Below, one piece after another: positions 1 to 64,000 of a stretch of DNA of 64,000 nucleotides (its first letter is position 1; every line of letters begins with the position of its first letter). A program made the translations under genes and the position numbers. The notes below the pieces were generated by a model. It saw only the letters and a program-made list of their open reading frames with translations, was not told the DNA's origin and made no database searches. Source of the stretch: Pseudanabaena biceps (GTDB lineage: Bacteria > Cyanobacteriota > Cyanobacteriia > Pseudanabaenales > Pseudanabaenaceae); NCBI GenBank assembly GCA_013361095.1, contig JAATWA010000001.1, positions 992,001 to 1,056,000 of the forward strand, given 5' to 3'.

Positions 1-1
1 T

Positions 2-1033
2 GCCTCTTCCACATCACAAACTGAACTTCCGTTTACTTTTCAAGATGTCAAAGGCGCTATTCCAGCCAAATATTTTGTACCTAATGTATGGCGATCGCTC
101 GCCTATTTTTTTGCCGATACAGCGATTATTGTCGGGCTATATGCAGCAGCAGTTTATATCGATGCTTGGTGGTTCTATCCTATTTTCTGGTTTGCCACAG
201 GCACAATGTTTTGGGCTTTTTTTGTAGTTGGTCATGATTGCGGACATGGTTCTTTTTCACGGGTGAAATGGCTAAACAACCTGATCGGACACCTCACCCA
301 TATTCCTATTCTTGTGCCATATCACGGCTGGCGGATCAGTCATCGTACTCATCACCAAAATACAGGCAATATTGACACCGATGAAAGTTGGTATCCTGTG
401 ACTGAAAGTCAATACAAAGCATTGGATTGGATTGGAAAATTTATTCGCTTTGATGCACTCTTATTTGCTTATCCCCTCTATTTATTCAAGCGATCGCCTG
501 CTCGTCCGACTGCATCGCACTTTGTTCCTAATAATGATCTATTTCGGGAGTCAGAAACTAACGATATTCTGACCAGTAGCATTTTGTGGGGAGTGATGGT
601 TTGCTTTTTGGGGTGGTTAGGATTTAGCTATGGATTTCTATTTCTATTCAAGTTCTATATTGTTCCTTACCTAATTTTTGTAGTGTGGCTCGATCTCGTC
701 ACCTATTTACACCATACTGAAGCCGATATTCCTTGGTATCGTGGCAAAGATTGGTATTTCCTCAAGGGAGCGCTTTCTACTATTGATCGCGATTATGGAA
801 TCTTTAATAATATCCATCACAATATTGGCACTCACGTTGCCCACCATGTTTTTATTGGAATTCCTCACTATCATCTTAAAACTGCTACTGAGTCCATTAA
901 ACCCGTTCTCGGAAGCTATTATCGAGTCTCGTCTGAGCCAATTTGGAAGTCTTTCTTCACTTCCCAAAAAGCCTGTCAATTTGTCCCTGACAATGGCTCA
1001 GAAGTATATTACACAAATGGAACTACTTTGTAA
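2..1033 (+). CDS. desB: Omega-3 (delta-15) acyl-lipid desaturase, 5' end cut by window edge
   Basis: Membrane di-iron fatty-acid desaturase that should insert the omega-3 double bond into glycerolipid acyl chains in thylakoid and plasma membranes, using ferredoxin as electron donor. The reading frame is open from base 2 to the TAA at 1031-1033, so only about 15 N-terminal residues seem to be missing. All three histidine boxes are visible: HDCGH (bases 233-247), HRTHH (341-355) and HVAHH (833-847), with the conserved GNIDTDESWYPV and STIDRDYG segments. The sequence matches what I remember of Synechocystis DesB more closely than DesA (delta-12). The ATG at 206 is internal, not the start. A palindromic repeat follows the gene and may terminate it. 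Family assignment is very secure; DesB over DesA is from memory. Confidence 0.93.
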   Translation, partial: ASSTSQTELPFTFQDVKGAIPAKYFVPNVWRSLAYFFADTAIIVGLYAAAVYIDAWWFYPIFWFATGTMFWAFFVVGHDCGHGSFSRVKWLNNLIGHLTHIPILVPYHGWRISHRTHHQNTGNIDTDESWYPVTESQYKALDWIGKFIRFDALLFAYPLYLFKRSPARPTASHFVPNNDLFRESETNDILTSSILWGVMVCFLGWLGFSYGFLFLFKFYIVPYLIFVVWLDLVTYLHHTEADIPWYRGKDWYFLKGALSTIDRDYGIFNNIHHNIGTHVAHHVFIGIPHYHLKTATESIKPVLGSYYRVSSEPIWKSFFTSQKACQFVPDNGSEVYYTNGTTL

Positions 1034-1090
1034 TTCCATTTGTGTAAATCATATAACGATTTTCAGAAGAATCTAAGCGTAATTAAATAT

Positions 1091-1143
1091 AAAGATCAAA
1101 AGAGAGTTGTGGCGCTTTGCACCACAACTCTCTTTTGATCTTT
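1091..1143. repeat. Family A palindrome (possible desB terminator)
   Basis: Long perfect inverted repeat beginning AAAGATCAAAAGAGAG with loop region GGCGCTTTGCACC. It is one of the many family A palindromes in this window. It lies about 57 bases after the desB stop and could act as a terminator, though a long U tract is lacking. Confidence 0.8.
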
Positions 1144-1235
1144 AACATAGCTGCCTAACGCTATAAAACTTATAACGCTTTGCAATCAAACGAACCAAGA
1201 AATTTTTTAATGTTGCGATAACCCGAAACATAGCA

Positions 1236-1356
1236 ATTCTCATTATCAACATTGGTTTTTTGAAAGCCAGCCTGCGGCTGACTTTCAAAAAACCAATGTT
1301 GGGGTTTGCAGTGCCTTAGGCGCTGCAAACCCCAACATTGGTTTCATAATGAGAAT
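1236..1356. repeat. Family B MITE-like element, copy 1
   Basis: About 120-bp element with terminal inverted repeats ATTCTCATTAT / ATAATGAGAAT. Inside are two palindromes: one centred on GCCAGCCTGCGGCTG and one on GCAGTGCCTTAGGCGCTGC. Near-identical copies lie at 7714-7832 (opposite orientation), 9003-9131 and 30401-30515. No coding capacity. The gap 1034-1587 holds only this element, the preceding palindrome and the clpS promoter region. Confidence 0.85.
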
Positions 1357-1587
1357 TACTGCGCGCAACATTGCCCACTTCACATTTTTTGAGTTCCTAC
1401 TTATAATGAAGATGATTGCGATAAGTATGATTACCGTTTGACAGCAACCCAAAATCAAACAAACTAATAGATTTTTTGTGAAGCCATAAAAATAGAAGTT
1501 CGCAAATATCTAAGTAATGATTGTGGCGCGATCGCTGTACTTAAATCCTTAAATTCACCCCTATTACAGATTGGAGGCAACCTAATA

Positions 1588-1869
1588 ATGGCTACCGAAA
1601 CTATTACTCGTCCCCAAACCATACGAAAAATCGCTCCAAGATATAGAGTTTTATTGCATAACGATGATTTCAACTCAATGGAGTATGTCGTTCAGACTTT
1701 AATGCAAGTAGTCAACGGACTGACGCAACCCCAAGCCGTAGATATCATGATGGCGGCTCATGCGAGCGGCTGTGCGCTGGTGATTACCTGCGTACAGGAA
1801 CACGCCGAATTTTATTGTGAAGGTCTGCAAAGCAAGGGGTTAACAAGCACCATCGAACCAGAATCATAA
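1588..1869 (+). CDS. clpS: ATP-dependent Clp protease adaptor protein ClpS
   Basis: Small cytoplasmic adaptor that delivers N-degron substrates to the ClpC/ClpP protease. It is 93 residues, normal for the family. The core reads YRVLLHNDDFNSMEYVV, the ligand-binding ND motif of ClpS, followed by AAHASGCALV with the conserved helix that contacts the Clp N-domain. Start ATG is supported by GGAGG about 10 bases upstream. It stands alone between repeat-rich gaps. The first about 15 residues are the flexible N-terminal extension expected of ClpS. Identification is secure; cyanobacteria often carry two ClpS paralogues and I cannot say which this is. Confidence 0.95.
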   Translation: MATETITRPQTIRKIAPRYRVLLHNDDFNSMEYVVQTLMQVVNGLTQPQAVDIMMAAHASGCALVITCVQEHAEFYCEGLQSKGLTSTIEPES

Positions 1870-1891
1870 AATTTATAACCCTTACTCCCTT

Positions 1892-1950
1892 CCCAGTGAA
1901 AAGTTAGACGTGGCGGCGCTTCGCGCCGCCACGTCTAACTTTTCACTGGG
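1892..1950. repeat. Family A palindrome
   Basis: Perfect palindrome with outer arms CCCAGTGAAAAGTTAGACG and core GGCGGCGCTTCGCGCCGCC, placed 23 bases after the clpS stop. The 332-base gap 1870-2201 holds three palindromes (this one, 1995-2037, 2083-2137) and nothing else I can recognise. Confidence 0.85.
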
Positions 1951-1994
1951 TTTTTAATGTCTATTTTGATAGTGGGAAGGGAGTAGCATTTAGC

Positions 1995-2037
1995 CAAAAA
2001 GAGTGAGGCGGCGCATAGCGCCGCCTCACTCTTTTTG
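1995..2037. repeat. Family A palindrome, short form
   Basis: Perfect palindrome with arms CAAAAAGAGTGAGGCGGCGC and a four-base loop region ATAG. Its T-rich right arm could also serve as a terminator for clpS. Confidence 0.85.
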
Positions 2038-2082
2038 ATGTTTAGCTTTTATAGCTGTTACCCTTCTTGTATAGGACAACTC

Positions 2083-2137
2083 AAAACCCAATAATTGGCT
2101 GGCGGCGCTCCGCGCCGCCAGCCAATTATTGGGTTTT
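2083..2137. repeat. Family A palindrome, AAAACCCAA-arm form
   Basis: Perfect palindrome with arms AAAACCCAATAATTGGCTGG around GGCGCTCCGCGCC. Flanks contain AGGACA/TAGGACA, the outer sequences seen around other copies (for example 26431-26503). Confidence 0.85.
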
Positions 2138-2201
2138 ATGTCTTAGGACACTTGGCGATCGCTATATTGATTATTAATTAACTAGCTAACGAACTTATAT
2201 T

Positions 2202-3062
2202 GTGAATTTGCAAACTCTAAATTCTTATCCCGCCCCAGTTCGGATCATTTTATTTTTACTAACTCTATTACTTCTCTGGCTACCGATCGCAGCGCCGCTA
2301 TATCTCATCTATGGCGAATCAGTGGGAGTGGGCTTAACCATATTGTTATATTGCGGGTTCTTAGGACTTGTGGGCTGGTGGGGCAGAACAATTGCTAAGT
2401 ATCCTCATCCCTATCGCTATTACGGGCTATGGTTTACCCAACAGAATGGGCGGGAATTTTTAGGAGGATGGGCTTTAGGAACGTTCACCCTCATCATTTT
2501 TTATGGATTACAGGTGAGCTTAGGCTGGTTAGCCGTGCAAACCGTAGATTTGCCATCACCGTGGACACCAAGATTGCTGCCAGCTATGGGCGGCTACTTT
2601 GTGGATTGGCAAGGGGCGATCGCACCAGGGATGCTCACATCTTTAGGTGTGGGCTTTGCTGAAGAGGTGTTGTTTCGCGGCTGGGTACTCTCAGAGCTAG
2701 AGCGTGACTATTCACCAAGAACTGCGTTAATTTTCGCCAGCTTAGTATTTGCGATTTTGCATTTCATTAAGCCCTTAAATGTAATTTTGGCAACATGGAG
2801 TCAGTTTGCAGGCTTGGTGATGATGAGTTTAGCTTTGGTGATCGCAAGACGACGCTGTGGTGGCAGATTGGGTGTATCGATTGGGTTGCATGGTGGCTTA
2901 GTGTGGTGTTACTACATCGTCAATACCACCCATTGGTTAAAACCGACGGGAGTCGCGCCTGAGTGGGTAACGGGTATCAGTGGCAATCCGATCGCAGGAG
3001 TGATGGGCATAGGCTTTTTGATGGTAGTTGCGATCGGCTTTAGATATTTTCGTAGACCATAA
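2202..3062 (+). CDS. CPBP family intramembrane (CAAX-type) protease
   Basis: Predicted integral-membrane protease or bacteriocin-immunity-like protein of the CPBP (Abi/Rce1) family. It has 286 residues from a GTG start. Several hydrophobic helices are evident (for example residues 12-35, 40-58, 90-110). The family motifs appear in order: EEVLFRG (about residue 154), FAILHF (about residue 184) and a late GLHGG histidine. These supply the Glu-Glu-X3-Arg and His residues of the active site. Physiological substrate is unknown; in cyanobacteria such proteins are usually stand-alone, as here. No ATG upstream in frame gives a better start. Confidence 0.88.
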   Translation: MNLQTLNSYPAPVRIILFLLTLLLLWLPIAAPLYLIYGESVGVGLTILLYCGFLGLVGWWGRTIAKYPHPYRYYGLWFTQQNGREFLGGWALGTFTLIIFYGLQVSLGWLAVQTVDLPSPWTPRLLPAMGGYFVDWQGAIAPGMLTSLGVGFAEEVLFRGWVLSELERDYSPRTALIFASLVFAILHFIKPLNVILATWSQFAGLVMMSLALVIARRRCGGRLGVSIGLHGGLVWCYYIVNTTHWLKPTGVAPEWVTGISGNPIAGVMGIGFLMVVAIGFRYFRRP

Positions 3063-3070
3063 ATCCAAAC

Positions 3071-3117
3071 CCAAAAAGCCTGCGGCGAACGCTGCGCGTT
3101 CACCACAGGCTTTTTGG
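3071..3117. repeat. Imperfect palindrome after the CPBP gene
   Basis: Arms CCAAAAAGCCTG...CAGGCTTTTTGG with an imperfect G+C-rich centre; lies 9 bases past the stop and is likely to terminate transcription. A more decayed relative of the family A palindromes. Confidence 0.65.
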
Positions 3118-3219
3118 AAGGTTGCGTTTAGTTACTTGCTAAAAAAAAATAAAAATAACTATTGCAACGATCGCCATATCTGTATATGATTAGATTCGCT
3201 TAGAAAACAACTAAGCAAA

Positions 3220-3300
3220 GGGTCGATGCCCGAGTGGTTAATGGGGGCGGACTGTAAATCCGCTGCGTAAGCTACGTTGGTTCAAATCCATCTCGGCCCA
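3220..3300 (+). tRNA. tRNA-Tyr (anticodon GTA)
   Basis: Cloverleaf can be drawn by hand: acceptor GGGTCGA pairs with TCGGCCC, the anticodon arm GGACTGTAAATCC presents GTA, and the T arm carries GGTTCAAATCC. The long variable arm (GCGTAAGCTACG) is that expected of a class II tRNA such as bacterial tRNA-Tyr. CCA is not encoded. Confidence 0.95.
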
Positions 3301-3301
3301 T

Positions 3302-3343
3302 AAAAAAGGAATGACTGTGCATAGCACAGTCATTCCTTTTTTT
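3302..3343 (+). terminator. Rho-independent terminator of tRNA-Tyr
   Basis: Perfect stem AAAAAAGGAATGACTGTGC / GCACAGTCATTCCTTTTTTT with an ATA loop region, running into a T tract directly after the tRNA. Confidence 0.85.
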
Positions 3344-3373
3344 TATGCAATGAATAATTTAGCGGTGCGCGTT

Positions 3374-3414
3374 GATTTTGTGAAAGTCAGCCTTAGGCTG
3401 GCTTTCACAAAATC
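3374..3414 (-). terminator. Palindrome at the 3' end of the epimerase gene
   Basis: Perfect inverted repeat GATTTTGTGAAAGTCAGCC / GGCTGGCTTTCACAAAATC (one G:T-type mismatch) overlapping the stop codon of the minus-strand epimerase. Its centre GTCAGCCTTAGGCTGGC is the same as one internal palindrome of family B elements. Confidence 0.7.
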
Positions 3415-4354
3415 AAGCAAAAATTTGCGTTAAGGCTGAGTCAATATCAGGATATTTGAATATAAATTTATTCATTTCGGCTTTCTTGGGCAATACTTTT
3501 TGACCATCTAGCAATACCGTCGCTCCTTCGCCAAAGATGAGAACTAACGCCGCCGCAGGAACAGGTAAAAACGCGGGACGATTAAGCGTCTTGGCAAAAG
3601 ATTTAGTAAATTGATCGTTAGTCACTGGTTGCGGAGCTGTGGCATTGAGTGCGCCTGAGACTTGATCATTATTGAGCGCATAAATGATCAAGTCCACTAG
3701 ATCATCCCGATGAATCCACGAAAACCATTGCTTCCCACTGCCGATCTTGCCGCCACCACCAACTTGAAAAATTGGTAACATCTTAGCGATCGCACCACCC
3801 ATACCCAACACAATGCCTGTCCGCAATTTGACCAAACGCACACCTAAGCCAGTGACCACAGCAGCAGCAGCTTCCCATTCTTTGCAAATATCCGAGAGAA
3901 AGTCATTGCCCGCAGAGCTGTATTCATCAAAGGACTTATCAAGACTAGTGCCGTAATAACCGATCGCCGAACCACTAATTAAAACCTGTGGCTTCTCCTT
4001 AGTCTGGGCGATCGCCTCAACTAATACTTTTGTGGTTAAAATACGGCTATCTTTGATTTGTTTTTTGCGTGTATCTGTCCAACGCACACCAGCGAGGGGT
4101 TCACCAGCTAAATTAATCACCGCATCACTTCCAGAGATAGCTTCCGCCAAGTTACCCAACTTAAAAGGGTCATAACCAACCACTTCGACATTGGGGAAAT
4201 CAGCCTTAGCAAATAGCTTACTAGCCTTAATCGCATTGCGGGCAAGGATGATAATGCGATCGCCTTGACCACCATTTTGAAGGCAATTTGCCTGTAAACG
4301 CTCTACTAATTTTGTGCCAACAAATCCTGTCGCACCAGTTAATACGATTTTCAT
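3413..4354 (-). CDS. TIGR01777 family epimerase / NAD(P)-dependent SDR-type protein
   Basis: Extended short-chain dehydrogenase-like protein of 313 residues. It opens with the nucleotide-binding glycine motif GATGFVG (residues 7-13), has the DAVINLAGEPL segment, the GSAIGYYG active-site region and the C-terminal DUF1731-type block (FGEGATVLLDGQKVLPKK). Plant and cyanobacterial homologues are linked to chloroplast/thylakoid division or membrane functions, but no reaction is established, so I do not assign one. Monocistronic; its stop lies inside a palindrome. Start ATG is the only plausible one at the family N-terminus. Confidence 0.9.
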   Translation of the reverse strand: MKIVLTGATGFVGTKLVERLQANCLQNGGQGDRIIILARNAIKASKLFAKADFPNVEVVGYDPFKLGNLAEAISGSDAVINLAGEPLAGVRWTDTRKKQIKDSRILTTKVLVEAIAQTKEKPQVLISGSAIGYYGTSLDKSFDEYSSAGNDFLSDICKEWEAAAAVVTGLGVRLVKLRTGIVLGMGGAIAKMLPIFQVGGGGKIGSGKQWFSWIHRDDLVDLIIYALNNDQVSGALNATAPQPVTNDQFTKSFAKTLNRPAFLPVPAAALVLIFGEGATVLLDGQKVLPKKAEMNKFIFKYPDIDSALTQIFA

Positions 4355-4490
4355 AATATATTTTTAATTGAAATAAACTTTTAAGATAATTAGTTAGACC
4401 CAGTTAAAAATCAAACTCAAAACCTTTGACGCACAAACATTATGCGCGGCAGATTGTGGGGTTTTATATTTAATTGCCTCTAGCTACTTA

Positions 4491-4592
4491 TACCAATTCC
4501 CTGAAGTGTTGACGCACTTCAGGGAATTAAAAAAATAAACCTAGTAAGGTTTTGAGATTCAAAAAAGGGTAAATCTCTTTTTTGAATTGGTA
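4491..4592. repeat. Family C MITE-like element, copy 1
   Basis: 102-bp element with perfect terminal inverted repeats TACCAATTC / GAATTGGTA. The left half folds as CCCTGAAGTG...CACTTCAGGG, followed by AAATAAACCTAGTAAGGTTTT. A second copy with the same left half lies at 36125-36228. The gap 4355-4759 otherwise holds only the hybrid kinase promoter region. Confidence 0.75.
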
Positions 4593-4759
4593 TTACAGCA
4601 TTGCTCAGTCTAGTGAAGTACAGGGGGGACTACCTGATTTTGGCAGTGCAACAAACCTCTTTATTTCATTTTGACAAGCCTGATGCATTCCTGTTGATCA
4701 TTCCCGTTGATCATTCTAGTGAGAAAGTCAGTTCGTAGTCACAATGCACAATCATATTT

Positions 4760-7681
4760 ATGGATAGCTTACAAAAGCCTAAATTATTAATTGTTGATGA
4801 TGAAGCCGATAATCTCGACTTACTTCAGCGTATTTTTTATCGAGAATACAAGATTTTTCGGGCTAAAAATGGATTTGAGGCGTTGGCAATCCTTGATCAC
4901 GAGCCAGATATTGGGGTGATTATCTCTGATCAACGGATGCCCATGATGTCAGGAACCGAGCTTTTGAGCCAAGTTGCTGAGATTTATCCCGACACTTTAA
5001 GAATTATCCTCACTGCTTTTACTGACGTACGCGATTTGGTGGAGGCTATTAACCAATCACAGGTTTTTAAATATATAACTAAGCCTTACCAATTAGAGGA
5101 GTTACAGCAAGTTGTCAAACAGGCTACGGAAATTCATCACCTTCTAAAATTAAGAACCTCTAAACTTCGTAATGACCTCGAAAGTGCCGAAGCTAAGTAC
5201 AAAAGTATTTTTGAAAATGCGATCGAGGGGATTTTTCAAACCACTTTAGATGGTCGTTATCTGATTGCTAACCCGATGCTAGCCCAAATTTATGGTTATG
5301 ATGCGCCAGAAACATTGATCAATGACGTAACCAACATTGCGAGTCAGATCTATGTCAATCCATCTCGGCGACAAGAGTTTATCAATATTCTGAATTACCA
5401 TGACACGATTTCCAATTTTGAATCGCAGGTCTATCGACGTAACGGAACAAAAATCTGGATTTCGGAAAATGTCAGAGCTGTACGCGATCGCAATGGAACT
5501 CTAGTCGGCTTTGAAGGTACTGTCCAAGATATTTCTTTGCGGAAACGAGCAGAAGAAGAATCGCAATTATTGCAATGTTTAACCCTAGAAATTAGTGCTG
5601 CTAATGACTTCCAAACTGCCTTAGAAATTGCTCTCTCTAAACTCTGTGAATTTGCAGGTTGGGACTATGGCGAAGCATGGATACCCGCCGAGGGGAATCA
5701 AGCTTTAGAATGTAGCCCTGCATGGTTTAGTCGCGTAGAAGGCTTTGAGGAATTTCGAGAATGTAGTGAAAAGATCTCTTTTCCGATGGGAATTGGCTTT
5801 CCAGGTAGAGTCTGGGCGCATCAACAGCCTGAATGGATTTGGGATATTTCCTTAGTTACAGAGTCCCATTTTATTCGTAAATACCCCGCCCTTGAATGTG
5901 GGCTACAGTCGGGGCTAGCCATCCCTGTGAGCGAAGATCACAGTGTCGTGGCGATCATGTCCTTCTTTATGAGATCGCCCCAAGATCGTGATCAACACTT
6001 GGTGGGATTAATCAGCGCGATCGCTTTACAGTTGGGAGCCTTGATGCGCCGCAAACGTGATGAAGAAGCTTTACGTTCCATGAATGAAGAGCTTGCCTTA
6101 GCTCGCGATCGCGCCCTAGAAGCAAATCGCACTAAAAGCAGTTTTGTCGCCAATATGAGCCATGAATTACGGACTCCTCTCAATGCGATCATCGGCTATA
6201 GCGAAATGTTGCAAGAAGATGCAGCGTTACTAGGCATCGAAGATTTTGTCAATGATCTCAAAAAAATCTACTTCTCTGGCAAACACCTGCTGGATTTGAT
6301 CAACGATATTTTGGATATGACCAAAATTGAAGCAGGTAAATTAGAAATCTACTACGATGACTTTGATGTACCGATGCTGATCTGGGACACCTGTAGCACC
6401 ATCCAGCCATTACTTCGCAAAAATAATAATCAAGTAGAAGTGGAATGTGATCATTCCTTGGGGGGCATCCATGCAGATATGACTCGGGTACGTCAGATTC
6501 TCTTAAATATTTTGAGTAATGCTTGTAAATTTACTAAAGCAGGTAAAATCCACATTAAAGTTGAGCGCTTAAATATGCATCAACAAGAAATGTTTGTTTT
6601 TACGATTAAAGATACAGGCATTGGCATTAGTCCTGAAAACATCAAAAATCTCTTTCAACCATTTACCCAAGCTGATAGCTCGACAACTCGACAATATGGA
6701 GGCACAGGACTGGGACTGGCGATTAGCCATCGTCTTTGTCAAATGATGGGTGGTGATATTACCCTCGAAAGCGAGTTAGGCGTTGGCTCAACCTTTAAAA
6801 TCTCTTTACCCACCGATTGCGAAAGCGCTAATTGCAAAATCAAAGATGAACTATCTAAGGTTTCCGTGGCAACAACGGGCGATCGCCAAGCATTACAGCC
6901 ATTAAAATATCCATCCATCTTGATTATTGATGACGATCTAAACGTGCATCAATTTATGCAAGATCATCTATGCCGTCTGGGGATGTTTATTTACTCTGCT
7001 TTTAGTAGTCAAGAGGGACTGGACTTGGCACATCAGATCATTCCCAATGCGATTATCCTTGATGTCCAAATACCTTCGATGAATGGGTGGGATGTACTGA
7101 AGGAATTACGCTCACAATCGCTGACTTCAGGAATTCCGATTATTCTGCTAACTAGTAATAATGAAGTAGTTAATAATGCACAGATTGAGAGCTATGAAAT
7201 TGGGGCTAATGATTATCTCTTTAAGCCGATTGATCGCGATCGCTTGATTAATTGTATTGGGAAATACCGTGCTAAAACCTCAGAAGTTTTATCAGTATTG
7301 GTGGTGGAAGATGATGTGAATGTCCGTTCGATGTTGAAACGGATGTTAGAGAAAGAGAACTGCAAAGTATCAGAAGCAGCCGATGGATATGAAGCCCTCA
7401 AAGTAATTAACAAGTATGAACCACAATTAATTTTGCTAGATCTGACGATGCCAAATGTGGATGGATTTGAGTTTATTCATTTGTTGCGATTGCGTCATGA
7501 TATTACTCCAATCCCTGTGGTCATCATTACCGCTAAAGACTTAACCGAAGAAGATTCGATCAGGTTAAGTGGAACTGTCCAAAAAATCTTACAGAAAAAT
7601 AGCTTTAGTTACTCGCAGCTATTTGAGGAAATCGTACAACGACTCAAATCCTTTGGAATTATAGGAGCAAGCAAGATCTGA
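4760..7681 (+). CDS. Hybrid sensor histidine kinase (REC-PAS-GAF-HisKA-HATPase-REC-REC)
   Basis: Cytoplasmic multi-sensor phosphorelay protein of 973 residues with no membrane segment. Domain order: N-terminal receiver (residues 6-120, phospho-acceptor D57 in ISDQRMP); PAS/PAC (about 147-270); GAF (about 280-440, GWDYGEAWIP near its start); HisKA with H468 in MSHELRTPL; HATPase with NILSNACKF (N box), DTGIGI (G1) and GGTGLGLAIS (G2), ending about 690; two C-terminal receivers with D768 (ILDVQIPSMNG) and D894 (LLDLTMPNVDG). All catalytic residues look intact. The last receiver lacks an output domain, so a separate histidine phosphotransfer protein or response regulator must act downstream; none is adjacent. 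The signal is unknown. Monocistronic. Confidence 0.95.
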   Translation: MDSLQKPKLLIVDDEADNLDLLQRIFYREYKIFRAKNGFEALAILDHEPDIGVIISDQRMPMMSGTELLSQVAEIYPDTLRIILTAFTDVRDLVEAINQSQVFKYITKPYQLEELQQVVKQATEIHHLLKLRTSKLRNDLESAEAKYKSIFENAIEGIFQTTLDGRYLIANPMLAQIYGYDAPETLINDVTNIASQIYVNPSRRQEFINILNYHDTISNFESQVYRRNGTKIWISENVRAVRDRNGTLVGFEGTVQDISLRKRAEEESQLLQCLTLEISAANDFQTALEIALSKLCEFAGWDYGEAWIPAEGNQALECSPAWFSRVEGFEEFRECSEKISFPMGIGFPGRVWAHQQPEWIWDISLVTESHFIRKYPALECGLQSGLAIPVSEDHSVVAIMSFFMRSPQDRDQHLVGLISAIALQLGALMRRKRDEEALRSMNEELALARDRALEANRTKSSFVANMSHELRTPLNAIIGYSEMLQEDAALLGIEDFVNDLKKIYFSGKHLLDLINDILDMTKIEAGKLEIYYDDFDVPMLIWDTCSTIQPLLRKNNNQVEVECDHSLGGIHADMTRVRQILLNILSNACKFTKAGKIHIKVERLNMHQQEMFVFTIKDTGIGISPENIKNLFQPFTQADSSTTRQYGGTGLGLAISHRLCQMMGGDITLESELGVGSTFKISLPTDCESANCKIKDELSKVSVATTGDRQALQPLKYPSILIIDDDLNVHQFMQDHLCRLGMFIYSAFSSQEGLDLAHQIIPNAIILDVQIPSMNGWDVLKELRSQSLTSGIPIILLTSNNEVVNNAQIESYEIGANDYLFKPIDRDRLINCIGKYRAKTSEVLSVLVVEDDVNVRSMLKRMLEKENCKVSEAADGYEALKVINKYEPQLILLDLTMPNVDGFEFIHLLRLRHDITPIPVVIITAKDLTEEDSIRLSGTVQKILQKNSFSYSQLFEEIVQRLKSFGIIGASKI

Positions 7682-7713
7682 ACGATTAAGGAGCTTGGCA
7701 TCCTCGCATTAGG

Positions 7714-7832
7714 ATTATGAAACCAATTTTGGGGTTTGTAGCGCCTTAGGCACTGCAAACCCCAAAATTGGTTTTTTGAAAGTCAGCCGTAGGCTGACTT
7801 TCAAAAAACCAATTTTCATAATGAGAATTGCT
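7714..7832. repeat. Family B MITE-like element, copy 2 (inverted orientation)
   Basis: Same modules as the copy at 1236-1356 but with the two internal palindromes in reversed order, so the element is inserted the other way round. Ends ATTATGAAACCAAT and CATAATGAGAATTGCT. It occupies most of the gap 7682-7954. Confidence 0.85.
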
Positions 7833-7954
7833 GGCTAAGATTGCGCTACCTTGATTTGACTCTGGTTTTTTAATTATGCTCAGCTACTTACTATAAAATG
7901 TTTGCATAAACTACTGCTTATTTTTTGCGCCCCAGACTATAGACTGCCATTTAA

Positions 7955-8860
7955 ATGTCAAATACCAATTCAACAACCCGCTTAGATTCTGATTTTGCTA
8001 CTAGCTCTGATATAGACAATCTGTTACCTATTAGCGCCAACCGTATAAATATTCATCCCCGCGCTATGGTGCATCCCCATGCCAAGATAGGAGTGGATAC
8101 GGTGATTGGAGCCGATGCCATCGTTGATGAGTTTGTGGAAATTGGCGATCGCTGTGAAATAAGGGCTAGGGCGATCGTGACAGGACATACCAAAATTGGT
8201 AATGACAATCAAATAGGCTATGGGGCTATTGTTGGCTCAGAGCCACAGGACACTTCCTATAAAGGGGCAGTTAGTTTTGTAGAGATTGGCGATCGCAATA
8301 TATTGCGTGAATATGTCACCGTCAATCGCGGCACTAAGGAAGACTCAAAGACAATAATCGGTAATGATAATTTGTTTTTTACGGGCGCTCATGTAGCTCA
8401 TAACTGCGCGATCGGCAATCATGTAATTGTCGTTAATAACGTATTGCTAGCAGGCTATGTGGAAGTTCATGACTATGCATTTATGGGCGGCGATGCAGTA
8501 GTGCATCAATTTACGCGGGTGGGCGCGTATGCGATGGTGCGTGGACAGACTCGCCTTGGCATGGATGTGCCACCCTATTGCATGGCAGTTGATACAAATA
8601 TGGTATTGGGGCTAAATCGCCTCGGTCTGCGTCGCAATGGTTTTAACCACGAGCGCCGCCGCGCTATCCTCGAAGCCTATAAAATTTTGTATAAGTCACA
8701 TCGCAACCGATCTCAAGCGATCGATTTTTTAGAATCCTTGCCTGAGTTTGCTGGTAACCCAGATATTCAGCTATTTCGCAATTTTATCAAGACAAGCCGT
8801 CGAGGTATTTGCAAATTGTACGAAAAAGGTGCTGGTCGCATCGAAGATGATCGTGAATAA
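7955..8860 (+). CDS. lpxA: Acyl-[ACP]-UDP-N-acetylglucosamine O-acyltransferase
   Basis: First enzyme of lipid A synthesis: transfers a 3-hydroxyacyl chain from acyl-ACP to the 3-OH of UDP-GlcNAc in the cytoplasm. The 301 residues show hexapeptide left-handed beta-helix repeats (IHPRAMVHPHAKIG onward) and the catalytic-histidine region HVAHNCAIGNH. The C-terminal helical domain begins near LRRNGFNHERRRAI. It is about 35 residues longer than E. coli LpxA; the extra N-terminal segment MSNTNSTTRLDSD is low in conservation, so a later start cannot be excluded. Unlike the usual cyanobacterial lpxC-fabZ-lpxA arrangement, no lpx or fab gene is adjacent. Confidence 0.93.
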   Translation: MSNTNSTTRLDSDFATSSDIDNLLPISANRINIHPRAMVHPHAKIGVDTVIGADAIVDEFVEIGDRCEIRARAIVTGHTKIGNDNQIGYGAIVGSEPQDTSYKGAVSFVEIGDRNILREYVTVNRGTKEDSKTIIGNDNLFFTGAHVAHNCAIGNHVIVVNNVLLAGYVEVHDYAFMGGDAVVHQFTRVGAYAMVRGQTRLGMDVPPYCMAVDTNMVLGLNRLGLRRNGFNHERRRAILEAYKILYKSHRNRSQAIDFLESLPEFAGNPDIQLFRNFIKTSRRGICKLYEKGAGRIEDDRE

Positions 8861-8917
8861 TCCCATCCAAAGGATAGGCATTATTCATTGAGAAGGAAGC
8901 AGCAGCTATTAAGTTCA

Positions 8918-8960
8918 AACCGATAAAGTTTCGTCTCACAGGGACGCAACTTTATCGGTT
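8918..8960 (+). terminator. Inverted repeat downstream of lpxA
   Basis: Stem AACCGATAAAGTT / AACTTTATCGGTT with a 17-base G+C-rich interior, 58 bases after the lpxA stop. No strong T tract, so it may be a repeat rather than a true terminator. Confidence 0.5.
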
Positions 8961-9002
8961 CGGGGTTGTAATTAATTATGTCCACTACTTATACAACGCC
9001 TC

Positions 9003-9131
9003 AGCAATTCTCATTATAAAAATTAGTTTTCTGAAAGCCAGCCTACGGCTGGCTTTCAGAAAACTAATTTTGGGGTTTGCAGTGCCTAAAGTGCTGCAAA
9101 CCCCAAAATTGGTTTCATACTGAGAATTGCT
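9003..9131. repeat. Family B MITE-like element, copy 3
   Basis: Starts AGCAATTCTCATTAT and ends CTGAGAATTGCT. It contains the GAAAGCCAGCCTACGGCTGGC palindrome and the GGGGTTTGCAGTGCC palindrome in the same order as copy 1. It sits just upstream of tRNA-Thr. Confidence 0.85.
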
Positions 9132-9218
9132 GACAATGCTCAAAAATTTATTGGTGCTTAGGATTCCTAATGTTATGATGTTGTTTGCAAAATTTGATTT
9201 TTTTACTTTTTGCAAGTT

Positions 9219-9290
9219 GCCGATGTAGCACAGGGGTAGTGCAGCCGATTCGTAATCGGCAGGCCGTGAGTTCAAATCTCATCATCGGCT
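9219..9290 (+). tRNA. tRNA-Thr (anticodon CGT)
   Basis: 72-base cloverleaf: acceptor GCCGATG pairs with CATCGGC, anticodon arm GCCGA-TTCGTAA-TCGGC shows CGT, and the T loop is GTTCAAATC. CCA is not encoded. The anticodon reads ACG codons. Confidence 0.94.
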
Positions 9291-9293
9291 TAT

Positions 9294-9352
9294 CTTCTAA
9301 AACAATAGAGAGTGGCGGCGCTTCGCGCCGCCACTCTCTATTGTTTTAGAAG
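9294..9352 (+). terminator. Family A palindrome after tRNA-Thr
   Basis: Perfect palindrome CTTCTAAAACAATAGAGAG... around GGCGGCGCTTCGCGCCGCC, four bases past the tRNA. Probably ends the tRNA transcript and belongs to the repeat family. Confidence 0.7.
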
Positions 9353-9377
9353 AAGAAATGGCTTCGCCATTTCTTCT
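9351..9377 (-). terminator. Hairpin downstream of malic enzyme gene
   Basis: Perfect stem AGAAGAAATGG / CCATTTCTTCT with a CTTCG loop, immediately past the stop of the minus-strand malic enzyme gene. Confidence 0.7.
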
Positions 9378-9388
9378 CTTGGTATTGA

Positions 9389-10780
9389 TTAGGCATTCGC
9401 CAATCCTTGCTGACGCGCCACTGCGTGAACGGCGGCAGCCACAGCGCTAGAAACGCGGGGATCGAATACTGAAGGAATAATAAAATCAGGAGCGAGATCA
9501 CTACTGCTAACTAAAGATGCGATCGCTTGAGCTGCACCTAAATTCATTTGTGTAGTAATCGTCGTTACTCGCGCATCGAGCGCACCTCGGAAAATACCAG
9601 GGAAGGCGAGGACATTATTGATTTGATTAGCGTAGTCGCTACGTCCTGTCGCAATTACAGCAACATCATTTTCCACTAGTTCGGGTTGAATTTCGGGATT
9701 AGGATTTGCCATCGCAAATACAATCGGCGCAGATCCCATACTTCTTACCATTTCAGGAGTCAGCGCTCCCTTGACGCTTAGCCCAATAAACATATCAGCA
9801 CCTTTGATCACATCTGCCAAAGAGCCAGCCGTATCGCTAGCAAATTCCAATTTTTCTGGAGACAGATCAGGGCGATCTTTGGTAATACAACCCCTGGAGT
9901 CACACATGGTAATTCGCTGCACCCCTGCTTCACGCAAAAGTCTTGCCACAGAAATACCTGAAGCCCCTGCCCCATTCATGACAATACGCACTGTATTAAT
10001 CGGTTTACCAACAACTTTAAGAGCATTAATAGTTGCGGCGACGACCACGATCGCAGTGCCATGTTGATCATCATGATAGACAGGAATATCTAACTCTTCC
10101 TTGAGTCGTCTTTCGATTTCAAAGCAGCGTGGGGCGCTGATATCTTCGAGGTTAACCCCACCAAAGGCAGGGGCGATCCGTTTTACAGTCTCGACAATTT
10201 CATCGACATCTTTGGTATTCAAGCAAATGGGAAATGCATCTAGTCCTGCAAATTGTTTGAATAACATCGCTTTGCCTTCCATAACAGGCATGGCAGCTTC
10301 GGGACCAATATCGCCTAATCCCAGAACTGCGGTCCCATCGGTGACAACAGCGATCGTGTTGCATTTAATCGTGTAGTCATAGACTTTGCGCTTGTCGCCT
10401 GCGATCGCCATACAGACACGTCCCACTCCGGGGGTATAGACCATAGCTAGATCGTCCTGTCCTTTGACGGCGACCTTAGCTTCGAGGTGGATTTTGCCAC
10501 CTTTGTGGATTTGGAAAGTGCGATCGTAAACATCAAGGACGCGGATTTCAGGAACTGACTTAACGACTGCAATTAATTGATCCATATGCTCGGCGCTGTA
10601 AGCATTAACAGTAATGTCACGCACTGATATTTTGCGAGTCTGTTGAATTAAATCGATCTGTCCGAGATTCCCTCCCGCTTCAGCTAGAACGCCAATGACT
10701 GAAGATAGCATGCCTGCGCGGTTGAGAAGTTGTACGCGGATGGTTAAGCTGAAGCTGGGATTAGGTGTTAGTTGTTGCAT
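9389..10780 (-). CDS. NAD(P)-dependent malic enzyme with N-terminal ACT domain
   Basis: Oxidative decarboxylation of malate to pyruvate and CO2 in the cytoplasm. It complements PEP carboxylase, encoded elsewhere in this window, in the malate bypass. From the chosen ATG at 10780 the protein has 463 residues. The N-terminal ACT regulatory domain (FSLTIRVQLLNRAGMLSSVIG) is followed by the malic N-domain (VYTPGVGRV, and KCNTIAVVTDGTAVLGLGD) and the NAD-binding domain with GAGASGISVARLL. A longer frame reaches a TTG at 10831, but those 17 residues are not family-like. The ACT-malic fusion is common in cyanobacteria. A hairpin terminator follows. Confidence 0.93.
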   Translation of the reverse strand: MQQLTPNPSFSLTIRVQLLNRAGMLSSVIGVLAEAGGNLGQIDLIQQTRKISVRDITVNAYSAEHMDQLIAVVKSVPEIRVLDVYDRTFQIHKGGKIHLEAKVAVKGQDDLAMVYTPGVGRVCMAIAGDKRKVYDYTIKCNTIAVVTDGTAVLGLGDIGPEAAMPVMEGKAMLFKQFAGLDAFPICLNTKDVDEIVETVKRIAPAFGGVNLEDISAPRCFEIERRLKEELDIPVYHDDQHGTAIVVVAATINALKVVGKPINTVRIVMNGAGASGISVARLLREAGVQRITMCDSRGCITKDRPDLSPEKLEFASDTAGSLADVIKGADMFIGLSVKGALTPEMVRSMGSAPIVFAMANPNPEIQPELVENDVAVIATGRSDYANQINNVLAFPGIFRGALDARVTTITTQMNLGAAQAIASLVSSSDLAPDFIIPSVFDPRVSSAVAAAVHAVARQQGLANA

Positions 10781-10851
10781 CGTGAGGAGTAAATTATTTC
10801 TTATGAGACAAGCAAGCTTGAATGTATGCAATGTTACCTGATTGTTTGTTT

Positions 10852-10889
10852 TTGTGTCGTTACAAATCGCACGGTTTGTAACGACACAA
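10852..10889. repeat. Perfect palindrome upstream of malic enzyme gene
   Basis: TTGTGTCGTTACAAATCG / CGGTTTGTAACGACACAA: a perfect hairpin with a short loop, between the malic enzyme start and a terminator of the DUF4912 gene. Confidence 0.75.
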
Positions 10890-10917
10890 AAAAGCCCTGC
10901 TAAGCAGGGCTTTTTTA
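10888..10917 (-). terminator. Bidirectional-looking terminator
   Basis: Stem AAAAAAGCCCTGC / GCAGGGCTTTTTT with loop TAA. It should terminate the DUF4912 transcript arriving on the minus strand. Confidence 0.8.
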
Positions 10918-10923
10918 AAAGCT

Positions 10924-10956
10924 ATTGGGTTGTGCAGCGAAGCCGCACAACCCAAT
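10924..10956. repeat. Palindrome between terminator and DUF4912 stop
   Basis: Perfect stem ATTGGGTTGTGC / GCACAACCCAAT around AGCGAAGCC; a variant of the family A pattern. Confidence 0.75.
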
Positions 10957-10979
10957 AAAGCGTATAGCGCTGTAAAAAA

Positions 10980-12278
10980 CTAGCTAATCCATTCAGGAAT
11001 CGCTTCTTCTTTAGTATTAGTACGACGCTCAAGGGTTTGACGCTCGAACTTCATATGGATAGCGCGGTTTTGTTCACCATCGGCGGCAACTGCAAAGATT
11101 GGATAGTCTTGGATACCATCTTGAAAAGAAGTATGGAAACGGAAAGTACCATCAGCATTGAGCTTGATCGGACGACCACCGATAGTGACGGAGGCATCAG
11201 GCTCAGTAGCACCATAGACAATCAACTCGGCATCCGCAACTAGCCAGAATTGACGAGGACGAACTGGCGTAGATTCGCTAGAGAAGAAACTATAGCTAGA
11301 CATCATGCCCACGCCAGAGTAGTTAATACCACTAGCACTAATAGCTCCTGCGGCTCCTGCTCCTGCCATCAAGCCTGCGCCTGATGGGAAAATGTAAGAG
11401 CTAATCGATTCAGCAACATTAAAGCTAGACTCATGCTGCATTGACCCGTAGAGAGAGCCAGAAATGCGCTGGACTTCAGCTTCACGGGCAATATTAAAGA
11501 TCTCATCATAGGAAGAGCTATCGGAGGTGCTTGAGGACGAAACTTCTTCTGTTTCTGGCTCTTGCTTTTTGCTAGGAGGCACAAGAGTAAAGAAAGTCTG
11601 CCCCTTAAGGGTTTGATCCCAAGGCACAGTAATAAAGTTGTCTTCTACCCATTCTGATGGGAATACAGGTGGAACATGAACCACCTTAGAACGGGTCAAG
11701 ACCAACCAGCGGCCATCAGCACAACGATAGCCAATCTCGGCAACATAATCGCGATCGCTAATGGGAATAGGTATGTACCATTCGCGAGCAAGTTCGTCGC
11801 TGTTGTACTCCTGTAGATTGTTAGGAGTTTGATAGTCTAAATTAACGTCAGTGGCATCGTATAAACGTAGTGCTAACTGCTGTCCGCCTTGTTTTCTTAG
11901 CTCTTCTTTCTGAGAGTTAGGGACATCCCAGTAAACATAAGCCCATTGTGGATCTCTGGGTAAAAGCACGATGCGGCTCTCGCCATAGCCACTTGGTAAA
12001 TCGCCAATACTTTTGTCAATGGCAGCAAGCGGTTCTAAGTTTTCTTCTGTTTCTTCACTGCCGACATTAAATTTTGATGCTTCCACGATTTCTTGTGTCT
12101 CCGAATTACTACTATCTGCTGCTGCTGCGGCTAAACCCTGAGCCATAAGGATGGTTTGAATATCAGCTAGTAACTGAGATTTTCGCATGCGACTGTAGCG
12201 AGAAATTTCTAGCTCGGCTGCTACTTTGCGAAGTTGACGCAAGGTCATTTCTTCTAGGGGAGGACGTTCCCTCGCCAT
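10980..12278 (-). CDS. DUF4912 domain protein with N-terminal Rho-N/SAP-like helical motif
   Basis: Cyanobacterial protein of unknown function, 432 residues from the chosen ATG. The first about 50 residues (PPLEEMTLRQLRKVAAELEI...MRKSQLLADIQ) form a Rho-N/SAP-like nucleic-acid-binding helix pair. Residues about 95-240 match DUF4912: RIVLLPRDPQWAYVYWD and the segment ending at DQTLKGQTFFTLVP. A Ser/Gly-rich linker follows, then a second beta-rich block (PRQFWLVADAELIVYGATEP) up to the C-terminus. The start at 12278 is favoured because GGAGG sits 8 bases upstream; a frame to 12293 exists but lacks this. No operon partner. Function cannot be inferred further. Confidence 0.88.
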   Translation of the reverse strand: MARERPPLEEMTLRQLRKVAAELEISRYSRMRKSQLLADIQTILMAQGLAAAAADSSNSETQEIVEASKFNVGSEETEENLEPLAAIDKSIGDLPSGYGESRIVLLPRDPQWAYVYWDVPNSQKEELRKQGGQQLALRLYDATDVNLDYQTPNNLQEYNSDELAREWYIPIPISDRDYVAEIGYRCADGRWLVLTRSKVVHVPPVFPSEWVEDNFITVPWDQTLKGQTFFTLVPPSKKQEPETEEVSSSSTSDSSSYDEIFNIAREAEVQRISGSLYGSMQHESSFNVAESISSYIFPSGAGLMAGAGAAGAISASGINYSGVGMMSSYSFFSSESTPVRPRQFWLVADAELIVYGATEPDASVTIGGRPIKLNADGTFRFHTSFQDGIQDYPIFAVAADGEQNRAIHMKFERQTLERRTNTKEEAIPEWIS

Positions 12279-12607
12279 ATAATTAACCTCCAACTGCTTG
12301 TAATGTATCTAACCTCAGTCTGTCACTGCTATGCAGGCTAGATCAAACCTAAATTCACATTGGAAATATGCTTGACTACAAAATTTCCATAGATAAGATT
12401 TGATTGATGCTTTTGCAGGCAGCGATCGCCAACTGAGGAATCGGCTTGTAGATAACTACATTCTGTCAAAAATTTTTGACTGGTCAATGGCTGAAAGGCA
12501 TATCTTTACTCGATTTAACTAGTTCTCGCTCAATGTCTTGACAGGGATACTTAGCTAGAATCGAATACCTGTGTTTGTTGTAAGGATCGCGATCGCATTT
12601 TTAACGG

Positions 12608-12645
12608 GGGATCACAATGTCATGAAATTATGACATTGTGATCCC
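12608..12645. repeat. 38-bp perfect palindrome
   Basis: GGGATCACAATGTCAT / ATGACATTGTGATCCC with a six-base centre GAAATT. It is unrelated in sequence to family A and lies in the 732-base gap 12279-13010. That gap also holds family A copies at 12693-12741 and 12769-12829 but no recognisable gene. Confidence 0.8.
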
Positions 12646-12692
12646 TGTCTTTATCGATCTCTCCTTTCCCATTGTAAAAATAGACATTAAAA

Positions 12693-12741
12693 CCCAAGGA
12701 TTAGCGGTGCGGCGCTTCGCGCCGCACCGCTAATCCTTGGG
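12693..12741. repeat. Family A palindrome
   Basis: Arms CCCAAGGATTAGCGGTGCGG with core GCGCTTCGCGC. The same outer arms (CCAAGGATTAGCG) recur at 20213-20263, showing that particular arm versions are themselves copied. Confidence 0.85.
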
Positions 12742-12768
12742 TGGGAAGGGAGTAAGTAACTGTTAAAG

Positions 12769-12829
12769 CATAAAACCCAAAAGAGTAATGGCGGCGCGAA
12801 GCGCCGCCATTACTCTTTTGGGTTTTATG
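12769..12829. repeat. Family A palindrome, CATAAAACCCAA-arm form
   Basis: 61-bp perfect palindrome CATAAAACCCAAAAGAGTAA... with core GGCGGCGCGAAGCGCCGCC. Flanked on the right by AAAGTGCAAAACGCTGTAAT, the inverse of sequences left of other copies. Confidence 0.85.
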
Positions 12830-13010
12830 AAAGTGCAAAACGCTGTAATGAGAGTCGCTAGATGGCAAAGTCATTTTGAATGTAGCGATTATGGGAGTTT
12901 GTCCGAAAAGCCATAAGATTAGAGGGACAAAATAAGTACAGTTTAATAAATTTACAAATATGAAGGCAAAATGTTGGTCTTTATTTGAGTCTTTAGATAA
13001 GTCTTTAAAT

Positions 13011-13490
13011 ATGTCTAGAATCTCTTGGCAAAACTTCTGTCGTACTGCGATCGCCTTGTCATTGGCAATCTTGGTTGTAATTGGTGGTTTTACCTCTGAT
13101 GCAAATGCGGCTCTATTCACTAAAAAAAGTGATGTCCTATCAACTAAAGAAGTTCAGATCTTAGTTAATGCAGGTTTGACAGGAAATTATGTTGACGACA
13201 CTAACGACACCATCAAGTTGTTACGCGATGCGATCGCTCTTCCTGAAGATGCAGAAAATCGGGCTGAAGTTAAAACATCCGCAAGGTATAAAATCAACGC
13301 TTATATTTCGCGCTATCGTGCTGATCGCGACAAGTCTGGTTTGTATTCCTATACAACTATGTCAACTGCTCTCAATACTCTGGCGGGATATTACAATGGC
13401 TCGACCAAACGGGCTGTCCCTGCAAAGACTCGCGATCGCCTTTTACAAGAATTTGAGCGTGCGGAATTAGCTCTTGCTCAAGGACGTTAA
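13011..13490 (+). CDS. psb27: Photosystem II assembly protein Psb27, apparently non-lipidated
   Basis: Lumenal PSII repair and assembly factor that binds CP43 before the manganese cluster is made. The mature part shows the Psb27 core: LTGNYVDDTNDTIKLLRDAI, then INAYISRYR and TALNTLAGYY. From the ATG at 13011 there are 159 residues. The N-terminus has a signal peptide with an AIALSLAILVVIGGF core and a DANA-A cleavage site. There is no lipobox cysteine, unlike the classical cyanobacterial Psb27 lipoprotein, and about 20 extra residues precede LTGNY. A frame to an ATG at 12960 would add 17 residues to a 33-residue signal peptide, so I prefer 13011. Monocistronic. Confidence 0.9.
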   Translation: MSRISWQNFCRTAIALSLAILVVIGGFTSDANAALFTKKSDVLSTKEVQILVNAGLTGNYVDDTNDTIKLLRDAIALPEDAENRAEVKTSARYKINAYISRYRADRDKSGLYSYTTMSTALNTLAGYYNGSTKRAVPAKTRDRLLQEFERAELALAQGR

Positions 13491-13500
13491 ACCGATCGCA

Positions 13501-13543
13501 CCGCTAAATATATAGGCAGGGCAACAGTTTATATATTTAGCGG
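13501..13543 (+). terminator. Inverted repeat after psb27
   Basis: CCGCTAAATATATA / TATATATTTAGCGG with a 15-base interior, 10 bases after the psb27 stop; likely terminator or family A derivative (continues GTGCGCGACAAAGCC). Confidence 0.6.
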
Positions 13544-13629
13544 TGCGCGACAAAGCCGCACGCCCCTAGTTATTCACTGGAAAGAGAGTAGAAATTATGG
13601 GATTTTGTATTGTTTGAGGTTGATCAAAA

Positions 13630-14910
13630 TTGGCAACAGGATTGGCGACAGTATACGAAGCATTGCTTCAAGATGCACAAGCCCTTGAGGTTATCGAAGA
13701 GCTTCATCAGACTGATGCTAGAGAATTTTGGCATCGAGCGATCGCTGTGTTGCAACAGTTTTCCATGCAGCAAAGACTGAGGGGATTACTGCTAACTCAT
13801 CATCCTTACATTCTGACCAATCCCGTATTTCAACAAAGTGATTTGCAAACTTGGATATTTACCACTAGCAAATCTTCGCTGTTTCCCACAGGTGTATTAC
13901 CCATTGGTGACACACAGGTTGTCCAAATTCCCAAGCCCGATCCCATCCATCAGGAGTGGCTATGTATTTTAATCACTGAGACTTTTTGTATTGCGATTGT
14001 TTCCCCAGAAAAAAGTCATAGTTGCATTTGGTCATTACATCCCCATGCCGTGCAGGTCGCGATCGCTGCTTTAAGCCCGCGTATCCGCCGCAACGAGCAA
14101 CAAGCGTTGTTTGAAAGTAAATTGCAACAGTTTCCTCTGCTCATGCCCTCCTATCAAGTCATGGCAAGATTTGGAGCGATTTTGATGGCGCAGTCTTCTG
14201 TCTATCAAGAATTACCAGTTCCTGAAATTCAGGAAGTAGACATTATCAAAGCAATCACCCATGAGGTGCGGACACCCCTAACCACGATCCGTATGCTAGT
14301 GCGATCGCTCAAACGGCGTAAAGACATATCAACGGAAATCAAAAAGCGCTTAGAACAAGTTGATGCCGAATGCACAGAACAGATTGAGCGCTTTAATTTA
14401 ATTTTTGAGGCGGCTCAACTTGATAGTTATCCGATTGTGTTGGAAGCGACTAAGCTAGAGCAAATTTTGACCGATGGATTTATGCGTTGGCAAGAACAGG
14501 CGGGAAGGCGACAGATCTCTTTAGAAATGTTTTTACCAAACGAGATTGCGCCTATTTCTAGTAATTCATTACTGCTCTCGCAAGTTCTCAATGGTTTAGT
14601 CGATCGCTTAGTTCGGAGTTTTCCGCCCGATAGCCATATCCAGCTAGTTGTTACCAGTGCAGGAGAATATTTGAAATTACAGTTTCAATCACAGGTGATG
14701 CAGCAACGCGGCGGTGACTTGCCATTACTCAAAGCGGTGGGGCAGTGGCTAATGCTGCAACCTGAGACGGGAACTTTAAGCCTGAGTTTACCAACCACTA
14801 AAACCCTATTAAAAGCTCTTGATGGTAGGCTCACAGTGAGAATGCATTCCACAAGCGCCGCCTATGATGGCGAAATTTTGACTATTTTTCTGCCCTTTAA
14901 AAGAATCTAA
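13630..14910 (+). CDS. Histidine-kinase-like protein with degenerate catalytic domain
   Basis: 426-residue cytoplasmic protein. The first about 200 residues are an unassigned sensory region. A clear HisKA helix follows with H211 in THEVRTPLTTIRM. Where the ATPase domain should give an N box and G1/G2 glycine loops, I see LNGLVDRLVRSF and then FQSQVMQQRGGD and TGTLSLSLPTT: no DxGxG, no GxGLG. It may dimerise or accept phosphate without binding ATP, or act as a decoy partner. Start is TTG at 13630; an in-frame stop lies at 13621 and the next Met is about residue 46, so TTG is the best choice. No response regulator nearby. Confidence 0.82.
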   Translation: MATGLATVYEALLQDAQALEVIEELHQTDAREFWHRAIAVLQQFSMQQRLRGLLLTHHPYILTNPVFQQSDLQTWIFTTSKSSLFPTGVLPIGDTQVVQIPKPDPIHQEWLCILITETFCIAIVSPEKSHSCIWSLHPHAVQVAIAALSPRIRRNEQQALFESKLQQFPLLMPSYQVMARFGAILMAQSSVYQELPVPEIQEVDIIKAITHEVRTPLTTIRMLVRSLKRRKDISTEIKKRLEQVDAECTEQIERFNLIFEAAQLDSYPIVLEATKLEQILTDGFMRWQEQAGRRQISLEMFLPNEIAPISSNSLLLSQVLNGLVDRLVRSFPPDSHIQLVVTSAGEYLKLQFQSQVMQQRGGDLPLLKAVGQWLMLQPETGTLSLSLPTTKTLLKALDGRLTVRMHSTSAAYDGEILTIFLPFKRI

Positions 14911-14925
14911 ATAAAACGCTTTACG

Positions 14926-14978
14926 CATGGTTATTTTTGAAAAGACTGGCTTTGCTAGTCTTTTCAAAAATAACCATG
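14926..14978. repeat. Perfect palindrome
   Basis: CATGGTTATTTTTGAAAAGACTGGC and its complement around a CTTTG-type loop, 16 bases past the kinase-like gene; may act as terminator. Confidence 0.75.
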
Positions 14979-15052
14979 AAACTACACACAATCTCGATGG
15001 ACTGTAAAGCTAAACAAAGTTAAACTCATGGATGTAAATTTTTCAGTTTAAG

Positions 15053-15676
15053 ATGGCAGCTTTTAAAGTTTTTGATAACGATATTGATTTTGAAACCCTT
15101 CAGGAATACCTTGGCTCTGAAGCGATCGCAATTGATACTGAAGCGATGGGGCTAATTCCTCGGCGCGATCGCCTATGTTTAGTCCAAATTTGTAATGCCC
15201 AAGATACGGTGAGTATTGTTAGGATTGGACATGGCGTAACTCAAGCCCCTAACCTTAAATTTCTTTTTGAAGCTCCTGATGTAACCAAGATTTTTCATTT
15301 TGCCAGATTTGATGTGGCAATGCTTGAAGCCCATCTTAGTATTGCGACCCATCCCATTTTCTGCACGAAAATTGCTAGCAAATTAGCCCGAACCTATACT
15401 GATAAGCATGGACTCAAGGAACTAGTCCGCGAGTTAGAAAAGGTGGATCTAGATAAGACTTCTCAATGTTCCGATTGGGGAAGTGTGCAAGATTTATCAG
15501 AAGAACAGTTGAAATATGCCGCTAATGATGTGCGTTATTTAATATCAGTTCATCAGAAGTTAATAACTATGCTGATTCGCGAAAATCGCTACGATCTAGC
15601 TAAAGCTTGCTTTGCTCACATCCCGACATTGGTATATTTGGATCTTTTAGGCTATGCCGATGTATTTGCTCATTAA
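15053..15676 (+). CDS. Ribonuclease D-like 3'-5' exonuclease
   Basis: DEDD-superfamily exonuclease of 207 residues, probably acting on tRNA or other RNA 3' ends in the cytoplasm. Visible motifs: ExoI IDTEAMG with the paired Asp/Glu, ExoII FHFARFDVAML, and ExoIII YAANDVRYL with its Tyr and Asp. There is no HRDC domain, so it is shorter than E. coli RNase D, as usual for cyanobacterial members. ATG start at 15053. Monocistronic, followed by a palindrome. Confidence 0.9.
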   Translation: MAAFKVFDNDIDFETLQEYLGSEAIAIDTEAMGLIPRRDRLCLVQICNAQDTVSIVRIGHGVTQAPNLKFLFEAPDVTKIFHFARFDVAMLEAHLSIATHPIFCTKIASKLARTYTDKHGLKELVRELEKVDLDKTSQCSDWGSVQDLSEEQLKYAANDVRYLISVHQKLITMLIRENRYDLAKACFAHIPTLVYLDLLGYADVFAH

Positions 15677-15709
15677 ATATCAATAACAGCGCTTTGCGCT
15701 TTCTTAACC

Positions 15710-15760
15710 CCCCAAAAAAGTAAGTGGCGGAGCTTTGCTCCGCCACTTACTTTTTTGGGG
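15710..15760 (+). terminator. Family A palindrome, likely terminator of the RNase D gene
   Basis: Perfect palindrome CCCCAAAAAAGTAAGTGGCG... with a TTTTTT right arm, 34 bases past the stop. Preceded by ACAGCGCTTTGCGCTTTC, also found left of the copy at 27407-27465. Confidence 0.75.
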
Positions 15761-15892
15761 CATTTGTAAATATTTATCTCATCTCATTACAATTCAATCA
15801 AATTATCCGTTTCTAAAGCACGAGATCAAGCAATCGACTTTTAGATTAAACGTTGACTAAGCAAATTACAGACAAAACACTAGGTGAAATAA

Positions 15893-16462
15893 ATGGCTAA
15901 TATCTTAGACATTGGGAATGCCGATAATAATCCTATTACTGCATTTTTAAATGGCATCAAGAAAGGTATTTTTCTTGCTTTTGGATTCGCGCTAGTTTTG
16001 ATGTTGCAAGTTACCTTTTTTAGTTCTGGAGCGATCGCATCTCCCTTAGCTAATATGTTTGGTGATCAAGTTGACAAAGTGACCCAAGGCGTAAAGACAG
16101 ACATGGCGATCGACAAAGCCGCAGGTATCACCAAGGAAATCGGTCGTGATCTCCGAGATGGTAGAACTGACAAAGTGATTGACAAAGTTGCAGACACATC
16201 TAAAGGTTTTACCAAAGAGGCTGAAAAACGTGCTAAGGAATTAGCCAAAGACGTCAAAAATGGCAGTAAGGACAATATTGGCAAAGCCAAAGATGTCGCT
16301 AATGATGCTAAAGACAAAATTGGTAGTGGTGTAGATAAAGCTAAGGAAATAGCTGGCGATCGCACCAATGAAGTTAAAGATGGAACTAAAGATCTATCTG
16401 ACAAAGCTGGCAACAAAGTCGAAGAAGCAATTGATTCTGTCAAAGGCTTTTTAGGTCAGTAA
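15893..16462 (+). CDS. Secreted or membrane-anchored LEA-like repeat protein
   Basis: 189 residues. Residues about 22-45 form one hydrophobic segment ending in AIASPLA, which could be a signal peptide or anchor. The rest is a highly charged, Lys/Asp/Ala-rich helix made of loosely repeating units such as AKDVKNGSKDNIGKAKDVA. Composition and periodicity recall group 3 LEA proteins and apolipoprotein-like amphipathic helices, which protect membranes during drying, salt or cold. I cannot name a family. It lies ahead of a GlsB-like protein and a hemerythrin, all plus strand, so a stress role is plausible by inference. Confidence 0.78.
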   Translation: MANILDIGNADNNPITAFLNGIKKGIFLAFGFALVLMLQVTFFSSGAIASPLANMFGDQVDKVTQGVKTDMAIDKAAGITKEIGRDLRDGRTDKVIDKVADTSKGFTKEAEKRAKELAKDVKNGSKDNIGKAKDVANDAKDKIGSGVDKAKEIAGDRTNEVKDGTKDLSDKAGNKVEEAIDSVKGFLGQ

Positions 16463-16564
16463 ATTCAGCCAGAGAACAAGTAGCATTTCGCTCCACTCGT
16501 TCTCTTATTCACACATTTGTGGCTGAAAGCAAATAAACGTAAGTAAATAAACGGAGAAAATTAT

Positions 16565-16810
16565 ATGTCATTCATTTGGTTTATTTTGATTGGACTAGTA
16601 GCAGGTGCTTTGGCTGGTCAAATAGTTCGAGGTGGCGGTTTTGGGATTGTCGGCGATATCGTTGTCGGTATTGTTGGTGCCTTGTTAGGAGGCTTGCTAT
16701 TCACTACCTTTGGTGTTTCTACAGGTGGCGGATTGATCGGCAGTTTGATTGTAGCCACCCTTGGTGCAGTAGTACTACTATATGGAATTCGCCTAGTTAA
16801 AGCTTCTTAA
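16565..16810 (+). CDS. GlsB/YeaQ/YmgE family stress-response membrane protein
   Basis: 81-residue, three-helix, glycine-rich inner-membrane protein of the transglycosylase-associated family. It shows the family pattern GLVAGALAGQIVRGGGFG, then GIVGALLGGLLF and a C-terminal LGAVVLLYGIRLV helix. Function is not established; homologues are induced by stress. Good start: GGAG lies 10 bases before the ATG. It follows the LEA-like gene by 102 bases. Confidence 0.9.
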   Translation: MSFIWFILIGLVAGALAGQIVRGGGFGIVGDIVVGIVGALLGGLLFTTFGVSTGGGLIGSLIVATLGAVVLLYGIRLVKAS

Positions 16811-16893
16811 AAGTCATTTGAGAATTGCTTTAGTAATTACCTAGAATACATTCATCTATCTTATTGTAGATAGAGTTAAGTAACTGAGCATAT

Positions 16894-16950
16894 TAAAAGC
16901 GAAAGAACTATGGCACACACTGCACGTGCGCCATAGTTCTTTCGCTTTTA
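16894..16950. repeat. Inverted repeat, candidate terminator of the GlsB-like gene
   Basis: TAAAAGCGAAAGAACTATGGC and its complement with a 15-base centre ACACACTGCACGTGC. The gap 16811-17178 contains this element and the hemerythrin leader; nothing else is recognised. Confidence 0.75.
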
Positions 16951-17178
16951 TACTTACTTACCTTGCTATACAGCGCCTTGTACTAACTTAAATCACAAAT
17001 TCCTCTGTACTACTTACAGCCCAAATAGGCTGTATCTATTTAAAACAGAAATTCTATTACACTTTGTTTCGTATTAAATCAAGTTCATCAATTCATCCCA
17101 ACCGTTAGACATGAGAATGTAATTATTTTAATGAAGAGAAGTAATTCTCTCTTTACTACATATAAGGAGTAATCGCAA

Positions 17179-18216
17179 ATGTCAGTAACACTAGAAGACA
17201 CTAAACGTAATGCGATCGCTGTCAAATTGGCAGACATGAAGGCAACTCAAAATCTGCTGATTGCCAATGATAAAAGTTTAATTGCATCCTGTCCAGATCG
17301 AGACATTACTAATCGTTTAGAAGCACTTCTCAAAGACGACCAGAAGAACTTGGGTGTCATCGACTCTGTAATTGTGCATTACGGTATCAAGGCTGAAGCA
17401 AAGCCTAGTGTACAAAAGGAAATTGAAGAAATTGAAAAGAGCATGGAAAGTGAAGATTTCACTTTGTTTGAGAAGGTGGCAAAGCATGAGCTTCTCAAAC
17501 ACACTCAAGCAATGTCGGGAGTCCTCGTTCACAAAGCAGGTCAAGTAGTGGGTGCTGATATAGCAGTAGCGATCGCCCCTCTTAACGCTGTTAACTTTGA
17601 AAATCGCGGACATGAGGAGCAACTCAAAGGGATCATGGAATCTCTTAGCACGATGGAACTAACTGGCAAGCCTTCTGACAGTGGGCTATGGTCAAGAGTA
17701 CAAGATACCATCGCAGCAGTGAGCGGTATAGCTGGCAGTTTGATTAATGGTAGCGAACCTGAGATCCCTATCTGTGAGCTGATCCGACTCGATCACACTA
17801 AGGTATATACTCTGTTTTCACAGATTAAAACTACCAATGATCCTCAAAAGCTTGAGGAATACTTTGGTCAAGTCTATCAAGACTTATGCACGCACGCCGC
17901 CGCCGAAGAGCAAGTCATCTATCCTGTTGTGCGTCCTTACTTCAATGACGTACAGAAGCTGTATGACGAACAAGCGGAAATGAAGCAAACTCTTGAACAG
18001 ATCAAAACCATGAACTGTGAAGATACAGTCGCATTTAAAGCTGCTGTAGATCTTTTGGCTACTGCTGTTAATAAGCATATAAAAGAAGAAGAGGAGGAAA
18101 TGTTCCCTCGAATTCGCAGCACTTTTGGCGATGAACAACAGAAACAAATGGCGGCAGATTTCCTAGCTGCCAAAAGCAAGATCCAAGATCAGCGATTAGC
18201 CTCTGCTTCTCGCTAG
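17179..18216 (+). CDS. Hemerythrin HHE cation-binding domain protein
   Basis: 345-residue cytoplasmic protein. The C-terminal half (about residues 198-320) is a four-helix hemerythrin/HHE domain with iron ligands visible as LIRLDHTKVY, the CTHAAAEEQVIYP segment (HxxxEE) and NKHIKEEEEEMFP (HxxxEE). The N-terminal half (about 1-170) is a related helical bundle with HELLKHTQAM and HEEQLKG but fewer ligands, so the protein looks like a degenerate internal duplication. Roles could be oxygen or NO sensing or iron-linked stress defence. AAGGAG precedes the ATG by 9 bases. Neighbours upstream are stress-type genes. Confidence 0.88.
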   Translation: MSVTLEDTKRNAIAVKLADMKATQNLLIANDKSLIASCPDRDITNRLEALLKDDQKNLGVIDSVIVHYGIKAEAKPSVQKEIEEIEKSMESEDFTLFEKVAKHELLKHTQAMSGVLVHKAGQVVGADIAVAIAPLNAVNFENRGHEEQLKGIMESLSTMELTGKPSDSGLWSRVQDTIAAVSGIAGSLINGSEPEIPICELIRLDHTKVYTLFSQIKTTNDPQKLEEYFGQVYQDLCTHAAAEEQVIYPVVRPYFNDVQKLYDEQAEMKQTLEQIKTMNCEDTVAFKAAVDLLATAVNKHIKEEEEEMFPRIRSTFGDEQQKQMAADFLAAKSKIQDQRLASASR

Positions 18217-18273
18217 ATTTTCTATAACTAGCTAAGTATGGAACACACAAAGCGTTCCCAAAATCACAAAAAT

Positions 18274-18338
18274 CTTTAAAAAGCAGCAATTCTCATTATG
18301 AAACTAATTTTTATAATGAGAGTTGCTGCTTTTTAAAG
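18274..18338. repeat. Family B mini-element (both ends joined, core lost)
   Basis: CTTTAAAAAGCAGCAATTCTCATTATGA... folds back on itself almost perfectly. The two terminal repeats of family B (AGCAATTCTCATTAT and ATAATGAGAGTTGCT) are separated by only GAAACTAATTTTT, so both inner palindromes are missing. It is followed by a small hairpin AGCTGACTTTGTCAGCT. Confidence 0.8.
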
Positions 18339-18488
18339 CTGACTTTGTCAGCTTTAAAAAGAGTTTCTTGGATTTTAGCTATCGCCAAGTGTACTCAAAG
18401 GATTGACTGGCAATCCTTTGATATTTTAGACACAAAATTGCAACGGGTCGATTTGTAACGCTTTTATCTAACTTCATTTTTTTAGATC

Positions 18489-19445
18489 TTAATATTCTTC
18501 TAAATAAGCCTTATCCACATTGGGTGCGATCGCATAATTAGAATTAATAAGTTCCTCTATATCTTGTTTGACTGTATTGCAAATAGTGTCAAGGGGCAAA
18601 TCATTTTCATCATAGCCAAAGGGATTTTCTATTTCAACACCAATTTCTTCAATTCCAAGCAAAGCAAAACTCACTAAACCAACAAATAAACCTGTCCACC
18701 ATCCTAAATCTTCAACCAGCTGAAATGGCAATAAAATGCAGTAAATTAATACTAATTGCTTAAGATGAATCACATAGGCTAAAGGCAAAGGCGTTCTTAA
18801 GATCCTTTCACAGCCACCTATAGAATCCATAATACTCTTTAAATTAGATTGCAAAATAGGTACATGACTATAATGGAGAAAATCAAGCCCGCGCTGATGC
18901 TGTTGTTGGATATAGTCGGCAATCCACTTAGTAATTTGTAGAGGCTTGTTATTGATAGTCTTTAACTGTAAGCATTGAGTATTAGATTGAGAATTAGACA
19001 TCATTTCTTCTAATTCGCTATTATCAAATTCAGAGCGAAGATGAGCTTTAATTGACACCATCAAAATTGGAACAAGTCTCATAGCAGCTAATTTTTTAGC
19101 TCGATCTTCTGGTTCAATCTCGTTAATTATTACTCCAATTTGCCAAGCTAAAGTCCGAGAATCATTAACTAAACTACCCCATAATCTTCGCCCTTCCCAA
19201 AATCGATCATAGGCAGTATTAGTTCTAAAAACTAACAATAAACCTAAGACAATACTAGGAATGACTGTTCCTAAAATAGGTTGAGAGACAGGAATATTTA
19301 AATAGTAAAGCAAAGAAATCAACAATCCAAATAACCCAAGCACAATTACGTGTTTATATACAGCTAAAATCACTGACCCTTTTAGCTGTAGAGCAAATTT
19401 AAACCAACTTTTATTTTTTGATTTGCGAGGTCTTATCTTGGTCAT
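18489..19445 (-). CDS. Bestrophin family ion channel
   Basis: 318-residue membrane protein of the bestrophin/UPF0187 family, probably a pentameric anion or cation channel. Helices are visible at about residues 32-48, 55-75, 215-235 and 240-258. The signature FRTNTAYDRFWEGRRLWG and DSRTLAWQ follows the second helix, and the family IENPFGYDENDLPLD is near the C-terminus. In cyanobacteria and chloroplasts some bestrophins move bicarbonate or chloride across thylakoids; whether this one does is unknown. The basic N-terminus (KIRPRKSKNKSW) is cytoplasmic. Monocistronic. Confidence 0.92.
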   Translation of the reverse strand: MTKIRPRKSKNKSWFKFALQLKGSVILAVYKHVIVLGLFGLLISLLYYLNIPVSQPILGTVIPSIVLGLLLVFRTNTAYDRFWEGRRLWGSLVNDSRTLAWQIGVIINEIEPEDRAKKLAAMRLVPILMVSIKAHLRSEFDNSELEEMMSNSQSNTQCLQLKTINNKPLQITKWIADYIQQQHQRGLDFLHYSHVPILQSNLKSIMDSIGGCERILRTPLPLAYVIHLKQLVLIYCILLPFQLVEDLGWWTGLFVGLVSFALLGIEEIGVEIENPFGYDENDLPLDTICNTVKQDIEELINSNYAIAPNVDKAYLEEY

Positions 19446-19516
19446 ATTTTTATCATAATCCTGTTAAAGCGAAGCGTTACCGTTGTTTATCATCCACCTA
19501 TAACCATAAAACTTAC

Positions 19517-19553
19517 AAGATGAGTTGCGGCGCTTTGCGCCGCAACTCATCTT
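19517..19553. repeat. Family A palindrome
   Basis: AAGATGAGTTGCGGCGC / GCGCCGCAACTCATCTT around TTT, upstream of the bestrophin gene and downstream of crcB. Confidence 0.85.
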
Positions 19554-19666
19554 TCAGGATTTGAGAAGAATTAATGAAGTGCGGCATACCAATTCCTGCT
19601 TCCTGCCCAGAATTGGGGGCTTAGGGGGCTAAAACATTGACTTTAGCTAAAAAATTTGGGTAAAAT

Positions 19667-20080
19667 CTAAGGCTTTGCTTGTCGATCGCTTGCTCTAGCT
19701 AATAAAACACCGATTTGGATACCAATCATGCCTGCGATCGCACTACCAATCCCATAAATTAACATCGTGGTGATATTGCCCTTGGTTAAAAAATTATTTG
19801 TTTCTAATCCGTAGGTAGAGAAGGTGGTATACGCACCGCAGAAACCTGTAGTTGTCATCAATCGGAATTCTGGTGAAATAATCCGAATCTTCTCAACCGC
19901 TAGAGTCAGAATATAGGCAATCAATAAACAGCCTGATACGTTAATAAAAAATGTGCCGTAAAAGCCAAAATCTTTTCCAAATATAGATTTTACGCCTTCT
20001 GTAATATAAAAACGACTTAATGCTCCAAAAATTGCACCGATTGCTATCGCTAATGCATAACGTCCCTTTAAAAAGTCCAT
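19667..20080 (-). CDS. crcB: Fluoride efflux channel subunit CrcB, copy 1
   Basis: 137-residue, four-helix Fluc/CrcB fluoride channel protein of the cell membrane. It carries GALSRFYITEG near the N-terminus, FINVSGCLLIAY (conserved Asn of the pore) and TTTGFCGAYTTFSTYGLE, the Phe-box/Na-binding region. A second CrcB lies 196 bases upstream on the same strand. The pair may form a heterodimer with opposite topology, as in two-gene Fluc systems. No fluoride riboswitch sequence was noticed upstream. Confidence 0.93.
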   Translation of the reverse strand: MDFLKGRYALAIAIGAIFGALSRFYITEGVKSIFGKDFGFYGTFFINVSGCLLIAYILTLAVEKIRIISPEFRLMTTTGFCGAYTTFSTYGLETNNFLTKGNITTMLIYGIGSAIAGMIGIQIGVLLARASDRQAKP

Positions 20081-20110
20081 CGTTTCTTGTCCTACTCCCT
20101 TCTCAATTCG

Positions 20111-20149
20111 TAATTAGGAGTGCGCGGCGGAGCCGCGCACTCCTAATTA
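20111..20149. repeat. Palindrome between the crcB genes
   Basis: TAATTAGGAGTGCGCGGC / GCCGCGCACTCCTAATTA around GGA; one of two palindromes separating the crcB genes. Confidence 0.85.
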
Positions 20150-20212
20150 TTCACTTTATAACGCTTATTTCTTACTTTATAACTACAGTCATTTGTTTTA
20201 GGACAAATCAAA

Positions 20213-20263
20213 ACCCAAGGATTAGCGTTGCGGCGCTTCGCGCCGCAACGCTAATCCTTGGGT
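20213..20263. repeat. Family A palindrome between the crcB genes
   Basis: ACCCAAGGATTAGCGTTGCGG arms and GCGCTTCGCGC core; shares its outer arms with the copy at 12693-12741. Might uncouple transcription of the two crcB genes. Confidence 0.85.
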
Positions 20264-20276
20264 GGGCAGGGAGGAG

Positions 20277-20663
20277 CTATACAAAAAGCTTGGCGATCGC
20301 TACTCCTAAAATTACGGCGACCAGACCTAGAAAGGCACTGCCAGCCCAATAAAAAATCGTTGCACCTGTTTGTTTACTGCGCCATAGCGTCAGGGTGTCA
20401 AATCCATAGGTCGAAAATGTCGTGTAGGAGCCTAGAAATCCAGTTCTGATTAATAAATCTAATTCTGTCGGATAGCCAGTGATTGCTGTGGAAATCGTGA
20501 AAAAGAAACCCATCGCTAGACATCCCGTTAAATTAATAACAAAGGTGGCGTAGGGAAATTGAGTACCAAATTTAATCTTCGACCATTCTGTGAGATAAAA
20601 ACGAGACAATGCTCCAAGGACTGCACCTGAAGCGATCGCGAAAGCATTAGTTATATCCGACAT
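20277..20663 (-). CDS. crcB: Fluoride efflux channel subunit CrcB, copy 2
   Basis: 128-residue Fluc/CrcB protein. Visible features are GAVLGALSRFYLTEW, FVINLTGCLAMGF and RTGFLGSYTTFSTYGFD, matching the sibling gene downstream. The first gene of the pair in transcription order. Together they likely make the fluoride exporter; either copy alone could also be a homodimer. ATG start at 20663, no convincing Shine-Dalgarno. Confidence 0.93.
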   Translation of the reverse strand: MSDITNAFAIASGAVLGALSRFYLTEWSKIKFGTQFPYATFVINLTGCLAMGFFFTISTAITGYPTELDLLIRTGFLGSYTTFSTYGFDTLTLWRSKQTGATIFYWAGSAFLGLVAVILGVAIAKLFV

Positions 20664-20749
20664 TAGTTGCTAACCCACAAAAAATGTGAGGACAATTCAT
20701 AAATCGTCTCTCCGTCTATTCTATAGCTGTAGCAAGCCAAGAGGACATA

Positions 20750-20800
20750 AAAACCAAGAGAGAGTGGCAGCGCTTCGCGCTGCCACTCTCTCTTGGTTTT
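20750..20800. repeat. Family A palindrome
   Basis: AAAACCAAGAGAGAGTGGCA... with core GCGCTTCGCGC; flanked on the left by CTATAGCTGTAGCAAGCC, a frequent outer flank of family A copies. Confidence 0.85.
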
Positions 20801-20924
20801 TTTCGCTAGAGCCTAGAATATAGACGAGAAGCGCTATAAAAATGTTGATTTGCAACACTTTTAATTGAAATATTATGATTTTGTATATCATGGCTAATTA
20901 GGCAGCAATTATTAGGCACAAACA

Positions 20925-22259
20925 ATGCAAACATTCGATATCAAGGGGTTTCGAGCCAGTTTTTTAGATGCGATCGCGGATCCTTTCTATGCGCCTGAAC
21001 GAGATTGTTTTCGATATTTTCCTGATGGATTGCTGATAGTGGAGCATGGCAAAGTCAAGGAATTGGGGAACTATGCTGACTTGTCTGCAAAATATGTAGA
21101 AGTTCCCATTACTAATTACAGCGATCGCTTGATAGTTTCAGGATTTATCGATACGCATATTCATTTCCCTCAAACTGAAATGATTGCCGCCTATGGAGAG
21201 CAATTGCTGGAATGGCTGAGTACATACACATTTCCAACTGAGCGCAAATTTAGCGATCGCAACTATGCTCAAAAGATCTCTTCTATCTTTCTTGATGAAC
21301 TATTACAAAATGGAACTACTACGGCTCTAGTATTTGCCGCCGTATTTCCCCAATCAGTCGATGCTTTTTTTGAAGAAGCTCAGCGTCGCAACCTCCGCAT
21401 GATCGCAGGTAAGGTGTTGATGGATCGCAACGCGCCAGACTTTTTGACCGATACGGCTGAGTCTTCGTATGTAGAAACTAAGCAGCTAATCGAAAAATGG
21501 CACAAATGCGATCGTCTCCTCTACGCGATCACGCCAAGATTTGCGATCACTTCCACTTCTGAGCAGCTATCAAATGCAGGTAAATTACTAGCTGAGTTCC
21601 CTGATGTTTATCTGCATACGCATCTCTCCGAAAACATTAAAGAAGTAGAAACAGTTGCCGAATTATTTCCTGATAGCAAAGGATATTTGGATGTTTATGA
21701 TCGGGCGGGACTTGTGGGAGAACGTTCTGTATTTGCCCACGGAGTCCAGCTAACTGATGCAGAGTTTGCCAGATTGTCTGAGACAAAAGCCGCGATCGCT
21801 TTCTGTCCAACTTCTAATATGTTTTTAGGAAGTGGATTATTTAAACTAGAAAAAGCCAAATCTACGGAAACTCCCGTAAAAGTTGGTTTGGGAACGGATG
21901 TGGGTGCTGGTACAAGTTTCTCCATGCTACGAACTGCCAGTGCTGCTTACCAAGTTGCTCAGTTGCGATCGCAAAAACTTTCGGCTTTTCAGGCTCTATT
22001 TCTAGCAACCTTGGGCGGCGCAAGAGCGCTATGTCTTGAGGATAAATTAGGTAATTTGGAAGTTGGGAAGGAAGCTGATTTTGTAGTTTTAAATCTGCGC
22101 TCAACTTCAATTATGGCATTGAGAAATAAGCCTTTTGATGAGAGTAATCCACTTACTTTAGCCGAAGTCTCAGATCAACTATTTGCCACATTGATCATGG
22201 GTGATGATCGCGCGATCACTGCAACTTACATTATGGGTGAAGTAGCATATTCACAATAG
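20925..22259 (+). CDS. guaD: Guanine deaminase
   Basis: Cytoplasmic amidohydrolase converting guanine to xanthine and ammonia, in purine salvage or nitrogen scavenging. 444 residues, as usual. Metal ligands and family motifs in order: GFIDTHIHFPQTEM (HxH), YLHTHLSENIKEV, FAHGVQL, AFCPTSNMFLGSG and GLGTDVGAGTSFSM (catalytic Asp). The HFPQ motif is specific for guanine deaminases among the related chlorohydrolases. ATG start. It is convergent with the next gene; a shared terminator lies between them. Confidence 0.94.
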   Translation: MQTFDIKGFRASFLDAIADPFYAPERDCFRYFPDGLLIVEHGKVKELGNYADLSAKYVEVPITNYSDRLIVSGFIDTHIHFPQTEMIAAYGEQLLEWLSTYTFPTERKFSDRNYAQKISSIFLDELLQNGTTTALVFAAVFPQSVDAFFEEAQRRNLRMIAGKVLMDRNAPDFLTDTAESSYVETKQLIEKWHKCDRLLYAITPRFAITSTSEQLSNAGKLLAEFPDVYLHTHLSENIKEVETVAELFPDSKGYLDVYDRAGLVGERSVFAHGVQLTDAEFARLSETKAAIAFCPTSNMFLGSGLFKLEKAKSTETPVKVGLGTDVGAGTSFSMLRTASAAYQVAQLRSQKLSAFQALFLATLGGARALCLEDKLGNLEVGKEADFVVLNLRSTSIMALRNKPFDESNPLTLAEVSDQLFATLIMGDDRAITATYIMGEVAYSQ

Positions 22260-22261
22260 AA

Positions 22262-22297
22262 AATAAAGTGCCACATCATGTGTATCACTTTATTCTT
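22262..22297. terminator. Bidirectional terminator between convergent genes
   Basis: AAATAAAGTG / CACTTTATTCTTT stem with a 13-base interior CCACATCATGTGT that can itself fold; serves guaD and overlaps the stop of the minus-strand gene. Confidence 0.65.
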
Positions 22298-23159
22298 TAA
22301 CAACAGGATCTTCTTCTTCAGGCAAGCCCATAAATCGATTGAGATCATTAGCAATTTTAATCGCAATTTGGCGATCTTTAATCGTGTCTAGACTAAATTG
22401 CCGATTGGAGTCAACAGTTATTCTTGGAGTAAAATATATATTTTTGTAGCTATCAGTTGCATACAAAACATCAACCTTAGCAACTTCATTGAACCGAAAA
22501 CTATTAACCTTAGTGCCTAAAAGCGTTCTTTTAGAATGCCTTAACTGATATTTAGACTTATCTAAAATTATTTCTTCAGAATATGCAAGTGCAGAAAAAG
22601 CAAACCATACAGATGAAAATCCAGCCGCAAAAAATGGAATTAGGAAAATCATAGAAATATACAAAGATGGTTCAGAGCGTTCATCTAATGTGTATCGAAA
22701 AGATTCTTGTTTAGATTGCAGGAAAGGATTTAGTGCTGAAGCAATACTGTTGGCGGTAGAAGATTTAATACTCTCAAATGGTACTTTTTCACCAAATTTA
22801 GTGAGGAGTGAAAAATTATACCTATAAACTTGATCGCCATCACTATCCTTCCCTTTATCAATGACGTTATATTTAGCCGAATTGACAAATTTATATTTGA
22901 GAGGTTCTTGCTGTACAAAATCCAAGTATTTTGATTTTGAGATTTGACAATTGACTTGTTGCGGTTCAACGCGATCGCAATTAACCCTCAGAACACCAGT
23001 TCGAGATAATATTTCAAACTGAAATGACATCATTAACATTGGCACAAAGATAAAACCACTGCCAACGACTAAAACAGTGGCTATAAAATCCACAGGCAAA
23101 GAGTAGTTTTTTGGAGCAGAGATGAAGATCTGGGAACTGGTTTGATTAATGATTTTCAT
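22290..23159 (-). CDS. Unknown two-helix membrane protein, tandem paralogue B
   Basis: 289 residues, no family recognised. One membrane helix at about residues 23-48, a loop of about 110 residues with two cysteines (NCDRVEPQQVNCQISKSKY) that probably sits outside the cytoplasm, then hydrophobic helices at about 165-200. A C-terminal beta-rich cytoplasmic domain follows (FRFNEVAKVDVLYATDSYKN) and ends LPEEEDPVVKE. It is clearly homologous over its full length to the upstream gene, from which it is separated by 25 bases. The two form an operon from a recent tandem duplication. Function unknown; the tail domain could be PH-like, which is a guess. Confidence 0.85.
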   Translation of the reverse strand: MKIINQTSSQIFISAPKNYSLPVDFIATVLVVGSGFIFVPMLMMSFQFEILSRTGVLRVNCDRVEPQQVNCQISKSKYLDFVQQEPLKYKFVNSAKYNVIDKGKDSDGDQVYRYNFSLLTKFGEKVPFESIKSSTANSIASALNPFLQSKQESFRYTLDERSEPSLYISMIFLIPFFAAGFSSVWFAFSALAYSEEIILDKSKYQLRHSKRTLLGTKVNSFRFNEVAKVDVLYATDSYKNIYFTPRITVDSNRQFSLDTIKDRQIAIKIANDLNRFMGLPEEEDPVVKE

Positions 23160-23184
23160 ATCTCCTCTTCTTGAATTTTCAATC

Positions 23185-24057
23185 TTATTTCTTAACTACA
23201 GGATCTTCTTCTTCTGGCAAGCCCACAAATCTATTAAGATTATTGGCAATATTAATGGCTACTTGACAATTAGTAACTGCGTCTAACTTAAACTGTAATT
23301 TAGTATTAATAATAATTCTTGGAATAAAAGATATATTACTATAACTATCAGTTGCATATAAAACATCAATCTTAGCAACTTCATTAAATAAATAATTATT
23401 AATCTTAGTACCTAACAATCTTTTTTTAATGTGCTTCAATTCTCTTTTGTATCTATCTAGATAAAGCTCTTCATAATCAATCAGCATAGAAAAACTTATA
23501 TATATGATCACGAGTCCAATCATCAAAAATATAAGTGGAAACAAAAAGAAAAATACTTCATAAACAAAATCGTTGGATGAGCGATCATCTAACACATAAT
23601 TAAAAGACTCTTGCTTAGATTGCATAAATGAATTGAGTGACTCTACAACTGTACTAGCAGTTGTAGAGTTTACGCTCAAAAATGGGACTTTCTCGCCATA
23701 TTCTGTAAGAAGTGAAAAATTGTATCGATAAATAATATCGCCTTCACTATCTGTGTCTTTAATAACGTTATATTTAGCTGAGTTTACAAGCTTGTAGTTA
23801 AATGGCTTTTGTTGTAGTAAATTAAAATATTGAGATTTAGAAATTTGACAACTTACTTGCTTAGGTTCAATACGATCGCAATTAATCTTGAGAACACCAA
23901 CTTTAGAAGATTCGATTATAATTATCGTTGTCGGGATAAAGCTAAAAACAATCCCAAATATAAAGGTACATAAAAAGCCTATTAACCTTGTTGAAAATCC
24001 TGTTTTTGGTTCAGATATTTTAATTTCAGAGTTACTTTGACTGACAATCTGAAGCAT
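23185..24057 (-). CDS. Unknown two-helix membrane protein, tandem paralogue A
   Basis: 290 residues, first gene of a duplicated pair. The same plan is visible: helix about 25-48, extracytoplasmic loop with NCDRIEPKQVSCQISKSQY, hydrophobic block about 167-198, then FNEVAKIDVLYATDSYSN and LPEEEDPVVKK at the end. It is richer in Ile/Lys/Asn and A+T than its sibling, so the copies are diverging in composition as well as sequence. Neither copy has a signal peptide cleavage site. I do not recognise a family. Confidence 0.85.
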   Translation of the reverse strand: MLQIVSQSNSEIKISEPKTGFSTRLIGFLCTFIFGIVFSFIPTTIIIIESSKVGVLKINCDRIEPKQVSCQISKSQYFNLLQQKPFNYKLVNSAKYNVIKDTDSEGDIIYRYNFSLLTEYGEKVPFLSVNSTTASTVVESLNSFMQSKQESFNYVLDDRSSNDFVYEVFFFLFPLIFLMIGLVIIYISFSMLIDYEELYLDRYKRELKHIKKRLLGTKINNYLFNEVAKIDVLYATDSYSNISFIPRIIINTKLQFKLDAVTNCQVAINIANNLNRFVGLPEEEDPVVKK

Positions 24058-24350
24058 AATAAATGATTGATTCCAAAGATATTAGATGTTTCCTAAGAGA
24101 AAGTTTTGTACTAAGCTCGTCTGTCTTTAGCTTCACTCAGTTAATTTTAATCAAGTGAAGTCGATAACATTGATAATTTAGTTAATAACGATCTCAATTA
24201 AAGTTTATAATTTCAACTGATAAAACGCTCGTGTTTAAAACTACATTAGAATGATTTTTTTGATTTGGTATTTATAGACACGCTATAATAAGCAAGATAG
24301 CCAAATAAATTCTCATTTATTTTGCTTCTAGATATATAGTGGAGAAAATA

Positions 24351-24446
24351 ATGTCAAAAGAACAAAAGGGTAATAAAGAGTCTAAAAAGCCTAAAAAAGA
24401 TCCTTCTGAGAAGAAAGAAAAGAAAGATCCTAAAAGATACGATTAA
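24351..24446 (+). CDS. 31-residue basic microprotein (KKPKK type)
   Basis: ATG at 24351 preceded by GTGGAGAAAATA (GGAG 8 bases upstream) and ending TAA at 24444-24446, directly followed by a strong hairpin terminator. The product starts MSKEQKGNKESKKPKK and ends KKDPKRYD; it is almost half lysine. Very similar short proteins beginning MSKEQ(K/R)GNKE(A/T/S)KKPKK are, as I recall, annotated as hypothetical in many bacteria, which argues that it is real. Function unknown; nucleic-acid or ribosome contact would suit the charge. The upstream gap 24058-24350 is A+T-rich and shows nothing else. Confidence 0.72.
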   Translation: MSKEQKGNKESKKPKKDPSEKKEKKDPKRYD

Positions 24447-24486
24447 AAAACAGAGAGGCAGCGCAATGCGCTGCCTCTCTGTTTTT
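24446..24486 (+). terminator. Terminator shared by the microprotein gene and asnS
   Basis: AAAAACAGAGAGGCAGCGC / GCGCTGCCTCTCTGTTTTT around AAT: perfect stem flanked by A and T tracts, so functional in both directions between convergent genes. Confidence 0.85.
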
Positions 24487-24491
24487 GGGTT

Positions 24492-25904
24492 TTAAAACTC
24501 GGCGCTTTGAGGGAAGCGCGGGAAGGGAATTACATCGCGAATATTGCCCATCCCTGTGATGAACTGAACAAGACGCTCAAAGCCCAATCCAAAGCCCGCA
24601 TGAGGAACAGTTCCATAGCGGCGCAAATCTAAATACCACCAGTAGTCTTCAGGATTTAGACCCACACTGCGGATTCTTGCTTCTAATACATCCAGTCTTT
24701 CTTCACGCTGAGAGCCGCCGATAATCTCACCAACCCCAGGAGCGAGGATATCCATCGCTCTGACAGTCTGGCGATCGCTAGCCGTGCCATCATTGACGCG
24801 CATATAAAAAGCCTTAATTCCTAAGGGATAATCCATCACAATTACAGGCTTTTGAAAATGTTCTTCCGCTAAAAATCTTTCATGTTCTGATTGCAAATCT
24901 AAGCCCCATGACACAGGGAACTCAAATTTCTTGCTGGATTTTTCAAGAATGGCGATCGCCTCAGTATAAGTAATCCGCTCAAATTGTTGATCAACAATTT
25001 TGCGAGCATTGACCATCACCTGATCGCTCACCCGTTCTTGGAAAAACTCCATATCTTCAGGGCAGGTTTCCAAAACATAGTTAAAAATATATTTGAGAAA
25101 GTCTTCCGCAAGGTCGGCATCACCTTCGAGATCGCAAAAGGCAACCTCTGGCTCAATCATCCAAAACTCGGCAAGATGTCTCGATGTATTAGAGTTTTCG
25201 GCACGAAAAGTAGGACCAAAGGTATAGACATTAGAAAAAGCAGTTGCCATAATCTCCGCTTCTAACTGACCACTTACCGTCAAGAAAGCTGGCTTTCCAA
25301 AAAAGTCTTGCGAAAAATCAACGGGTTTTCCTGCGGCGGCAACTTTATTCAAATCAAAGGTAGTTACGCCAAACATTTCGCCAGCGCCTTCACAGTCACT
25401 AGCAGTTACAATCGGTGTATGTACCCATATAAATCCGCGCTCTTGAAAAAACTTATGTACCGCGTAGGCACAGGCATTGCGTACCCGAAATACTGCACCA
25501 AACATATTGGTGCGTGGGCGTAAGTGGGCAATTGTCCTTAAAAACTCAATGGAATGGCGTTTCTTTTGCAAAGGATAGGTTTCAGGATCGGCATTACCAA
25601 ATACCGCGATCGCTGTGGCTTGCATTTCTACCCTTTGCCCTTTGCCCATCGACTCAACGAGAGTTCCAGAAACTTCGATGGAAGTACCCGTTGTAATCTG
25701 TTTAATTAAAGACTCGTAATTATCAATGGTTTGCGGCAATACAATTTGCAAACCTTGCAATGAAGAACCATCATTCAGTTCTAAAAAAGCTATATCTTTA
25801 CCTTCGCGCTTTGTGCGTACCCAGCCTCGGACAGTACAGTTATCACCAATATGTCCACTGGTTTGTTCTCCGCGCAATAAGTCAACAATTCTTGCAAATG
25901 CCAT
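24492..25904 (-). CDS. asnS: Asparaginyl-tRNA synthetase
   Basis: Class II aminoacyl-tRNA synthetase charging tRNA-Asn in the cytoplasm; 470 residues. N-terminal OB-fold anticodon-binding domain (about 1-120: [22 protein letters not shown]), then the catalytic core with [26 protein letters not shown] (motif 2 region, quoted in parts: [21 protein letters not shown]) and [11 protein letters not shown] (motif 3). The [12 protein letters not shown] segment is typical of AsnRS. Monocistronic. Confidence 0.97.
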
Positions 25905-26040
25905 ACGCTAAAAATCACTATGAGTAGGTTGTAGAGCGATGGAATCAACGATCTCAAAGCTTAGTGAGCCATTCTAACATTTTGAACTATCGATCCTTTC
26001 ATCCAGTGCGACTTTTATGACCCATAGGCAGTAGCAATAA

Positions 26041-26250
26041 TTAGCTCTCATATGCCATTTCGCGAATCAATGGTAGGCGATCGTTAATGTAATCGCTAAG
26101 GTCATTTTGTTGATGAGGATCGAGAGAAGATCGCTCTTTTACTTGATCAACGAGCCAGCTCATCAGTCCATCATCATCAAGATTTAGCAGTAGATTGGGC
26201 TGTGCTTTGCTTACAGAGTCCCAGAAGAGGCGAATTATAGCAGGTGTCAT
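26041..26250 (-). CDS. Small conserved-looking hypothetical protein
   Basis: 69 residues, MTPAIIRLFWDSVSKAQ...REMAYES, with AAGGAAAAGG upstream of the ATG. Predicted soluble, mostly helical, acidic. It contains LMSWLVDQVKE and LSDYINDRLPLIREMA, patterns reminiscent of small cyanobacterial proteins of unknown function. No domain recognised. Monocistronic, divergent from nothing close by. Confidence 0.65.
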   Translation of the reverse strand: MTPAIIRLFWDSVSKAQPNLLLNLDDDGLMSWLVDQVKERSSLDPHQQNDLSDYINDRLPLIREMAYES

Positions 26251-26417
26251 AACTATTAACCTTTTCCTTAATGTTGTCCTAACAATTTATAGGTTAGTAC
26301 ATTTGCACCTTAATAATATTAAAAATCACACAAAATGAAATAATAGACACCTCTCACAAGAGAGATTGATTAGATATTGATAGAAATATTCACAAAACTA
26401 TAGATGTCGCAGTCTTG

Positions 26418-26525
26418 ATATAGCCCTGTATTAGGACATAAAACCCAAATAGTGTGAGGCGGCGCAAAGCGCCGCCTCACACTATTTGGGTTTTATGTCC
26501 TAACAAGAATGGCGACAGCTATATA
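26418..26525. repeat. Family A element, extended MITE-like copy 1 of a tandem pair
   Basis: A 73-bp perfect palindrome (26431-26503, arms TTAGGACATAAAACCCAAAT) inside flanks TATAGCCCTG and GGCGACAGCTATA. The outer flanks resemble terminal inverted repeats (TATAGCTGTCGCC), so the transposing unit may be about 105-115 bp. The gap 26251-26680 holds this and the next element only. Confidence 0.75.
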
Positions 26526-26640
26526 TATAGCTATAGTTATCAATGTTAGGACAAAGCCAAAACCCAAGAGAGGGTTGCGGCGCTTCGCGCCGCAACCCTC
26601 TCTTGGGTTTTATATCCTGACTGGGCTGGCGACAGCTATA
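26526..26640. repeat. Family A element, extended MITE-like copy 2 of a tandem pair
   Basis: Palindrome 26559-26611 (AAAACCCAAGAGAGGGTTGC arms, GCGCTTCGCGC core). Flanks are TATAGCTATAGTTATCAATGT on the left (first 20 bases quoted in part) and GGCGACAGCTATA on the right, repeating the flanks of copy 1. The two copies are back to back. Confidence 0.75.
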
Positions 26641-26680
26641 AGTAGCTGATACTCTGTGCTTATTTTTGAAGAGGTTTTTT

Positions 26681-27388
26681 ATGGCTAGACAGGTAGAGAC
26701 TTGGAATAATCGCGCCGAAATTGCGGCTAGAGCATTGTTGCTATGTCAAATTGCCTATGATCAGGCGATCGCCAAGGGCGACAAATTTACAATCGTTGCC
26801 GCAGGGGGCAGTACGCCGCGCGTATTGTATGAACTCCTAGCTAAGAAAGAATGGGATTGGTCAAAGGTGCATGTGTTTTGGGGCGATGAGCGCTATGTCC
26901 CAGTTACCGACCCTCTAAGTAATGAAGGTATGACTCGTGCGTCGTGGCTTGATCTAGTAGCTATACCTGCATCAAATATTCATGCAATTCCCACTGGCGA
27001 AGATGATCCTGCGATCGCGGCGACCCAATACGAGCAACATATTCAAGAGTTTTTTGGTGTTACCGCAGGTGAAGTCCCGCAGTTTGACATGATTTTGTTA
27101 GGGATGGGAGACGATGGACACACAGCATCGTTATTTCCCCATACCGATGCTTTAAAAGTGCGCGATCGCCTTGTGACCGTTGGCAGCAAAGATGGGCAAC
27201 CTCGGATTACGATGACTTTGCCTTTGATTAATCAGGCAAAGGAAATTTTATTTATGATCGAAGGAGTTGCGAAGGCTAAAGCTCTCAAAGCCGTGTTAGC
27301 TCCTCAAGGCGATTCCAATCAATATCCATCGAGATTAATTACTGGAAATACAATCTGGCTATGCGATCGCCTTGCGATCGGTAAGTAA
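26681..27388 (+). CDS. pgl: 6-phosphogluconolactonase
   Basis: Oxidative pentose phosphate pathway: hydrolyses 6-phosphogluconolactone. 235 residues from the ATG at 26681. Motifs: VAAGGSTPRVLYELL (phosphate binding), FWGDERYVP and LLGMGDDGHTASLFP with the active-site His/Asp. A TTG 15 bases upstream is in frame, but AAGAGG lies 6 bases before the ATG and would be inside the longer version, so ATG is chosen. Followed by a family A palindrome. Confidence 0.94.
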   Translation: MARQVETWNNRAEIAARALLLCQIAYDQAIAKGDKFTIVAAGGSTPRVLYELLAKKEWDWSKVHVFWGDERYVPVTDPLSNEGMTRASWLDLVAIPASNIHAIPTGEDDPAIAATQYEQHIQEFFGVTAGEVPQFDMILLGMGDDGHTASLFPHTDALKVRDRLVTVGSKDGQPRITMTLPLINQAKEILFMIEGVAKAKALKAVLAPQGDSNQYPSRLITGNTIWLCDRLAIGK

Positions 27389-27406
27389 TACAGCGCTTTG
27401 CGCTTT

Positions 27407-27465
27407 CATAAAACCAAAGAGAGAGTGGCGGCGCAAAGCGCCGCCACTCTCTCTTTGGTTTTATG
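27407..27465 (+). terminator. Family A palindrome after pgl
   Basis: CATAAAACCAAAGAGAGAGT... perfect palindrome with core GGCGGCGCAAAGCGCCGCC, 18 bases past the pgl stop; preceded by ACAGCGCTTTGCGCTTT. Confidence 0.75.
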
Positions 27466-27513
27466 TGGCTAGACCTATAAAACTACTTAAGTTGAATCTT
27501 CAAAATATTGACA

Positions 27514-27756
27514 ATGGCTAAACTAAATCCCCAACAATATGATCGCCTCAGGCGCGAAGCTAAATCGCCCTATCGTGGTTTACGAATATTTATTTATTTT
27601 GCTTTTGCAGGCTCAGGATTTATCGGTGCGGTGGTATTTTTCGCACGTCTGATTGCGGGAAATGGCGAGCTAGAAGCTAATTTGGGTAGCTTCGCTCTAC
27701 AAATTGGTGTGCTAGCCCTCACAATCTGGCTCTATCGCCTTGATCGTAAGAATTAA
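27514..27756 (+). CDS. DUF3493 family two-helix membrane protein (LPA1/Rep27-like)
   Basis: 80 residues from the ATG at 27514. An N-terminal basic part (YDRLRREAKSPYRGLRIFIY) leads into helix one (about 25-45, FAFAGSGFIGAVVFF) and helix two (about 58-75). This matches DUF3493, the membrane part shared with plant LPA1/Rep27, which act in photosystem II assembly; the cyanobacterial role is unproven. A TTG two codons earlier is possible. Monocistronic. Confidence 0.85.
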   Translation: MAKLNPQQYDRLRREAKSPYRGLRIFIYFAFAGSGFIGAVVFFARLIAGNGELEANLGSFALQIGVLALTIWLYRLDRKN

Positions 27757-27801
27757 ATATAATCTCTAAAACCTATAGCGCACGCCCAGCGTGCGCTATA
27801 C

Positions 27802-27825
27802 AGCAATTCTCATTATAAAAATTTG
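27802..27825. repeat. Solitary family B end
   Basis: CAGCAATTCTCATTATAAAAATT without a matching right end: a decayed or truncated family B copy. The gap 27757-28127 has this, the palindrome at 27860-27906 and no gene. Confidence 0.6.
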
Positions 27826-27859
27826 CCCAACCCTCGCAACGCAGGGACATATTAGTACA

Positions 27860-27906
27860 TACAACCCCAGAATTAGCTTGCGGCGCGAGCTAATTCTGGG
27901 GTTGTA
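27860..27906. repeat. Perfect palindrome, short core
   Basis: TACAACCCCAGAATTAGCT / AGCTAATTCTGGGGTTGTA around TGCGGCGCG; a family A variant whose core has shrunk. Confidence 0.75.
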
Positions 27907-28127
27907 TGACTGTAGCTATGGTACTTAGCCCCTTAGCTTTCAAAAAGCCTAAATTGCTTTCATGATGAGATGCACATACCACAGGTCTTTGGATTTTAAT
28001 TATGCCCCGCACCTCATATAATGAATAGATAGATAAATAGATGATTTTGATAGGGCGAATCGCCATATTTTTTTGTAAACAATAGCAATTTAACTTCACA
28101 TTAAGTTTTTTGGGGGGGGCGCTTAGG

Positions 28128-29144
28128 ATGCAGAGTTGCAAAAATGCTATAGAGGAATTGGTAATTTCCGAAATTGATCTGCAAATTTCTCACTTACCCC
28201 AATATCGCCGCGAACAAATTAATTTGAGCGAAGTTGCAGCCTATGCACTAAATCGCTTACCACCAATGTATGCCACTTCTAAGTCAGGATGGCTACGGCA
28301 ACGCAAAAAAGCAATTACCGAGATGCGTCCTCAGATTGAATCAGCAGTACGTCGCGCCCTAGTAAGCGTGAAGCCAGACGCACTGAGAGACAATAGCCCA
28401 CTGCCATCTCAAGAAGTTGCCAGCCATGCCCGATCGCTAGCGGCGCTTCAACAGATTTTTGGAGCCGAAAATGCGTCTTGGCGGGATATTCCTAATGCTC
28501 TGGAAAATGCCCTGATGACAATTAAGCTCAAAAGTGCAGTCAGCAATACTTACCTCGTGACAGGTAAGCATGACGACACCGCGATCGGGCAAGTCTCATG
28601 GCTAGGGAGACATCTCAAAACCTCGATTGATGATGAGTCAGATGACCGCAAGGCCAAGGACTTCCATACTTACATGATTGATGTTAATTATCAATTTAGT
28701 AATGTTCTAGAAAAATTAGTCCTCTCCCTCGCTTATCATCAAATCCAAAAGCTGCATCCTGCGATCGCGGAGACTGTTGATCTAGGAGAAACTACAGCCT
28801 ATGTTCTCAATCGACTGCCTCCTATGTATGCTACTTCTGAGAAAGGGTACAAAGCTCTGAGGCTAAGAGCGCGTGAGGTTTATGGTCAGGAAGTCGTAAC
28901 GGCGCTAAAAGAAGCGATCGCTGTATGTGTGGAGTCGCCTAATCTCGAAAGAATGCCCTTGCCCTTGGCTCGTTTTGAAGCGGAGTTAGAGGAAGCGCTA
29001 GAGCAGGTGAATTGGATTTTGCAACGGGATGATATTACTTGGCGCAATGCTCCATTTATTGTCGAAGATTGTTTGATTAAGGCAGTCAATCATGAAATTG
29101 ATTGGCGTAAGCGCAGCGATTATAACTATCCCCATGTGACATAA
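28128..29144 (+). CDS. Double ComFB-domain protein
   Basis: 338 residues from the ATG at 28128, after a run of eight G residues that may serve as ribosome-binding site. Two copies of the ComFB (late competence) domain are visible: residues about 3-75 with ISEIDLQISHLPQYRREQIN, VAAYALNRLPPMYATS and RQRKKA; and about 195-275 with LVLSLAYHQIQKL, TTAYVLNRLPPMYATSEKG and LRLRAREVYGQEV. Each is followed by a helical segment ending in a WR(D/N)xP(N/F) motif, so the whole half is duplicated. Single ComFB proteins bind cyclic dinucleotides and affect competence or pili in cyanobacteria (recalled). The double form is unusual. Monocistronic. Confidence 0.85.
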   Translation: MQSCKNAIEELVISEIDLQISHLPQYRREQINLSEVAAYALNRLPPMYATSKSGWLRQRKKAITEMRPQIESAVRRALVSVKPDALRDNSPLPSQEVASHARSLAALQQIFGAENASWRDIPNALENALMTIKLKSAVSNTYLVTGKHDDTAIGQVSWLGRHLKTSIDDESDDRKAKDFHTYMIDVNYQFSNVLEKLVLSLAYHQIQKLHPAIAETVDLGETTAYVLNRLPPMYATSEKGYKALRLRAREVYGQEVVTALKEAIAVCVESPNLERMPLPLARFEAELEEALEQVNWILQRDDITWRNAPFIVEDCLIKAVNHEIDWRKRSDYNYPHVT

Positions 29145-29226
29145 AAAACAGAGGTGGCGCGATGCGCCGCTTCTCTTTTTTATGTCACATGGAATAGCGG
29201 CGTAACGCGCCGCTTCTCTTTCTTAT

Positions 29227-29265
29227 AAACAGGAATAGCGGTGCGTTGCGCCACTATTCCTGTTT
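29227..29265. repeat. Palindrome between convergent genes
   Basis: AAACAGGAATAGCGGTGCG / CGCCACTATTCCTGTTT, preceded by two decayed versions (29150-29186 and 29187-29226) with arms GGTGGCGCGATGCGCCGC and GGAATAGCGGCG. Three neighbouring copies fill the space between two convergent genes. Confidence 0.7.
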
Positions 29266-29277
29266 GGTTTTGCAGAG

Positions 29278-30360
29278 CTACAAGCTTCCCGATCGCATTT
29301 TTGTCCATAGATCTTGGTATTGCGTGAGCAATGCTGGTGATAACGGCTCAATTAAATCACTCTTAGCAAAAACTTCGGGCGCGAAAAATTTAATAGAATT
29401 AGCTTTGACGCTATCAGGAACTTGGGTTAAATCGCTAGAAGTACTGACCGCATCAGTTAAAGCCGTAATCTGAGCCGCGATCGCAGGGGTTAAACAAAAA
29501 TTCATCCAATCACCAACCGCGATCGCCACTTCACCCTTAGGAATGACCCAAACATCGCTCCATAGGGCTGTGCCATCTTGAGGAATTACAACTTCAAGGT
29601 CAGGGTTTTGGCGCTTAACTTTATACATATCACTCGACCAGCCCACCGCGGCAAGTGTATCAGTGGACAATAGTGACTGCAAATAATGCTCAGAAGAATA
29701 GGTTAATACTTGAGAATGTAAACTTTTTAGTTCTTGGCGTAGTGAGTCACTAAGCTCTGATGGCTGATAGGACTGTCCCATTTTTTTGGAGGCAAGTCCG
29801 ATTACTTCACGAGCGTCATCAGGGAGGGTGAGCTTATTTTTTAGTTCAGGTCGCCATAGATCTGACCATTGCTGAATCCTAAAATCTAATTTGTCACGGC
29901 GATAAGCGATCGCCGTTGCTCCCCAACGATAGGGAATTCCCCAAACTTGATTATTACGGGTGACACTTTGTTGCCATCGAGGTGCTAGCTGCGACCAGTA
30001 GGGCATTTTGGCGAGGAGTTCTGGGGTTAACGGTTGGATTAATGATCGCGCGATCGCTTGATCTAGCCACGCATCGCCAATGCTCACTAACTGCGGTAAG
30101 TTTGCGGGAGGTTTGGATGCGGTTGACTCTGATTTACTAAAATCTTGTAGTTCTTGCCAAATTTTTGATGGTAAGTTTTCAGCTTTAAATTCTATTTTTT
30201 GCGGATAATTTGCCTCAAATTGACTGATTACTTTGCTAGGAATTGCCCCTAGTAATCCTAATATTTTGAGGCGATCGCGCTGTTCGAGAGGATTTGACCA
30301 TTGACATCCCCCACTAATCGCCGCGATCGCTGCTCCAGCTAAAAACTTCCGTCTATCCAT
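29278..30360 (-). CDS. Extracellular solute-binding protein, Tat/lipobox signal (polyamine-type ABC component)
   Basis: 360-residue periplasmic binding protein. The N-terminus DRRKFLAGAAIAAISGGC has both a twin-arginine-like RRKFL motif and a lipobox (ISGGC, Cys19). So it is probably exported folded and lipid-anchored. The rest follows the type 2 binding-protein fold of the spermidine/putrescine class (GIPYRWGATAIAYRRDKLD; AAVGWSSDMYKV; VWVIPKGEVAIAVGDWMNF). No permease or ATPase gene is nearby, so its transporter is encoded elsewhere or it is an orphan. Substrate not determined. Confidence 0.87.
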   Translation of the reverse strand: MDRRKFLAGAAIAAISGGCQWSNPLEQRDRLKILGLLGAIPSKVISQFEANYPQKIEFKAENLPSKIWQELQDFSKSESTASKPPANLPQLVSIGDAWLDQAIARSLIQPLTPELLAKMPYWSQLAPRWQQSVTRNNQVWGIPYRWGATAIAYRRDKLDFRIQQWSDLWRPELKNKLTLPDDAREVIGLASKKMGQSYQPSELSDSLRQELKSLHSQVLTYSSEHYLQSLLSTDTLAAVGWSSDMYKVKRQNPDLEVVIPQDGTALWSDVWVIPKGEVAIAVGDWMNFCLTPAIAAQITALTDAVSTSSDLTQVPDSVKANSIKFFAPEVFAKSDLIEPLSPALLTQYQDLWTKMRSGSL

Positions 30361-30400
30361 TTATTTTCATAAACATACTTACCTCATTAAAACAGAAAAA

Positions 30401-30515
30401 GCAATTCTGATTATAAAAATTGGTTTTTTGAAAGCCAGCCTACGGCTAGCTTTCAAAAAACCAATTTGGGGATTTTTAGCGCCAAAGGCGCTAAAAATCC
30501 CCAAATTGGTTTCCT
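30401..30515. repeat. Family B MITE-like element, copy 4
   Basis: GCAATTCTGATTATAAAAATTGG at the left, the GAAAGCCAGCCTACGGCTAGC palindrome, then a divergent second palindrome GGGATTTTTAGCGCC / GGCGCTAAAAATCCC. The right end runs into the stop codon of the EamA transporter gene. Confidence 0.8.
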
Positions 30516-31398
30516 ACTCAGTAGCAACGCGCCGCCGCCCCAAAGCTACGCATACAATTACACCAACCGCAAAGCCAAAGTTAGAGAACGTCACCGACTC
30601 ACCTAATAACAAAGCCGATGCCAAAATTGTTAGAAATGGCTGAAACAGTTGCAACTGTCCCACACGGGCAATTCCTCCCAAAAACAAGCCGCGATACCAA
30701 GCCACAAAACCCAAAAACATACTAAAAAAACTGACATACCAAAAACCTAAGCCAGCACTACTACTAAATGAAGGAATTACCTGAGGTAAATGCTGTAAAA
30801 CAATCGGTAACAGAGCAGGAGAAGAAAATACTAACGCCCAGCAAACTACTTGCCAAGATCCAAAGGTGCGCGCCAAAATCGTCCCCTCAGCATAGCCAAA
30901 ACTAGCAGTTGCAACTGCCCCCAGCAAAGCCAGATCTGACAACTGCAATGTGCCTTTGCTTGATAACAGTGCAAAACTCACCACCAGAATAGTACCCGCG
31001 ATCGCAAACACCCAAAAGTTTGGAGATGGTCTTTCTCCTGCTCGCCAAACCCCAAAAAAAGCAGTTGCTAGAGGCAGTAGCCCCACAATTACAGATCCGT
31101 GGGAAGCTGAAGCATCACGCATAGCCAAGGTTGACAACAGTGGAAATCCCACAATGCCACCAATGATCATGATTAAAAAGCTAGGCAAAAATCGCCAATT
31201 AGGAACTGGCTGACGAGTCGCAATTAGTAGAAATAGAGATAAGATCGCCGCTACCACTGACCGACCTAGCGCTACAAATATGGGATCAAACTCCATCAGC
31301 GCCATACGTGTCGCAGGTAAAGTAATGCTAAAAATCATCATTCCACAAACGCCATAAATCAGCCCCCTTAGTTCCTGATTTGCTTTTAGACTATTCAT
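30514..31398 (-). CDS. EamA/DMT superfamily transporter
   Basis: Inner-membrane drug/metabolite transporter, 294 residues from the ATG at 31398, with about ten hydrophobic helices arranged as two EamA repeats (about residues 11-145 and 158-290). Typical pieces: RSVVAAILSLFLL, GLLPLATAFFGVWRAGERP and QLFQPFLTILASALLLGE. A GTG at 31425 would add nine residues (MKPNFFSET); neither start has a strong ribosome site. Substrate unknown. The stop overlaps a family B repeat. Confidence 0.9.
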   Translation of the reverse strand: MNSLKANQELRGLIYGVCGMMIFSITLPATRMALMEFDPIFVALGRSVVAAILSLFLLIATRQPVPNWRFLPSFLIMIIGGIVGFPLLSTLAMRDASASHGSVIVGLLPLATAFFGVWRAGERPSPNFWVFAIAGTILVVSFALLSSKGTLQLSDLALLGAVATASFGYAEGTILARTFGSWQVVCWALVFSSPALLPIVLQHLPQVIPSFSSSAGLGFWYVSFFSMFLGFVAWYRGLFLGGIARVGQLQLFQPFLTILASALLLGESVTFSNFGFAVGVIVCVALGRRRVATE

Positions 31399-31475
31399 TG
31401 TCTCGCTAAAAAAATTGGGTTTCACTTAGCCCAACAACTCTCATTATGAAACTAATTTTGAGGTTTATAGATAGC

Positions 31476-31572
31476 TACTCCCTTCCCAGTCTAAAAATAG
31501 ACATTAAAACCCAAGGATTATCGTTGCGGCGCGAAGCGCCGCAACGTCTAATTTTTCACTGGGAAGGGAGTA
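31476..31572. repeat. Composite family A palindrome
   Basis: Outer arms TACTCCCTTCCCAGT / ACTGGGAAGGGAGTA enclose an imperfect middle and a perfect core CGTTGCGGCGCGAAGCGCCGCAACG. The left inner part has TTAAAACCCAAGGATTA with no mirrored partner, as though arms from two versions were joined. Confidence 0.75.
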
Positions 31573-31583
31573 TAGCCATTTAT

Positions 31584-31650
31584 GCTGTATAAAACCCAAG
31601 AGAGAGTTGCGGCGCTTCGCGCCGCAACTCTCTCTTGGGTTTTATACAGC
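31584..31650 (-). terminator. Family A palindrome downstream of the kinase/pentapeptide operon
   Basis: 67-bp perfect palindrome GCTGTATAAAACCCAAGAGA... with core GCGCTTCGCGC, 31 bases past the last gene of the minus-strand operon. Confidence 0.75.
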
Positions 31651-31681
31651 ATTAGTTTTTTTTGCAAGCCTTTCAAAAAAA

Positions 31682-32404
31682 CTAATAGAAGGGCTTTAAG
31701 GCTTGCAAGATCACCGACGAAGCGCGCTTGGCATCTTCGGGTTGATCGAGGGTAAGACTCACTTGTTTTAATTGCTGCTCCAAACTATCAAACGTCTCGT
31801 AGGTTTGAAATATAAGCTGCATCAAGTCATCTAGGTCATAGGTATATAGCGGCGACCAGTCGCGTTCTTGGGGGCTAAATCGATGATTGAGACTCGAAAA
31901 CAGGAGAATTTTGGCATGGAGTGGACTAATATTTCGAGAGATATCAGCCCTTAGGTCATACAAATTGGTGAGATATTTTAAATTATGACGATGGGGAATC
32001 GTGTCAGACTCATTCTTCTCATAGTGAGTGTTTTGGTTGCTAAGATTACTCGCCTTCGCGATCGCTGCCTGTGGATTTAAGAAGCTTTCAGGCAAATTAC
32101 CTTCATCGCGCAAAGTATAGAGAAAGCCAATACTATCGATGATATTGTCGGCGGCAAGTAGATAGTCTGATTGTTTGCTAAGTTGCTTCACATGAATATT
32201 TAGCATCTGTTTAAGAGTACGCAGATCGGGAAACATCACCATTAGCTCACGCACAAGTTGGCGCATATGCAACGCCTTAACCTCGTTGACATCATTCGAC
32301 CAAGTATCATGACAGGTAAACAGCATGAGGCGCTTGATCCTCAAAGCATTGGGGTCTTGCTCCAAACTGTCGATAACTTCTTCTAGAAGATTGAAATCTT
32401 CCAT
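31682..32404 (-). CDS. Hypothetical helical protein, last gene of kinase/pentapeptide operon
   Basis: 240 residues, soluble, leucine-rich and mainly helical, no recognised domain. It starts MEDFNLLEEVIDSLEQDPN and contains RIKRLMLFTCHDTWSND and ISPLHAKILLFSSLNH. Third gene of a minus-strand unit: sensor kinase, pentapeptide-repeat protein, then this, with a 31-base gap. Probably cyanobacterium-specific. No function can be stated. Confidence 0.8.
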   Translation of the reverse strand: MEDFNLLEEVIDSLEQDPNALRIKRLMLFTCHDTWSNDVNEVKALHMRQLVRELMVMFPDLRTLKQMLNIHVKQLSKQSDYLLAADNIIDSIGFLYTLRDEGNLPESFLNPQAAIAKASNLSNQNTHYEKNESDTIPHRHNLKYLTNLYDLRADISRNISPLHAKILLFSSLNHRFSPQERDWSPLYTYDLDDLMQLIFQTYETFDSLEQQLKQVSLTLDQPEDAKRASSVILQALKPFY

Positions 32405-32435
32405 ACTCTTTTGGGTGTATTGCTAACTTAGGGAT

Positions 32436-33428
32436 CTAGGAATGTACTTTGCCATCGGGCATGGTTGCACCATTGAAGATCGTACCAATAGTTGTCGCAC
32501 CACTCATTTCTGCCCTAGTCAAAACCGCCTCACTGAGATCGGCTCTATCCAGATTAGCGCGGACTAGGTAAGCATCGACAAGGGTTGCTTGACTGAGGTT
32601 AGCTCCATCTAGTAGCGATCGCGATAGATCGCAGCCCGTGAGCGTCGCCTGAATGAGTCCCACATTGGTCATCGTCGCCATACTGGCATTGGCTTTAGTT
32701 AAGTTTGCGCCAAACAAATTAGCAAGCAATAAATTGGCATTTTTGAGATCAGCTCTATTTAAATTAGCACCTTTAAAATTAGCTTCCGTAAGATTGACAC
32801 TGCTGAGATTAGCTTCTGTGAAAATGGCATTGACAGCGATCGCGCCACTGAGATTAGCTCCTTGCAAATTTGCCCTTGAGAGAGTTGCCTCACTGAGGTT
32901 AGCCCATGACAGATCGGCTCCTGACAAGTCAGCACCACTGAGATTTGCACCACGGAGATCGGCCTTGCGTAAATTTGCCCCACTCAGTGTCGTCGGCGGA
33001 TAGCCTCGCTCTTCGCGCATCAGGGCCGCACTCAAAATTGCACAGCGCAAATTAGCGCCGCGTAAATTGACACTCCGCAGATCCGCCTCACTGAGATTGG
33101 CATCCATTAGGTTTGCTAAGGATAGATTTGCCCCAAACAAATTGACACGTTGGAGCATTGCGCCATGCAGATCGGCTTCGCTCAAATTGGCATTCATCAT
33201 GATTGATTGGTTGAGGGTAGCTCCGCCAAGTTTTGCACCTGATAGATTGGCGTGATTGAAGGTCACTTTATTTAGATAAGCCAAGACTAGGTTTGCGCGT
33301 CTAAGATCAGCTTTGGTGAGGTTAATACCGATCAGATCACTGTTAAATAGATTGGCATTAACTAAATTTGAGTTAGCAAAGTCGCGCCGACCAGAAGCAT
33401 ATTCTTTCAGAAGTTTCTCTGCGCTCAT
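32436..33428 (-). CDS. Pentapeptide-repeat protein
   Basis: 330 residues, almost all A(D/N)LXX repeats (ANLSGAKLGGATLNQ, ADLSGADLSWANLSEATL and so on) from about residue 15 to the end, which fold as a right-handed quadrilateral beta-helix. No signal peptide, so probably cytoplasmic; a C-terminal pentapeptide family function is unknown. The ATG at 33428 starts two bases after the kinase stop (TAG-CT-ATG), so translation is coupled. A longer frame reaching 33479 lies inside the kinase gene and is not preferred. One stretch (REERGYPPT) interrupts the repeats near the middle. Confidence 0.9.
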   Translation of the reverse strand: MSAEKLLKEYASGRRDFANSNLVNANLFNSDLIGINLTKADLRRANLVLAYLNKVTFNHANLSGAKLGGATLNQSIMMNANLSEADLHGAMLQRVNLFGANLSLANLMDANLSEADLRSVNLRGANLRCAILSAALMREERGYPPTTLSGANLRKADLRGANLSGADLSGADLSWANLSEATLSRANLQGANLSGAIAVNAIFTEANLSSVNLTEANFKGANLNRADLKNANLLLANLFGANLTKANASMATMTNVGLIQATLTGCDLSRSLLDGANLSQATLVDAYLVRANLDRADLSEAVLTRAEMSGATTIGTIFNGATMPDGKVHS

Positions 33429-33430
33429 AG

Positions 33431-34741
33431 CTAATGACTTATCAGTGGGTTTTGATATGGTAGCGTGATTGTAATCCATGCTCCCCCAGTCTCAGGATGA
33501 TTTTTGGCAAAGATCATGCCTTTATGGAGATTAACGATCTGCGAGGCGATCGCTAGCCCTAAGCCGCTACCACCTCGATCCATTCCCGACCTTGTGCGAG
33601 ATGGATCAATGCGATAAAAGCGATCAAAAATATTTGGTAAAGCATCTTCAGGAAAACCGTCGCCAGCATCAATAGTCTCGATCTGAAGCTGGTTATCTAA
33701 CACATTAGCCTTAATTATAATTGACTGAAGGGTAGGGCTATGTTTAATGCTGTTGTCGATCAGATTAACCATTAGTCTATAAAAACGCGACTCGTCGAGG
33801 AAAGCAGTTAGCTGCGGATCGCCAATATAGGTAAGGTTTACTTTTCTACGTGCAGCGATCGGCTCTAGGGTCGTCCAGACTGACTGTACCAAATTCGCGA
33901 TATTCACTTCACTCAAATTTAAGATCGGGTCATGACCAACATCCATCTGCCCAAGTTCTAGTAAATCCTGAACAAGATTAGTGATCCGCTCGATTTCCCC
34001 AAGAAGCCGCTCGATCCAGATTTTGGCAGATGGATCAACACGGGGTTGAATAGTTTCGGCAACTAAACGAATTGAGGTAAGGGGAGTCTTGAGTTCGTGG
34101 GCAACATCCGATGTCCAGCGATCGCGTTGTTGGGCGATCAAGATTGCCTCTTTGCGATCCTCTAAAAAAATACCAACTTGTCCCTGTTCCAGATAAATAC
34201 TGTGGGCGCGGATCGGTCTGCCCTGCTGTGGTACAGGATCAGCAGGATCAGGAATAGCGGGATGAAACACCCAATCAACTTGAGTCCCCAAACCACGCGA
34301 TCGCGTGGTTTCCACTAAATGATCCAGCTCATAGGAACGGATTAATTGCAATAAAAATGGACTACGCTGTAATCCTTGCTGATGATTGACAATACCCATC
34401 ATCATTGCGGCGCGTTGGTTACAAACTGCTAGGCGATTATCTTGATCGACTTGGACATAACCAATAGGAGCCGATTCAACAATTTTTTCCCATAATAGAG
34501 CGGTAACAGAGTTAATTAGTGAGGGCTTAGTTAAGGAGACTGGTGGATCTTGTTGGATGTTCATTTGGACATTTCGCATCCAAATCTTAAAACTGTGGAG
34601 TGACTTGAGTTGCTGACCCGATCGCGATCGCATACGAAATTTAAGACTACGTTGATTTTTAGCATAGTTCCAGCTAAGCCAACAGGCATTGGCAGCAATC
34701 GCCCCAATCACAATTCCTACAAGCAGCCAGAGTAACTCCAC
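33431..34741 (-). CDS. Membrane-anchored sensor histidine kinase, SphS/PhoR-like
   Basis: 436 residues from a GTG at 34741. One N-terminal membrane helix (about 3-25, LLWLLVGIVIGAIAANACW), a PAS-like domain (about 85-185), HisKA with the acceptor His in DVAHELKTPLTS, then HATPase with LIDNSIKH (N box), DAGDGFPE (G1) and GSGLGLAIA (G2). All catalytic parts are intact. The architecture is that of the phosphate sensor SphS, but no sphR-type response regulator is adjacent, so its signal remains open. The reading frame continues upstream only because a family A palindrome is translatable; the GTG gives the natural membrane-anchor start. First gene of a three-gene operon. Confidence 0.9.
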   Translation of the reverse strand: MELLWLLVGIVIGAIAANACWLSWNYAKNQRSLKFRMRSRSGQQLKSLHSFKIWMRNVQMNIQQDPPVSLTKPSLINSVTALLWEKIVESAPIGYVQVDQDNRLAVCNQRAAMMMGIVNHQQGLQRSPFLLQLIRSYELDHLVETTRSRGLGTQVDWVFHPAIPDPADPVPQQGRPIRAHSIYLEQGQVGIFLEDRKEAILIAQQRDRWTSDVAHELKTPLTSIRLVAETIQPRVDPSAKIWIERLLGEIERITNLVQDLLELGQMDVGHDPILNLSEVNIANLVQSVWTTLEPIAARRKVNLTYIGDPQLTAFLDESRFYRLMVNLIDNSIKHSPTLQSIIIKANVLDNQLQIETIDAGDGFPEDALPNIFDRFYRIDPSRTRSGMDRGGSGLGLAIASQIVNLHKGMIFAKNHPETGGAWITITLPYQNPLISH

Positions 34742-34806
34742 TTTTAATATTTCCTCTGTGCCTCTAAGTCTAACGGTTTGATTATAGCTGTAGCCAGCCA
34801 AGTCGA

Positions 34807-34865
34807 GACAAAACCCAAGATAGAGTTGCGGCGCTTCGCGCCGCAACTCTATCTTGGGTTTTGTC
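34807..34865. repeat. Family A palindrome upstream of the kinase operon
   Basis: GACAAAACCCAAGATAGAGT... perfect palindrome, core GCGCTTCGCGC; left flank TATAGCTGTAGCCAGCC is typical of extended copies. Confidence 0.85.
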
Positions 34866-34873
34866 TTCGTCTT

Positions 34874-34900
34874 AAAAAGGGCGCTTAGCGCCCTTTTTTG
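34874..34900 (-). terminator. Terminator of petH
   Basis: AAAAAGGGCGC / GCGCCCTTTTTT with loop TTA, starting immediately after the petH stop on the minus strand. Confidence 0.85.
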
Positions 34901-35800
<900 letters not shown>

Positions 35801-35924
35801 TTATGTAGAGAATTTATGACAATAGGGACACAAAGGTCATTATATTTTCAAATGCGACTTGTCTATAGTCTGTAGTGTAAAGATCTCTTTTGTGGGGCAA
35901 ATCTTACATATTTATTAAATTATC

Positions 35925-35987
35925 GTTGCGACAAGCAGAAGCGAATAGCGGCGCAAAGCGCCGCTATTCGCTTCTGCTTGTCGCAAC
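35925..35987. repeat. Family A palindrome
   Basis: 63-bp perfect palindrome GTTGCGACAAGCAGAAGCGA... with core GGCGCAAAGCGCC, in the divergent gap between petH and ilvB. Confidence 0.85.
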
Positions 35988-36124
35988 AAATATGATGCTG
36001 TACTGATAATTAATAAGGCGATCGCCATAGCAGCTATGGGTTAGCTTGTCTATGTTATGATCGCTACAATTGATACACAATTCCATACCTAAGGTGCTTG
36101 CGATTAGCTCCATACTTGTAGTAG

Positions 36125-36228
36125 TACCAATTCGCGAAAGTGTGACAACACTTTCATGAATTAAGAAATAAACCCAGTAAGGTTTTTTAAAACTAAAAAT
36201 GGCGGAGCCATTTTTGGTTTTAGTATGA
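36125..36228. repeat. Family C MITE-like element, copy 2
   Basis: Starts TACCAATTCGCGAAAGTGT, folds back at ACACTTTCATGAATTAA, then AAATAAACCCAGTAAGGTTTT as in copy 1 at 4491-4592. The second half differs (AAAACTAAAAATGGCGGAGCC and its complement) and the right terminal repeat is not conserved. Confidence 0.65.
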
Positions 36229-36352
36229 GTGAAGCAGGCTATTTCGCAAAAGATTCACAACAAGCACCTGAATAAATATTAAAAAATGTCTCACTGAAAC
36301 ATTTTTTGTTTGATTGTAATAATTTGATTTAACAAGTCCAGAGGAGGCTACT

Positions 36353-38098
36353 TTGCAAACAACGGGTGCATTTGCTCTCATTGACAGCGTGAGACGACAA
36401 GGTGTTAAACATATTTTCGGATACCCTGGTGGAGCAATTTTACCAGTGTATGACGAGATTTATAAGTTTGAAGCTAGAGGGGAGCTTAAGCATTACCTCG
36501 TACGCCATGAGCAAGGAGCCGTCCATGCTGCTGATGGCTACGCCCGTGCGACTGGACAGGTGGGGGTATGTGTGGCAACTTCGGGGCCTGGAGCCACTAA
36601 TTTAGTGACGGGCATTGCGACCGCCCAAATGGATTCTATCCCTCTGGTCATCATCACAGGACAAGTGCCATCCTATGCGATCGGTACCGATGCTTTCCAA
36701 GAAACTGATATTTGGGGGATTACACTTCCCATTGTGAAGCATTCCTATGTGATTCGTCGCGCTGAAGATATTGCGCGGATTATGGCAGAAGCTTTTCATA
36801 TTGCAGGAACTGGTCGCCCCGGCCCTGTGCTGGTCGATATTCCTAAGGATATTGCCCAGAGAGTCTTTGAGTACAATTCTGAAGTTAAGATTGATTTACC
36901 CGGTTACAAACCCACGGTTAAGGGGCATTTACATCAAATTGCGGCGGCGATCGCCTTAATTCGTGAAGCCAAACGTCCTTTGCTCTATGTGGGTGGGGGG
37001 GCTGTATTGGCTGACGCTCACAAGGAGATTGCTGATTTGGCTAAGCGTTTTCAGTTGCCAGTCACCACAACCTTAATGGGTAAAGGCTCCTACGACGAAA
37101 ATAATCATCTTTCCCTTGGGATGTTGGGGATGCATGGCACTGCCTATGCTAACTTTGCTGTCCAAGGTTGCGATTTGTTAATTGCGGTTGGTGCAAGATT
37201 TGACGATCGCGTCACAGGTCGTTTAGATACGTTTGCGCCCGAGGCAAAAGTTATTCACATTGACATCGATCCTGCGGAAGTTGGCAAAAATCGTAAACCC
37301 GATGTGCCGATCGTAGGTGATGTTAAAGAAGTATTGCAAGCGCTGCTTGAAGTCACCAGCTACGAAGAGAACATTCAAACTCAAGATTGGCTAACCCAAC
37401 TTGATGAATGGAAAGAGGATTATCCGCTCGAAGTTCCCAAGTATGACAATGTATTGTCACCACAACAAGTAATTAATGAGTTTGGGAAGCAAGCGCCCCA
37501 TGCTTATTTCACCACTGATGTCGGACAGCACCAAATGTGGGCGGCTCAGTTAATTAAAACTGGCCCTCGCAAGTGGATTTCTAGTGCAGGGCTTGGCACA
37601 ATGGGCTATGGAATGCCTGCGGCGATGGGGGCTAAAGTGGCACTTCCTAATGATCAGGTAATCTGTATTAGCGGCGATGCCAGCATTCAGATGAATATTC
37701 AGGAGCTGGGCACGCTTGCTCAGTATGGCATCAATGTCAAAGTGATCGTAGTCAATAACCGTTGGCAGGGAATGGTGCGTCAGTGGCAAGAAAGTTTTTA
37801 TGATGAGCGCTATGCGTCTTCTAATATGGAAGTAGGTATGCCTGACTTTGTGAAGCTTGCTGAAGCTTTTGGCATTAAGGGCGTTAAAGTAATTGACCCG
37901 AGTGATCTAGAGTCGGCGGTTGCCGAGATTCTTGCCTATGATGGCCCCGTATTTGCTGATTTTCGCGTTAAGCGCGATGAAAATTGCTATCCGATGGTTC
38001 CCCCTGGAGCTAGCAATGCGGAAATGGTGGGCTTGCCAACTCCCAAGCGATCGCGCCAACTAAAAACTGCACCTCAGTTAGCGACAGCACTAGTTTAA
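36353..38098 (+). CDS. ilvB: Acetolactate synthase large subunit
   Basis: Thiamine-diphosphate enzyme for the first common step of valine, leucine and isoleucine synthesis; 581 residues. Visible: [29 protein letters not shown] (catalytic Glu), [12 protein letters not shown], the FAD-domain [11 protein letters not shown] and the ThDP motif GDASIQMN...[12 protein letters not shown]. Start is TTG at 36353: an in-frame stop lies at 36320, there is no upstream ATG, and GAGGAGG is 6 bases before it. A small subunit (ilvH/ilvN) gene is not nearby. Some annotations call this paralogue ilvG. Confidence 0.94.
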
Positions 38099-38147
38099 GG
38101 AATAGCTCAAATCCTAGAAGGGAGTGGCGGTGCTTAGTACTCTGCCC

Positions 38148-38192
38148 TAGCTATAAAAAAGGCAGCGCTTAGCGCTGCCTTTTTTATAGCTA
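38148..38192 (+). terminator. Terminator of ilvB
   Basis: TAGCTATAAAAAAGGCAGCGC / GCGCTGCCTTTTTTATAGCTA around TTA, with a T6 right arm, 50 bases past ilvB. Confidence 0.8.
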
Positions 38193-38232
38193 GTAGCGAT
38201 GTTATGCTTTTTCTTTATTTACATGAAAATCT

Positions 38233-38718
38233 ATGACACCAGAAAAATCATATCGCCCTAATGTGGGAATTATTATATTTAATCGCAAAGGAGAAGTCCT
38301 TGTTGGCGAACGTGTTGGTGTGCCTGACTCTTGGCAATTTCCACAGGGTGGAATCGATGAGGGCGAAGATCCACAGGCTGCCGCATTACGTGAGCTATAT
38401 GAAGAAGTGGGCATTAATGACGCAGTGTTAGCCTATGTTCATCCTGAATGGCTTTACTATGATTTCCCACCGACCCTAAAGCTATCGGGAAAATGGGCTA
38501 ATTATTGTGGACAAAGACAACGCTGGTTTGCTTTTTATTGGGATCATCCTGCCACTAATTGCCAATTAGATATTCACGATCGCGAGTTTCGAGTAGTGCA
38601 GTTTATGGCGATCGATAAGACCCTAGATTCAATTGTCAGATTTAAAAGAGAAGTTTATCAACAGGTCGTCAAGATTTTTACCCCTGTAATCCGCGCCTAT
38701 ATTGGCAAATTGCCATGA
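38233..38718 (+). CDS. rppH: RNA pyrophosphohydrolase (Nudix)
   Basis: 161-residue Nudix hydrolase that removes pyrophosphate from 5'-triphosphorylated RNA to start mRNA decay, or hydrolyses dinucleoside polyphosphates. It begins YRPNVGIIIFNRKGEVLVGER and has the complete Nudix box GGIDEGED...RELYEEVGI. The WLYYDFPP and GQRQRWFAFYW segments are specific for the RppH/NudH group. ATG start. Same strand as ilvB but separated by a terminator. Confidence 0.93.
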   Translation: MTPEKSYRPNVGIIIFNRKGEVLVGERVGVPDSWQFPQGGIDEGEDPQAAALRELYEEVGINDAVLAYVHPEWLYYDFPPTLKLSGKWANYCGQRQRWFAFYWDHPATNCQLDIHDREFRVVQFMAIDKTLDSIVRFKREVYQQVVKIFTPVIRAYIGKLP

Positions 38719-38753
38719 ACTTAGCCGATAAAAGAAAAATATTTAGACTTTCT

Positions 38754-38798
38754 CAGAATAGAGACAGGCGGCTTTTTGCGCCGCTTGTCTCTATTCTG
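38754..38798. terminator. Palindrome between rppH and the DJ-1 gene
   Basis: CAGAATAGAGACAGGCGGC and its complement (GCCGCTTGTCTCTATTCTG, one mismatch) around TTTTTGC; lies between two convergent genes and could terminate both. Confidence 0.65.
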
Positions 38799-38816
38799 GG
38801 TTTGAGTTTTCAGCAG

Positions 38817-39356
38817 TTAAACAATCATGTCTGTGGCGAGTTTATTGGCGATCGCCTTACCTTGCAAAATCTCCACTAATTTGAGCGCAAACGCCATTGC
38901 TGTTCCCGCTCCCCGACTGGTGACGACATTGCCATCAACCACCACAGGGATTTCTAAATATTCTCCTAGCTCTAATTGAGATTTAACCGATGGGAAAGAT
39001 GTGGCACGTTTACCTTTGAGTAATCCTGCATCAGAGAGAACAGTTGGCGCGGCACAGATTGCCCCCAGCAGTTTATTGGTTTTGGCATGGGCAATTAATA
39101 TTGGAGCAAGGCGAGGATCTTCTCTCAATCGAAAAGTACCAGCCCCACCAGCCAAAGCGATCGCATCAAATTTACTTGCATCAATTTCATCAAGAAGTTT
39201 ATCGGCAGAAATGGCGATCGCATGAGCGCCGATCACAGTTTTTGTCTCTAAGCTTGCCGTCACCACTTCAATATCAGCACGGCGCAACACATCGATAATC
39301 GTAATTGCTTCGATTTCTTCAAAGCCTTCAAATAGAGGAACAAGTACAGTTTTCAT
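38817..39356 (-). CDS. DJ-1/PfpI (YajL/ThiJ) family protein
   Basis: 179-residue cytoplasmic protein of the DJ-1 class. Landmarks: N-terminal FEGFEEIEAITIIDVLRRA with the conserved Glu, the nucleophile elbow GAICAAPTVL with the reactive Cys at about residue 100, and VTSRGAGTAMAFALKLVE at the end. DJ-1/YajL proteins act as chaperones or glyoxalase/deglycase-like enzymes under oxidative and carbonyl stress; the exact activity is disputed. ATG start. It is upstream of a Zur-like gene on the same strand, but palindromes separate them. Confidence 0.92.
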   Translation of the reverse strand: MKTVLVPLFEGFEEIEAITIIDVLRRADIEVVTASLETKTVIGAHAIAISADKLLDEIDASKFDAIALAGGAGTFRLREDPRLAPILIAHAKTNKLLGAICAAPTVLSDAGLLKGKRATSFPSVKSQLELGEYLEIPVVVDGNVVTSRGAGTAMAFALKLVEILQGKAIANKLATDMIV

Positions 39357-39380
39357 GGTTTAAGGTTCTACGATTTAATC

Positions 39381-39435
39381 AAGAACTAGATTTTCTGTGA
39401 CGCGGCTTTGCCGCGCCACAGAAAATCTAGTTCTT
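39381..39435. repeat. Perfect palindrome
   Basis: AAGAACTAGATTTTCTGTG... with core GCGGCTTTGCCGC; lies between the zur-like and DJ-1 genes. Confidence 0.8.
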
Positions 39436-39479
39436 AGTCAGCATAAACAAGGGGCTTTAGCCCCTTGTTTATGCTGACT
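39436..39479 (-). terminator. Terminator overlapping the zur-like stop codon
   Basis: AGTCAGCATAAACAAGGGGC / GCCCCTTGTTTATGCTGACT around TTTA. The stop codon at 39469 lies in the stem, so the last codons (QQESA) are encoded by a repeat-like palindrome. Confidence 0.75.
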
Positions 39480-39858
39480 CCTGCTGGCATTGACTACATA
39501 TACCGAAAAATTCGAGGGTGTGATAATAAATCTGAAATTTATGTTGCTTCGCAAGTTGATTGCCCAAATCATGAATGGGGCAGCTATCAATCGGTAAAGA
39601 TTGACCACAGTTAAGGCAATTGAGATGATGGCGATCGGCACGGGTGACGCTATAAATTGTCTCGCCATTGGGTAAAGTTAGCGCCTTGATCAAGCCTTGT
39701 AATTTGAGAGCTTCTAGCGATCGATATACTGTTGCTAAACCCACACTTTTTTCGCTATTGCGTAACTCCGAATGAATATCTTGCGCGGATACAGCGAGAT
39801 CGTGATGTTGGAGGAGATGTAGCACTCGTTCTTGACTGCGAGTGAGTTTTTCTTTCAT
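39469..39858 (-). CDS. Fur family transcriptional regulator, Zur-like
   Basis: 129 residues from the ATG at 39858. An N-terminal winged helix (RSQERVLHLLQHHDLAVSAQDIH, VGLATVYRSLEALKLQGLIK) is followed by the metal/dimer domain with HHLNCLNCG and GICSQCQ, the two CxxC structural zinc pairs. Overall it resembles the zinc regulator Zur more than Fur or PerR, because the HHH-rich Fur/PerR sensing cluster is reduced (DRHHLNC). A start at 39879 is possible. No zinc transporter gene is adjacent, so the target is unproven. Another Fur-family gene (perR) lies at 52251. Confidence 0.85.
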   Translation of the reverse strand: MKEKLTRSQERVLHLLQHHDLAVSAQDIHSELRNSEKSVGLATVYRSLEALKLQGLIKALTLPNGETIYSVTRADRHHLNCLNCGQSLPIDSCPIHDLGNQLAKQHKFQIYYHTLEFFGICSQCQQESA

Positions 39859-39905
39859 GCTTTTGATGGGTGAAAACACGCCCTTAAGGTGTGTTTTCTG
39901 ATGGT

Positions 39906-41129
39906 TCAGAACTTAAAAGGATTATAAATCACGCATGGTGTAAAGGAATTTTCTAAAAACTTATAAGTGGTGGCATTTAGATCGGAAATCCATTGTTTAT
40001 GCACAAGTTCGTCAAGTCTATGCGTGCCATAAATCAAGGCTGAGATCCCTGCAATGGTGGCGCGAAAGTTGATCGCTAAATTAGGATTATCACCGTTATA
40101 GCGTTTGACCATGAGACTTCCGCGATCGCCATCGACTCGAAAAATACCATCATTCCAATTGCAATGTGGATCGCTAAGGGCAAAGATAAACGGCTCACAA
40201 GTGATCGGTAAACCATGCATAGCTTGGACAATATCAACAATTCTCACCATCCAAGGATCGCTCAGTGATGCCTGTAATTTTCCTGCATTACTCAACCATG
40301 TATGGACATTTGTATCTAATGGCAATGGCATTTTTAGGCTATGGATTTGATCGCGATGGCTGGCAAAAAAAGAAAACAGGCGATCGCGTGATTCTAAATC
40401 CGTCCAAAATATCGATGAAATTTCAATCTGGCGATCGCTCATTGGCAAATTACCACTACTGTCGATCGCATAGATTGCCATTGCTACAGGTTGATGATTG
40501 CGCTTGATCACCACACAAAGTTTTTGGCGATGCAAATGCCACCATTGCTCATAGTTGAAATCAGTAATTACTAAGCCGTGACTATGGGGCTGAAGGCTTT
40601 GCGATCGCAGGTTCTCATATAAAAAATTTGACAAAATATCTTTAGCTTCCGTAGCTGCAAGGCGATCGCAAGTCAAATTGTAGGATTTAGGAGTTTTTAA
40701 ATATTGCGATAAAGAGGCGATGGGAATATTGATTTCGTTGGTGGAATTAGCGATCGCATAGCCCAGTGATTCATAAAAGCTTTCTTTAAAAGGCGTGAGC
40801 ATACTCACACTGATTCCTTGCATTCGCATTTCCAGAAAAGCACTTTTCATCAATGCTTTCACACAGCCTTGGTTGCGATATTCAGGATATGTCCACACGC
40901 CGCCGATGCCTCCCATTGCCTTCAGGCTACCTCGCACCGACTGCTGAAAACTGAAGCATTGCAATGCCGCCGCAATTTTGCCATCGATCTCAGCAACTAA
41001 TACTTCATCAGGATTAATCGCGGTTAAGTGCGATCGCGGCAAGTCTTGATTAGTCCAACGTGAGTATGCATACAAATCGCCCTTAAGAATTTCAAGGCGT
41101 TCATTTTTATCAATTTTACGAATTTTCAT
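39906..41129 (-). CDS. Eis-like GNAT N-acetyltransferase
   Basis: 407-residue acetyltransferase. N-terminal GNAT domain with acetyl-CoA loop YRNQGCVKALM (about residues 83-93), a second GNAT-like middle domain (DFNYEQWWHLHR) and a C-terminal SCP2-like domain (DRGSLMVKRYNGDNPNLAIN), as in Eis proteins. Substrate unknown; Eis relatives acetylate aminoglycosides or protein lysines. Terminates at a C-terminal carboxylate (NPFKF) that in Eis acts as general base. ATG start. Confidence 0.9.
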   Translation of the reverse strand: MKIRKIDKNERLEILKGDLYAYSRWTNQDLPRSHLTAINPDEVLVAEIDGKIAAALQCFSFQQSVRGSLKAMGGIGGVWTYPEYRNQGCVKALMKSAFLEMRMQGISVSMLTPFKESFYESLGYAIANSTNEINIPIASLSQYLKTPKSYNLTCDRLAATEAKDILSNFLYENLRSQSLQPHSHGLVITDFNYEQWWHLHRQKLCVVIKRNHQPVAMAIYAIDSSGNLPMSDRQIEISSIFWTDLESRDRLFSFFASHRDQIHSLKMPLPLDTNVHTWLSNAGKLQASLSDPWMVRIVDIVQAMHGLPITCEPFIFALSDPHCNWNDGIFRVDGDRGSLMVKRYNGDNPNLAINFRATIAGISALIYGTHRLDELVHKQWISDLNATTYKFLENSFTPCVIYNPFKF

Positions 41130-41174
41130 TATTGACCGTTGTATCGTCAGGCAACAGCAAACTCTATATATTGT

Positions 41175-41393
41175 CTAATTCTTCAGCAAAATCAATTCCC
41201 GTACAATGATGGCAATTTGCGATTCAGTTACCTCTACCGTATCTTGTTCAATTAATCCTTCTAGACTGTATCCATCCTCTTTGCCTTCAGTCATAGAATA
41301 ATGTTCGACAATTGTACCGATATTCCCTTTTTTTAAACCAAATTGAGGAATATCTTGGGTTAATTGAACTTGAGAAAATAAAGGAAATGCCAT
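41175..41393 (-). CDS. DUF4926 family protein
   Basis: 72 residues: FSQVQLTQDIPQFGLKKGNIGTIVEHY and a late VEVTESQIAIIV, matching the DUF4926 SH3-like small beta-barrel pattern. It follows the DUF6883 gene by 13 bases with GGAG before its ATG, so the two are co-transcribed. Such pairs recur in cyanobacterial genomes (recalled), suggesting a toxin-antitoxin-like or immunity pair; no activity is proven. Confidence 0.83.
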   Translation of the reverse strand: MAFPLFSQVQLTQDIPQFGLKKGNIGTIVEHYSMTEGKEDGYSLEGLIEQDTVEVTESQIAIIVRELILLKN

Positions 41394-41406
41394 TGTTAAT
41401 GTCTCC

Positions 41407-41721
41407 TTATGCAGGAAATAAGGTTACGAATTGAGTTGTTTGATTATTTACTATCCAAATAGTTTTTATCTTCAAAACTTTGCCATTAGGACAGTTTAAG
41501 AAACTAATTATTTGATATTTCTGTCCGTATTGAGTTTTAACGGTTGGCTGAGCTTCTAAAGATAACGTCTGCTGTCGCAAATCTTGTTCTAATTGTTGCC
41601 AATTATCTAGAGTATAACCTCCTTTAGCAAGATATTCGGATTTGTCATCCTTAGGTAAATGTATCAGTAGATACTTAGTTAGCTTCTGGGATGCAATTAA
41701 TGCATTACGATCTAAGTACAT
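41407..41721 (-). CDS. DUF6883 family protein
   Basis: 104 residues: MYLDRNALIASQKLTKYLL at the start, KSEYLAKGGYTLDNWQQLEQDL in the middle, and the strand-rich end QIISFLNCPNGKVLKIKTIWI. This matches the DUF6883 pattern seen beside DUF4926 and in some polymorphic-toxin contexts. First gene of a two-gene operon with the DUF4926 gene. No catalytic residues can be named from sequence. Confidence 0.82.
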   Translation of the reverse strand: MYLDRNALIASQKLTKYLLIHLPKDDKSEYLAKGGYTLDNWQQLEQDLRQQTLSLEAQPTVKTQYGQKYQIISFLNCPNGKVLKIKTIWIVNNQTTQFVTLFPA

Positions 41722-41762
41722 TTTTATGACACTGCTTCTGGCGGCAAATCATCAATTCAGAG

Positions 41763-42809
41763 CTAATAAGCTCCCGAAATTGCTACTTCGCGTAACTCCA
41801 AATCACAACTGCGCCAGACTTGACCATCAAGAGCCGTTTGCTCAATTAAACTAGCTAGCCGTAAAGTCTTGAGGGCTTGATCACCGCCAACCGAGGGCTG
41901 AGCTTTGTCTCGCACGCAGGCGACGAAATGCTCTAGTTCAGCGTGTAGTGGCTCAATATTGCTGGTATAAACTTTTTCTATAAAGCCATCTTGACGATAC
42001 AAGACCTGACCGTAATCAGTTGTCCAATTGGCGGTAGTTTGACGATGAATCAGGATCTCGTTATTGAGGAAATCGGACTCAGTGAGAGAATTTTGACAAT
42101 GGGCGGTAATTTTGCGTTTTTTGCGATGGGTAACTTTGCTGGCAGTCAGCGTGGCGATCACACCGTTCTCAAATCCAATCGTAGCAGTTACATAATCAAG
42201 ATAGCTCGACTCTGGGGAGACGCGATTACCATGAGCCGAAACCCGTACGATCTCTGAAGGAACTAACTCCAGAACGAGGTCAATGTCATGGATCATCAAG
42301 TCAAATACGACCGAGACATCATTCGCTCTCTGGGAATATGGACTCATGCGATCGGCTTCGATCGCCAAAATAGTTTCATGCTTAAGAACTTTACTTAATT
42401 CTTGAAAAGCAGGATTGAAGCGCTCAATATGTCCAACTTGGAGAATTCGATTTTGTTCAGTGGCGATTTTAACTAATGACTCAGCCTCTGCGATAGTGGC
42501 GGCAATCGGTTTTTCGATCAGCACATTTACACCAGCCTTGAGACAAGTTGTGCCTACGTCATAATGCAAACGAGTTGGCACAGCAATGCATACAGCATCG
42601 ACGAGAGGTAAAAGTTCGCGGTAGTCCTCAAAATAAAGCACTCGGTGCTTGCTGGCTGTGTCGCGTCCACGCTCCACACTTACATCTGAAACACCGATTA
42701 GTTCTGCATCTTTAAGCAAGCTGAGAACCCTTGCATGATGCTGCCCCATATTACCGATACCTATAACACCAACCCGAATGGGATCGTGGAAATTACGATT
42801 GGGGCTCAT
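41763..42809 (-). CDS. Gfo/Idh/MocA family NAD(P)-dependent oxidoreductase
   Basis: 348 residues from the ATG at 42809 (GAGGAAT just upstream). N-terminal Rossmann fold with GVIGIGNMGQHHARVL, then VCIAVPTRLHYDV and the hallmark EKPIA (about residue 95). The C-terminal substrate domain has VVFDLMIHDIDLVLEL, whose HDID supplies the usual Lys/His-type catalytic region. Substrate probably a sugar or nucleotide sugar, but the family is too broad to say. Monocistronic; convergent with nothing close. Confidence 0.91.
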   Translation of the reverse strand: MSPNRNFHDPIRVGVIGIGNMGQHHARVLSLLKDAELIGVSDVSVERGRDTASKHRVLYFEDYRELLPLVDAVCIAVPTRLHYDVGTTCLKAGVNVLIEKPIAATIAEAESLVKIATEQNRILQVGHIERFNPAFQELSKVLKHETILAIEADRMSPYSQRANDVSVVFDLMIHDIDLVLELVPSEIVRVSAHGNRVSPESSYLDYVTATIGFENGVIATLTASKVTHRKKRKITAHCQNSLTESDFLNNEILIHRQTTANWTTDYGQVLYRQDGFIEKVYTSNIEPLHAELEHFVACVRDKAQPSVGGDQALKTLRLASLIEQTALDGQVWRSCDLELREVAISGAY

Positions 42810-42893
42810 ATTCCTCACACACGCTCAGTAAACACGCTCAGTTTGTCCAAAATCGTAACATGGATACATCTCGCTTTGCGCTCTAACTTTCCT

Positions 42894-42922
42894 AAGAGAA
42901 AGCACCCCAAGGATGCTTTCTT
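42894..42922 (-). terminator. Terminator of ppc
   Basis: AAGAGAAAGCACCCC / GGATGCTTTCTT hairpin about 11 bases past the ppc stop on the minus strand. Confidence 0.55.
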
Positions 42923-42932
42923 AAAAGTAAAA

Positions 42933-45860
42933 TCAGCCCGTATTTCTCATACCTGCGGCAATACCATTAATAGTCAGCAAGGCTCCGCGCAGCAGTTCAT
43001 TTTTGGAATAGCGCGATCGCAAATCAACCGTATCAGAGCGGTGTTGGCGCAATCGCTTTAGCAGAGATGCTTGAATAAAGCCCAATGGCACAATCGAGCC
43101 ATTGCGTAACTGCACAGAACGTTGAAGATCGCGATCGCTATCCAACATTTGTTTTTGTCCTGTAATCGATTGGATCACAGTCAAGGTGCGCTGGTATTCC
43201 TCAAGAATTTCTGCAAAAATCGCCACAAAAGACTCTTCATGCCCTTCCTTGGTTAGCTCTCGCATATAGTGATGAGCAATTTGCAGGTCAGTCTTGGCTA
43301 AAGTCATCTCTACACGAGAAATCGCCGTTTTAAAGAATGGCCATTTGCTATAGAAATATTGCAACAACGAGATATGCCCCTCAGGGTTTTCTTTAAGAAA
43401 TTCCTCAAGAGCCGCACCAATGCCATACCAAGATGGTAATAAAAATCGGCTTTGTGTCCAGCTAAACACCCAAGGAATCGCTCTGAGACTTGCCAAATCT
43501 CGTTTACCTGCGCGTCTGGCGGGACGAGAGCTAATTTGTAACTGGCTAATCTCTTCAATCGGTGTAACTTGATGGAAAAACTCCACCAAATCTGGCTGCT
43601 CATATATTAGATGGCGATAAACTTGGCGCGATCGCACTGAAATTCCTTCCATCGTATCCAACCAGCAATCAAGGGTATCAGTACTACTGGGCAGTAAAGA
43701 AGCCTGCACCACGGCTGTGGCGATCGTCTCTAAATTGTAAAGAGCAATTTCGGGAAGCGAGTACTTAGAAGCCAGCACCTCTCCCTGCTCTGTAATTTTG
43801 ATCCGTCCTTCGATGCTACGCCCAGGTTGCGCCAAAATTGCTTCATAGGTGGGGCCGCCGCCGCGTCCGACTGATCCGCCACGACCATGAAACATACGGA
43901 GATCAACTTGATACTTTTGGCACACATCTTGCAGCGCCCGTTGAGCTTTATAAATTTCCCAATTACTGCTTAAAAAGCCTGAATCTTTATTGCTGTCAGA
44001 ATAGCCGAGCATCACCTCTTGCAAATGATTATGATTTTCGAGATACGCTCGATAAAGTGGCAGATTAAATAGCTCAGTCATGATGGGCGGAGCGCTGCGG
44101 AGATCTTCAACCGTCTCAAATAATGGCGCAATGCTCAAAGAACCTTTGCCCGTCGCAGGATCGTAAAGCCCTGCTTCTTTGGCTAGTAGCAATACCTCCA
44201 AAATATCGCTGACACTACGGTTCATGCTGATCACATAGTTGTTGCAAATATCAAAGGAAAACTCCTGTTGTACCTTGGCAACCATCCGAAAAGTTTCAAT
44301 AATCTCGTTGGTTTTGGCACTAAAGTTGAGTTTAGCGGGAATCATCGGGCGGCGAGTTTTTAGCTCTTGGGTCAACCATTCTACTTTTGCCAATTCCGTG
44401 AGATCGTCATAGGGTTGATCTAAAAGCTGAAGTGATTCCGCAATTTCCGAGATCGTATTGCTATGTTGCGTACTTTCTTGACGAATATCAAGGTGAGCTA
44501 AATGAAAGCCATAGACATGAACTTGACGAATGAGGTTTTCGAGGGGCTTAGGATTGAGCTTAGTTTCCATCAAGCTGGCCTGAATCAGATTTAACTCTGC
44601 CAAAAATCCTGAAGCATGGGTATAGAGCTGATGCTCTTGACCTTTAGTAGACAACTCCATGTCTGAGGCTTGCCAACCACTATGGCGCAGTTTTTGATTG
44701 CGATCGCGAGTACGTTTTAGTCGTTCATGCACATAAGCCAGCTTGAGGCGATAAGGCTCTTGGCGAAACTTAATCGAATTTTTTTCATAAATTTCTGGCA
44801 GATGTAATTGATCGTCTCCAAGGGAGTCTAGTAATTCTTGAGAAACATCGCTGAGACTTTGTGATAACGACAGCAAGCGGCTGAGATGCTCGATGGACTT
44901 TATATATTTGTTAATTACCAGATTGCGCTGATAGCAAGCAGTCTGCCATGTGACATCGGGAGTGACATAGGGATTGCCATCGCGATCGCTGCCCACCCAA
45001 GAGCCAAACTTACAAAAGTCATAGCTGGGCAATTTCATTTTTGGGAAAGTAACACTCAACGCCGAGGTTATGCGATCGTAAAGCACAGGAACCGCATCAA
45101 ATAAAACCTCTTCAAAATAATGCAAGGTGTAGTCGGCTTCGTCCAAAACCGTCGGCTTGATCTGGTTTAACTCATCTGTCCGCCACCAAAGCCTTATTTC
45201 CTCAGCAATCTGTTCTTGCAATGAGGCTGCTTCCCAATTTTCGGATATTACTTGCGGTACAATCTCATCTCCCTTGAAGCCAATAATCCGATCTAGCTCC
45301 TTCAACATCTTCGCGATCGTGCGTTGCTTCTCCCGAATGGTGTGGCGGACAATTTCCGTAGGGTGAGCTGTAAATACCAGACGAATATCAAGATTGTCCA
45401 ACACTTTCTGAATCTGACGAGTTGGCACATTTAATTTTTTTAATGTGGGGAACAACCACCGAAAAGTCCCCGTCGCATACTCAGCTTCACTATTAATCGG
45501 ACTAACCCGATGAATACTGGTTTGTTCTTGTTCATGATCTTGCTCAACAATATTAATTAGTTGAAAAAATAAAGCAAAGGCGCGAGCCGCCGTCGTTGCC
45601 TGATGTAAATCTAGACTTTCAACTACCTTTAAAACTTCTTGGGCGGGATATTCAGGCGCTTGTCCTTCTGGTGAACACATGGCTCGCAGTTGGCGCAATA
45701 AATCAACCAATTCTTGACCACTTTCTCTTAACAGAACTGATTCCCACAAATCCTCAACGAGCTTGAGACGATATCGCAAACGAGAATTAGCGGCACGCAG
45801 ATCGCTCTCTGTATTCACTATCTGGATCAATGACGCTGACAGTACTGCTGGGGAACTCAT
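42933..45860 (-). CDS. ppc: Phosphoenolpyruvate carboxylase
   Basis: Carboxylates PEP to oxaloacetate, the main anaplerotic reaction and a large part of dark or C4-type carbon fixation in cyanobacteria. 975 residues from the ATG at 45860, which has GGAGAAGG upstream; a frame to 45905 exists. Catalytic parts: [13 protein letters not shown] (essential His), [34 protein letters not shown] (mobile loop) and the invariant C-terminus AAGMRNTG. The [10 protein letters not shown] and [14 protein letters not shown] segments are also typical. Monocistronic. Confidence 0.97.
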
Positions 45861-45963
45861 CCAACCTTCTCCAAAAATTTTCTTTCTTATCCCAAATTCT
45901 CCCACCTTCAGGCAAGTGCTTCTGTTTCTCAGTTAGCATTTACAACACTTTGCACTCGAAATT

Positions 45964-45995
45964 GAACCAAGACTTTTAAAAAAGTCTTGTGGTTC
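45964..45995. repeat. Inverted repeat upstream of ppc
   Basis: GAACCAAGACTTTT / AAAAGTCTTGTGGTTC. The gap 45861-46508 (648 bases) holds this and two family A palindromes at 46217-46271 and 46286-46336; no gene is recognised. Confidence 0.6.
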
Positions 45996-46216
45996 TTGAG
46001 ATCGAAAATTGCTGTGTTAGCTATTTTGATGACGGAAGCCAAAGTCTGTCGGCAAGACGTAAACGGAAAACCTCTATTGTCTTCTATACCATATCAGTCG
46101 ATAGCTTTGTTGTTTGTTGATTTTTTTATCGCCTCTAAGTTAAACAGCAAGGGGCTAAAGCACATCTTCTATGAGCTTTTTCTAAATCTTTAGTTGTACT
46201 GAAATAACTTTTGATT

Positions 46217-46271
46217 AAAACCAATAATTAGCGGTGCGCGACAAAGCCACGCACCGCTAATTATTGGTTTT
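46217..46271. repeat. Family A palindrome
   Basis: AAAACCAATAATTAGCGGTGC arms with GCGACAAAGCCAC-type centre. Confidence 0.8.
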
Positions 46272-46285
46272 TATGAAAGCGCTAT

Positions 46286-46336
46286 AAACCCAAGAGAGAT
46301 TGGCGGCGCTTCGCGCCGCCAATCTCTCTTGGGTTT
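46286..46336. repeat. Family A palindrome
   Basis: AAACCCAAGAGAGATTGGCG... with core GCGCTTCGCGC; right flank GGCTGGCTACAGCTATAG is the inverse of the left flank at 34790, supporting defined element ends. Confidence 0.85.
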
Positions 46337-46508
46337 TGGCTGGCTACAGCTATAGGTTTAATGGCAACGTCGTTTTGAGGTTTAGGCTAGCGCTTTTAGA
46401 TCCTGTTAAAAATACCTTTATTTTTGCAATATTTCTTTACAAATTGTCGATAATAGAAATTAGAGCTAAGCAGCTATTCAAAAAACACTATAAAAAACGA
46501 ATTTAACA

Positions 46509-47729
46509 ATGTTTGATGTACTAATAGTCGGTGCAGGTATGGTGGGCGCAAGTCTAGCCTGTGCGCTGGGAGACAAAAACTGCAAATCAAATCGTAGCCT
46601 CAAAATAGGAATTATTGAGAGCCATAGCAACTTTTTGCGTGGAGAATTTAGCGCCGATGGTCGCGCCAGTGCGATCGCCTATGGATCAAGCCAAATTTGG
46701 CAAAATATCGGTGTGTGGGGTGGAATGGAGCGCCGAGGTGTTACACCAATGCACAAAATACAGATATCAGAGGGAGATCTTCCCTATCAAGTGCAGCTAC
46801 GCCGTGAAGACATGGGGCAAGAAGCCTTGGGCTACATTGTCGAAAACTCCGTGACTTTAGCTTCACTCTGGGAATTTGCAAGGCAATGTCAAAATATAGA
46901 ATTAATTTGCCCTGCCCAAGTCCTTGATATTGAATATGTCAGCGATCGCGATGTGATGCGCGTCAAAGTCAGTTCGGAGATTGGCGATCAATACTTAGAG
47001 ACAAAATTATTGGTGGGTGCTGATGGTGGGCGATCGCAAGTACGACAGTTAGCGAATATTACAACCAGCGAGCGCCACTACGAGCAAACCTGTATTGTCA
47101 CCACCATCAAGTCAGAAAATCCGCATCAAAACTTTGCTTACGAGCGATTTCAACCCAGTGGTCCTTTTGCAATTTTGCCTTTAGGTAGCGATCGCGCTTG
47201 TGTGGTCTGGACAGCAACTAAAAAAGAAACGCCGAGGTTATTAGCCCTCAATGAAGCAGATTTTTTGCAAGAGATGTGTCTTCGCTTTGGCAAACCTTTA
47301 ATGGAACAGCTAGGAAGTATTGAGATCGAGTCGCGTACCCGTGCCAACTATGAGCCGCGCTGGATGCATAGCCAAACTTACATTAAGCCAAGATTAGCGA
47401 TCGTTGGTGATGCGGCGCATACAACTCATCCGATCGCAGGTCAAGGGATGAATTTGGGAATTCGCGATATTAATGCTTTGGCTAACGTTTTAAAAACAGC
47501 GCATCAAAACAATCAAGACGTAGGCTCAATTAAGGTACTCAAGATTTATGAAGCTAGACGAAAATGGGATAATTTGGGTGTTATTTTGCTAACTGACATC
47601 TCAAACCGCATTTTTTCTAGCCAAAATTGGTTTTTCAAAGGCTTACGTCGTTTTGGACTACTAATCTTACAAATTTCTTTGTTCAAAAGAATTTTGATGT
47701 TTTTTATGATGGGCTTGCATCAGGTTTAA
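46509..47729 (+). CDS. FAD-dependent UbiH/Coq6-type hydroxylase
   Basis: 406-residue class A flavoprotein monooxygenase. FAD motifs: VGAGMVGASLACALG at the N-terminus, LVGADGGRSQVRQL (DG motif) and AIVGDAAHTTHPIAGQGMN with LGIRD (GD motif). The UbiH/Coq6 group hydroxylates quinone rings; in cyanobacteria the counterpart is thought to serve plastoquinone or related prenylquinone synthesis, which is an inference. A hydrophobic C-terminus (FGLLILQISLFKRILMFF) suggests membrane association. ATG start. Followed by a palindrome and then a decaying gene region. Confidence 0.9.
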   Translation: MFDVLIVGAGMVGASLACALGDKNCKSNRSLKIGIIESHSNFLRGEFSADGRASAIAYGSSQIWQNIGVWGGMERRGVTPMHKIQISEGDLPYQVQLRREDMGQEALGYIVENSVTLASLWEFARQCQNIELICPAQVLDIEYVSDRDVMRVKVSSEIGDQYLETKLLVGADGGRSQVRQLANITTSERHYEQTCIVTTIKSENPHQNFAYERFQPSGPFAILPLGSDRACVVWTATKKETPRLLALNEADFLQEMCLRFGKPLMEQLGSIEIESRTRANYEPRWMHSQTYIKPRLAIVGDAAHTTHPIAGQGMNLGIRDINALANVLKTAHQNNQDVGSIKVLKIYEARRKWDNLGVILLTDISNRIFSSQNWFFKGLRRFGLLILQISLFKRILMFFMMGLHQV

Positions 47730-47733
47730 TACC

Positions 47734-47776
47734 AAAAAGCAGTGAGGCGGAGCTTTGCGCCGCCTCACTGCTTTTT
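47734..47776 (+). terminator. Family A palindrome after the hydroxylase gene
   Basis: AAAAAGCAGTGAGGCGG / CCGCCTCACTGCTTTTT around AGCTTTGCG, beginning 4 bases after the stop. Confidence 0.75.
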
Positions 47777-47939
47777 ATATTCTGTGGAGATTTACACGGA
47801 TACAGCCATAAATTTTAGCGCATCCTTTACAGAACAGTAGAAACCTAAGATTTTTCGTTTAATTTTGACCATATACCGCATCGATAAAAGCTAATGTCGC
47901 TTTGCCATCTCTCAAATTAATTGGTCGAGGTTAAAGTAA

Positions 47940-48338
47940 ATGCAAACAATCGATACCATGTTATCCCCCGCACTCGACCCAGTGAAGGATGATTGGAATT
48001 TTCTTGAGGTGTGGATCGATCCAATGCAGTCGCCGCCTTATTTGCTAATGCTAATAAGCGATTGCACGGGAGCCGAACATGTTTTATTAGCTGACGCAGG
48101 TTGTCGCAATACGGTATTTAATGGCACAGCTCAAACAGGTACAGAATTTGTACAACGCTTTCTAGAAATTGGTGTGCGACATTTCCGTCTAGAGTTTGTC
48201 AATGAGTCGCCTGCGCAAGTATTAGAAACGATTAGCCGTTATCAACAACTTTTGGCTGGCAAAATTTCTGGCTCTAAGCTTTGGAAGAAGTTAAAGTTGC
48301 AAAATCAACTAGGTGTAACCAGAGGTTCACTAGAATAA
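47940..48338 (+). pseudogene. C-terminal remnant of a peptidase U32 family gene
   Basis: 132-residue frame whose residues about 37-132 match the extreme C-terminus of large cyanobacterial U32 peptidases: GAEHVLLADAGCRNTVFNG, GVRHFRLEFVNESP, LLAGKISG and LGVTRGSLE at the end. The full family member is about 800 residues; the N-terminal catalytic part is absent here, and the first about 35 residues look unrelated. Upstream bases 47777-47939 contain no intact continuation. It is therefore probably a gene fragment left after deletion or rearrangement, though a short expressed protein cannot be excluded. Confidence 0.7.
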
Positions 48339-48370
48339 GAAAAATTTAGAATAATTTTAGTTGTGGAGGA

Positions 48371-48880
48371 TCATAACTTGCAAATTTCACTGTACATAAC
48401 TTTTAAGATTGGATAAGTTCTTTGCAACCTTGCAATAACTACTGAAGGTGTGTCATAAGTAGGCGTTGTACCAGTAATTCTTGTGTGTGCAGCGTCATCT
48501 CTTCTTCCCTTTACACTTTCAAGTTCAGATTTCAGAATTTGTAAGTGATTATTAGTATCCAAGAATGAATGAACTTTCTCTGCTTTTTGTAGTCCAACAG
48601 ATTTAATAAGCATTGGCAGAAAGTTATTTTCGTAATGAAATCCATGATTTTTACGGATTATCTGTTTTTCAAGATTATCTCTAAAATATTGAGTTATGAG
48701 CTTGTTCTTAACTGAACGTCTGATTATTAAATCCATAGACTCCTCTATCCATCCACAATATTCTAGTAGAGCTAGTTTCGAGTAGTAAATAGAGTTGTTT
48801 GGGGATGCAGAAGTCAGAGAGTCGTTGTAACGCTCATCAAAATATTTGAGTGAGTCTAGAATATGTTTCTTGATAATCAT
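48371..48880 (-). CDS. HEPN domain protein (RiboL-PSP/MAE_28990-like), partner of DUF262
   Basis: 169 residues, all helical. It contains GRRDDAAHTR, an R-X4-H motif of the kind that forms the HEPN RNase active site, placed in the C-terminal third as in RiboL-PSP-type HEPN proteins. EYCGWIEESMDLII in the first half is also typical. It starts one base after the DUF262 stop (TAG-C-ATG), so the two are translationally linked. By analogy with HEPN toxins it could be an RNase held in check or triggered by the DUF262 protein. A+T-rich with poor codon match to neighbours. Confidence 0.75.
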   Translation of the reverse strand: MIIKKHILDSLKYFDERYNDSLTSASPNNSIYYSKLALLEYCGWIEESMDLIIRRSVKNKLITQYFRDNLEKQIIRKNHGFHYENNFLPMLIKSVGLQKAEKVHSFLDTNNHLQILKSELESVKGRRDDAAHTRITGTTPTYDTPSVVIARLQRTYPILKVMYSEICKL

Positions 48881-48881
48881 G

Positions 48882-49994
48882 CTATGAAAATATCTCTATA
48901 GCCGTCTCTAGGCGATTTATCACATTATCTTTATGGCTTAACCCACTTTTAAGGTTCTCAAGCGAGAAATTTTCATGTTGCCTTAAGCGGTTGAATCGCG
49001 ATTGAAGTTCAATATCTCCCAAGTTTTGCAATGTGTCTAGGTTACGCAAAACACCAACCAAAATTGCTTCTGTAGTTGCTTTACTGATTTTAGGGAGAGG
49101 TTTTCTATCAAGAATATGAGTAAAGATAAGATCAATGGCATCTAGAAAGCGAGACTCTTTTTCATTAAGTGTATTTTCATCATCATTCTGATGTTCATTC
49201 ATGAAGTTATTCAAAAATTGAGCTAAGCGTCCATTGTAATGTTGGTAATCAGATTCCATTGCAAAGGCTCTTAGAATAAGCTCTTCATAAATAAGTCTAT
49301 ATGATTTGTTTTTTTCTAGGTTTAAAAATTTACAAAATTCTGATGTTCTTGCCAGTCTCTTCAGCAGATTATTAAAATTTCCTTGGAAAATACAATTGCG
49401 AATTTCTTGATTATTTAGTTTGTTCCCACCAGTATTTAGACGATGAAAAATTGTGAATAGGTATTGCATATGCTTCTTTTTGGCATAATCACACCGTAAG
49501 ACAGTGATTGGGATTGTTAAGTTCTCTACACGATTATAAATCTCCTCATGTTTGTCACGGATTGATTTGACTGTTTTTCCAGATATTCTTTCATCGATAT
49601 CCGTAAGACTGGATAATGTCCAAGTATCATCACTTAAAAAGCTAATAATACTTGACATACGTTGAAGTCCATCAATTACTAATCTTTTCCCAGTCTTATA
49701 GTCAAGACTAATGCACATACTAGGAATAGGGAGTTGTTTGACCAATGAATCTATAAAAAGTGTTTGACTAGTCTTTGACCATACTAAATCACGTTGAAAA
49801 TCAGGCTTAATATCAAGTTGTTGATTTTTGTACATTCGTACGAGATCAGCACAAGATCTTAATTCATTAAAAGCTATTATGTCAGTTGGAGGTGTTTCAT
49901 TAAAATCATCAATCTCTCCTAGTTCTTCCTCTTTAATCTCCAGATCTCTTGGGTACTTATCTTCTTCTATTATCGTTTCGAGTTGATTAAGCAT
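48882..49994 (-). CDS. DUF262 (ParB/GmrS-like) domain protein
   Basis: 370 residues from the ATG at 49994. DUF262 motifs are clear: KPDFQRDLVWSKTSQTLFIDSL (parts: PDFQRDLVW, IDSLVKQLPIPSM), the nucleotidase-like core VIDGLQRMSSIISFL (D-G-x-Q-R) and FHRLNTGGNKLNNQEIRNC. The DUF1524 HNH nuclease part of GmrSD enzymes is absent; the C-terminus is helical and unassigned. DUF262 proteins take part in type IV restriction and other phage-defence systems, where the domain binds or hydrolyses nucleotides. A TTG three codons upstream is possible. First gene of a two-gene operon with a HEPN gene. Confidence 0.85.
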   Translation of the reverse strand: MLNQLETIIEEDKYPRDLEIKEEELGEIDDFNETPPTDIIAFNELRSCADLVRMYKNQQLDIKPDFQRDLVWSKTSQTLFIDSLVKQLPIPSMCISLDYKTGKRLVIDGLQRMSSIISFLSDDTWTLSSLTDIDERISGKTVKSIRDKHEEIYNRVENLTIPITVLRCDYAKKKHMQYLFTIFHRLNTGGNKLNNQEIRNCIFQGNFNNLLKRLARTSEFCKFLNLEKNKSYRLIYEELILRAFAMESDYQHYNGRLAQFLNNFMNEHQNDDENTLNEKESRFLDAIDLIFTHILDRKPLPKISKATTEAILVGVLRNLDTLQNLGDIELQSRFNRLRQHENFSLENLKSGLSHKDNVINRLETAIEIFS

Positions 49995-50045
49995 GATATT
50001 CAAATTAATAATTAATTAAGTTTTTAATATATTTATTGTTGATTT

Positions 50046-50092
50046 ATCTGTTGAATTCTGTCTTCTTATCTGAATCCTGAGGATCAACAGAT
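50046..50092. promoter_or_regulatory. Spaced inverted repeat upstream of the DUF262 gene
   Basis: ATCTGTTGA (50046-50054) and TCAACAGAT (50084-50092) are exact complements 29 bases apart, about 50 bases before the DUF262 start. Arms of this size and spacing could be an operator or an element boundary. Confidence 0.4.
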
Positions 50093-50299
50093 TCATATTA
50101 TACCACTCAAAACTTGCTCAGCATCTAAGCTCAAATTTGGAAATGTGGGCGAAGCGATCGCATCATTACCGCGAAACAAATTAATTTCATACTCTCCATA
50201 ATGAGCGATAAACCCATATAGGTTTACAGGTTGATTCTGTATTTGTGCGATCGCAAGGTTCATAGCGCATCTAGCCCCTATTAGTCCTTCTCGTCTCAC
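50093..50299 (-). pseudogene. Possible C-terminal remnant of an Uma2 (DUF820) family gene
   Basis: Short frame whose last part, INLFRGNDAIASPTFPNLSL followed by DAEQVLSGII, has the rhythm of the Uma2 C-terminus (a strand, then SP.FP.L....V.....). Only about 55 residues are present against about 190 in the family, and no PD-(D/E)XK catalytic part is readable upstream. Treated as a fragment; the call is tentative. Confidence 0.35.
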
Positions 50300-50349
50300 C
50301 CAATCTTAGCGCGGTTTTTATTTTGTCATAGGCAAAATAAAAATCGCCT

Positions 50350-50384
50350 AAAAAAGAAGCCTCGCATTGCGAGGCTTCTTTTTT
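50350..50384 (-). terminator. Terminator of the thioredoxin-reductase-like gene
   Basis: AAAAAAGAAGCCTCGC / GCGAGGCTTCTTTTTT hairpin ending at the stop codon. A second inverted repeat (50309-50346, CGGTTTTTATTTTG...) lies just beyond it. Confidence 0.8.
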
Positions 50385-51387
50385 AAACCGTAGTGGGAAT
50401 TTTGATGTTGTCTTCCCATTTACGAGCTGGGCTAGCTCTGCGAATATTTCGCCAAATTTGGGTGGCGGCTAAAGTTCCGTCAGCTACAGCGATCGAGACT
50501 TGGTTCAAGCCTTTCTTCAAATCACCAAGGGCAAAAATGCGATCATGGCTAGTCTTACACATATCGTTGGTAACTAGATTCTGACCATCATATTCCAAAC
50601 CTTCGATACCCTTGAGATAGTGGTGAAAGTAGGTCGAACCCATTCCCACTAAACCAGTAGTCGCTTCTATGATTGTGCCATCGGTTAGTTCTACGCCACT
50701 AAGATGATGATTTTTTCCATGAAACTTGGCGATCGGGGCTTCGTACAATGGATAGCCATGTTCGGCTAACTTCTCCTTAGTCTTGTCGCTGACTTCGCAT
50801 AAACCATGAGTCAACACGGAGATATAAGGCGTAAACCAGTTCAATACAAAGGCAGCGCCAATTTGTCCTTCTGTATTCGCAATCAAAACTGCTTTCTGAT
50901 TCCACATATCAAAACCATCACAGATCATGCAGACATGAAGCGTGTAACCTGCATAATCATAGACATTTTGCATATCTTCCAAATGCGGCAAGTTGTCCAT
51001 AATTCCTGAAGCTGCAATTACATACTTGCTGCGAAATACAGGATAAACACTGTTAGTTTTGCCAACTTTTACTTTCACAGCAAAAGTTTCGCCCTCATCG
51101 ACGACATCTTCCACATAGCCGCGCAAATGATCGGCTCCCCAGTCTAATGCTGTTTTTGTACCATGATTCAAAATGTCGCGCCCTGGGGTGGTGGGGTCAA
51201 GTCCGACATAATTACGCAAATCTTGCATCCAGAGCGATCGGCCTTTGCCTTTTTCGACAATCAAACATTTCAGCCCATAACGCGCCAAATATATCGCTGC
51301 TGACAGTCCACCCATGCCACCGCCAACTACGATCGCATCGTAGACAGTCTCAAGGCGTTGGTCAAGATTTTTGCTAGAGAGTCTCAT
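50383..51387 (-). CDS. Thioredoxin-reductase-like flavoprotein (DDOR-like)
   Basis: 334 residues from the ATG at 51387. FAD-binding VVGGGMGGLSAAIYLARYG, redox pair in HVCMICDGF (CMIC, equivalent to CATC of thioredoxin reductase) and FALGDLKKG near the C-terminus. The second Rossmann motif, normally GGGxSA for NADPH, reads ANTEGQIGAAF here, so the pyridine-nucleotide site is not standard. This resembles Synechocystis Slr0600, which I recall as a diflavin-type disulfide oxidoreductase rather than an NADPH-dependent enzyme. Upstream of it on the same strand is prxII, suggesting thiol redox work. A TTG at 51402 is an alternative start. Confidence 0.85.
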   Translation of the reverse strand: MRLSSKNLDQRLETVYDAIVVGGGMGGLSAAIYLARYGLKCLIVEKGKGRSLWMQDLRNYVGLDPTTPGRDILNHGTKTALDWGADHLRGYVEDVVDEGETFAVKVKVGKTNSVYPVFRSKYVIAASGIMDNLPHLEDMQNVYDYAGYTLHVCMICDGFDMWNQKAVLIANTEGQIGAAFVLNWFTPYISVLTHGLCEVSDKTKEKLAEHGYPLYEAPIAKFHGKNHHLSGVELTDGTIIEATTGLVGMGSTYFHHYLKGIEGLEYDGQNLVTNDMCKTSHDRIFALGDLKKGLNQVSIAVADGTLAATQIWRNIRRASPARKWEDNIKIPTTV

Positions 51388-51461
51388 GGCAGCCCCACTC
51401 AAATTAATTCACTTATTCAATTACTGTTAGCGATCGCCACAGTTTTTACCAAAATTTCTTC

Positions 51462-51494
51462 AAAGAAAAGGGCTGCTTGGCAACCCTTTTCTTT
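51462..51494 (-). terminator. Terminator of prxII
   Basis: AAAGAAAAGGG / CCCTTTTCTTT hairpin with GCTGCTTGGCAA-type centre, directly past the prxII stop. Confidence 0.8.
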
Positions 51495-51499
51495 AATCA

Positions 51500-52072
51500 T
51501 TAACCAACGAAAGCTAAACGTGGTGCGGATACGCCAGTAGAGGCAGTACCCTTGAGGTAAGCCAAGATGGTGTCTGCATCAGAGACTTCAAAAGGATCGG
51601 TAGGGCAGTTGTCCGAGAAACCTGGTTCAACGAAGATTTTTTCAATCTTGCTATCGTTGACCAACATCGAATAGCGCCAAGAGCGAAGACCAAAACCAAT
51701 ATTGGACTTGTCTACCAACATTCCCATCTTGCGGGTAAATTCGCCAGTACCATCAGGCAATAAGAATACATTCTTAGCACCTACTTCCTTACCCCACTTG
51801 AACATTACGAAGGCATCGTTAACAGATACGCAAATTACTGCATCTACGCCGAGAGACTTAAATTCTTCATATAGCTCTTCATAACGAGGCAAGTGATTTG
51901 AGGAGCAGGTAGGAGTGAATGCACCTGGCAAGGAGAAAACAACTACTTTTTTACCAGCAAATAAATCTGCGGTGGTCTTATCTTCCCAACGGTAAGGGTT
52001 AGAACCTTCTACTGATTCGTCACGAACACGGGTTTTAAAGACGACATGAGGTACGGTTTCAATAACTGCCAT
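51500..52072 (-). CDS. Type II peroxiredoxin
   Basis: 190-residue thiol peroxidase reducing hydrogen peroxide and alkyl hydroperoxides in the cytoplasm. The peroxidatic site is [14 protein letters not shown]; a second cysteine is in FSDNCPTDP near the C-terminus. It matches the cyanobacterial PrxII encoded divergently from a PerR regulator (sll1621/slr1738 in Synechocystis, recalled). Here too it is divergent from a PerR-type gene with a palindrome in the shared gap, so regulation by PerR is strongly suggested. Confidence 0.94.
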
Positions 52073-52103
52073 GTTTTTAATTGGTTGTTTCGATAGAATT
52101 ATT

Positions 52104-52118
52104 TAAGAATAATTCTTA
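52104..52118. promoter_or_regulatory. Probable PerR/Fur-type operator
   Basis: TAAGAAT-A-ATTCTTA is an exact 7-1-7 palindrome in the 178-base divergent gap, 32 bases upstream of the prxII start. Its spacing and A+T-rich arms fit the Fur-superfamily box. Confidence 0.65.
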
Positions 52119-52250
52119 TTTATAAATTAGTCAATAGCTAGAATTACTTGGTTATTAGAAAAAGTTTAATAAATTTGTTGTTCTTAGGTAGAGATGGTAT
52201 GATTGTGTCCTAGACAACTAAGTAGTTAGTTAAAACTTGAAAATTTAATC

Positions 52251-52670
52251 ATGCAAAAGCAAGCGGATAGGGTTGTTCAAATACTGAAATCAAAGGGGTT
52301 ACGAGTTACACCCCAGCGCTTTGCTGTGTATGCAAACTTGTGCGATCGCACTGATCACCCCACCGCCGACCAAATTTTAAACGACTTAAACCAGAACGCC
52401 CCCACCTCATCACAGGCTACGGTTTATTTGTCACTACAAACTTTGCGCGATGCGGGACTTGTGCGCGAGGTATTACTAGAGCAAGGCGTATGTCGCTATG
52501 ATGCCAATGTCGAGCCACACCATCATTTTCGGTGCAGTTGTTGCGGGGAAATTGAAGATATTGCTTGGAATGCTTTTGAAGGTTTAGGATTCCAGCAAAT
52601 TCGCTCAGGCTTAAAAGTTGATAGCTATGAAGTCACAGTTAGCGGCGTATGCGATCGCTGTAATCACTAA
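52251..52670 (+). CDS. perR: Fur family peroxide regulator PerR
   Basis: 139-residue metal-dependent repressor. Winged helix (LRVTPQRFAVYANL, SSQATVYLSLQTLRDAGL) followed by the sensing region VEPHHHFRCSCCGE and the terminal CDRCNH; the two CxxC pairs bind structural zinc. It is divergent from prxII across 178 bases that contain a 7-1-7 palindrome, matching the Synechocystis slr1738 arrangement. It probably represses prxII and possibly itself until peroxide oxidises the metal site. ATG start. Confidence 0.92.
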   Translation: MQKQADRVVQILKSKGLRVTPQRFAVYANLCDRTDHPTADQILNDLNQNAPTSSQATVYLSLQTLRDAGLVREVLLEQGVCRYDANVEPHHHFRCSCCGEIEDIAWNAFEGLGFQQIRSGLKVDSYEVTVSGVCDRCNH

Positions 52671-52673
52671 AAA

Positions 52674-52716
52674 GATTAAAAAAGAGTGAGCGCAAAGCGC
52701 TCACTCTTTTTTAATC
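52674..52716. terminator. Bidirectional terminator between perR and the DUF948-like gene
   Basis: GATTAAAAAAGAGTGAGCGC / GCGCTCACTCTTTTTTAATC around AAA, overlapping the minus-strand stop; flanked by A and T tracts. Confidence 0.8.
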
Positions 52717-53247
52717 TTCAGGATTTAAATCCCCCCTAAATCCTTTAGGACGTATATCATCGGGCGTAATCAGTTTTTCTTGACTAAGATTATCCTCCCC
52801 TTCACTAGAGCTATCTAAATCTCCAATGGAGAGGTCATCGCTGCGTAGATTCTCTTGATAGAGATCAGCTCGTCTTTGTCTGCGCGAGCGACCAAGGGAC
52901 TTGATGCCAGCCTTAATCCCTGCAAAAGCACTTTTAGTGGCGATCGACGCACTAGAAGCACCTTGACGGACTCCTTTGATCCCATCATTAACTTGCTTAA
53001 CTGCCTCCCCTGCATTCTTTGCGCCTTGATTTAACTCATCACTTAATTCACTTAGTTCTAGTCCTGTCATACGAATCGCTTCGAGCGTCGCAGGCAACTC
53101 CCTAGTCAGCGTATCAGCCAGACGAACAATACTGTTTGCGGCTTTGGACAACTCTTTAAAAGTAGGAATTGCTGTCAATAAGAGAATCGTTAGACAAACA
53201 ACCACTAACAAAAATGACAATCCTAGCAAAAAGATCGCTTCGGGCAT
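52711..53247 (-). CDS. DUF948-like membrane-anchored coiled-coil protein
   Basis: 178 residues. One N-terminal membrane helix (about 4-28, IFLLGLSFLLVVVCLTILLL), then a helical region of DUF948 character (ELSKAANSIVRLADTLTRELP, ELSDELNQGAKNAGEAVKQV), a basic stretch SLGRSRRQRRADL and an acidic tail. Probably a stalk-like protein facing the cytoplasm. Third in a minus-strand unit with a small membrane protein and a YtxH protein. Function unknown. Confidence 0.82.
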   Translation of the reverse strand: MPEAIFLLGLSFLLVVVCLTILLLTAIPTFKELSKAANSIVRLADTLTRELPATLEAIRMTGLELSELSDELNQGAKNAGEAVKQVNDGIKGVRQGASSASIATKSAFAGIKAGIKSLGRSRRQRRADLYQENLRSDDLSIGDLDSSSEGEDNLSQEKLITPDDIRPKGFRGDLNPED

Positions 53248-53304
53248 AGTTTTCTTACAGGTGTTTACTCTTTAGATTACTTTTGAAAGTCTTTTGTTAA
53301 GGGC

Positions 53305-53676
53305 TTAATCTTCATGTATGTCATCTTCATCAGAAAGATCATTAATTTCGATAGACATATTACTTGATGAACTACCAATAGACAGCGCTAACTCATCCTG
53401 CAACTTACGGCTAGCTTCTTGTCCTGTGGCGATCGCTTCTTGCAATCTTATCAACGCTTCATCAATAGTACGCTGTGCTTGTTCGGTCAAGCGATCGGCT
53501 TGATACTGCACATTGGAGCCTAATTCTTCAGCGAGCTTCGGCAAGTCCTGCGCCGAGTTTTGTAAAGCTCGGCGGGTTTCCTTACCCGATCGCGGTGCAA
53601 ATAAAATACCCGCCGCCGTACCAATCGCTGTACCGATTATCAATCCACCTAAAAACTTACCTGCGCCGCTTGACAT
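53305..53676 (-). CDS. YtxH domain protein
   Basis: 123 residues from the ATG at 53676. Starts with a glycine-rich helix GKFLGGLIIGTAIGTAAGILFAPRSGKETR, of which GILFAPRSGKETR is the YtxH hallmark, followed by long helices and an acidic tail. Homologues are stress-linked membrane proteins of unknown mechanism. The start overlaps the 3' end of the preceding gene by 20 bases, so translation is coupled; a frame to 53718 is less likely. Confidence 0.87.
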   Translation of the reverse strand: MSSGAGKFLGGLIIGTAIGTAAGILFAPRSGKETRRALQNSAQDLPKLAEELGSNVQYQADRLTEQAQRTIDEALIRLQEAIATGQEASRKLQDELALSIGSSSSNMSIEINDLSDEDDIHED

Positions 53677-54040
53677 TTTGCTTGATCCCTGACGACTTTT
53701 TAGTTGATGAGTTTGCACTAGTCCTTGATGAGCTTTTACGAGACTGTTGCCAACGACTGCTTACAAAGGATACACCACGAGCAAGAAAAGATAGCAAATT
53801 ACGAATTTTTGCTAATTGGTTTTGCAATGTTTGGTATTGCTTACGTGCTGAACCCACTCCTTCGCGGGCGATCTCCAGACCGGGGTTCGAGCCTTGCAGA
53901 CCATTCTCACAAGCTTCTGTCCAGCCATCCACTGTCAGCACTGTTGCCGAGAGCGATCGCTTTAGTAGCCACACTTGCCACGATGCATATAGCAATCCTG
54001 TACTAATTATTAACTGTAAAATGATCACAATCCAAATCAT
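53657..54040 (-). CDS. Small membrane protein of unknown function
   Basis: 127 residues. One membrane helix at the N-terminus (about 2-28, IWIVIILQLIISTGLLYASWQVWLL), a middle helix with QYQTLQNQLAKIRNLLSFL and a strongly basic Ser-rich tail ending KQNVKRRR. It overlaps the following YtxH gene by 20 bases and is first of a three-gene unit whose members all have an N-terminal membrane helix. No family recognised. The upstream gap 54041-54318 is A+T-rich with nothing identifiable. Confidence 0.78.
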   Translation of the reverse strand: MIWIVIILQLIISTGLLYASWQVWLLKRSLSATVLTVDGWTEACENGLQGSNPGLEIAREGVGSARKQYQTLQNQLAKIRNLLSFLARGVSFVSSRWQQSRKSSSRTSANSSTKKSSGIKQNVKRRR

Positions 54041-54318
54041 TATTTTTTAATAAGAAATCATTGAATTTCTAAGATTTGCAATTAAAGCAAAAAAGTAACA
54101 GAAACTACATATTTATAATTATAAATATCACACCCGAACCAATACAGCAACTTCGATTGTGTCATCAACTTTGTATTAGGTCTGTAAATATTATCTTTCC
54201 ACAAAAACATTTTTTATAAGGAATATGTCATCAAAAGCCACGAATTTAACAAAGGAACTCAAAATCTTAATAACTCGTCTCACAATATATAAATAGGTTA
54301 TATTGGCAATTGATTGAG

Positions 54319-55035
54319 ATGCACACAACAAAGTTGTCTAACAGTTCAGTGACACTTCTACACCCCCATCCTTATCTGATCGTTCATGCAGATGAAGGAC
54401 AGCAAATGATTCCGCTCGTTAATGCAGACTTCTGGACAATTGGGAGAGGTTACGACAACTCAATTGTTTTAACTGATAAATGGGTCTCTCGCTATCATGC
54501 CACCCTACAAATCGTTGGTGCTGCCAAAAGCGACAGCTTTGACTCGTCCATTAAGGGCGATGCCAAAAATCGTAATAATAACAATGATTCTGGCAGTTTC
54601 TATCTGGTAGACTTTGGCAGCCGTAATGGATCTTTCATGCGCGGTCAAAGAATTACTTTTCCAATTTTGCTAAAAAGCGGTGATCGCATGACCATTGGCA
54701 AAACCGATATAGACTTCTTTTCACCGCATAAGCGTGAGCCACATCGCACTCCTAGCGAGCATATGCGGTTATTTCAACAACCCACGGCTCCAGTGTCACG
54801 GACTACTCTTACCCCTTCCGAAGAGAGGGTATTTTGGCAAGTGGTACAAGGATTTACCAACAAAGAAATTGGTAAGCGCTTGCAGATTAGTCCTCGCACT
54901 GTGCAAACTCATCTCAGTAGCATTATGACCAAACTCAACTTAGAAAATCGTTCTCAGATTGTGCGCTATGCTTTTGAGCAGAGCTATCGCCCTAGCGGTG
55001 AGAGCGCCGAAAGTTCTGAAAATCCGATCTTATAA
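54319..55035 (+). CDS. FHA domain - LuxR-type HTH transcriptional regulator
   Basis: 238 residues from the ATG at 54319 (a TTG three codons earlier is also open). FHA phosphothreonine-binding domain at about 20-130: WTIGRGYDNSIVL, KWVSRYHATLQI, VDFGSRNGSFMRGQRI. An Asn/Ser-rich insert (KNRNNNNDSG) interrupts the domain. The C-terminal LuxR/GerE helix-turn-helix is at about 160-225: LTPSEERVFWQVVQGFTNKE, RLQISPRTVQTHLSSIMTKL. This architecture suggests transcription control by Ser/Thr kinase signalling, not by a receiver domain. No kinase gene adjacent. Hairpin terminator follows. Confidence 0.88.
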   Translation: MHTTKLSNSSVTLLHPHPYLIVHADEGQQMIPLVNADFWTIGRGYDNSIVLTDKWVSRYHATLQIVGAAKSDSFDSSIKGDAKNRNNNNDSGSFYLVDFGSRNGSFMRGQRITFPILLKSGDRMTIGKTDIDFFSPHKREPHRTPSEHMRLFQQPTAPVSRTTLTPSEERVFWQVVQGFTNKEIGKRLQISPRTVQTHLSSIMTKLNLENRSQIVRYAFEQSYRPSGESAESSENPIL

Positions 55036-55065
55036 GTAGCGACGTTTCACGTCGCTACTTATAAG
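55029..55065 (+). terminator. Hairpin overlapping the FHA-LuxR stop
   Basis: CTTATAAGTAGCGACG / CGTCGCTACTTATAAG around TTTCA; perfect stem containing the stop codon, no long T tract. Confidence 0.65.
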
Positions 55066-55166
55066 TTTGAGTGAGAACCTTAAGAAAACAACTATGGCTT
55101 ACATTTTTGCGATGTAGTTGTGCTTAAAATTTAGAAGCTATAATCTTATTTCTCAAAATCTAAAAT

Positions 55167-55292
55167 ATGCTAGATCTCAAGGTGATTCTTCCAGTCTTGA
55201 CTATTTTATTTACCATTAGCTGCCTATTTTTTGGTACTCGCAATGGTTTCTACGATTCCGACAAGTATCATGGCAATGGCTCCGCTCACTAA
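55167..55292 (+). CDS. 41-residue single-helix membrane microprotein
   Basis: ATG at 55167, TAA at 55290-55292, followed at once by a strong hairpin terminator. The product has one membrane helix (about residues 5-22, KVILPVLTILFTISCLFF) and a polar tail GTRNGFYDSDKYHGNGSAH. Short proteins with this helix and a closing (Y)(H/D)GNGSAH tail are, as I recall, widespread in cyanobacteria. Size and topology are those of small photosystem or NDH subunits, but I cannot match it to a named one. No clear Shine-Dalgarno. Confidence 0.75.
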   Translation: MLDLKVILPVLTILFTISCLFFGTRNGFYDSDKYHGNGSAH

Positions 55293-55341
55293 GAAGAAAA
55301 AGAGAGTTGCAGCACTTCGCGCTGCAACTCTCTTTTTCTTC
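55293..55341 (+). terminator. Terminator of the microprotein gene
   Basis: GAAGAAAAAGAGAGTTGCAGC and its complement around ACTTCGC, starting one base after the stop. Confidence 0.8.
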
Positions 55342-55403
55342 TGGTTATAAAAATAGTCATACAGACTGCGCGTGCTGGTTGACATGGCAAAACTAGAGTT
55401 GCG

Positions 55404-55458
55404 AAAAACCCAGAAGCGAGTTGCGGCGCTTTGCGCCGCAACTCGCTTCTGGGTTTTT
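55404..55458. repeat. Family A palindrome
   Basis: AAAAACCCAGAAGCGAGTTGC... with core GGCGCTTTGCGCC. Together with the preceding terminator and the rpsO leader hairpins it fills the gap 55293-55765. Confidence 0.85.
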
Positions 55459-55550
55459 ATGCGCGGCTTTTTAATTTAATTAGGAAACATTTACATTCAA
55501 CGTGATAAGCTAGTCTGTCTGAAAGTTAATACTTTAAGAAATTCATTCTA

Positions 55551-55714
55551 CTCAGAGACTACTGAGAAACGGAAACCGCCTAGGAAGTCGATCTGTTGCA
55601 AGCTTGCCATTAGAAAGTAACTTGTGATAAGTGGCACAAACCCAAATATCTGGGAATAACTAGGAATGCCCAATCGTGAGGTTGGGAAACACGCGCTAAA
55701 ACGCCTCAGCGCGT
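55551..55714 (+). promoter_or_regulatory. Hairpin-rich leader of rpsO
   Basis: Five short stems in a row: CTCAG/CTGAG (55551-55566), CGG/CCG (55570-55578), CCCA/TGGG (55641-55654), CCCAA/TTGGG (55669-55686) and ACGCGCT/AGCGCGT (55691-55714). They are unlike the perfect family A repeats and sit within 215 bases of the S15 start. A structured leader used for S15 autoregulation is possible; a small RNA is an alternative. Confidence 0.4.
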
Positions 55715-55765
55715 TAATTGTCGAGTTTAGTCACGTACACCTCAAAACACGTTCAAGTTTTTACC

Positions 55766-56035
55766 ATGGCACTTTTGCAAGAACGCAAACTAGAAATATT
55801 CTCTGAATATCAAAAGCATCCCACCGACACTGGCTCCTCTGACGTACAGGTAGCTTTGCTTAGCGAGCGTGTCAGTCAGTTGACAACTCACCTCAAACTA
55901 CATCCAAAGGATTTTTCTTCTCGCCGTAGTTTGCTCAAAATCATCGGTCAACGTAAGCGCTTACTCGCTTATGTTAAGAGCCAAGATCGCGCTCATTACA
56001 AGCAACTGATCCAAAGCCTTGGTATCAGAGGCTAA
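55766..56035 (+). CDS. rpsO: 30S ribosomal protein S15
   Basis: 89-residue primary binding protein of the 16S rRNA central domain. Core features: HPTDTGSSDVQVALLSERV and LTTHLKLHPKDFSSRR with GQRKRLLAYV. ATG at 55766; a longer frame to 55718 adds 16 residues not found in S15. Followed by a terminator-like palindrome and then a PAM68-type gene, a neighbourhood I recall as conserved in cyanobacteria. Confidence 0.97.
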   Translation: MALLQERKLEIFSEYQKHPTDTGSSDVQVALLSERVSQLTTHLKLHPKDFSSRRSLLKIIGQRKRLLAYVKSQDRAHYKQLIQSLGIRG

Positions 56036-56041
56036 TAGCTA

Positions 56042-56092
56042 AAAACAAAAAGAGAGTTGTAGCACAAAGTTCTACAACTCTCTTTTTGTTTT
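56042..56092 (+). terminator. Terminator of rpsO
   Basis: AAAACAAAAAGAGAGTTGTAG and its complement around CACAAAGTT, 7 bases past the stop, with T-rich right arm. Confidence 0.75.
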
Positions 56093-56111
56093 ACAGCAAT
56101 TTTTGATCAAA

Positions 56112-56170
56112 CGAACCAATAATTGTTTAAAAGTGTTGCAAAGCAACACTTTTAAACAATTATTGGTTCG
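56112..56170. repeat. Perfect palindrome
   Basis: CGAACCAATAATTGTTTAAA... around GTGTTGCAAAGCAACAC; a different arm set but the same GCAAAGC loop. Confidence 0.85.
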
Positions 56171-56206
56171 GGTTTGAGCGTAAAGCGCCATAGGAGCGCT
56201 TTGCGT

Positions 56207-56257
56207 AATCAAAGAGTTGAGTTGCGGTGCAAAGAGCCGCAACTCAACTCTTTGATT
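56207..56257. repeat. Family A palindrome
   Basis: AATCAAAGAGTTGAGTTGCGG and its complement around TGCAAAGAG; upstream of the PAM68 gene. Confidence 0.85.
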
Positions 56258-56327
56258 TTGTTTAGGTATTGCCTAGCACTGGAGAGTCTAGAATTAGGTA
56301 ACTGATATTGCTAAAGTGAGGAGTAAA

Positions 56328-56864
56328 GTGAGTAAACCCACCACAGAACGTATACCATTCGAGCCGAATAATCGTGCCAAGAAATCTAAGGAAGTTAAAA
56401 AGTCAACGACTATTCCCGCAGACTCTAGTGATAAAACTTCTAAGAAGGCTCCTGTCAAGAACGTAACGACTAATCAAAGCAAAGTTAAGACAGCCTCTAC
56501 CCCTAAGCGTAATGACTCACTCGGTATTCCTGACGAAGTAAATCGGCGTATTATTCGACGAGCCACCATATTTTGCGGCATTCCTACGGGGTTAGGACTC
56601 ACTACATTTATTGTTAGCTATGTACTGGTTAGCAAACATATAGTTGATTTACCAACCTCGGCAGTGGTACTCCTAAGTATGTTGTTTTTAGGCATTGGTG
56701 TTGTAGGACTAAGTTATGGAGCTATTTCTGCTTCTTGGGATGAAGGTAGAGTTGGCAGTTGGTGGGGTAGCAATGAATTCAAGAAAAATTTTGGATATTT
56801 GAGAGAAGCTTGGCGATCGCAACAAAAAATAGTCAGAGCTGCTCAGACGAAAGATCGCGATTAA
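56328..56864 (+). CDS. PAM68 family photosystem II assembly protein (DUF3464)
   Basis: 178 residues from a GTG at 56328, which has GAGGAG 5 bases upstream; a GTG at 56316 is in frame but precludes that site. A basic, Lys/Ser/Thr-rich N-terminal third (about 1-60) precedes the two-helix core: IFCGIPTGLGLTTFIVSYVL (about 85-105) and AVVLLSMLFLGIGVVGLSYG (about 115-135), then the conserved SASWDE...GSWWGSNEF. PAM68 helps early PSII assembly and CP43/CP47 insertion in the thylakoid membrane. Downstream of rpsO. Confidence 0.9.
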   Translation: MSKPTTERIPFEPNNRAKKSKEVKKSTTIPADSSDKTSKKAPVKNVTTNQSKVKTASTPKRNDSLGIPDEVNRRIIRRATIFCGIPTGLGLTTFIVSYVLVSKHIVDLPTSAVVLLSMLFLGIGVVGLSYGAISASWDEGRVGSWWGSNEFKKNFGYLREAWRSQQKIVRAAQTKDRD

Positions 56865-56865
56865 A

Positions 56866-56903
56866 CATAAAAAAAGCGGCGCTTAGCACCGCTTTTTTTT
56901 ATG
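56866..56903. terminator. Bidirectional terminator
   Basis: CATAAAAAAAGCGG / CCGCTTTTTTTTATG around CGCTTAGCA, between the convergent PAM68 and V4R genes. Confidence 0.8.
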
Positions 56904-56914
56904 GAGAGATAAAT

Positions 56915-57571
56915 TTATTTGAGCAATCTCTGCAAAACTGTTTCGTGGGACAGACCTTCGGCAAGAAAAGACTCAACAATCCCCAGTCTTTCGGGTAAGC
57001 CAATAATGTAGGTATTACATTCTGCACCTAGGGACTCACAGGTAGTTTGAACAGCCAATAGCTCCCGACCAGTTAATCGACTAAAGAAGGAAGTCAGTAT
57101 CCCCGCCTCTAGATAACCTGTTGGTAGAGTATTACCTTCGATCTTACGGACGTAAGGCGAATTGTAGGTCTTTATAAAGACAAAACCCTGCGTCTGGTAT
57201 TGGGGATCAAATTCAAACTTACCCCAGCCATGAGTTTTCCAACATTCCTTAAGACTTTGAATGAAGGTGATCATATCCATCTCGGCAAGGGACTGCGAAT
57301 AATATTCTTCGAGGGATTCGGTAAAGCGGGTATAGAAGTTTTTACCCCACCATTTTCCACAGTTAAATAAAACCAATCGTGAAGCTTGCCCTGTTTCTTT
57401 GGCTAGTCCTGAGTAGAGGGAAGAGATTAATGTGTCTGGAACAGCGATCATGCGATCGCCGCGTCGATTTTCTAATAACCCAATTTCTAGATCTCCTTTG
57501 ACATAGGAATTGTAGTCAAAAAAGTTAGAGGGAATGCGATTTTCCTTGATGAGGTCGGCAACAGAAATCAT
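56915..57571 (-). CDS. V4R domain protein, last gene of Pap-like cluster
   Basis: 218 residues. The C-terminal half is a V4R (4-vinyl reductase) small-ligand domain with ELLAVQTTCESLGAECNTYI, whose two cysteines may bind a metal or tetrapyrrole; the family name does not imply enzymatic activity. The middle has AKETGQASRLVLFNCGKWWG. Together with a second V4R gene, a phycobilisome-like protein and a ferredoxin it forms a cluster recalling Synechocystis slr0144-slr0148 (Pap operon, photosystem assembly). Cytoplasmic, no membrane helix. Starts 12 bases after the preceding gene. Confidence 0.87.
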   Translation of the reverse strand: MISVADLIKENRIPSNFFDYNSYVKGDLEIGLLENRRGDRMIAVPDTLISSLYSGLAKETGQASRLVLFNCGKWWGKNFYTRFTESLEEYYSQSLAEMDMITFIQSLKECWKTHGWGKFEFDPQYQTQGFVFIKTYNSPYVRKIEGNTLPTGYLEAGILTSFFSRLTGRELLAVQTTCESLGAECNTYIIGLPERLGIVESFLAEGLSHETVLQRLLK

Positions 57572-57583
57572 GGTGGTTTGTCT

Positions 57584-58042
57584 CTAGTAGATGAGCGTGA
57601 CTTGAGCAGCGGTGATCAAAGGCTGAATCATAGCCAATTGAGGAGGACTCAACTGTTGGCGCATAACTTGATTGAGCAACTTGTAGAGGGTTTCATTGAG
57701 TCGGCGCATATCACGCATAGACATAATTCCTTCTAACCAATTCAGTAATCTTTGCTTCAGGAAGTTTTCGTCATTAAGCAACATTGCCATTGAGCAGTAA
57801 CGCACCACCAAAATTAAGTTTCTCACGCCAGTTTCGAGGTCTTGCTCAGTTATATTTGGCAATTCTGATGGGACTTGATCGGCGACAGCCTGCAAAATAT
57901 CAATCTCGCGATCGCGTATTAGTTTGTAGAGCTTTAAGCGATCAGGCAAGGAACTAACATAACTTTCCATCATTCCCAACTCATCGGAGGCTAGATAGCG
58001 ATCCTGAGCTTGGTTGATTAATTCTTGAATCTTCGGAATCAT
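57584..58042 (-). CDS. Phycobilisome-like (globin-fold) protein of Pap-like cluster
   Basis: 152 residues, all helical. Its pattern NLILVVRYCSMAMLLNDENF, then LLNWLEGIMSMRD and LSPPQLAMIQPL, resembles phycobiliprotein-type globin folds (YITYAV.AGD..., CLNGLRE...). The canonical bilin-binding cysteine context is missing, so it probably carries no chromophore; one Cys remains in RYCSM. Phycobilin-like proteins of unknown role are known in the slr0144-type cluster. Fourth gene of a five-gene minus-strand operon. Confidence 0.75.
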   Translation of the reverse strand: MIPKIQELINQAQDRYLASDELGMMESYVSSLPDRLKLYKLIRDREIDILQAVADQVPSELPNITEQDLETGVRNLILVVRYCSMAMLLNDENFLKQRLLNWLEGIMSMRDMRRLNETLYKLLNQVMRQQLSPPQLAMIQPLITAAQVTLIY

Positions 58043-58104
58043 AATTATTTATGTTGCGATCGTTAAGGTTTTAGCACTGAGGATATACCTCATGCATTCT
58101 AGGA

Positions 58105-58380
58105 TTAGAAAAAATTAGAAATATCATCCAGAAAGTCTTCGAGAGTTTCTTGAGTTTCATCAATGGGCGGATGAACTATTTTGGGTTCACTGGTGGAGGC
58201 GATTTCGAGAATGCCAGTCCAAGAAATCGCACGAAAATAGTCTTTTACAGACATTAAAAAGCTTAAGGATTCGGGTGCTTTTCCATTAAGGTTTCGGGTA
58301 GGGGCGATTGCTTGATTTTCCCAATTAACATTTTGCCAAAAGGTCTGCAATGGCTGCAATCGCCAATCTGAAGTACTCAT
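58105..58380 (-). CDS. Short unknown protein of Pap-like cluster
   Basis: 91 residues, no family recognised; starts MSTSDWRLQPLQTFWQNV and ends with the acidic stretch ETQETLEDFLDDISNFF. Its ATG overlaps the TGA of the upstream V4R gene (ATGA), so it is translationally coupled to it. Probably a small accessory partner of the V4R protein. Confidence 0.8.
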   Translation of the reverse strand: MSTSDWRLQPLQTFWQNVNWENQAIAPTRNLNGKAPESLSFLMSVKDYFRAISWTGILEIASTSEPKIVHPPIDETQETLEDFLDDISNFF

Positions 58381-59057
58381 TTTAGAAATTCTCCATTTCG
58401 TAGACGACCTTCAATATCGCGAGTAGTTGCACCTTCATTAAGCCAAAATGAAGCGGCATCAATGCGATTTTTACCACCGAGAAGAAACTTGCAGTAGTTT
58501 TCGCCCATCGAATAGCACTGAATTTCAATGCACTCCAACTCTTTGTTGACTAAATGAGTAAAGAAACCTGAGAACAGCCCCGCATATAGATGACAAACTG
58601 GTTTACCCACATCCCCTAAACTACGAGCTACTGCCGAGTCAAACACACTAATGAACATAAACCCCTGCTTGCGATCGCTCATATCCACCTGCCAGCGTCC
58701 CCAGCCCTGAGATGTGAATGGCCACCACCAAGTCTCTAGTAAGAATGGCAAATTAGTTTGGCGGATACTCCGCCCAAAATCGCGCTCAAACCATTTCGTA
58801 AAAAATAATGCGTCCTGTAATCCCCATTCACAGCCAATAGAGTACATGACTGCTGCTGAAGCTTCGCCAACTTCATCTTCCAAGCCTTCTTGTAGCCCAA
58901 TGATAAAATCTTCACTGGTCAGAATATTTCTGGAGCCATTCCAATCTTCAATAATTCCTTTGTCAAGATTAGGTAGAAAAAAGTCTTGCAGACTGTAATG
59001 GTTATTTTTTCTCTTAGCCCTAGTAGCACTATTAGGACGATCTACAGCAACAGTCAT
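58377..59057 (-). CDS. V4R domain protein, second gene of Pap-like cluster
   Basis: 226 residues. N-terminal basic segment (DRPNSATRAKRKNNHYS), then FLPNLDKGIIEDWNGSRNIL and the C-terminal V4R domain with LECIEIQCYSMGENYCKFLL. It is a distant paralogue of the V4R protein at the other end of the cluster (both keep the paired cysteines and the GFMFI/GFVFI strand). Counterpart of Slr0147, as I recall. Overlaps the next gene by four bases. Confidence 0.87.
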   Translation of the reverse strand: MTVAVDRPNSATRAKRKNNHYSLQDFFLPNLDKGIIEDWNGSRNILTSEDFIIGLQEGLEDEVGEASAAVMYSIGCEWGLQDALFFTKWFERDFGRSIRQTNLPFLLETWWWPFTSQGWGRWQVDMSDRKQGFMFISVFDSAVARSLGDVGKPVCHLYAGLFSGFFTHLVNKELECIEIQCYSMGENYCKFLLGGKNRIDAASFWLNEGATTRDIEGRLRNGEFLK

Positions 59058-59173
59058 AAGTCAATACTCCTATCCGAAATTTTTTTGAGTTCAATGTTGA
59101 TTCTTAATTCAGCGATGCTAGTGCGACATTGTTGTATAGATGGAGAAAAGAGACTTGGGCGATCGCTCAATTC

Positions 59174-59674
59174 TTACTTTGTCTCAAAAATATCGGCTCT
59201 TTTGGTATTTGCCAACTGTTCACCCACGCTAAAGTTGGTGTTTTCAAGCTGACGTACCACTGATCTCGTAATTAATTGTCCGACTTCAACTAATGTCTGC
59301 CCCGTAATTGGACTGAGCAGAGGCTTTTCACATCGTCTTCCGATTAAGGCGGCGATATCTTGAATCGACTGAACATACATCCCAACAGGTAGTTCAACAA
59401 CAATACCTTCGCCCATGACTTTTGCTTGACAAGCAAGTCTGGAGTTAGGCTTGCAGGTGGTAATCACTTCTAGGGTACGTTGTTCCCTTTTGCCCATAGG
59501 GCTGAGAGCTGTCATACCTTCTTGAATGTAAACGTGACAAGTCGCGCACATGCCGCGCCCACCACATTCTTTTAAAATATTTAGCTCCTCTCCCATTAAG
59601 CCAGATAACAATGCACCATTTGTTGCAATGTCTGCGACTTGGGCAATAGGCTCAATTCTCACGCGCTTAGCCAT
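59174..59674 (-). CDS. 2Fe-2S ferredoxin-domain protein, first gene of Pap-like cluster
   Basis: 166 residues. Plant-type ferredoxin fold at about 1-100 with the cluster ligands in ECGGRGMCATCHVY and a fourth cysteine in SRLACQAKV. About 65 further residues (GMYVQSIQDIAALIGRR onward) are helical and not part of ferredoxin. Likely an electron-transfer partner for the V4R proteins; counterpart of Slr0148 in the Synechocystis cluster. First gene of a minus-strand operon of five. The 570-base gap upstream (59675-60244) has no gene. Confidence 0.88.
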   Translation of the reverse strand: MAKRVRIEPIAQVADIATNGALLSGLMGEELNILKECGGRGMCATCHVYIQEGMTALSPMGKREQRTLEVITTCKPNSRLACQAKVMGEGIVVELPVGMYVQSIQDIAALIGRRCEKPLLSPITGQTLVEVGQLITRSVVRQLENTNFSVGEQLANTKRADIFETK

Positions 59675-59969
59675 TATTAGCTTGCCTCTACAATTGTTCC
59701 CCTTACTATTAAATAATAGTCTAACTCATTTGATGTGTATGCATAGACTAGTTCAAGCCAAATTGCTTATAGCAATTAGAGATGAGGTTTTAGTTCTTTA
59801 CTTAATTACTATTTCTAAAAAACCTAACTGCTTTAAATAAAAATATAGAAGTGTTGGCTTTTTTTAGAAGTTTTGTAAAGAAAAGTTCGGTATAAAAGTT
59901 AATAATTATTGTTAAAACAACTTCATCAGTTTAAAAGCATCAGCTTTGTATGTAGCGAAGCGCAATTAA

Positions 59970-60030
59970 ATATAAAAAAACAGACCTATGGCGCACGCTG
60001 CGCGTGCGCCATAGGTCTGTTTTTTTATAT
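59970..60030. repeat. Inverted repeat with GGCGCACGC core
   Basis: ATATAAAAAAACAGACCTAT... around GCGCACGCTGCGCGTGCGC; T7 right arm. The gap 59675-60244 contains this, 60108-60156 and 60186-60243. Confidence 0.8.
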
Positions 60031-60107
60031 CATGCCTCGACTTTCAAAAAAGCCAATTTGGGGATTTTCGACAACGTAGTACAGCACTTTGCGCTTTCTT
60101 AAAACCC

Positions 60108-60156
60108 AAGAAAAAATTTGAAGGGCTTGCAAAGCAAGCCCTTCAAATTTTTTCTT
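60108..60156. repeat. Perfect palindrome with GCAAAGC loop
   Basis: AAGAAAAAATTTGAAGGGC and its complement around TTGCAAAGCAA. Preceded by ACAGCACTTTGCGCTTTCTT as at 15690 and 27391. Confidence 0.8.
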
Positions 60157-60185
60157 GTACTACACAAAGCTGCAAAAGACCGTAA

Positions 60186-60243
60186 GCCAAACCGAAAAGA
60201 GGCTGGCGGCGCTTCGCGCCGTCACTCATTTTTTGGTTTTCGG
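60186..60243. repeat. Decaying family A palindrome
   Basis: GCCAAACCGAAAAGAGGCTG arms with core GGCGGCGCTTCGCGCCGTC but several mismatches on the right side (CACTCATTTTTTGG); overlaps the region just past the unknown gene. Confidence 0.7.
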
Positions 60244-60244
60244 C

Positions 60245-61303
60245 TTAAAAAAGTATTTGCTTTTGACGGCTGGTGAGGCAATCTTGTTCAAGCATTTGAT
60301 CAAAATTGCGAATTACTTGTTTACATCGCTTGACATAGCTGGTTACCCATTCCTGAATTTGGTGATGCTGATCTAAATTGCAGGCGATCGCCTTTTGCTT
60401 AGGGTGAGACAAATGACCACTGCGATCGATCTCAATCTCAGTTAGCCATGCGGCTGTCTGGGGACGACTAGATTTCCAATAATTAGTGACAACGACTTTA
60501 CCTAGATATTGCGTAGTAAATTCGCTTAGTTTGTTTAAAGCTTCCAAAAGTTCATCTAACTTATACTCTTGCGTGTCAGTTTTCGCTGATACTGACTTAT
60601 TAGAGCTAGTTGCCGCAGCTAGATTGTTGTTGGCAGTGGTGGTCTCAGCGATAGGGCTGGGTTTAGCAGATGCAGGAGGTACTTGAGGCTTAGATATATT
60701 TGGCTGAGTTCTGGAAGGTGTCGGCGTACTAGGAGTCACAGTTGACTGTCGTTGGGATGGCGCAGTCTGAGTATTGGAGCGAGTCGTGCTAGCGATCGCC
60801 GCCGCATTCTGGCTAGGAACTTTAGTCGCAGGAGTAGCAACAGAATTAGTCAAGTTTTGTGTAGTTGACTGCGGCTGTGGTATTTCTGTGGGACTAGTAG
60901 CATTCCAGCTATTGCTAGGCAAAGAATGCTGTGTCACTGAACCTAGTAAGAGCTTAAAGTGTGCGACTGTATTGTAAGTATCTGTTTCTAGCAAATACTT
61001 AATTTTGGTAATCCCTCGCCGATACTCAACTGCTTTCAGATCGCTATCTGTAAGCACCAGTAGCACTAATCCATGCTTTAACTTATAGATAAAGACGACA
61101 TGACCAGCAAAATGAAATTCAAAGGATTCAAATCCATCTGGTACATTTTCAACAACTTGCAGTACCCCCTGTCCTAATGCTTGTTTTGTGCGATCCATTA
61201 CGGTATCTAGCCCGTAAAAGTAAGGACGCATACGGCGATTTGTGAGGGCAATCCCCACAACTCCCATTGAACTTAAAAATTCCTGAATAACCTCCCGACT
61301 CAT
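60245..61303 (-). CDS. Hypothetical protein with proline/serine/threonine linker
   Basis: 352 residues in three parts. Residues about 1-120 are an alpha/beta domain ([40 protein letters not shown]) that resembles a Roadblock-type fold. About 125-235 is low-complexity Ser/Thr/Pro/Gln/Ala linker. About 240-352 is a second conserved-looking domain ([23 protein letters not shown]-like; [19 protein letters not shown]). No family name recognised. It is divergent from rbcR with only 19 bases between the starts, so they share promoter DNA. Confidence 0.82.
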
Positions 61304-61322
61304 CTTTTCTCACGCTGCTTCT

Positions 61323-62249
61323 ATGATCGATATACCGTTCACCCTAGACCAATTACGCATTCTCAAAGCAATCGCTGCTGAAGGTAGCTTTAAACGTGCT
61401 GCTGATAGCCTGTATGTGTCTCAACCTGCCGTTAGTTTGCAAGTCCAACATCTAGAGCGACAGCTAGATGTGCCTTTGTTTGATCGCGGCGGACGCAGAG
61501 CGCAGTTGACAGAAGCAGGACAGTTACTTCTTTCCTATGGCGATCGCATTTTAAGTCTTTGTCAAGAAACTTGCCGCGCCATTGATGACTTACAAAATCT
61601 TAATGGTGGGACTCTCATTATAGGCGCTAGCCAAACGACAGGAACTTATCTAATGCCTCAAATGATCGGATTATTTCGTAAGAAATATCCCGAAGTCTCG
61701 GTACAACTCCATGTTCATTCTACAAGGCGAACGGCTTGGAGTGTGGCAAATGGGCAAGTAGATCTAGCAATTATCGGCGGTGAAATTCCTGCCGACTTAT
61801 TAGATTCTTTAGAGATTACACCCTATGCCGAAGATGAACTAGCACTAATTCTACCAACTTCTCATCCGCTTACTCAGGTGGGCGCGTTACCAATTGAGGA
61901 GTTGTATAAATTGCAATTTATTACCCTTGATTCGCAATCGACCATCCGTAAAGCCATTGATCGGGTGTTGCTAGATAGCAGTGTCGATCCGCGCCAATTA
62001 ACGATCGCGATGGAGCTAAATTCGATCGAGGCGATCAAAAATGCTGTGCAGGCAGGATTAGGAGCTGCATTTTTGTCGGTGACGGCGATCGAAAAAGAGT
62101 TACAGATGGGAGCTTTGCAACGGGTTCAGATTGAGGGGGTTGTAATCAAGCGGATGTTGTTACAAATTAGGAATCCTAATCGCTATCGGTCTAAGGCGAC
62201 TGAGGCATTTTGTAACGAGGTATTACCAAGTTTTCGGGATAAAACATAG
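61323..62249 (+). CDS. rbcR: LysR-type regulator RbcR
   Basis: 308-residue LysR regulator that controls the RuBisCO operon in cyanobacteria and red-algal plastids (Ycf30). N-terminal winged helix [20 protein letters not shown] through [20 protein letters not shown] (about 5-65), then the effector domain with [20 protein letters not shown] and [20 protein letters not shown]. It matches what I recall of Synechocystis Sll0998 along its length. ATG at 61323 is the family start. It ends in a clear terminator. Confidence 0.95.
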
Positions 62250-62280
62250 CAAAAAGGGCGCAAAGCGCCCTTTTTGCTAT
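62246..62280 (+). terminator. Terminator of rbcR
   Basis: ATAGCAAAAAGGGCGC / GCGCCCTTTTTGCTAT around AAA; overlaps the rbcR stop region and has a T5 arm. Confidence 0.85.
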
Positions 62281-62307
62281 AGCCATAGTCCTCAATGTCA
62301 GGACAAA

Positions 62308-62366
62308 GCCAAAATCCAAAAGAGAGTTGCGGCGCTTCGCGCCGCAACTCTCTTTTGGGTTTTGGC
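62308..62366. repeat. Family A palindrome
   Basis: GCCAAAATCCAAAAGAGAGT... around GCGCTTCGCGC; flanks TATAGCCATAG and GGCTGGTTAAAGCTATA match the outer repeats of the tandem copies at 26418-26640. Confidence 0.85.
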
Positions 62367-62451
62367 TGGTTAAAGCTATATTTAAGTAGCGATACAATGA
62401 TTAGGCTGACCCAATTTTTTACTTTTTACTTTTACCTTTTTACTTCACACC

Positions 62452-63492
62452 ATGAGCTATTTTCGTCCTGCCATTGATGCAATGACTGGTTATGTTCCGG
62501 GGGAACAGCCTCAGTCTGGAGCCAAAGTCATCAAACTAAATACCAACGAAAATCCTTATCCACCGTCCCCTAAAGCGATCGCAGCTTTACAACATATTGA
62601 TGGCGATGCTCTACGGCGCTATCCTGATCCTTTTGCCCATGAATTTTGTCAAGCTGTGAGCGTAGCCCTAGATGTGCCGAAGGATTGGGTAATTGTGGGC
62701 AATGGCAGCGATGATGTTTTGAATATTTTAATTAGGGCTTGTGCGGAAGGACGCGATCGCAAAGTCGTTTACCCGATGCCGACCTATGTGCTGTATCGCA
62801 CTTTGTCAGCAATGCAACCTGCGGAGATTGTAGAAGTTCCCTATGGTAAAGATTTTCAGTTACCGATTGCTGATTTAGTTGCTGCTAATGGTGCGGTTAC
62901 TTTTATTGCATCCCCTAATAGTCCGTCTGGTCACATTGTGCCATTGGACGATTTACGCAAATTGGCAAGTCAAGTGTCAGGAATTTTGGCGATCGATGAA
63001 GCCTATGTAGATTTTGCGGAATCTTCGGCTTTATCGTTAGTGGGCGAGTTTGACAATGTGATTGTGCTGCGGACTCTATCTAAGGGCTATTCCCTAGCAG
63101 GTTTGCGCTTGGGTTTTGGGATTGCCAATCCCCAGCTACTATCAGGTTTATTTAAGGTCAAGGACAGCTACAACATCGATGCGATCGCGATCGCGATGGG
63201 GACAGCCGCAATGTATGACCAAAATTATAAGAATGAAACTGCGACAAAGGTAAAAGTCTCCCGCGCTAAACTGGCTCAAGATCTCCAAGAGATCGGCTTC
63301 AAGACCTTAGAATCTCACGGAAACTTTTTGCTAGCGACACCGCCCAAACAAAATGCTGAAGAACTTTATTTAAAACTTAAAGAATCAGGAATTTTAGTAC
63401 GCTACTTCAATCAAGCGGGGCTATCTGACAAGTTACGCATCACAGTTGGAACTGACGAACAAAATCAAGCTTTATTAAATGTTTTACAGTGA
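62452..63492 (+). CDS. hisC: Histidinol-phosphate aminotransferase
   Basis: PLP-dependent aminotransferase of histidine synthesis; 346 residues. N-terminal KLNTNENPYPPSP, VIVGNGSDDVLN (cofactor phosphate), FIASPNSPSGH with the conserved Asn/Pro, and the PLP lysine in RTLSKGYSLAGLRLGFG. LSDKLRITVGT near the end contains the substrate Arg. ATG at 62452. No other his genes are adjacent, as usual in cyanobacteria. Confidence 0.95.
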   Translation: MSYFRPAIDAMTGYVPGEQPQSGAKVIKLNTNENPYPPSPKAIAALQHIDGDALRRYPDPFAHEFCQAVSVALDVPKDWVIVGNGSDDVLNILIRACAEGRDRKVVYPMPTYVLYRTLSAMQPAEIVEVPYGKDFQLPIADLVAANGAVTFIASPNSPSGHIVPLDDLRKLASQVSGILAIDEAYVDFAESSALSLVGEFDNVIVLRTLSKGYSLAGLRLGFGIANPQLLSGLFKVKDSYNIDAIAIAMGTAAMYDQNYKNETATKVKVSRAKLAQDLQEIGFKTLESHGNFLLATPPKQNAEELYLKLKESGILVRYFNQAGLSDKLRITVGTDEQNQALLNVLQ

Positions 63493-63499
63493 ATAATTA

Positions 63500-63526
63500 G
63501 CTGTGCGCGGCAAAGCCGCGCACAGC
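63500..63526 (+). terminator. Hairpin after hisC
   Basis: GCTGTGCGCGGC / GCCGCGCACAGC around AAA, 8 bases past the hisC stop; continues into the next palindrome. Confidence 0.75.
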
Positions 63527-63570
63527 AATTTAGAGAAAGAGGTCGCGAAGCGACCTCTTTCTCTAAATTG
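63526..63570 (-). terminator. Palindrome at the 3' end of pyrB
   Basis: CAATTTAGAGAAAGAGGTCG / CGACCTCTTTCTCTAAATTG around CGAAG; contains the pyrB stop codon at 63563-63565. Confidence 0.75.
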
Positions 63571-64000
63571 CTGTACCTAGTAGATACAACAAGCTCATGC
63601 GGATCGCGACCCCATTAGTTACCTGTTTATCAATTAGGCTTAGCCTCGGATCATCCATCAAATCTGAACTAATTTCGACACCACGATTGACGGGGCCGGG
63701 ATGCAGAACCTGCACATTTGGCGCACATTTAGCTAAGCGATCGCGAGTAATGCCATATCTGGCATGATATTCACGCAAACTAGGGATTAAGAATTGTCCC
63801 ATTCGTTCCATTTGTAAGCGCAAGGTCATCACAAAATCAGCATCCTCAAGGGCTGGCTCAAGGGAGTAATGGATTTTAGCGCCATATTCGGCAAACTCTG
63901 GTGGTAGTAATGTCGGTGGTGCAGCTAGATGCACCTCTGCGCCATTGGTCAGCAGACTCCACAAATTCGATCGCGCTACCCGTGAATGCAAAATATCACC
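63563..64000 (-). CDS. pyrB: Aspartate carbamoyltransferase catalytic subunit, 5' part outside window
   Basis: C-terminal 145 residues of the enzyme that joins carbamoyl phosphate and aspartate in pyrimidine synthesis. The frame enters from the right edge ([14 protein letters not shown]) and contains [13 protein letters not shown] with the aspartate-binding Arg, and [13 protein letters not shown], the conserved HPGPxNR motif. It ends LLYLLGTAI inside a palindrome. About the first 190 residues, including the carbamoyl-phosphate site, lie beyond base 64000. Confidence 0.94.

Follow-up and report, generated by a model that had tools for sequence, protein, structure and literature searches.

The Pseudanabaena form of the cyanobacterial Pap/BBAG gene cluster, with the ferredoxin gene first in a probably ancestral order

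As listed in Table 1, five genes of the window (the whole stretch of 64,000 nucleotides that was analysed) lie together on the minus strand, where they are transcribed in the order ferredoxin (Fd), V4R-A, short gene, globin, V4R-B. Fd and V4R-A are separated by a gap of 116 bp, V4R-A and the short gene share a 4-bp ATGA overlap, and gaps of 62 bp and 12 bp follow before the globin gene and V4R-B, respectively. The tight packing with one ATGA overlap and one 12-base gap had been described in the initial annotation, whose coordinates and spacing proved exact. A scan of the region between Fd and V4R-A gave three promoter-like sites, against 9.0 in shuffled sequence.

Table 1. Genes and other features at the Pap/BBAG locus of the window.
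Feature	Position	Strand	Evidence
2Fe-2S ferredoxin (Fd; slr0148/Fed5-type)	59174..59674	-	Pfam Fer2 2.8e-7
V4R-A (slr0144-type), zinc-type V4R, C155/E178/C181/C189	58377..59057	-	Pfam V4R 1e-21
Short protein, 91 residues (presumed slr0145-type)	58105..58380	-	FFxxxxWxG-like motifs
Phycobilisome-fold globin, 152 residues (presumed slr0146-type), GVRN for CxRD	57584..58042	-	Pfam Phycobilisome 8.2e-10
V4R-B (slr0147-type), degenerate zinc site	56915..57571	-	Pfam V4R 9.4e-9
up352, gene upstream of Fd, roadblock/LC7-like N-terminal domain and helical C-terminal domain	60245..61303	-	AlphaFold2 and Foldseek
Terminator-like hairpin after V4R-B, common to convergent pam68	56869..56899	-	14-pair stem and T run

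The five genes form a cyanobacterial Pap cluster, which corresponds to slr0144-slr0149 of Synechocystis and to the 'BBAG' cluster of PMC10151467. In a tree of 41 V4R proteins, taken from 171 sequences, one V4R copy of the window falls in clade A and the other in clade B (support 100/100 for both clades). The window Fd scores 296 bits against the cluster 2Fe-2S profile, and the globin gene is placed between the short gene and V4R-B, as in Pap/BBAG clusters. Thus, the gene families and the V4R clades agree with the earlier reading of the locus as Pap-like. The pap operon of Synechocystis PCC 6803 (slr0144-slr0152) holds the same families, namely two V4R proteins, a ferredoxin, a globin and a short protein. 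The window cluster differs from it: Fd comes first rather than after V4R-B, the slr0149-type globin is orphaned elsewhere in the genome, and slr0150-slr0152 do not adjoin the cluster, whose neighbours are pam68, rpsO, the roadblock gene and a LysR gene. According to PMC10151467, slr0150-slr0152 are frequently missing. The Pap/BBAG gene group and its link to the building of photosystem II (PSII) are already known, and the Pseudanabaena arrangement is a variant form.

Is the ferredoxin-first arrangement common? Gene order was compared across 81 loci including the window, four of which are cut by contig ends, leaving 77 complete loci (alignment A1 comprises the window and 22 of the 29 other listed loci). 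The match count (60 of 386 genomes) is not taken as a measure of prevalence, since some of the weak matches are true phycobiliproteins. Neither the order nor the strand of the core V4RA-short-globin-V4RB varies among the 77 complete loci, so that the four-gene arrangement is not due to chance, and the Synechocystis-like loci (L109-L112) share this core order with the window. The movable parts are only the Fd gene and the second (slr0149-type) globin gene. Fd stands first without the second globin in 20 of the 81 loci, which are the window and all 19 Pseudanabaena-type loci, and it stands first with the second globin (Fd-globin2-core) in six Leptolyngbya-type loci. The Fd/globin2 pair lies after the core on the opposite strand in 25 loci and on the same strand in five. 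Fd-first was also found in one G177 cluster (L150) and in a second Pseudanabaena cluster (L115, L118). The initial annotation had stated that in Synechocystis (slr0144-slr0148) the V4R gene comes first and ferredoxin last, against ferredoxin first here; this holds, in agreement with the papers, which describe slr0144 and slr0147 as V4R genes, slr0148 as the 2Fe-2S ferredoxin Fed5 and slr0149 as phycobiliprotein-related. Its term 'inverted' does not hold, as the core is unchanged and only Fd, with or without the second globin, relocates; among Pseudanabaena-type loci, Fd-first is the rule. The constant order and strand of the core rule out an inversion as the source of the order. The window does not match the Synechocystis order, in which Fd and slr0149 follow the second V4R gene, but this does not disqualify it from the Pap/BBAG family, in which order is variable.

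An outgroup locus (L152) comes from a different class: its genome, G010, has no match to Photo_RC, the photosystem reaction-centre family. The order is Fd-V4RA-short-globin-V4RB-heme oxygenase, as in the window but for the heme oxygenase gene and the greater length of the short-type protein that lies between V4R-A and the globin, and a bilin reductase gene lies on the same contig. G010 is a draft genome (91% complete, about 270 contigs), and a V4R-A match was found in one of 18 genomes of its class, so a single genome underlies the outgroup order; G035, sought as a wider outgroup for gene order, has cluster fragments only. The heterotroph pre-1/pre-3 PcyA (BBAG) clusters of PMC10151467 likewise have the Fe-S, V4R-A, V4R-B and globin genes in common with the window. 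In contrast to them, the window cluster has no heme oxygenase or bilin reductase, and its globin lacks CxRD.

The V4R-A and V4R-B clades each contain the outgroup copy. The presence of both in the outgroup agrees with PMC10151467 and speaks against placing the duplication at the base of thylakoid-bearing cyanobacteria; the V4R tree thus conflicts with PMC13326532, which puts the duplication at the base of Phycobacteria. By sequence comparison, the zinc-type set of C/E/C/C residues is complete in 84 of 84 V4R-A proteins and in none of 87 V4R-B proteins. E178 is replaced in every V4R-B (by Q in 85), and C189 has become N in 84 of the 87. The comparison supports a zinc-type site in V4R-A and a V4R-B that is without one. 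V4R-A has the three Cys of the V4R sensor domains of MopR, DmpR and PoxR at the same spacing (C-x25-C-x7-C), as well as a Glu that precedes the second Cys by three residues. Unlike these sensors it stands alone, with no ATPase or DNA-binding domain, and it resembles the PDB entries weakly in sequence (E 0.017 for PoxR and 0.85 for MopR). Since the zinc Glu of DmpR is Glu172 (DmpR paper), two residues from the position aligned with E178, confidence in the Glu as a ligand of V4R-A is lower than in the three Cys. Of the two metal- or tetrapyrrole-binding V4R proteins proposed at first, V4R-A retains a metal-type site as judged by sequence, while V4R-B has lost it. The cluster motif of the ferredoxin, Cx5Cx2C...C, is present in all 58 orthologues found in the loci.

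It was also noted at the outset that the globin lacks a normal bilin cysteine. Indeed, GVRN stands where phycobiliproteins have CxRD, with both Cys and Asp replaced, and the CXRD motif of the BBAG-1/BBAG-3-type bilin-binding globins is absent. The structure prediction called for in the initial annotation gave a model of the 152-residue protein in the phycobiliprotein fold (AlphaFold2, pLDDT 89.2, pTM 0.83), which Foldseek matched to allophycocyanins with TM 0.67-0.79 and probability 1.00. Despite the shared modelled fold, the window globin lies outside the phycobiliprotein branch and does not group with ApcA/ApcB/ApcF-type proteins: in a globin tree of 99 of 151 sequences (near-identical rows thinned, the partial L105 left out), the genome's three phycobiliproteins branch separately. 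This tree has a midpoint root only, and its rooting and some deep branches are weak (87/80; 94/79). Two globin copies of G177, with CRRD and CRRH, diverge ahead of the crown, and a cysteine occurs in three of 81 crown globins. The outgroup globin has VSRD and not CxRD, and for this reason it is uncertain whether the cysteine is ancestral. A second complete cluster in some Pseudanabaena has a CNRD globin, in which the bilin cysteine is kept. The slr0149-type globin of the window's genome is an orphan (G000:C17:3452219-3452686, 198.5 bits) at 2.4 Mb from the cluster, which rules out its genomic loss; a strong match of this type (at least 143 bits) exists in 11 of 13 same-genus genomes, including the window's own. 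The chromophore-free scaffold suggested earlier is plausible, as Cys and Asp are gone, but biliverdin binding is reported for BBAG-2 globins that lack CXRD (PMC10151467). Such globins, the heme oxygenase and bilin reductase of the ancestral cluster, and the phycobiliprotein fold retained in the model would fit a globin that is not chromophore-free and binds bilin non-covalently or via another residue, the cluster being a sensor of bilin or heme state that informs PSII assembly of tetrapyrrole supply. I consider this unlikely, though worth keeping in mind, given that both residues are replaced here and in nearly all crown relatives, and that the orphan globin of this genome is also cysteine-less (WKQD).

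Two FFxxxxWxG-like motifs occur in the short protein, whose C-terminal tail is acidic/aromatic. The motif is present in all 79 homologues, and a Pfam search of the protein gave no match. With alignment A5, no further FFxxxxWxG protein was found in the genome, where the cluster gene is single-copy. The protein looks like a motif-bearing linker. Just upstream of Fd, up352 was found in 17 of 19 Pseudanabaena-type and all six Fd-globin2-core loci. Its modelled N-terminal domain matches roadblock proteins (Foldseek E 6e-5) and has the same predicted fold as the Roadblock/LC7 proteins MglB and LAMTOR; unlike them, up352 adds a disordered linker and a helical C-terminal domain that is seen with this cluster type and was found also in the second Pseudanabaena cluster. 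The upstream roadblock gene, the short-protein motifs, the orphan second globin and the published BBAG framework were absent from the initial annotation. For the LysR neighbour, no NCBIfam model scored above its cut-off among the matches listed (25 of 56); it may be RbcR-like.

What may the cluster do? According to PMC9880817, Slr0144-Slr0149 are located at the thylakoid and form one complex by co-fractionation and affinity purification. Pap proteins are linked to PSII in reviews, and PMC9175036 reports that they rise together with chlorophyll-synthesis enzymes in carbon-rich growth. PMC10151467 raises the possibility that the PSII phenotypes stem from slr0150-slr0152, which do not adjoin the cluster here; pam68, rpsO and up352 do, and the roadblock and LysR neighbours suggest regulation. 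The five genes might then have no special relation to PSII and serve another pathway as a small module for sensing redox state or a ligand. The thylakoid location and co-purification of the Synechocystis proteins argue against this, as does, weakly since the genes are convergent, the neighbouring pam68 in 17 of 19 Pseudanabaena-type loci, Pam68 being a CP47 assembly factor according to a review; such a module seems rather unlikely to me.

Of the two orders, Fd-first is probably the ancestral one and that of Synechocystis the derived one, because Fd-first is common to the window, the non-photosynthetic outgroup and all Pseudanabaena-type loci. Moreover, Pseudanabaena-type and Leptolyngbya-type loci have the same genes flanking Fd, namely up352 and a divergent LysR gene, and therefore the arrangement was inherited by descent in both types. 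A secondary rearrangement in the Pseudanabaena and Leptolyngbya lines, with the outgroup match due to chance or lateral transfer, would suit the single outgroup genome with a whole cluster and the plainly mobile Fd/globin2 pair (the 25 and five loci above), but it is improbable given these common flanks, the Fd-first order of the G177 and second Pseudanabaena clusters, and an outgroup V4R-A that branches outside all cyanobacterial copies and not within them.

The reading preferred here, a Pseudanabaena form of the Pap/BBAG cluster in ancestral order whose products handle pigment as a complex, is held with slightly more belief than doubt. The data support descent from a bilin-biosynthesis cluster of Fd-V4RA-short-globin-V4RB-heme oxygenase with a bilin reductase near. 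On this account, the oxygenase and reductase left the cluster in cyanobacteria and the cluster globin lost its bilin-attachment cysteine; the slr0149-type globin arose, and the Fd/second-globin pair then relocated. In the window's genome, Fd stayed in front and the second globin became an orphan. As for the biochemical role, I infer a single complex of the proteins on the thylakoid membrane, like the one reported for Slr0144-Slr0149. In it, the V4R-A/V4R-B pair may hold a tetrapyrrole or another flat hydrophobic ligand, with zinc stabilising V4R-A, and the redox state of either the complex or this ligand may be set by the ferredoxin. The short protein, being flexible, would join subunits via its FFxxxxWxG motifs, and the cysteine-less globin would be a structural partner that holds bilin non-covalently if at all. 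Pigment would in this way be handled safely in PSII assembly or repair. A bolder version, which I offer tentatively and with more doubt than belief, is that an operon for making bilins became an assembly machine free of pigment: once heme oxygenase and bilin reductase were gone, the bilin site would have been lost stepwise (CRRD and CRRH early, then GIKN/SIKN), leaving the globin as a colourless structural subunit between a zinc and a zinc-less V4R protein. With the second, CNRD-type cluster of some Pseudanabaena, cysteine-less and CNRD globin states can be compared within one genus.

The ancestral order ties the Pap/BBAG cluster to bilin synthesis and gives a handle on its role. Further handles are the zinc-type and zinc-less V4R proteins, the linker-like short protein, and the Pseudanabaena genomes in which cysteine-less and CNRD clusters occur together.

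In Pseudanabaena biceps (contig C17 of a 5.57 Mb genome), the five genes of the Pap/BBAG cluster are transcribed from the minus strand in the order ferredoxin, V4R-A, a 91-residue short protein, a phycobilisome-family globin, and V4R-B. Four of the five have Pfam support, and the short protein matched no Pfam family. The initial annotation had claimed tight packing, and both the overlap and the 12-base gap are present where it placed them. A terminator-like hairpin 3′ of V4R-B is shared with the convergent pam68 gene, which adjoins the cluster in 17 of 19 Pseudanabaena-type loci versus none of the 61 others.

Features of the cluster and its surroundings in the window
Feature	Position	Strand	Remark
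rpsO	55718-56035	+	precedes pam68
palindrome	near 56120-56165		similar to the two palindromes upstream of the ferredoxin gene
pam68	56316-56864	+	PSII/CP47 assembly factor family; convergent with V4R-B
Pap/BBAG cluster	56915-59674	-	five genes
long palindrome	59977-60023		between up352 and the ferredoxin gene
long palindrome	60109-60155		between up352 and the ferredoxin gene
up352	60245-61303	-	upstream of the ferredoxin gene
LysR regulator	61323-62249	+	divergent from up352

Is the gene order inverted, as had been proposed? An alignment of 23 globin rows, used as the query in one profile search of genome contigs, yielded 80 loci (36 further confirmed relatives lie outside this set). Together with the window they make 81 loci, 77 with a complete core (V4R-A, short protein, globin, V4R-B) and four cut by contig ends. 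The core has this order on one strand in all 77, and it is the ferredoxin gene and its partner, the slr0149-type second globin, that moved instead. Ferredoxin precedes the core without a second globin in 20 of the 81 loci (the window and L033-L051) and with a second globin in between in six. The Synechocystis form, core-ferredoxin-second globin, agrees with what the initial annotation gave for Synechocystis and occurs in five. In 25 loci, plus two with a cut core, the core is followed by the second globin and ferredoxin on the opposite strand. Three loci have the second globin before the core without a detected ferredoxin gene, one with a cut end has only the core and second globin, 17 have the core alone (several with less than 4 kb of DNA on one side), and the remaining two are cut at the core itself.

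The ferredoxin-first order was also found outside Pseudanabaena. In G010, a genome from another class of the phylum without any Photo_RC match, one contig has the order ferredoxin-V4R-A-short-type protein-globin-V4R-B-heme oxygenase, the short-type protein being 249 residues long, with a bilin reductase gene a few kilobases away. V4R-A was matched in one of 18 genomes of that class. G177, presumably a member of Thermostichales, has two clusters: one is ferredoxin-first and includes an additional, weak globin reading frame, and the other lacks ferredoxin. Two Pseudanabaena genomes (G346 and G193) have a second, diverged ferredoxin-first cluster. The up352 gene precedes ferredoxin in 17 of 19 Pseudanabaena-type and 6/6 Leptolyngbya-type ferredoxin-second globin-core loci, and a divergent, putatively RbcR-like LysR gene lies beside up352 in 16/19 and 6/6, respectively. 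L046 seems truly to lack up352; it is also missing from L035, where the sequence ahead of ferredoxin extends for only about 1.1 kb. With one outgroup genome as the basis, the simplest reading is that ferredoxin-first is the old arrangement.

The N-terminal domain of up352 is predicted to be roadblock-like (Foldseek E 6.2e-5 to LAMTOR, with MglB among further matches) and the C-terminal domain helical; the overall pTM of the model is 0.41 because the linker is disordered. A search of 97 locus records, a few of them overlapping, found the C-terminal domain in 33; in the second Pseudanabaena cluster, which is among these, it comes after a receiver-like domain. The gap between up352 and ferredoxin is below 10 bases in L058, L083, L101, and L107. 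Their co-transcription in P. biceps is doubtful because two long palindromes lie between them.

The 152-residue globin was suggested to adopt the phycobilin fold, and structure prediction (pLDDT 89.2, pTM 0.83) agrees: among the 50 structural matches listed, allophycocyanins and other phycobiliproteins have TM 0.67-0.79 to the model, at probability 1.00. The bilin cysteine is indeed missing, the site reading GVRN; of the 81 globins of this type in the clusters, three have the cysteine. Within the cluster-globin clade the G177 globins (CRRD and CRRH) split off first (87/80, then 95/90), ahead of the crown (100/96), and this branching order suggests that the cysteine may have been lost stepwise. 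Its starting state is not certain, since the outgroup globin has VSRD and a long branch. A missing CXRD is no proof of a missing bilin, because BBAG-2 proteins bind biliverdin without it, according to PMC10151467.

The slr0149-type globins in these loci number 42; 19 have C at the cysteine position and 23 have W. The P. biceps copy is an orphan with WKQD, whose neighbours are common to the four Pseudanabaena copies examined and include no cluster genes. Strong second-globin matches (at least 143 bits) occur in 11 of 13 same-genus genomes, and a 113-115 bit type, including the CNRD globin of G346, in five; the CNRD globin is also in G193. In these two genomes the second Pap-like cluster (L115:3182-7861 and L118:425-5136) has two ferredoxin genes, a receiver-like protein, and the globin with intact CNRD. 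In G393, of the same genus, only weak phycobiliprotein-type matches were seen and neither Pap globin was matched; the Pap system was apparently lost. Another orphan globin, phycobilisome-like and with CKYD, lies beside a phycobilisome-linker-domain protein in 4/4 Pseudanabaena genomes examined (L114:2295-3675 in P. biceps, L117, L119, and L122), and L061, L065, and L086 each have a CQYD relative at a distance of about 5-7 kb from the Pap core. Near heme oxygenase genes of non-photosynthetic relatives there are proteins with two (L152:5115-5921) and about four (L154:3-1529) tandem globin domains.

The two V4R proteins differ at conserved sites. C155, E178, C181, and C189 are conserved in 84/84 V4R-A proteins; in V4R-B, E178 is replaced in 87/87 (Q in 85) and C189 by N in 84/87. 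In phenol-sensor V4R domains, zinc is bound by three Cys and one Glu (PMC10715001 and PMC7264223). HMMER aligns the three Cys of V4R-A with those domains, at E-values (0.017 and 0.85) weak on their own. The outgroup V4R-A and V4R-B each fall in the matching clade (100/100 each), the latter on a very long branch. This agrees with PMC10151467 but conflicts with a V4R duplication at the base of Phycobacteria (PMC13326532).

The short protein has a repeated FF/FW/YF-xxx-W-x-G/N pattern, with at least one strict copy in 79/79 and two in 43; by eye, G089 has up to about five. The C-terminus is usually an aspartate/aromatic tail. In the literature searched, one paper mentions slr0145, as an entry in a list only.

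The Pap/BBAG system itself is already known. In the titles and abstracts listed by searches of the pap/BBAG literature, none describes the gene order seen in Pseudanabaena, the difference in zinc-type sites between V4R-A and V4R-B, the motif of the short protein, or the roadblock gene next door, some of which full texts, figures or supplements may already show. Slr0144-Slr0149 are reported to be thylakoid-located and to co-purify with tagged Slr0149 (PMC9880817), PMC9145668 and PMC4853703 connect the pap operon with the function of PSII, and Slr0148 is dispensable (PMC4284462). This analysis establishes the families, the gene order, the site conservation, and a predicted fold. V4R-A and V4R-B would hold a tetrapyrrole, on which complex the ferredoxin would act, while the short protein may join the subunits and the globin may be colourless. 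As one whole this mechanism is tentative, and the evolutionary part of the explanation is quite probable.
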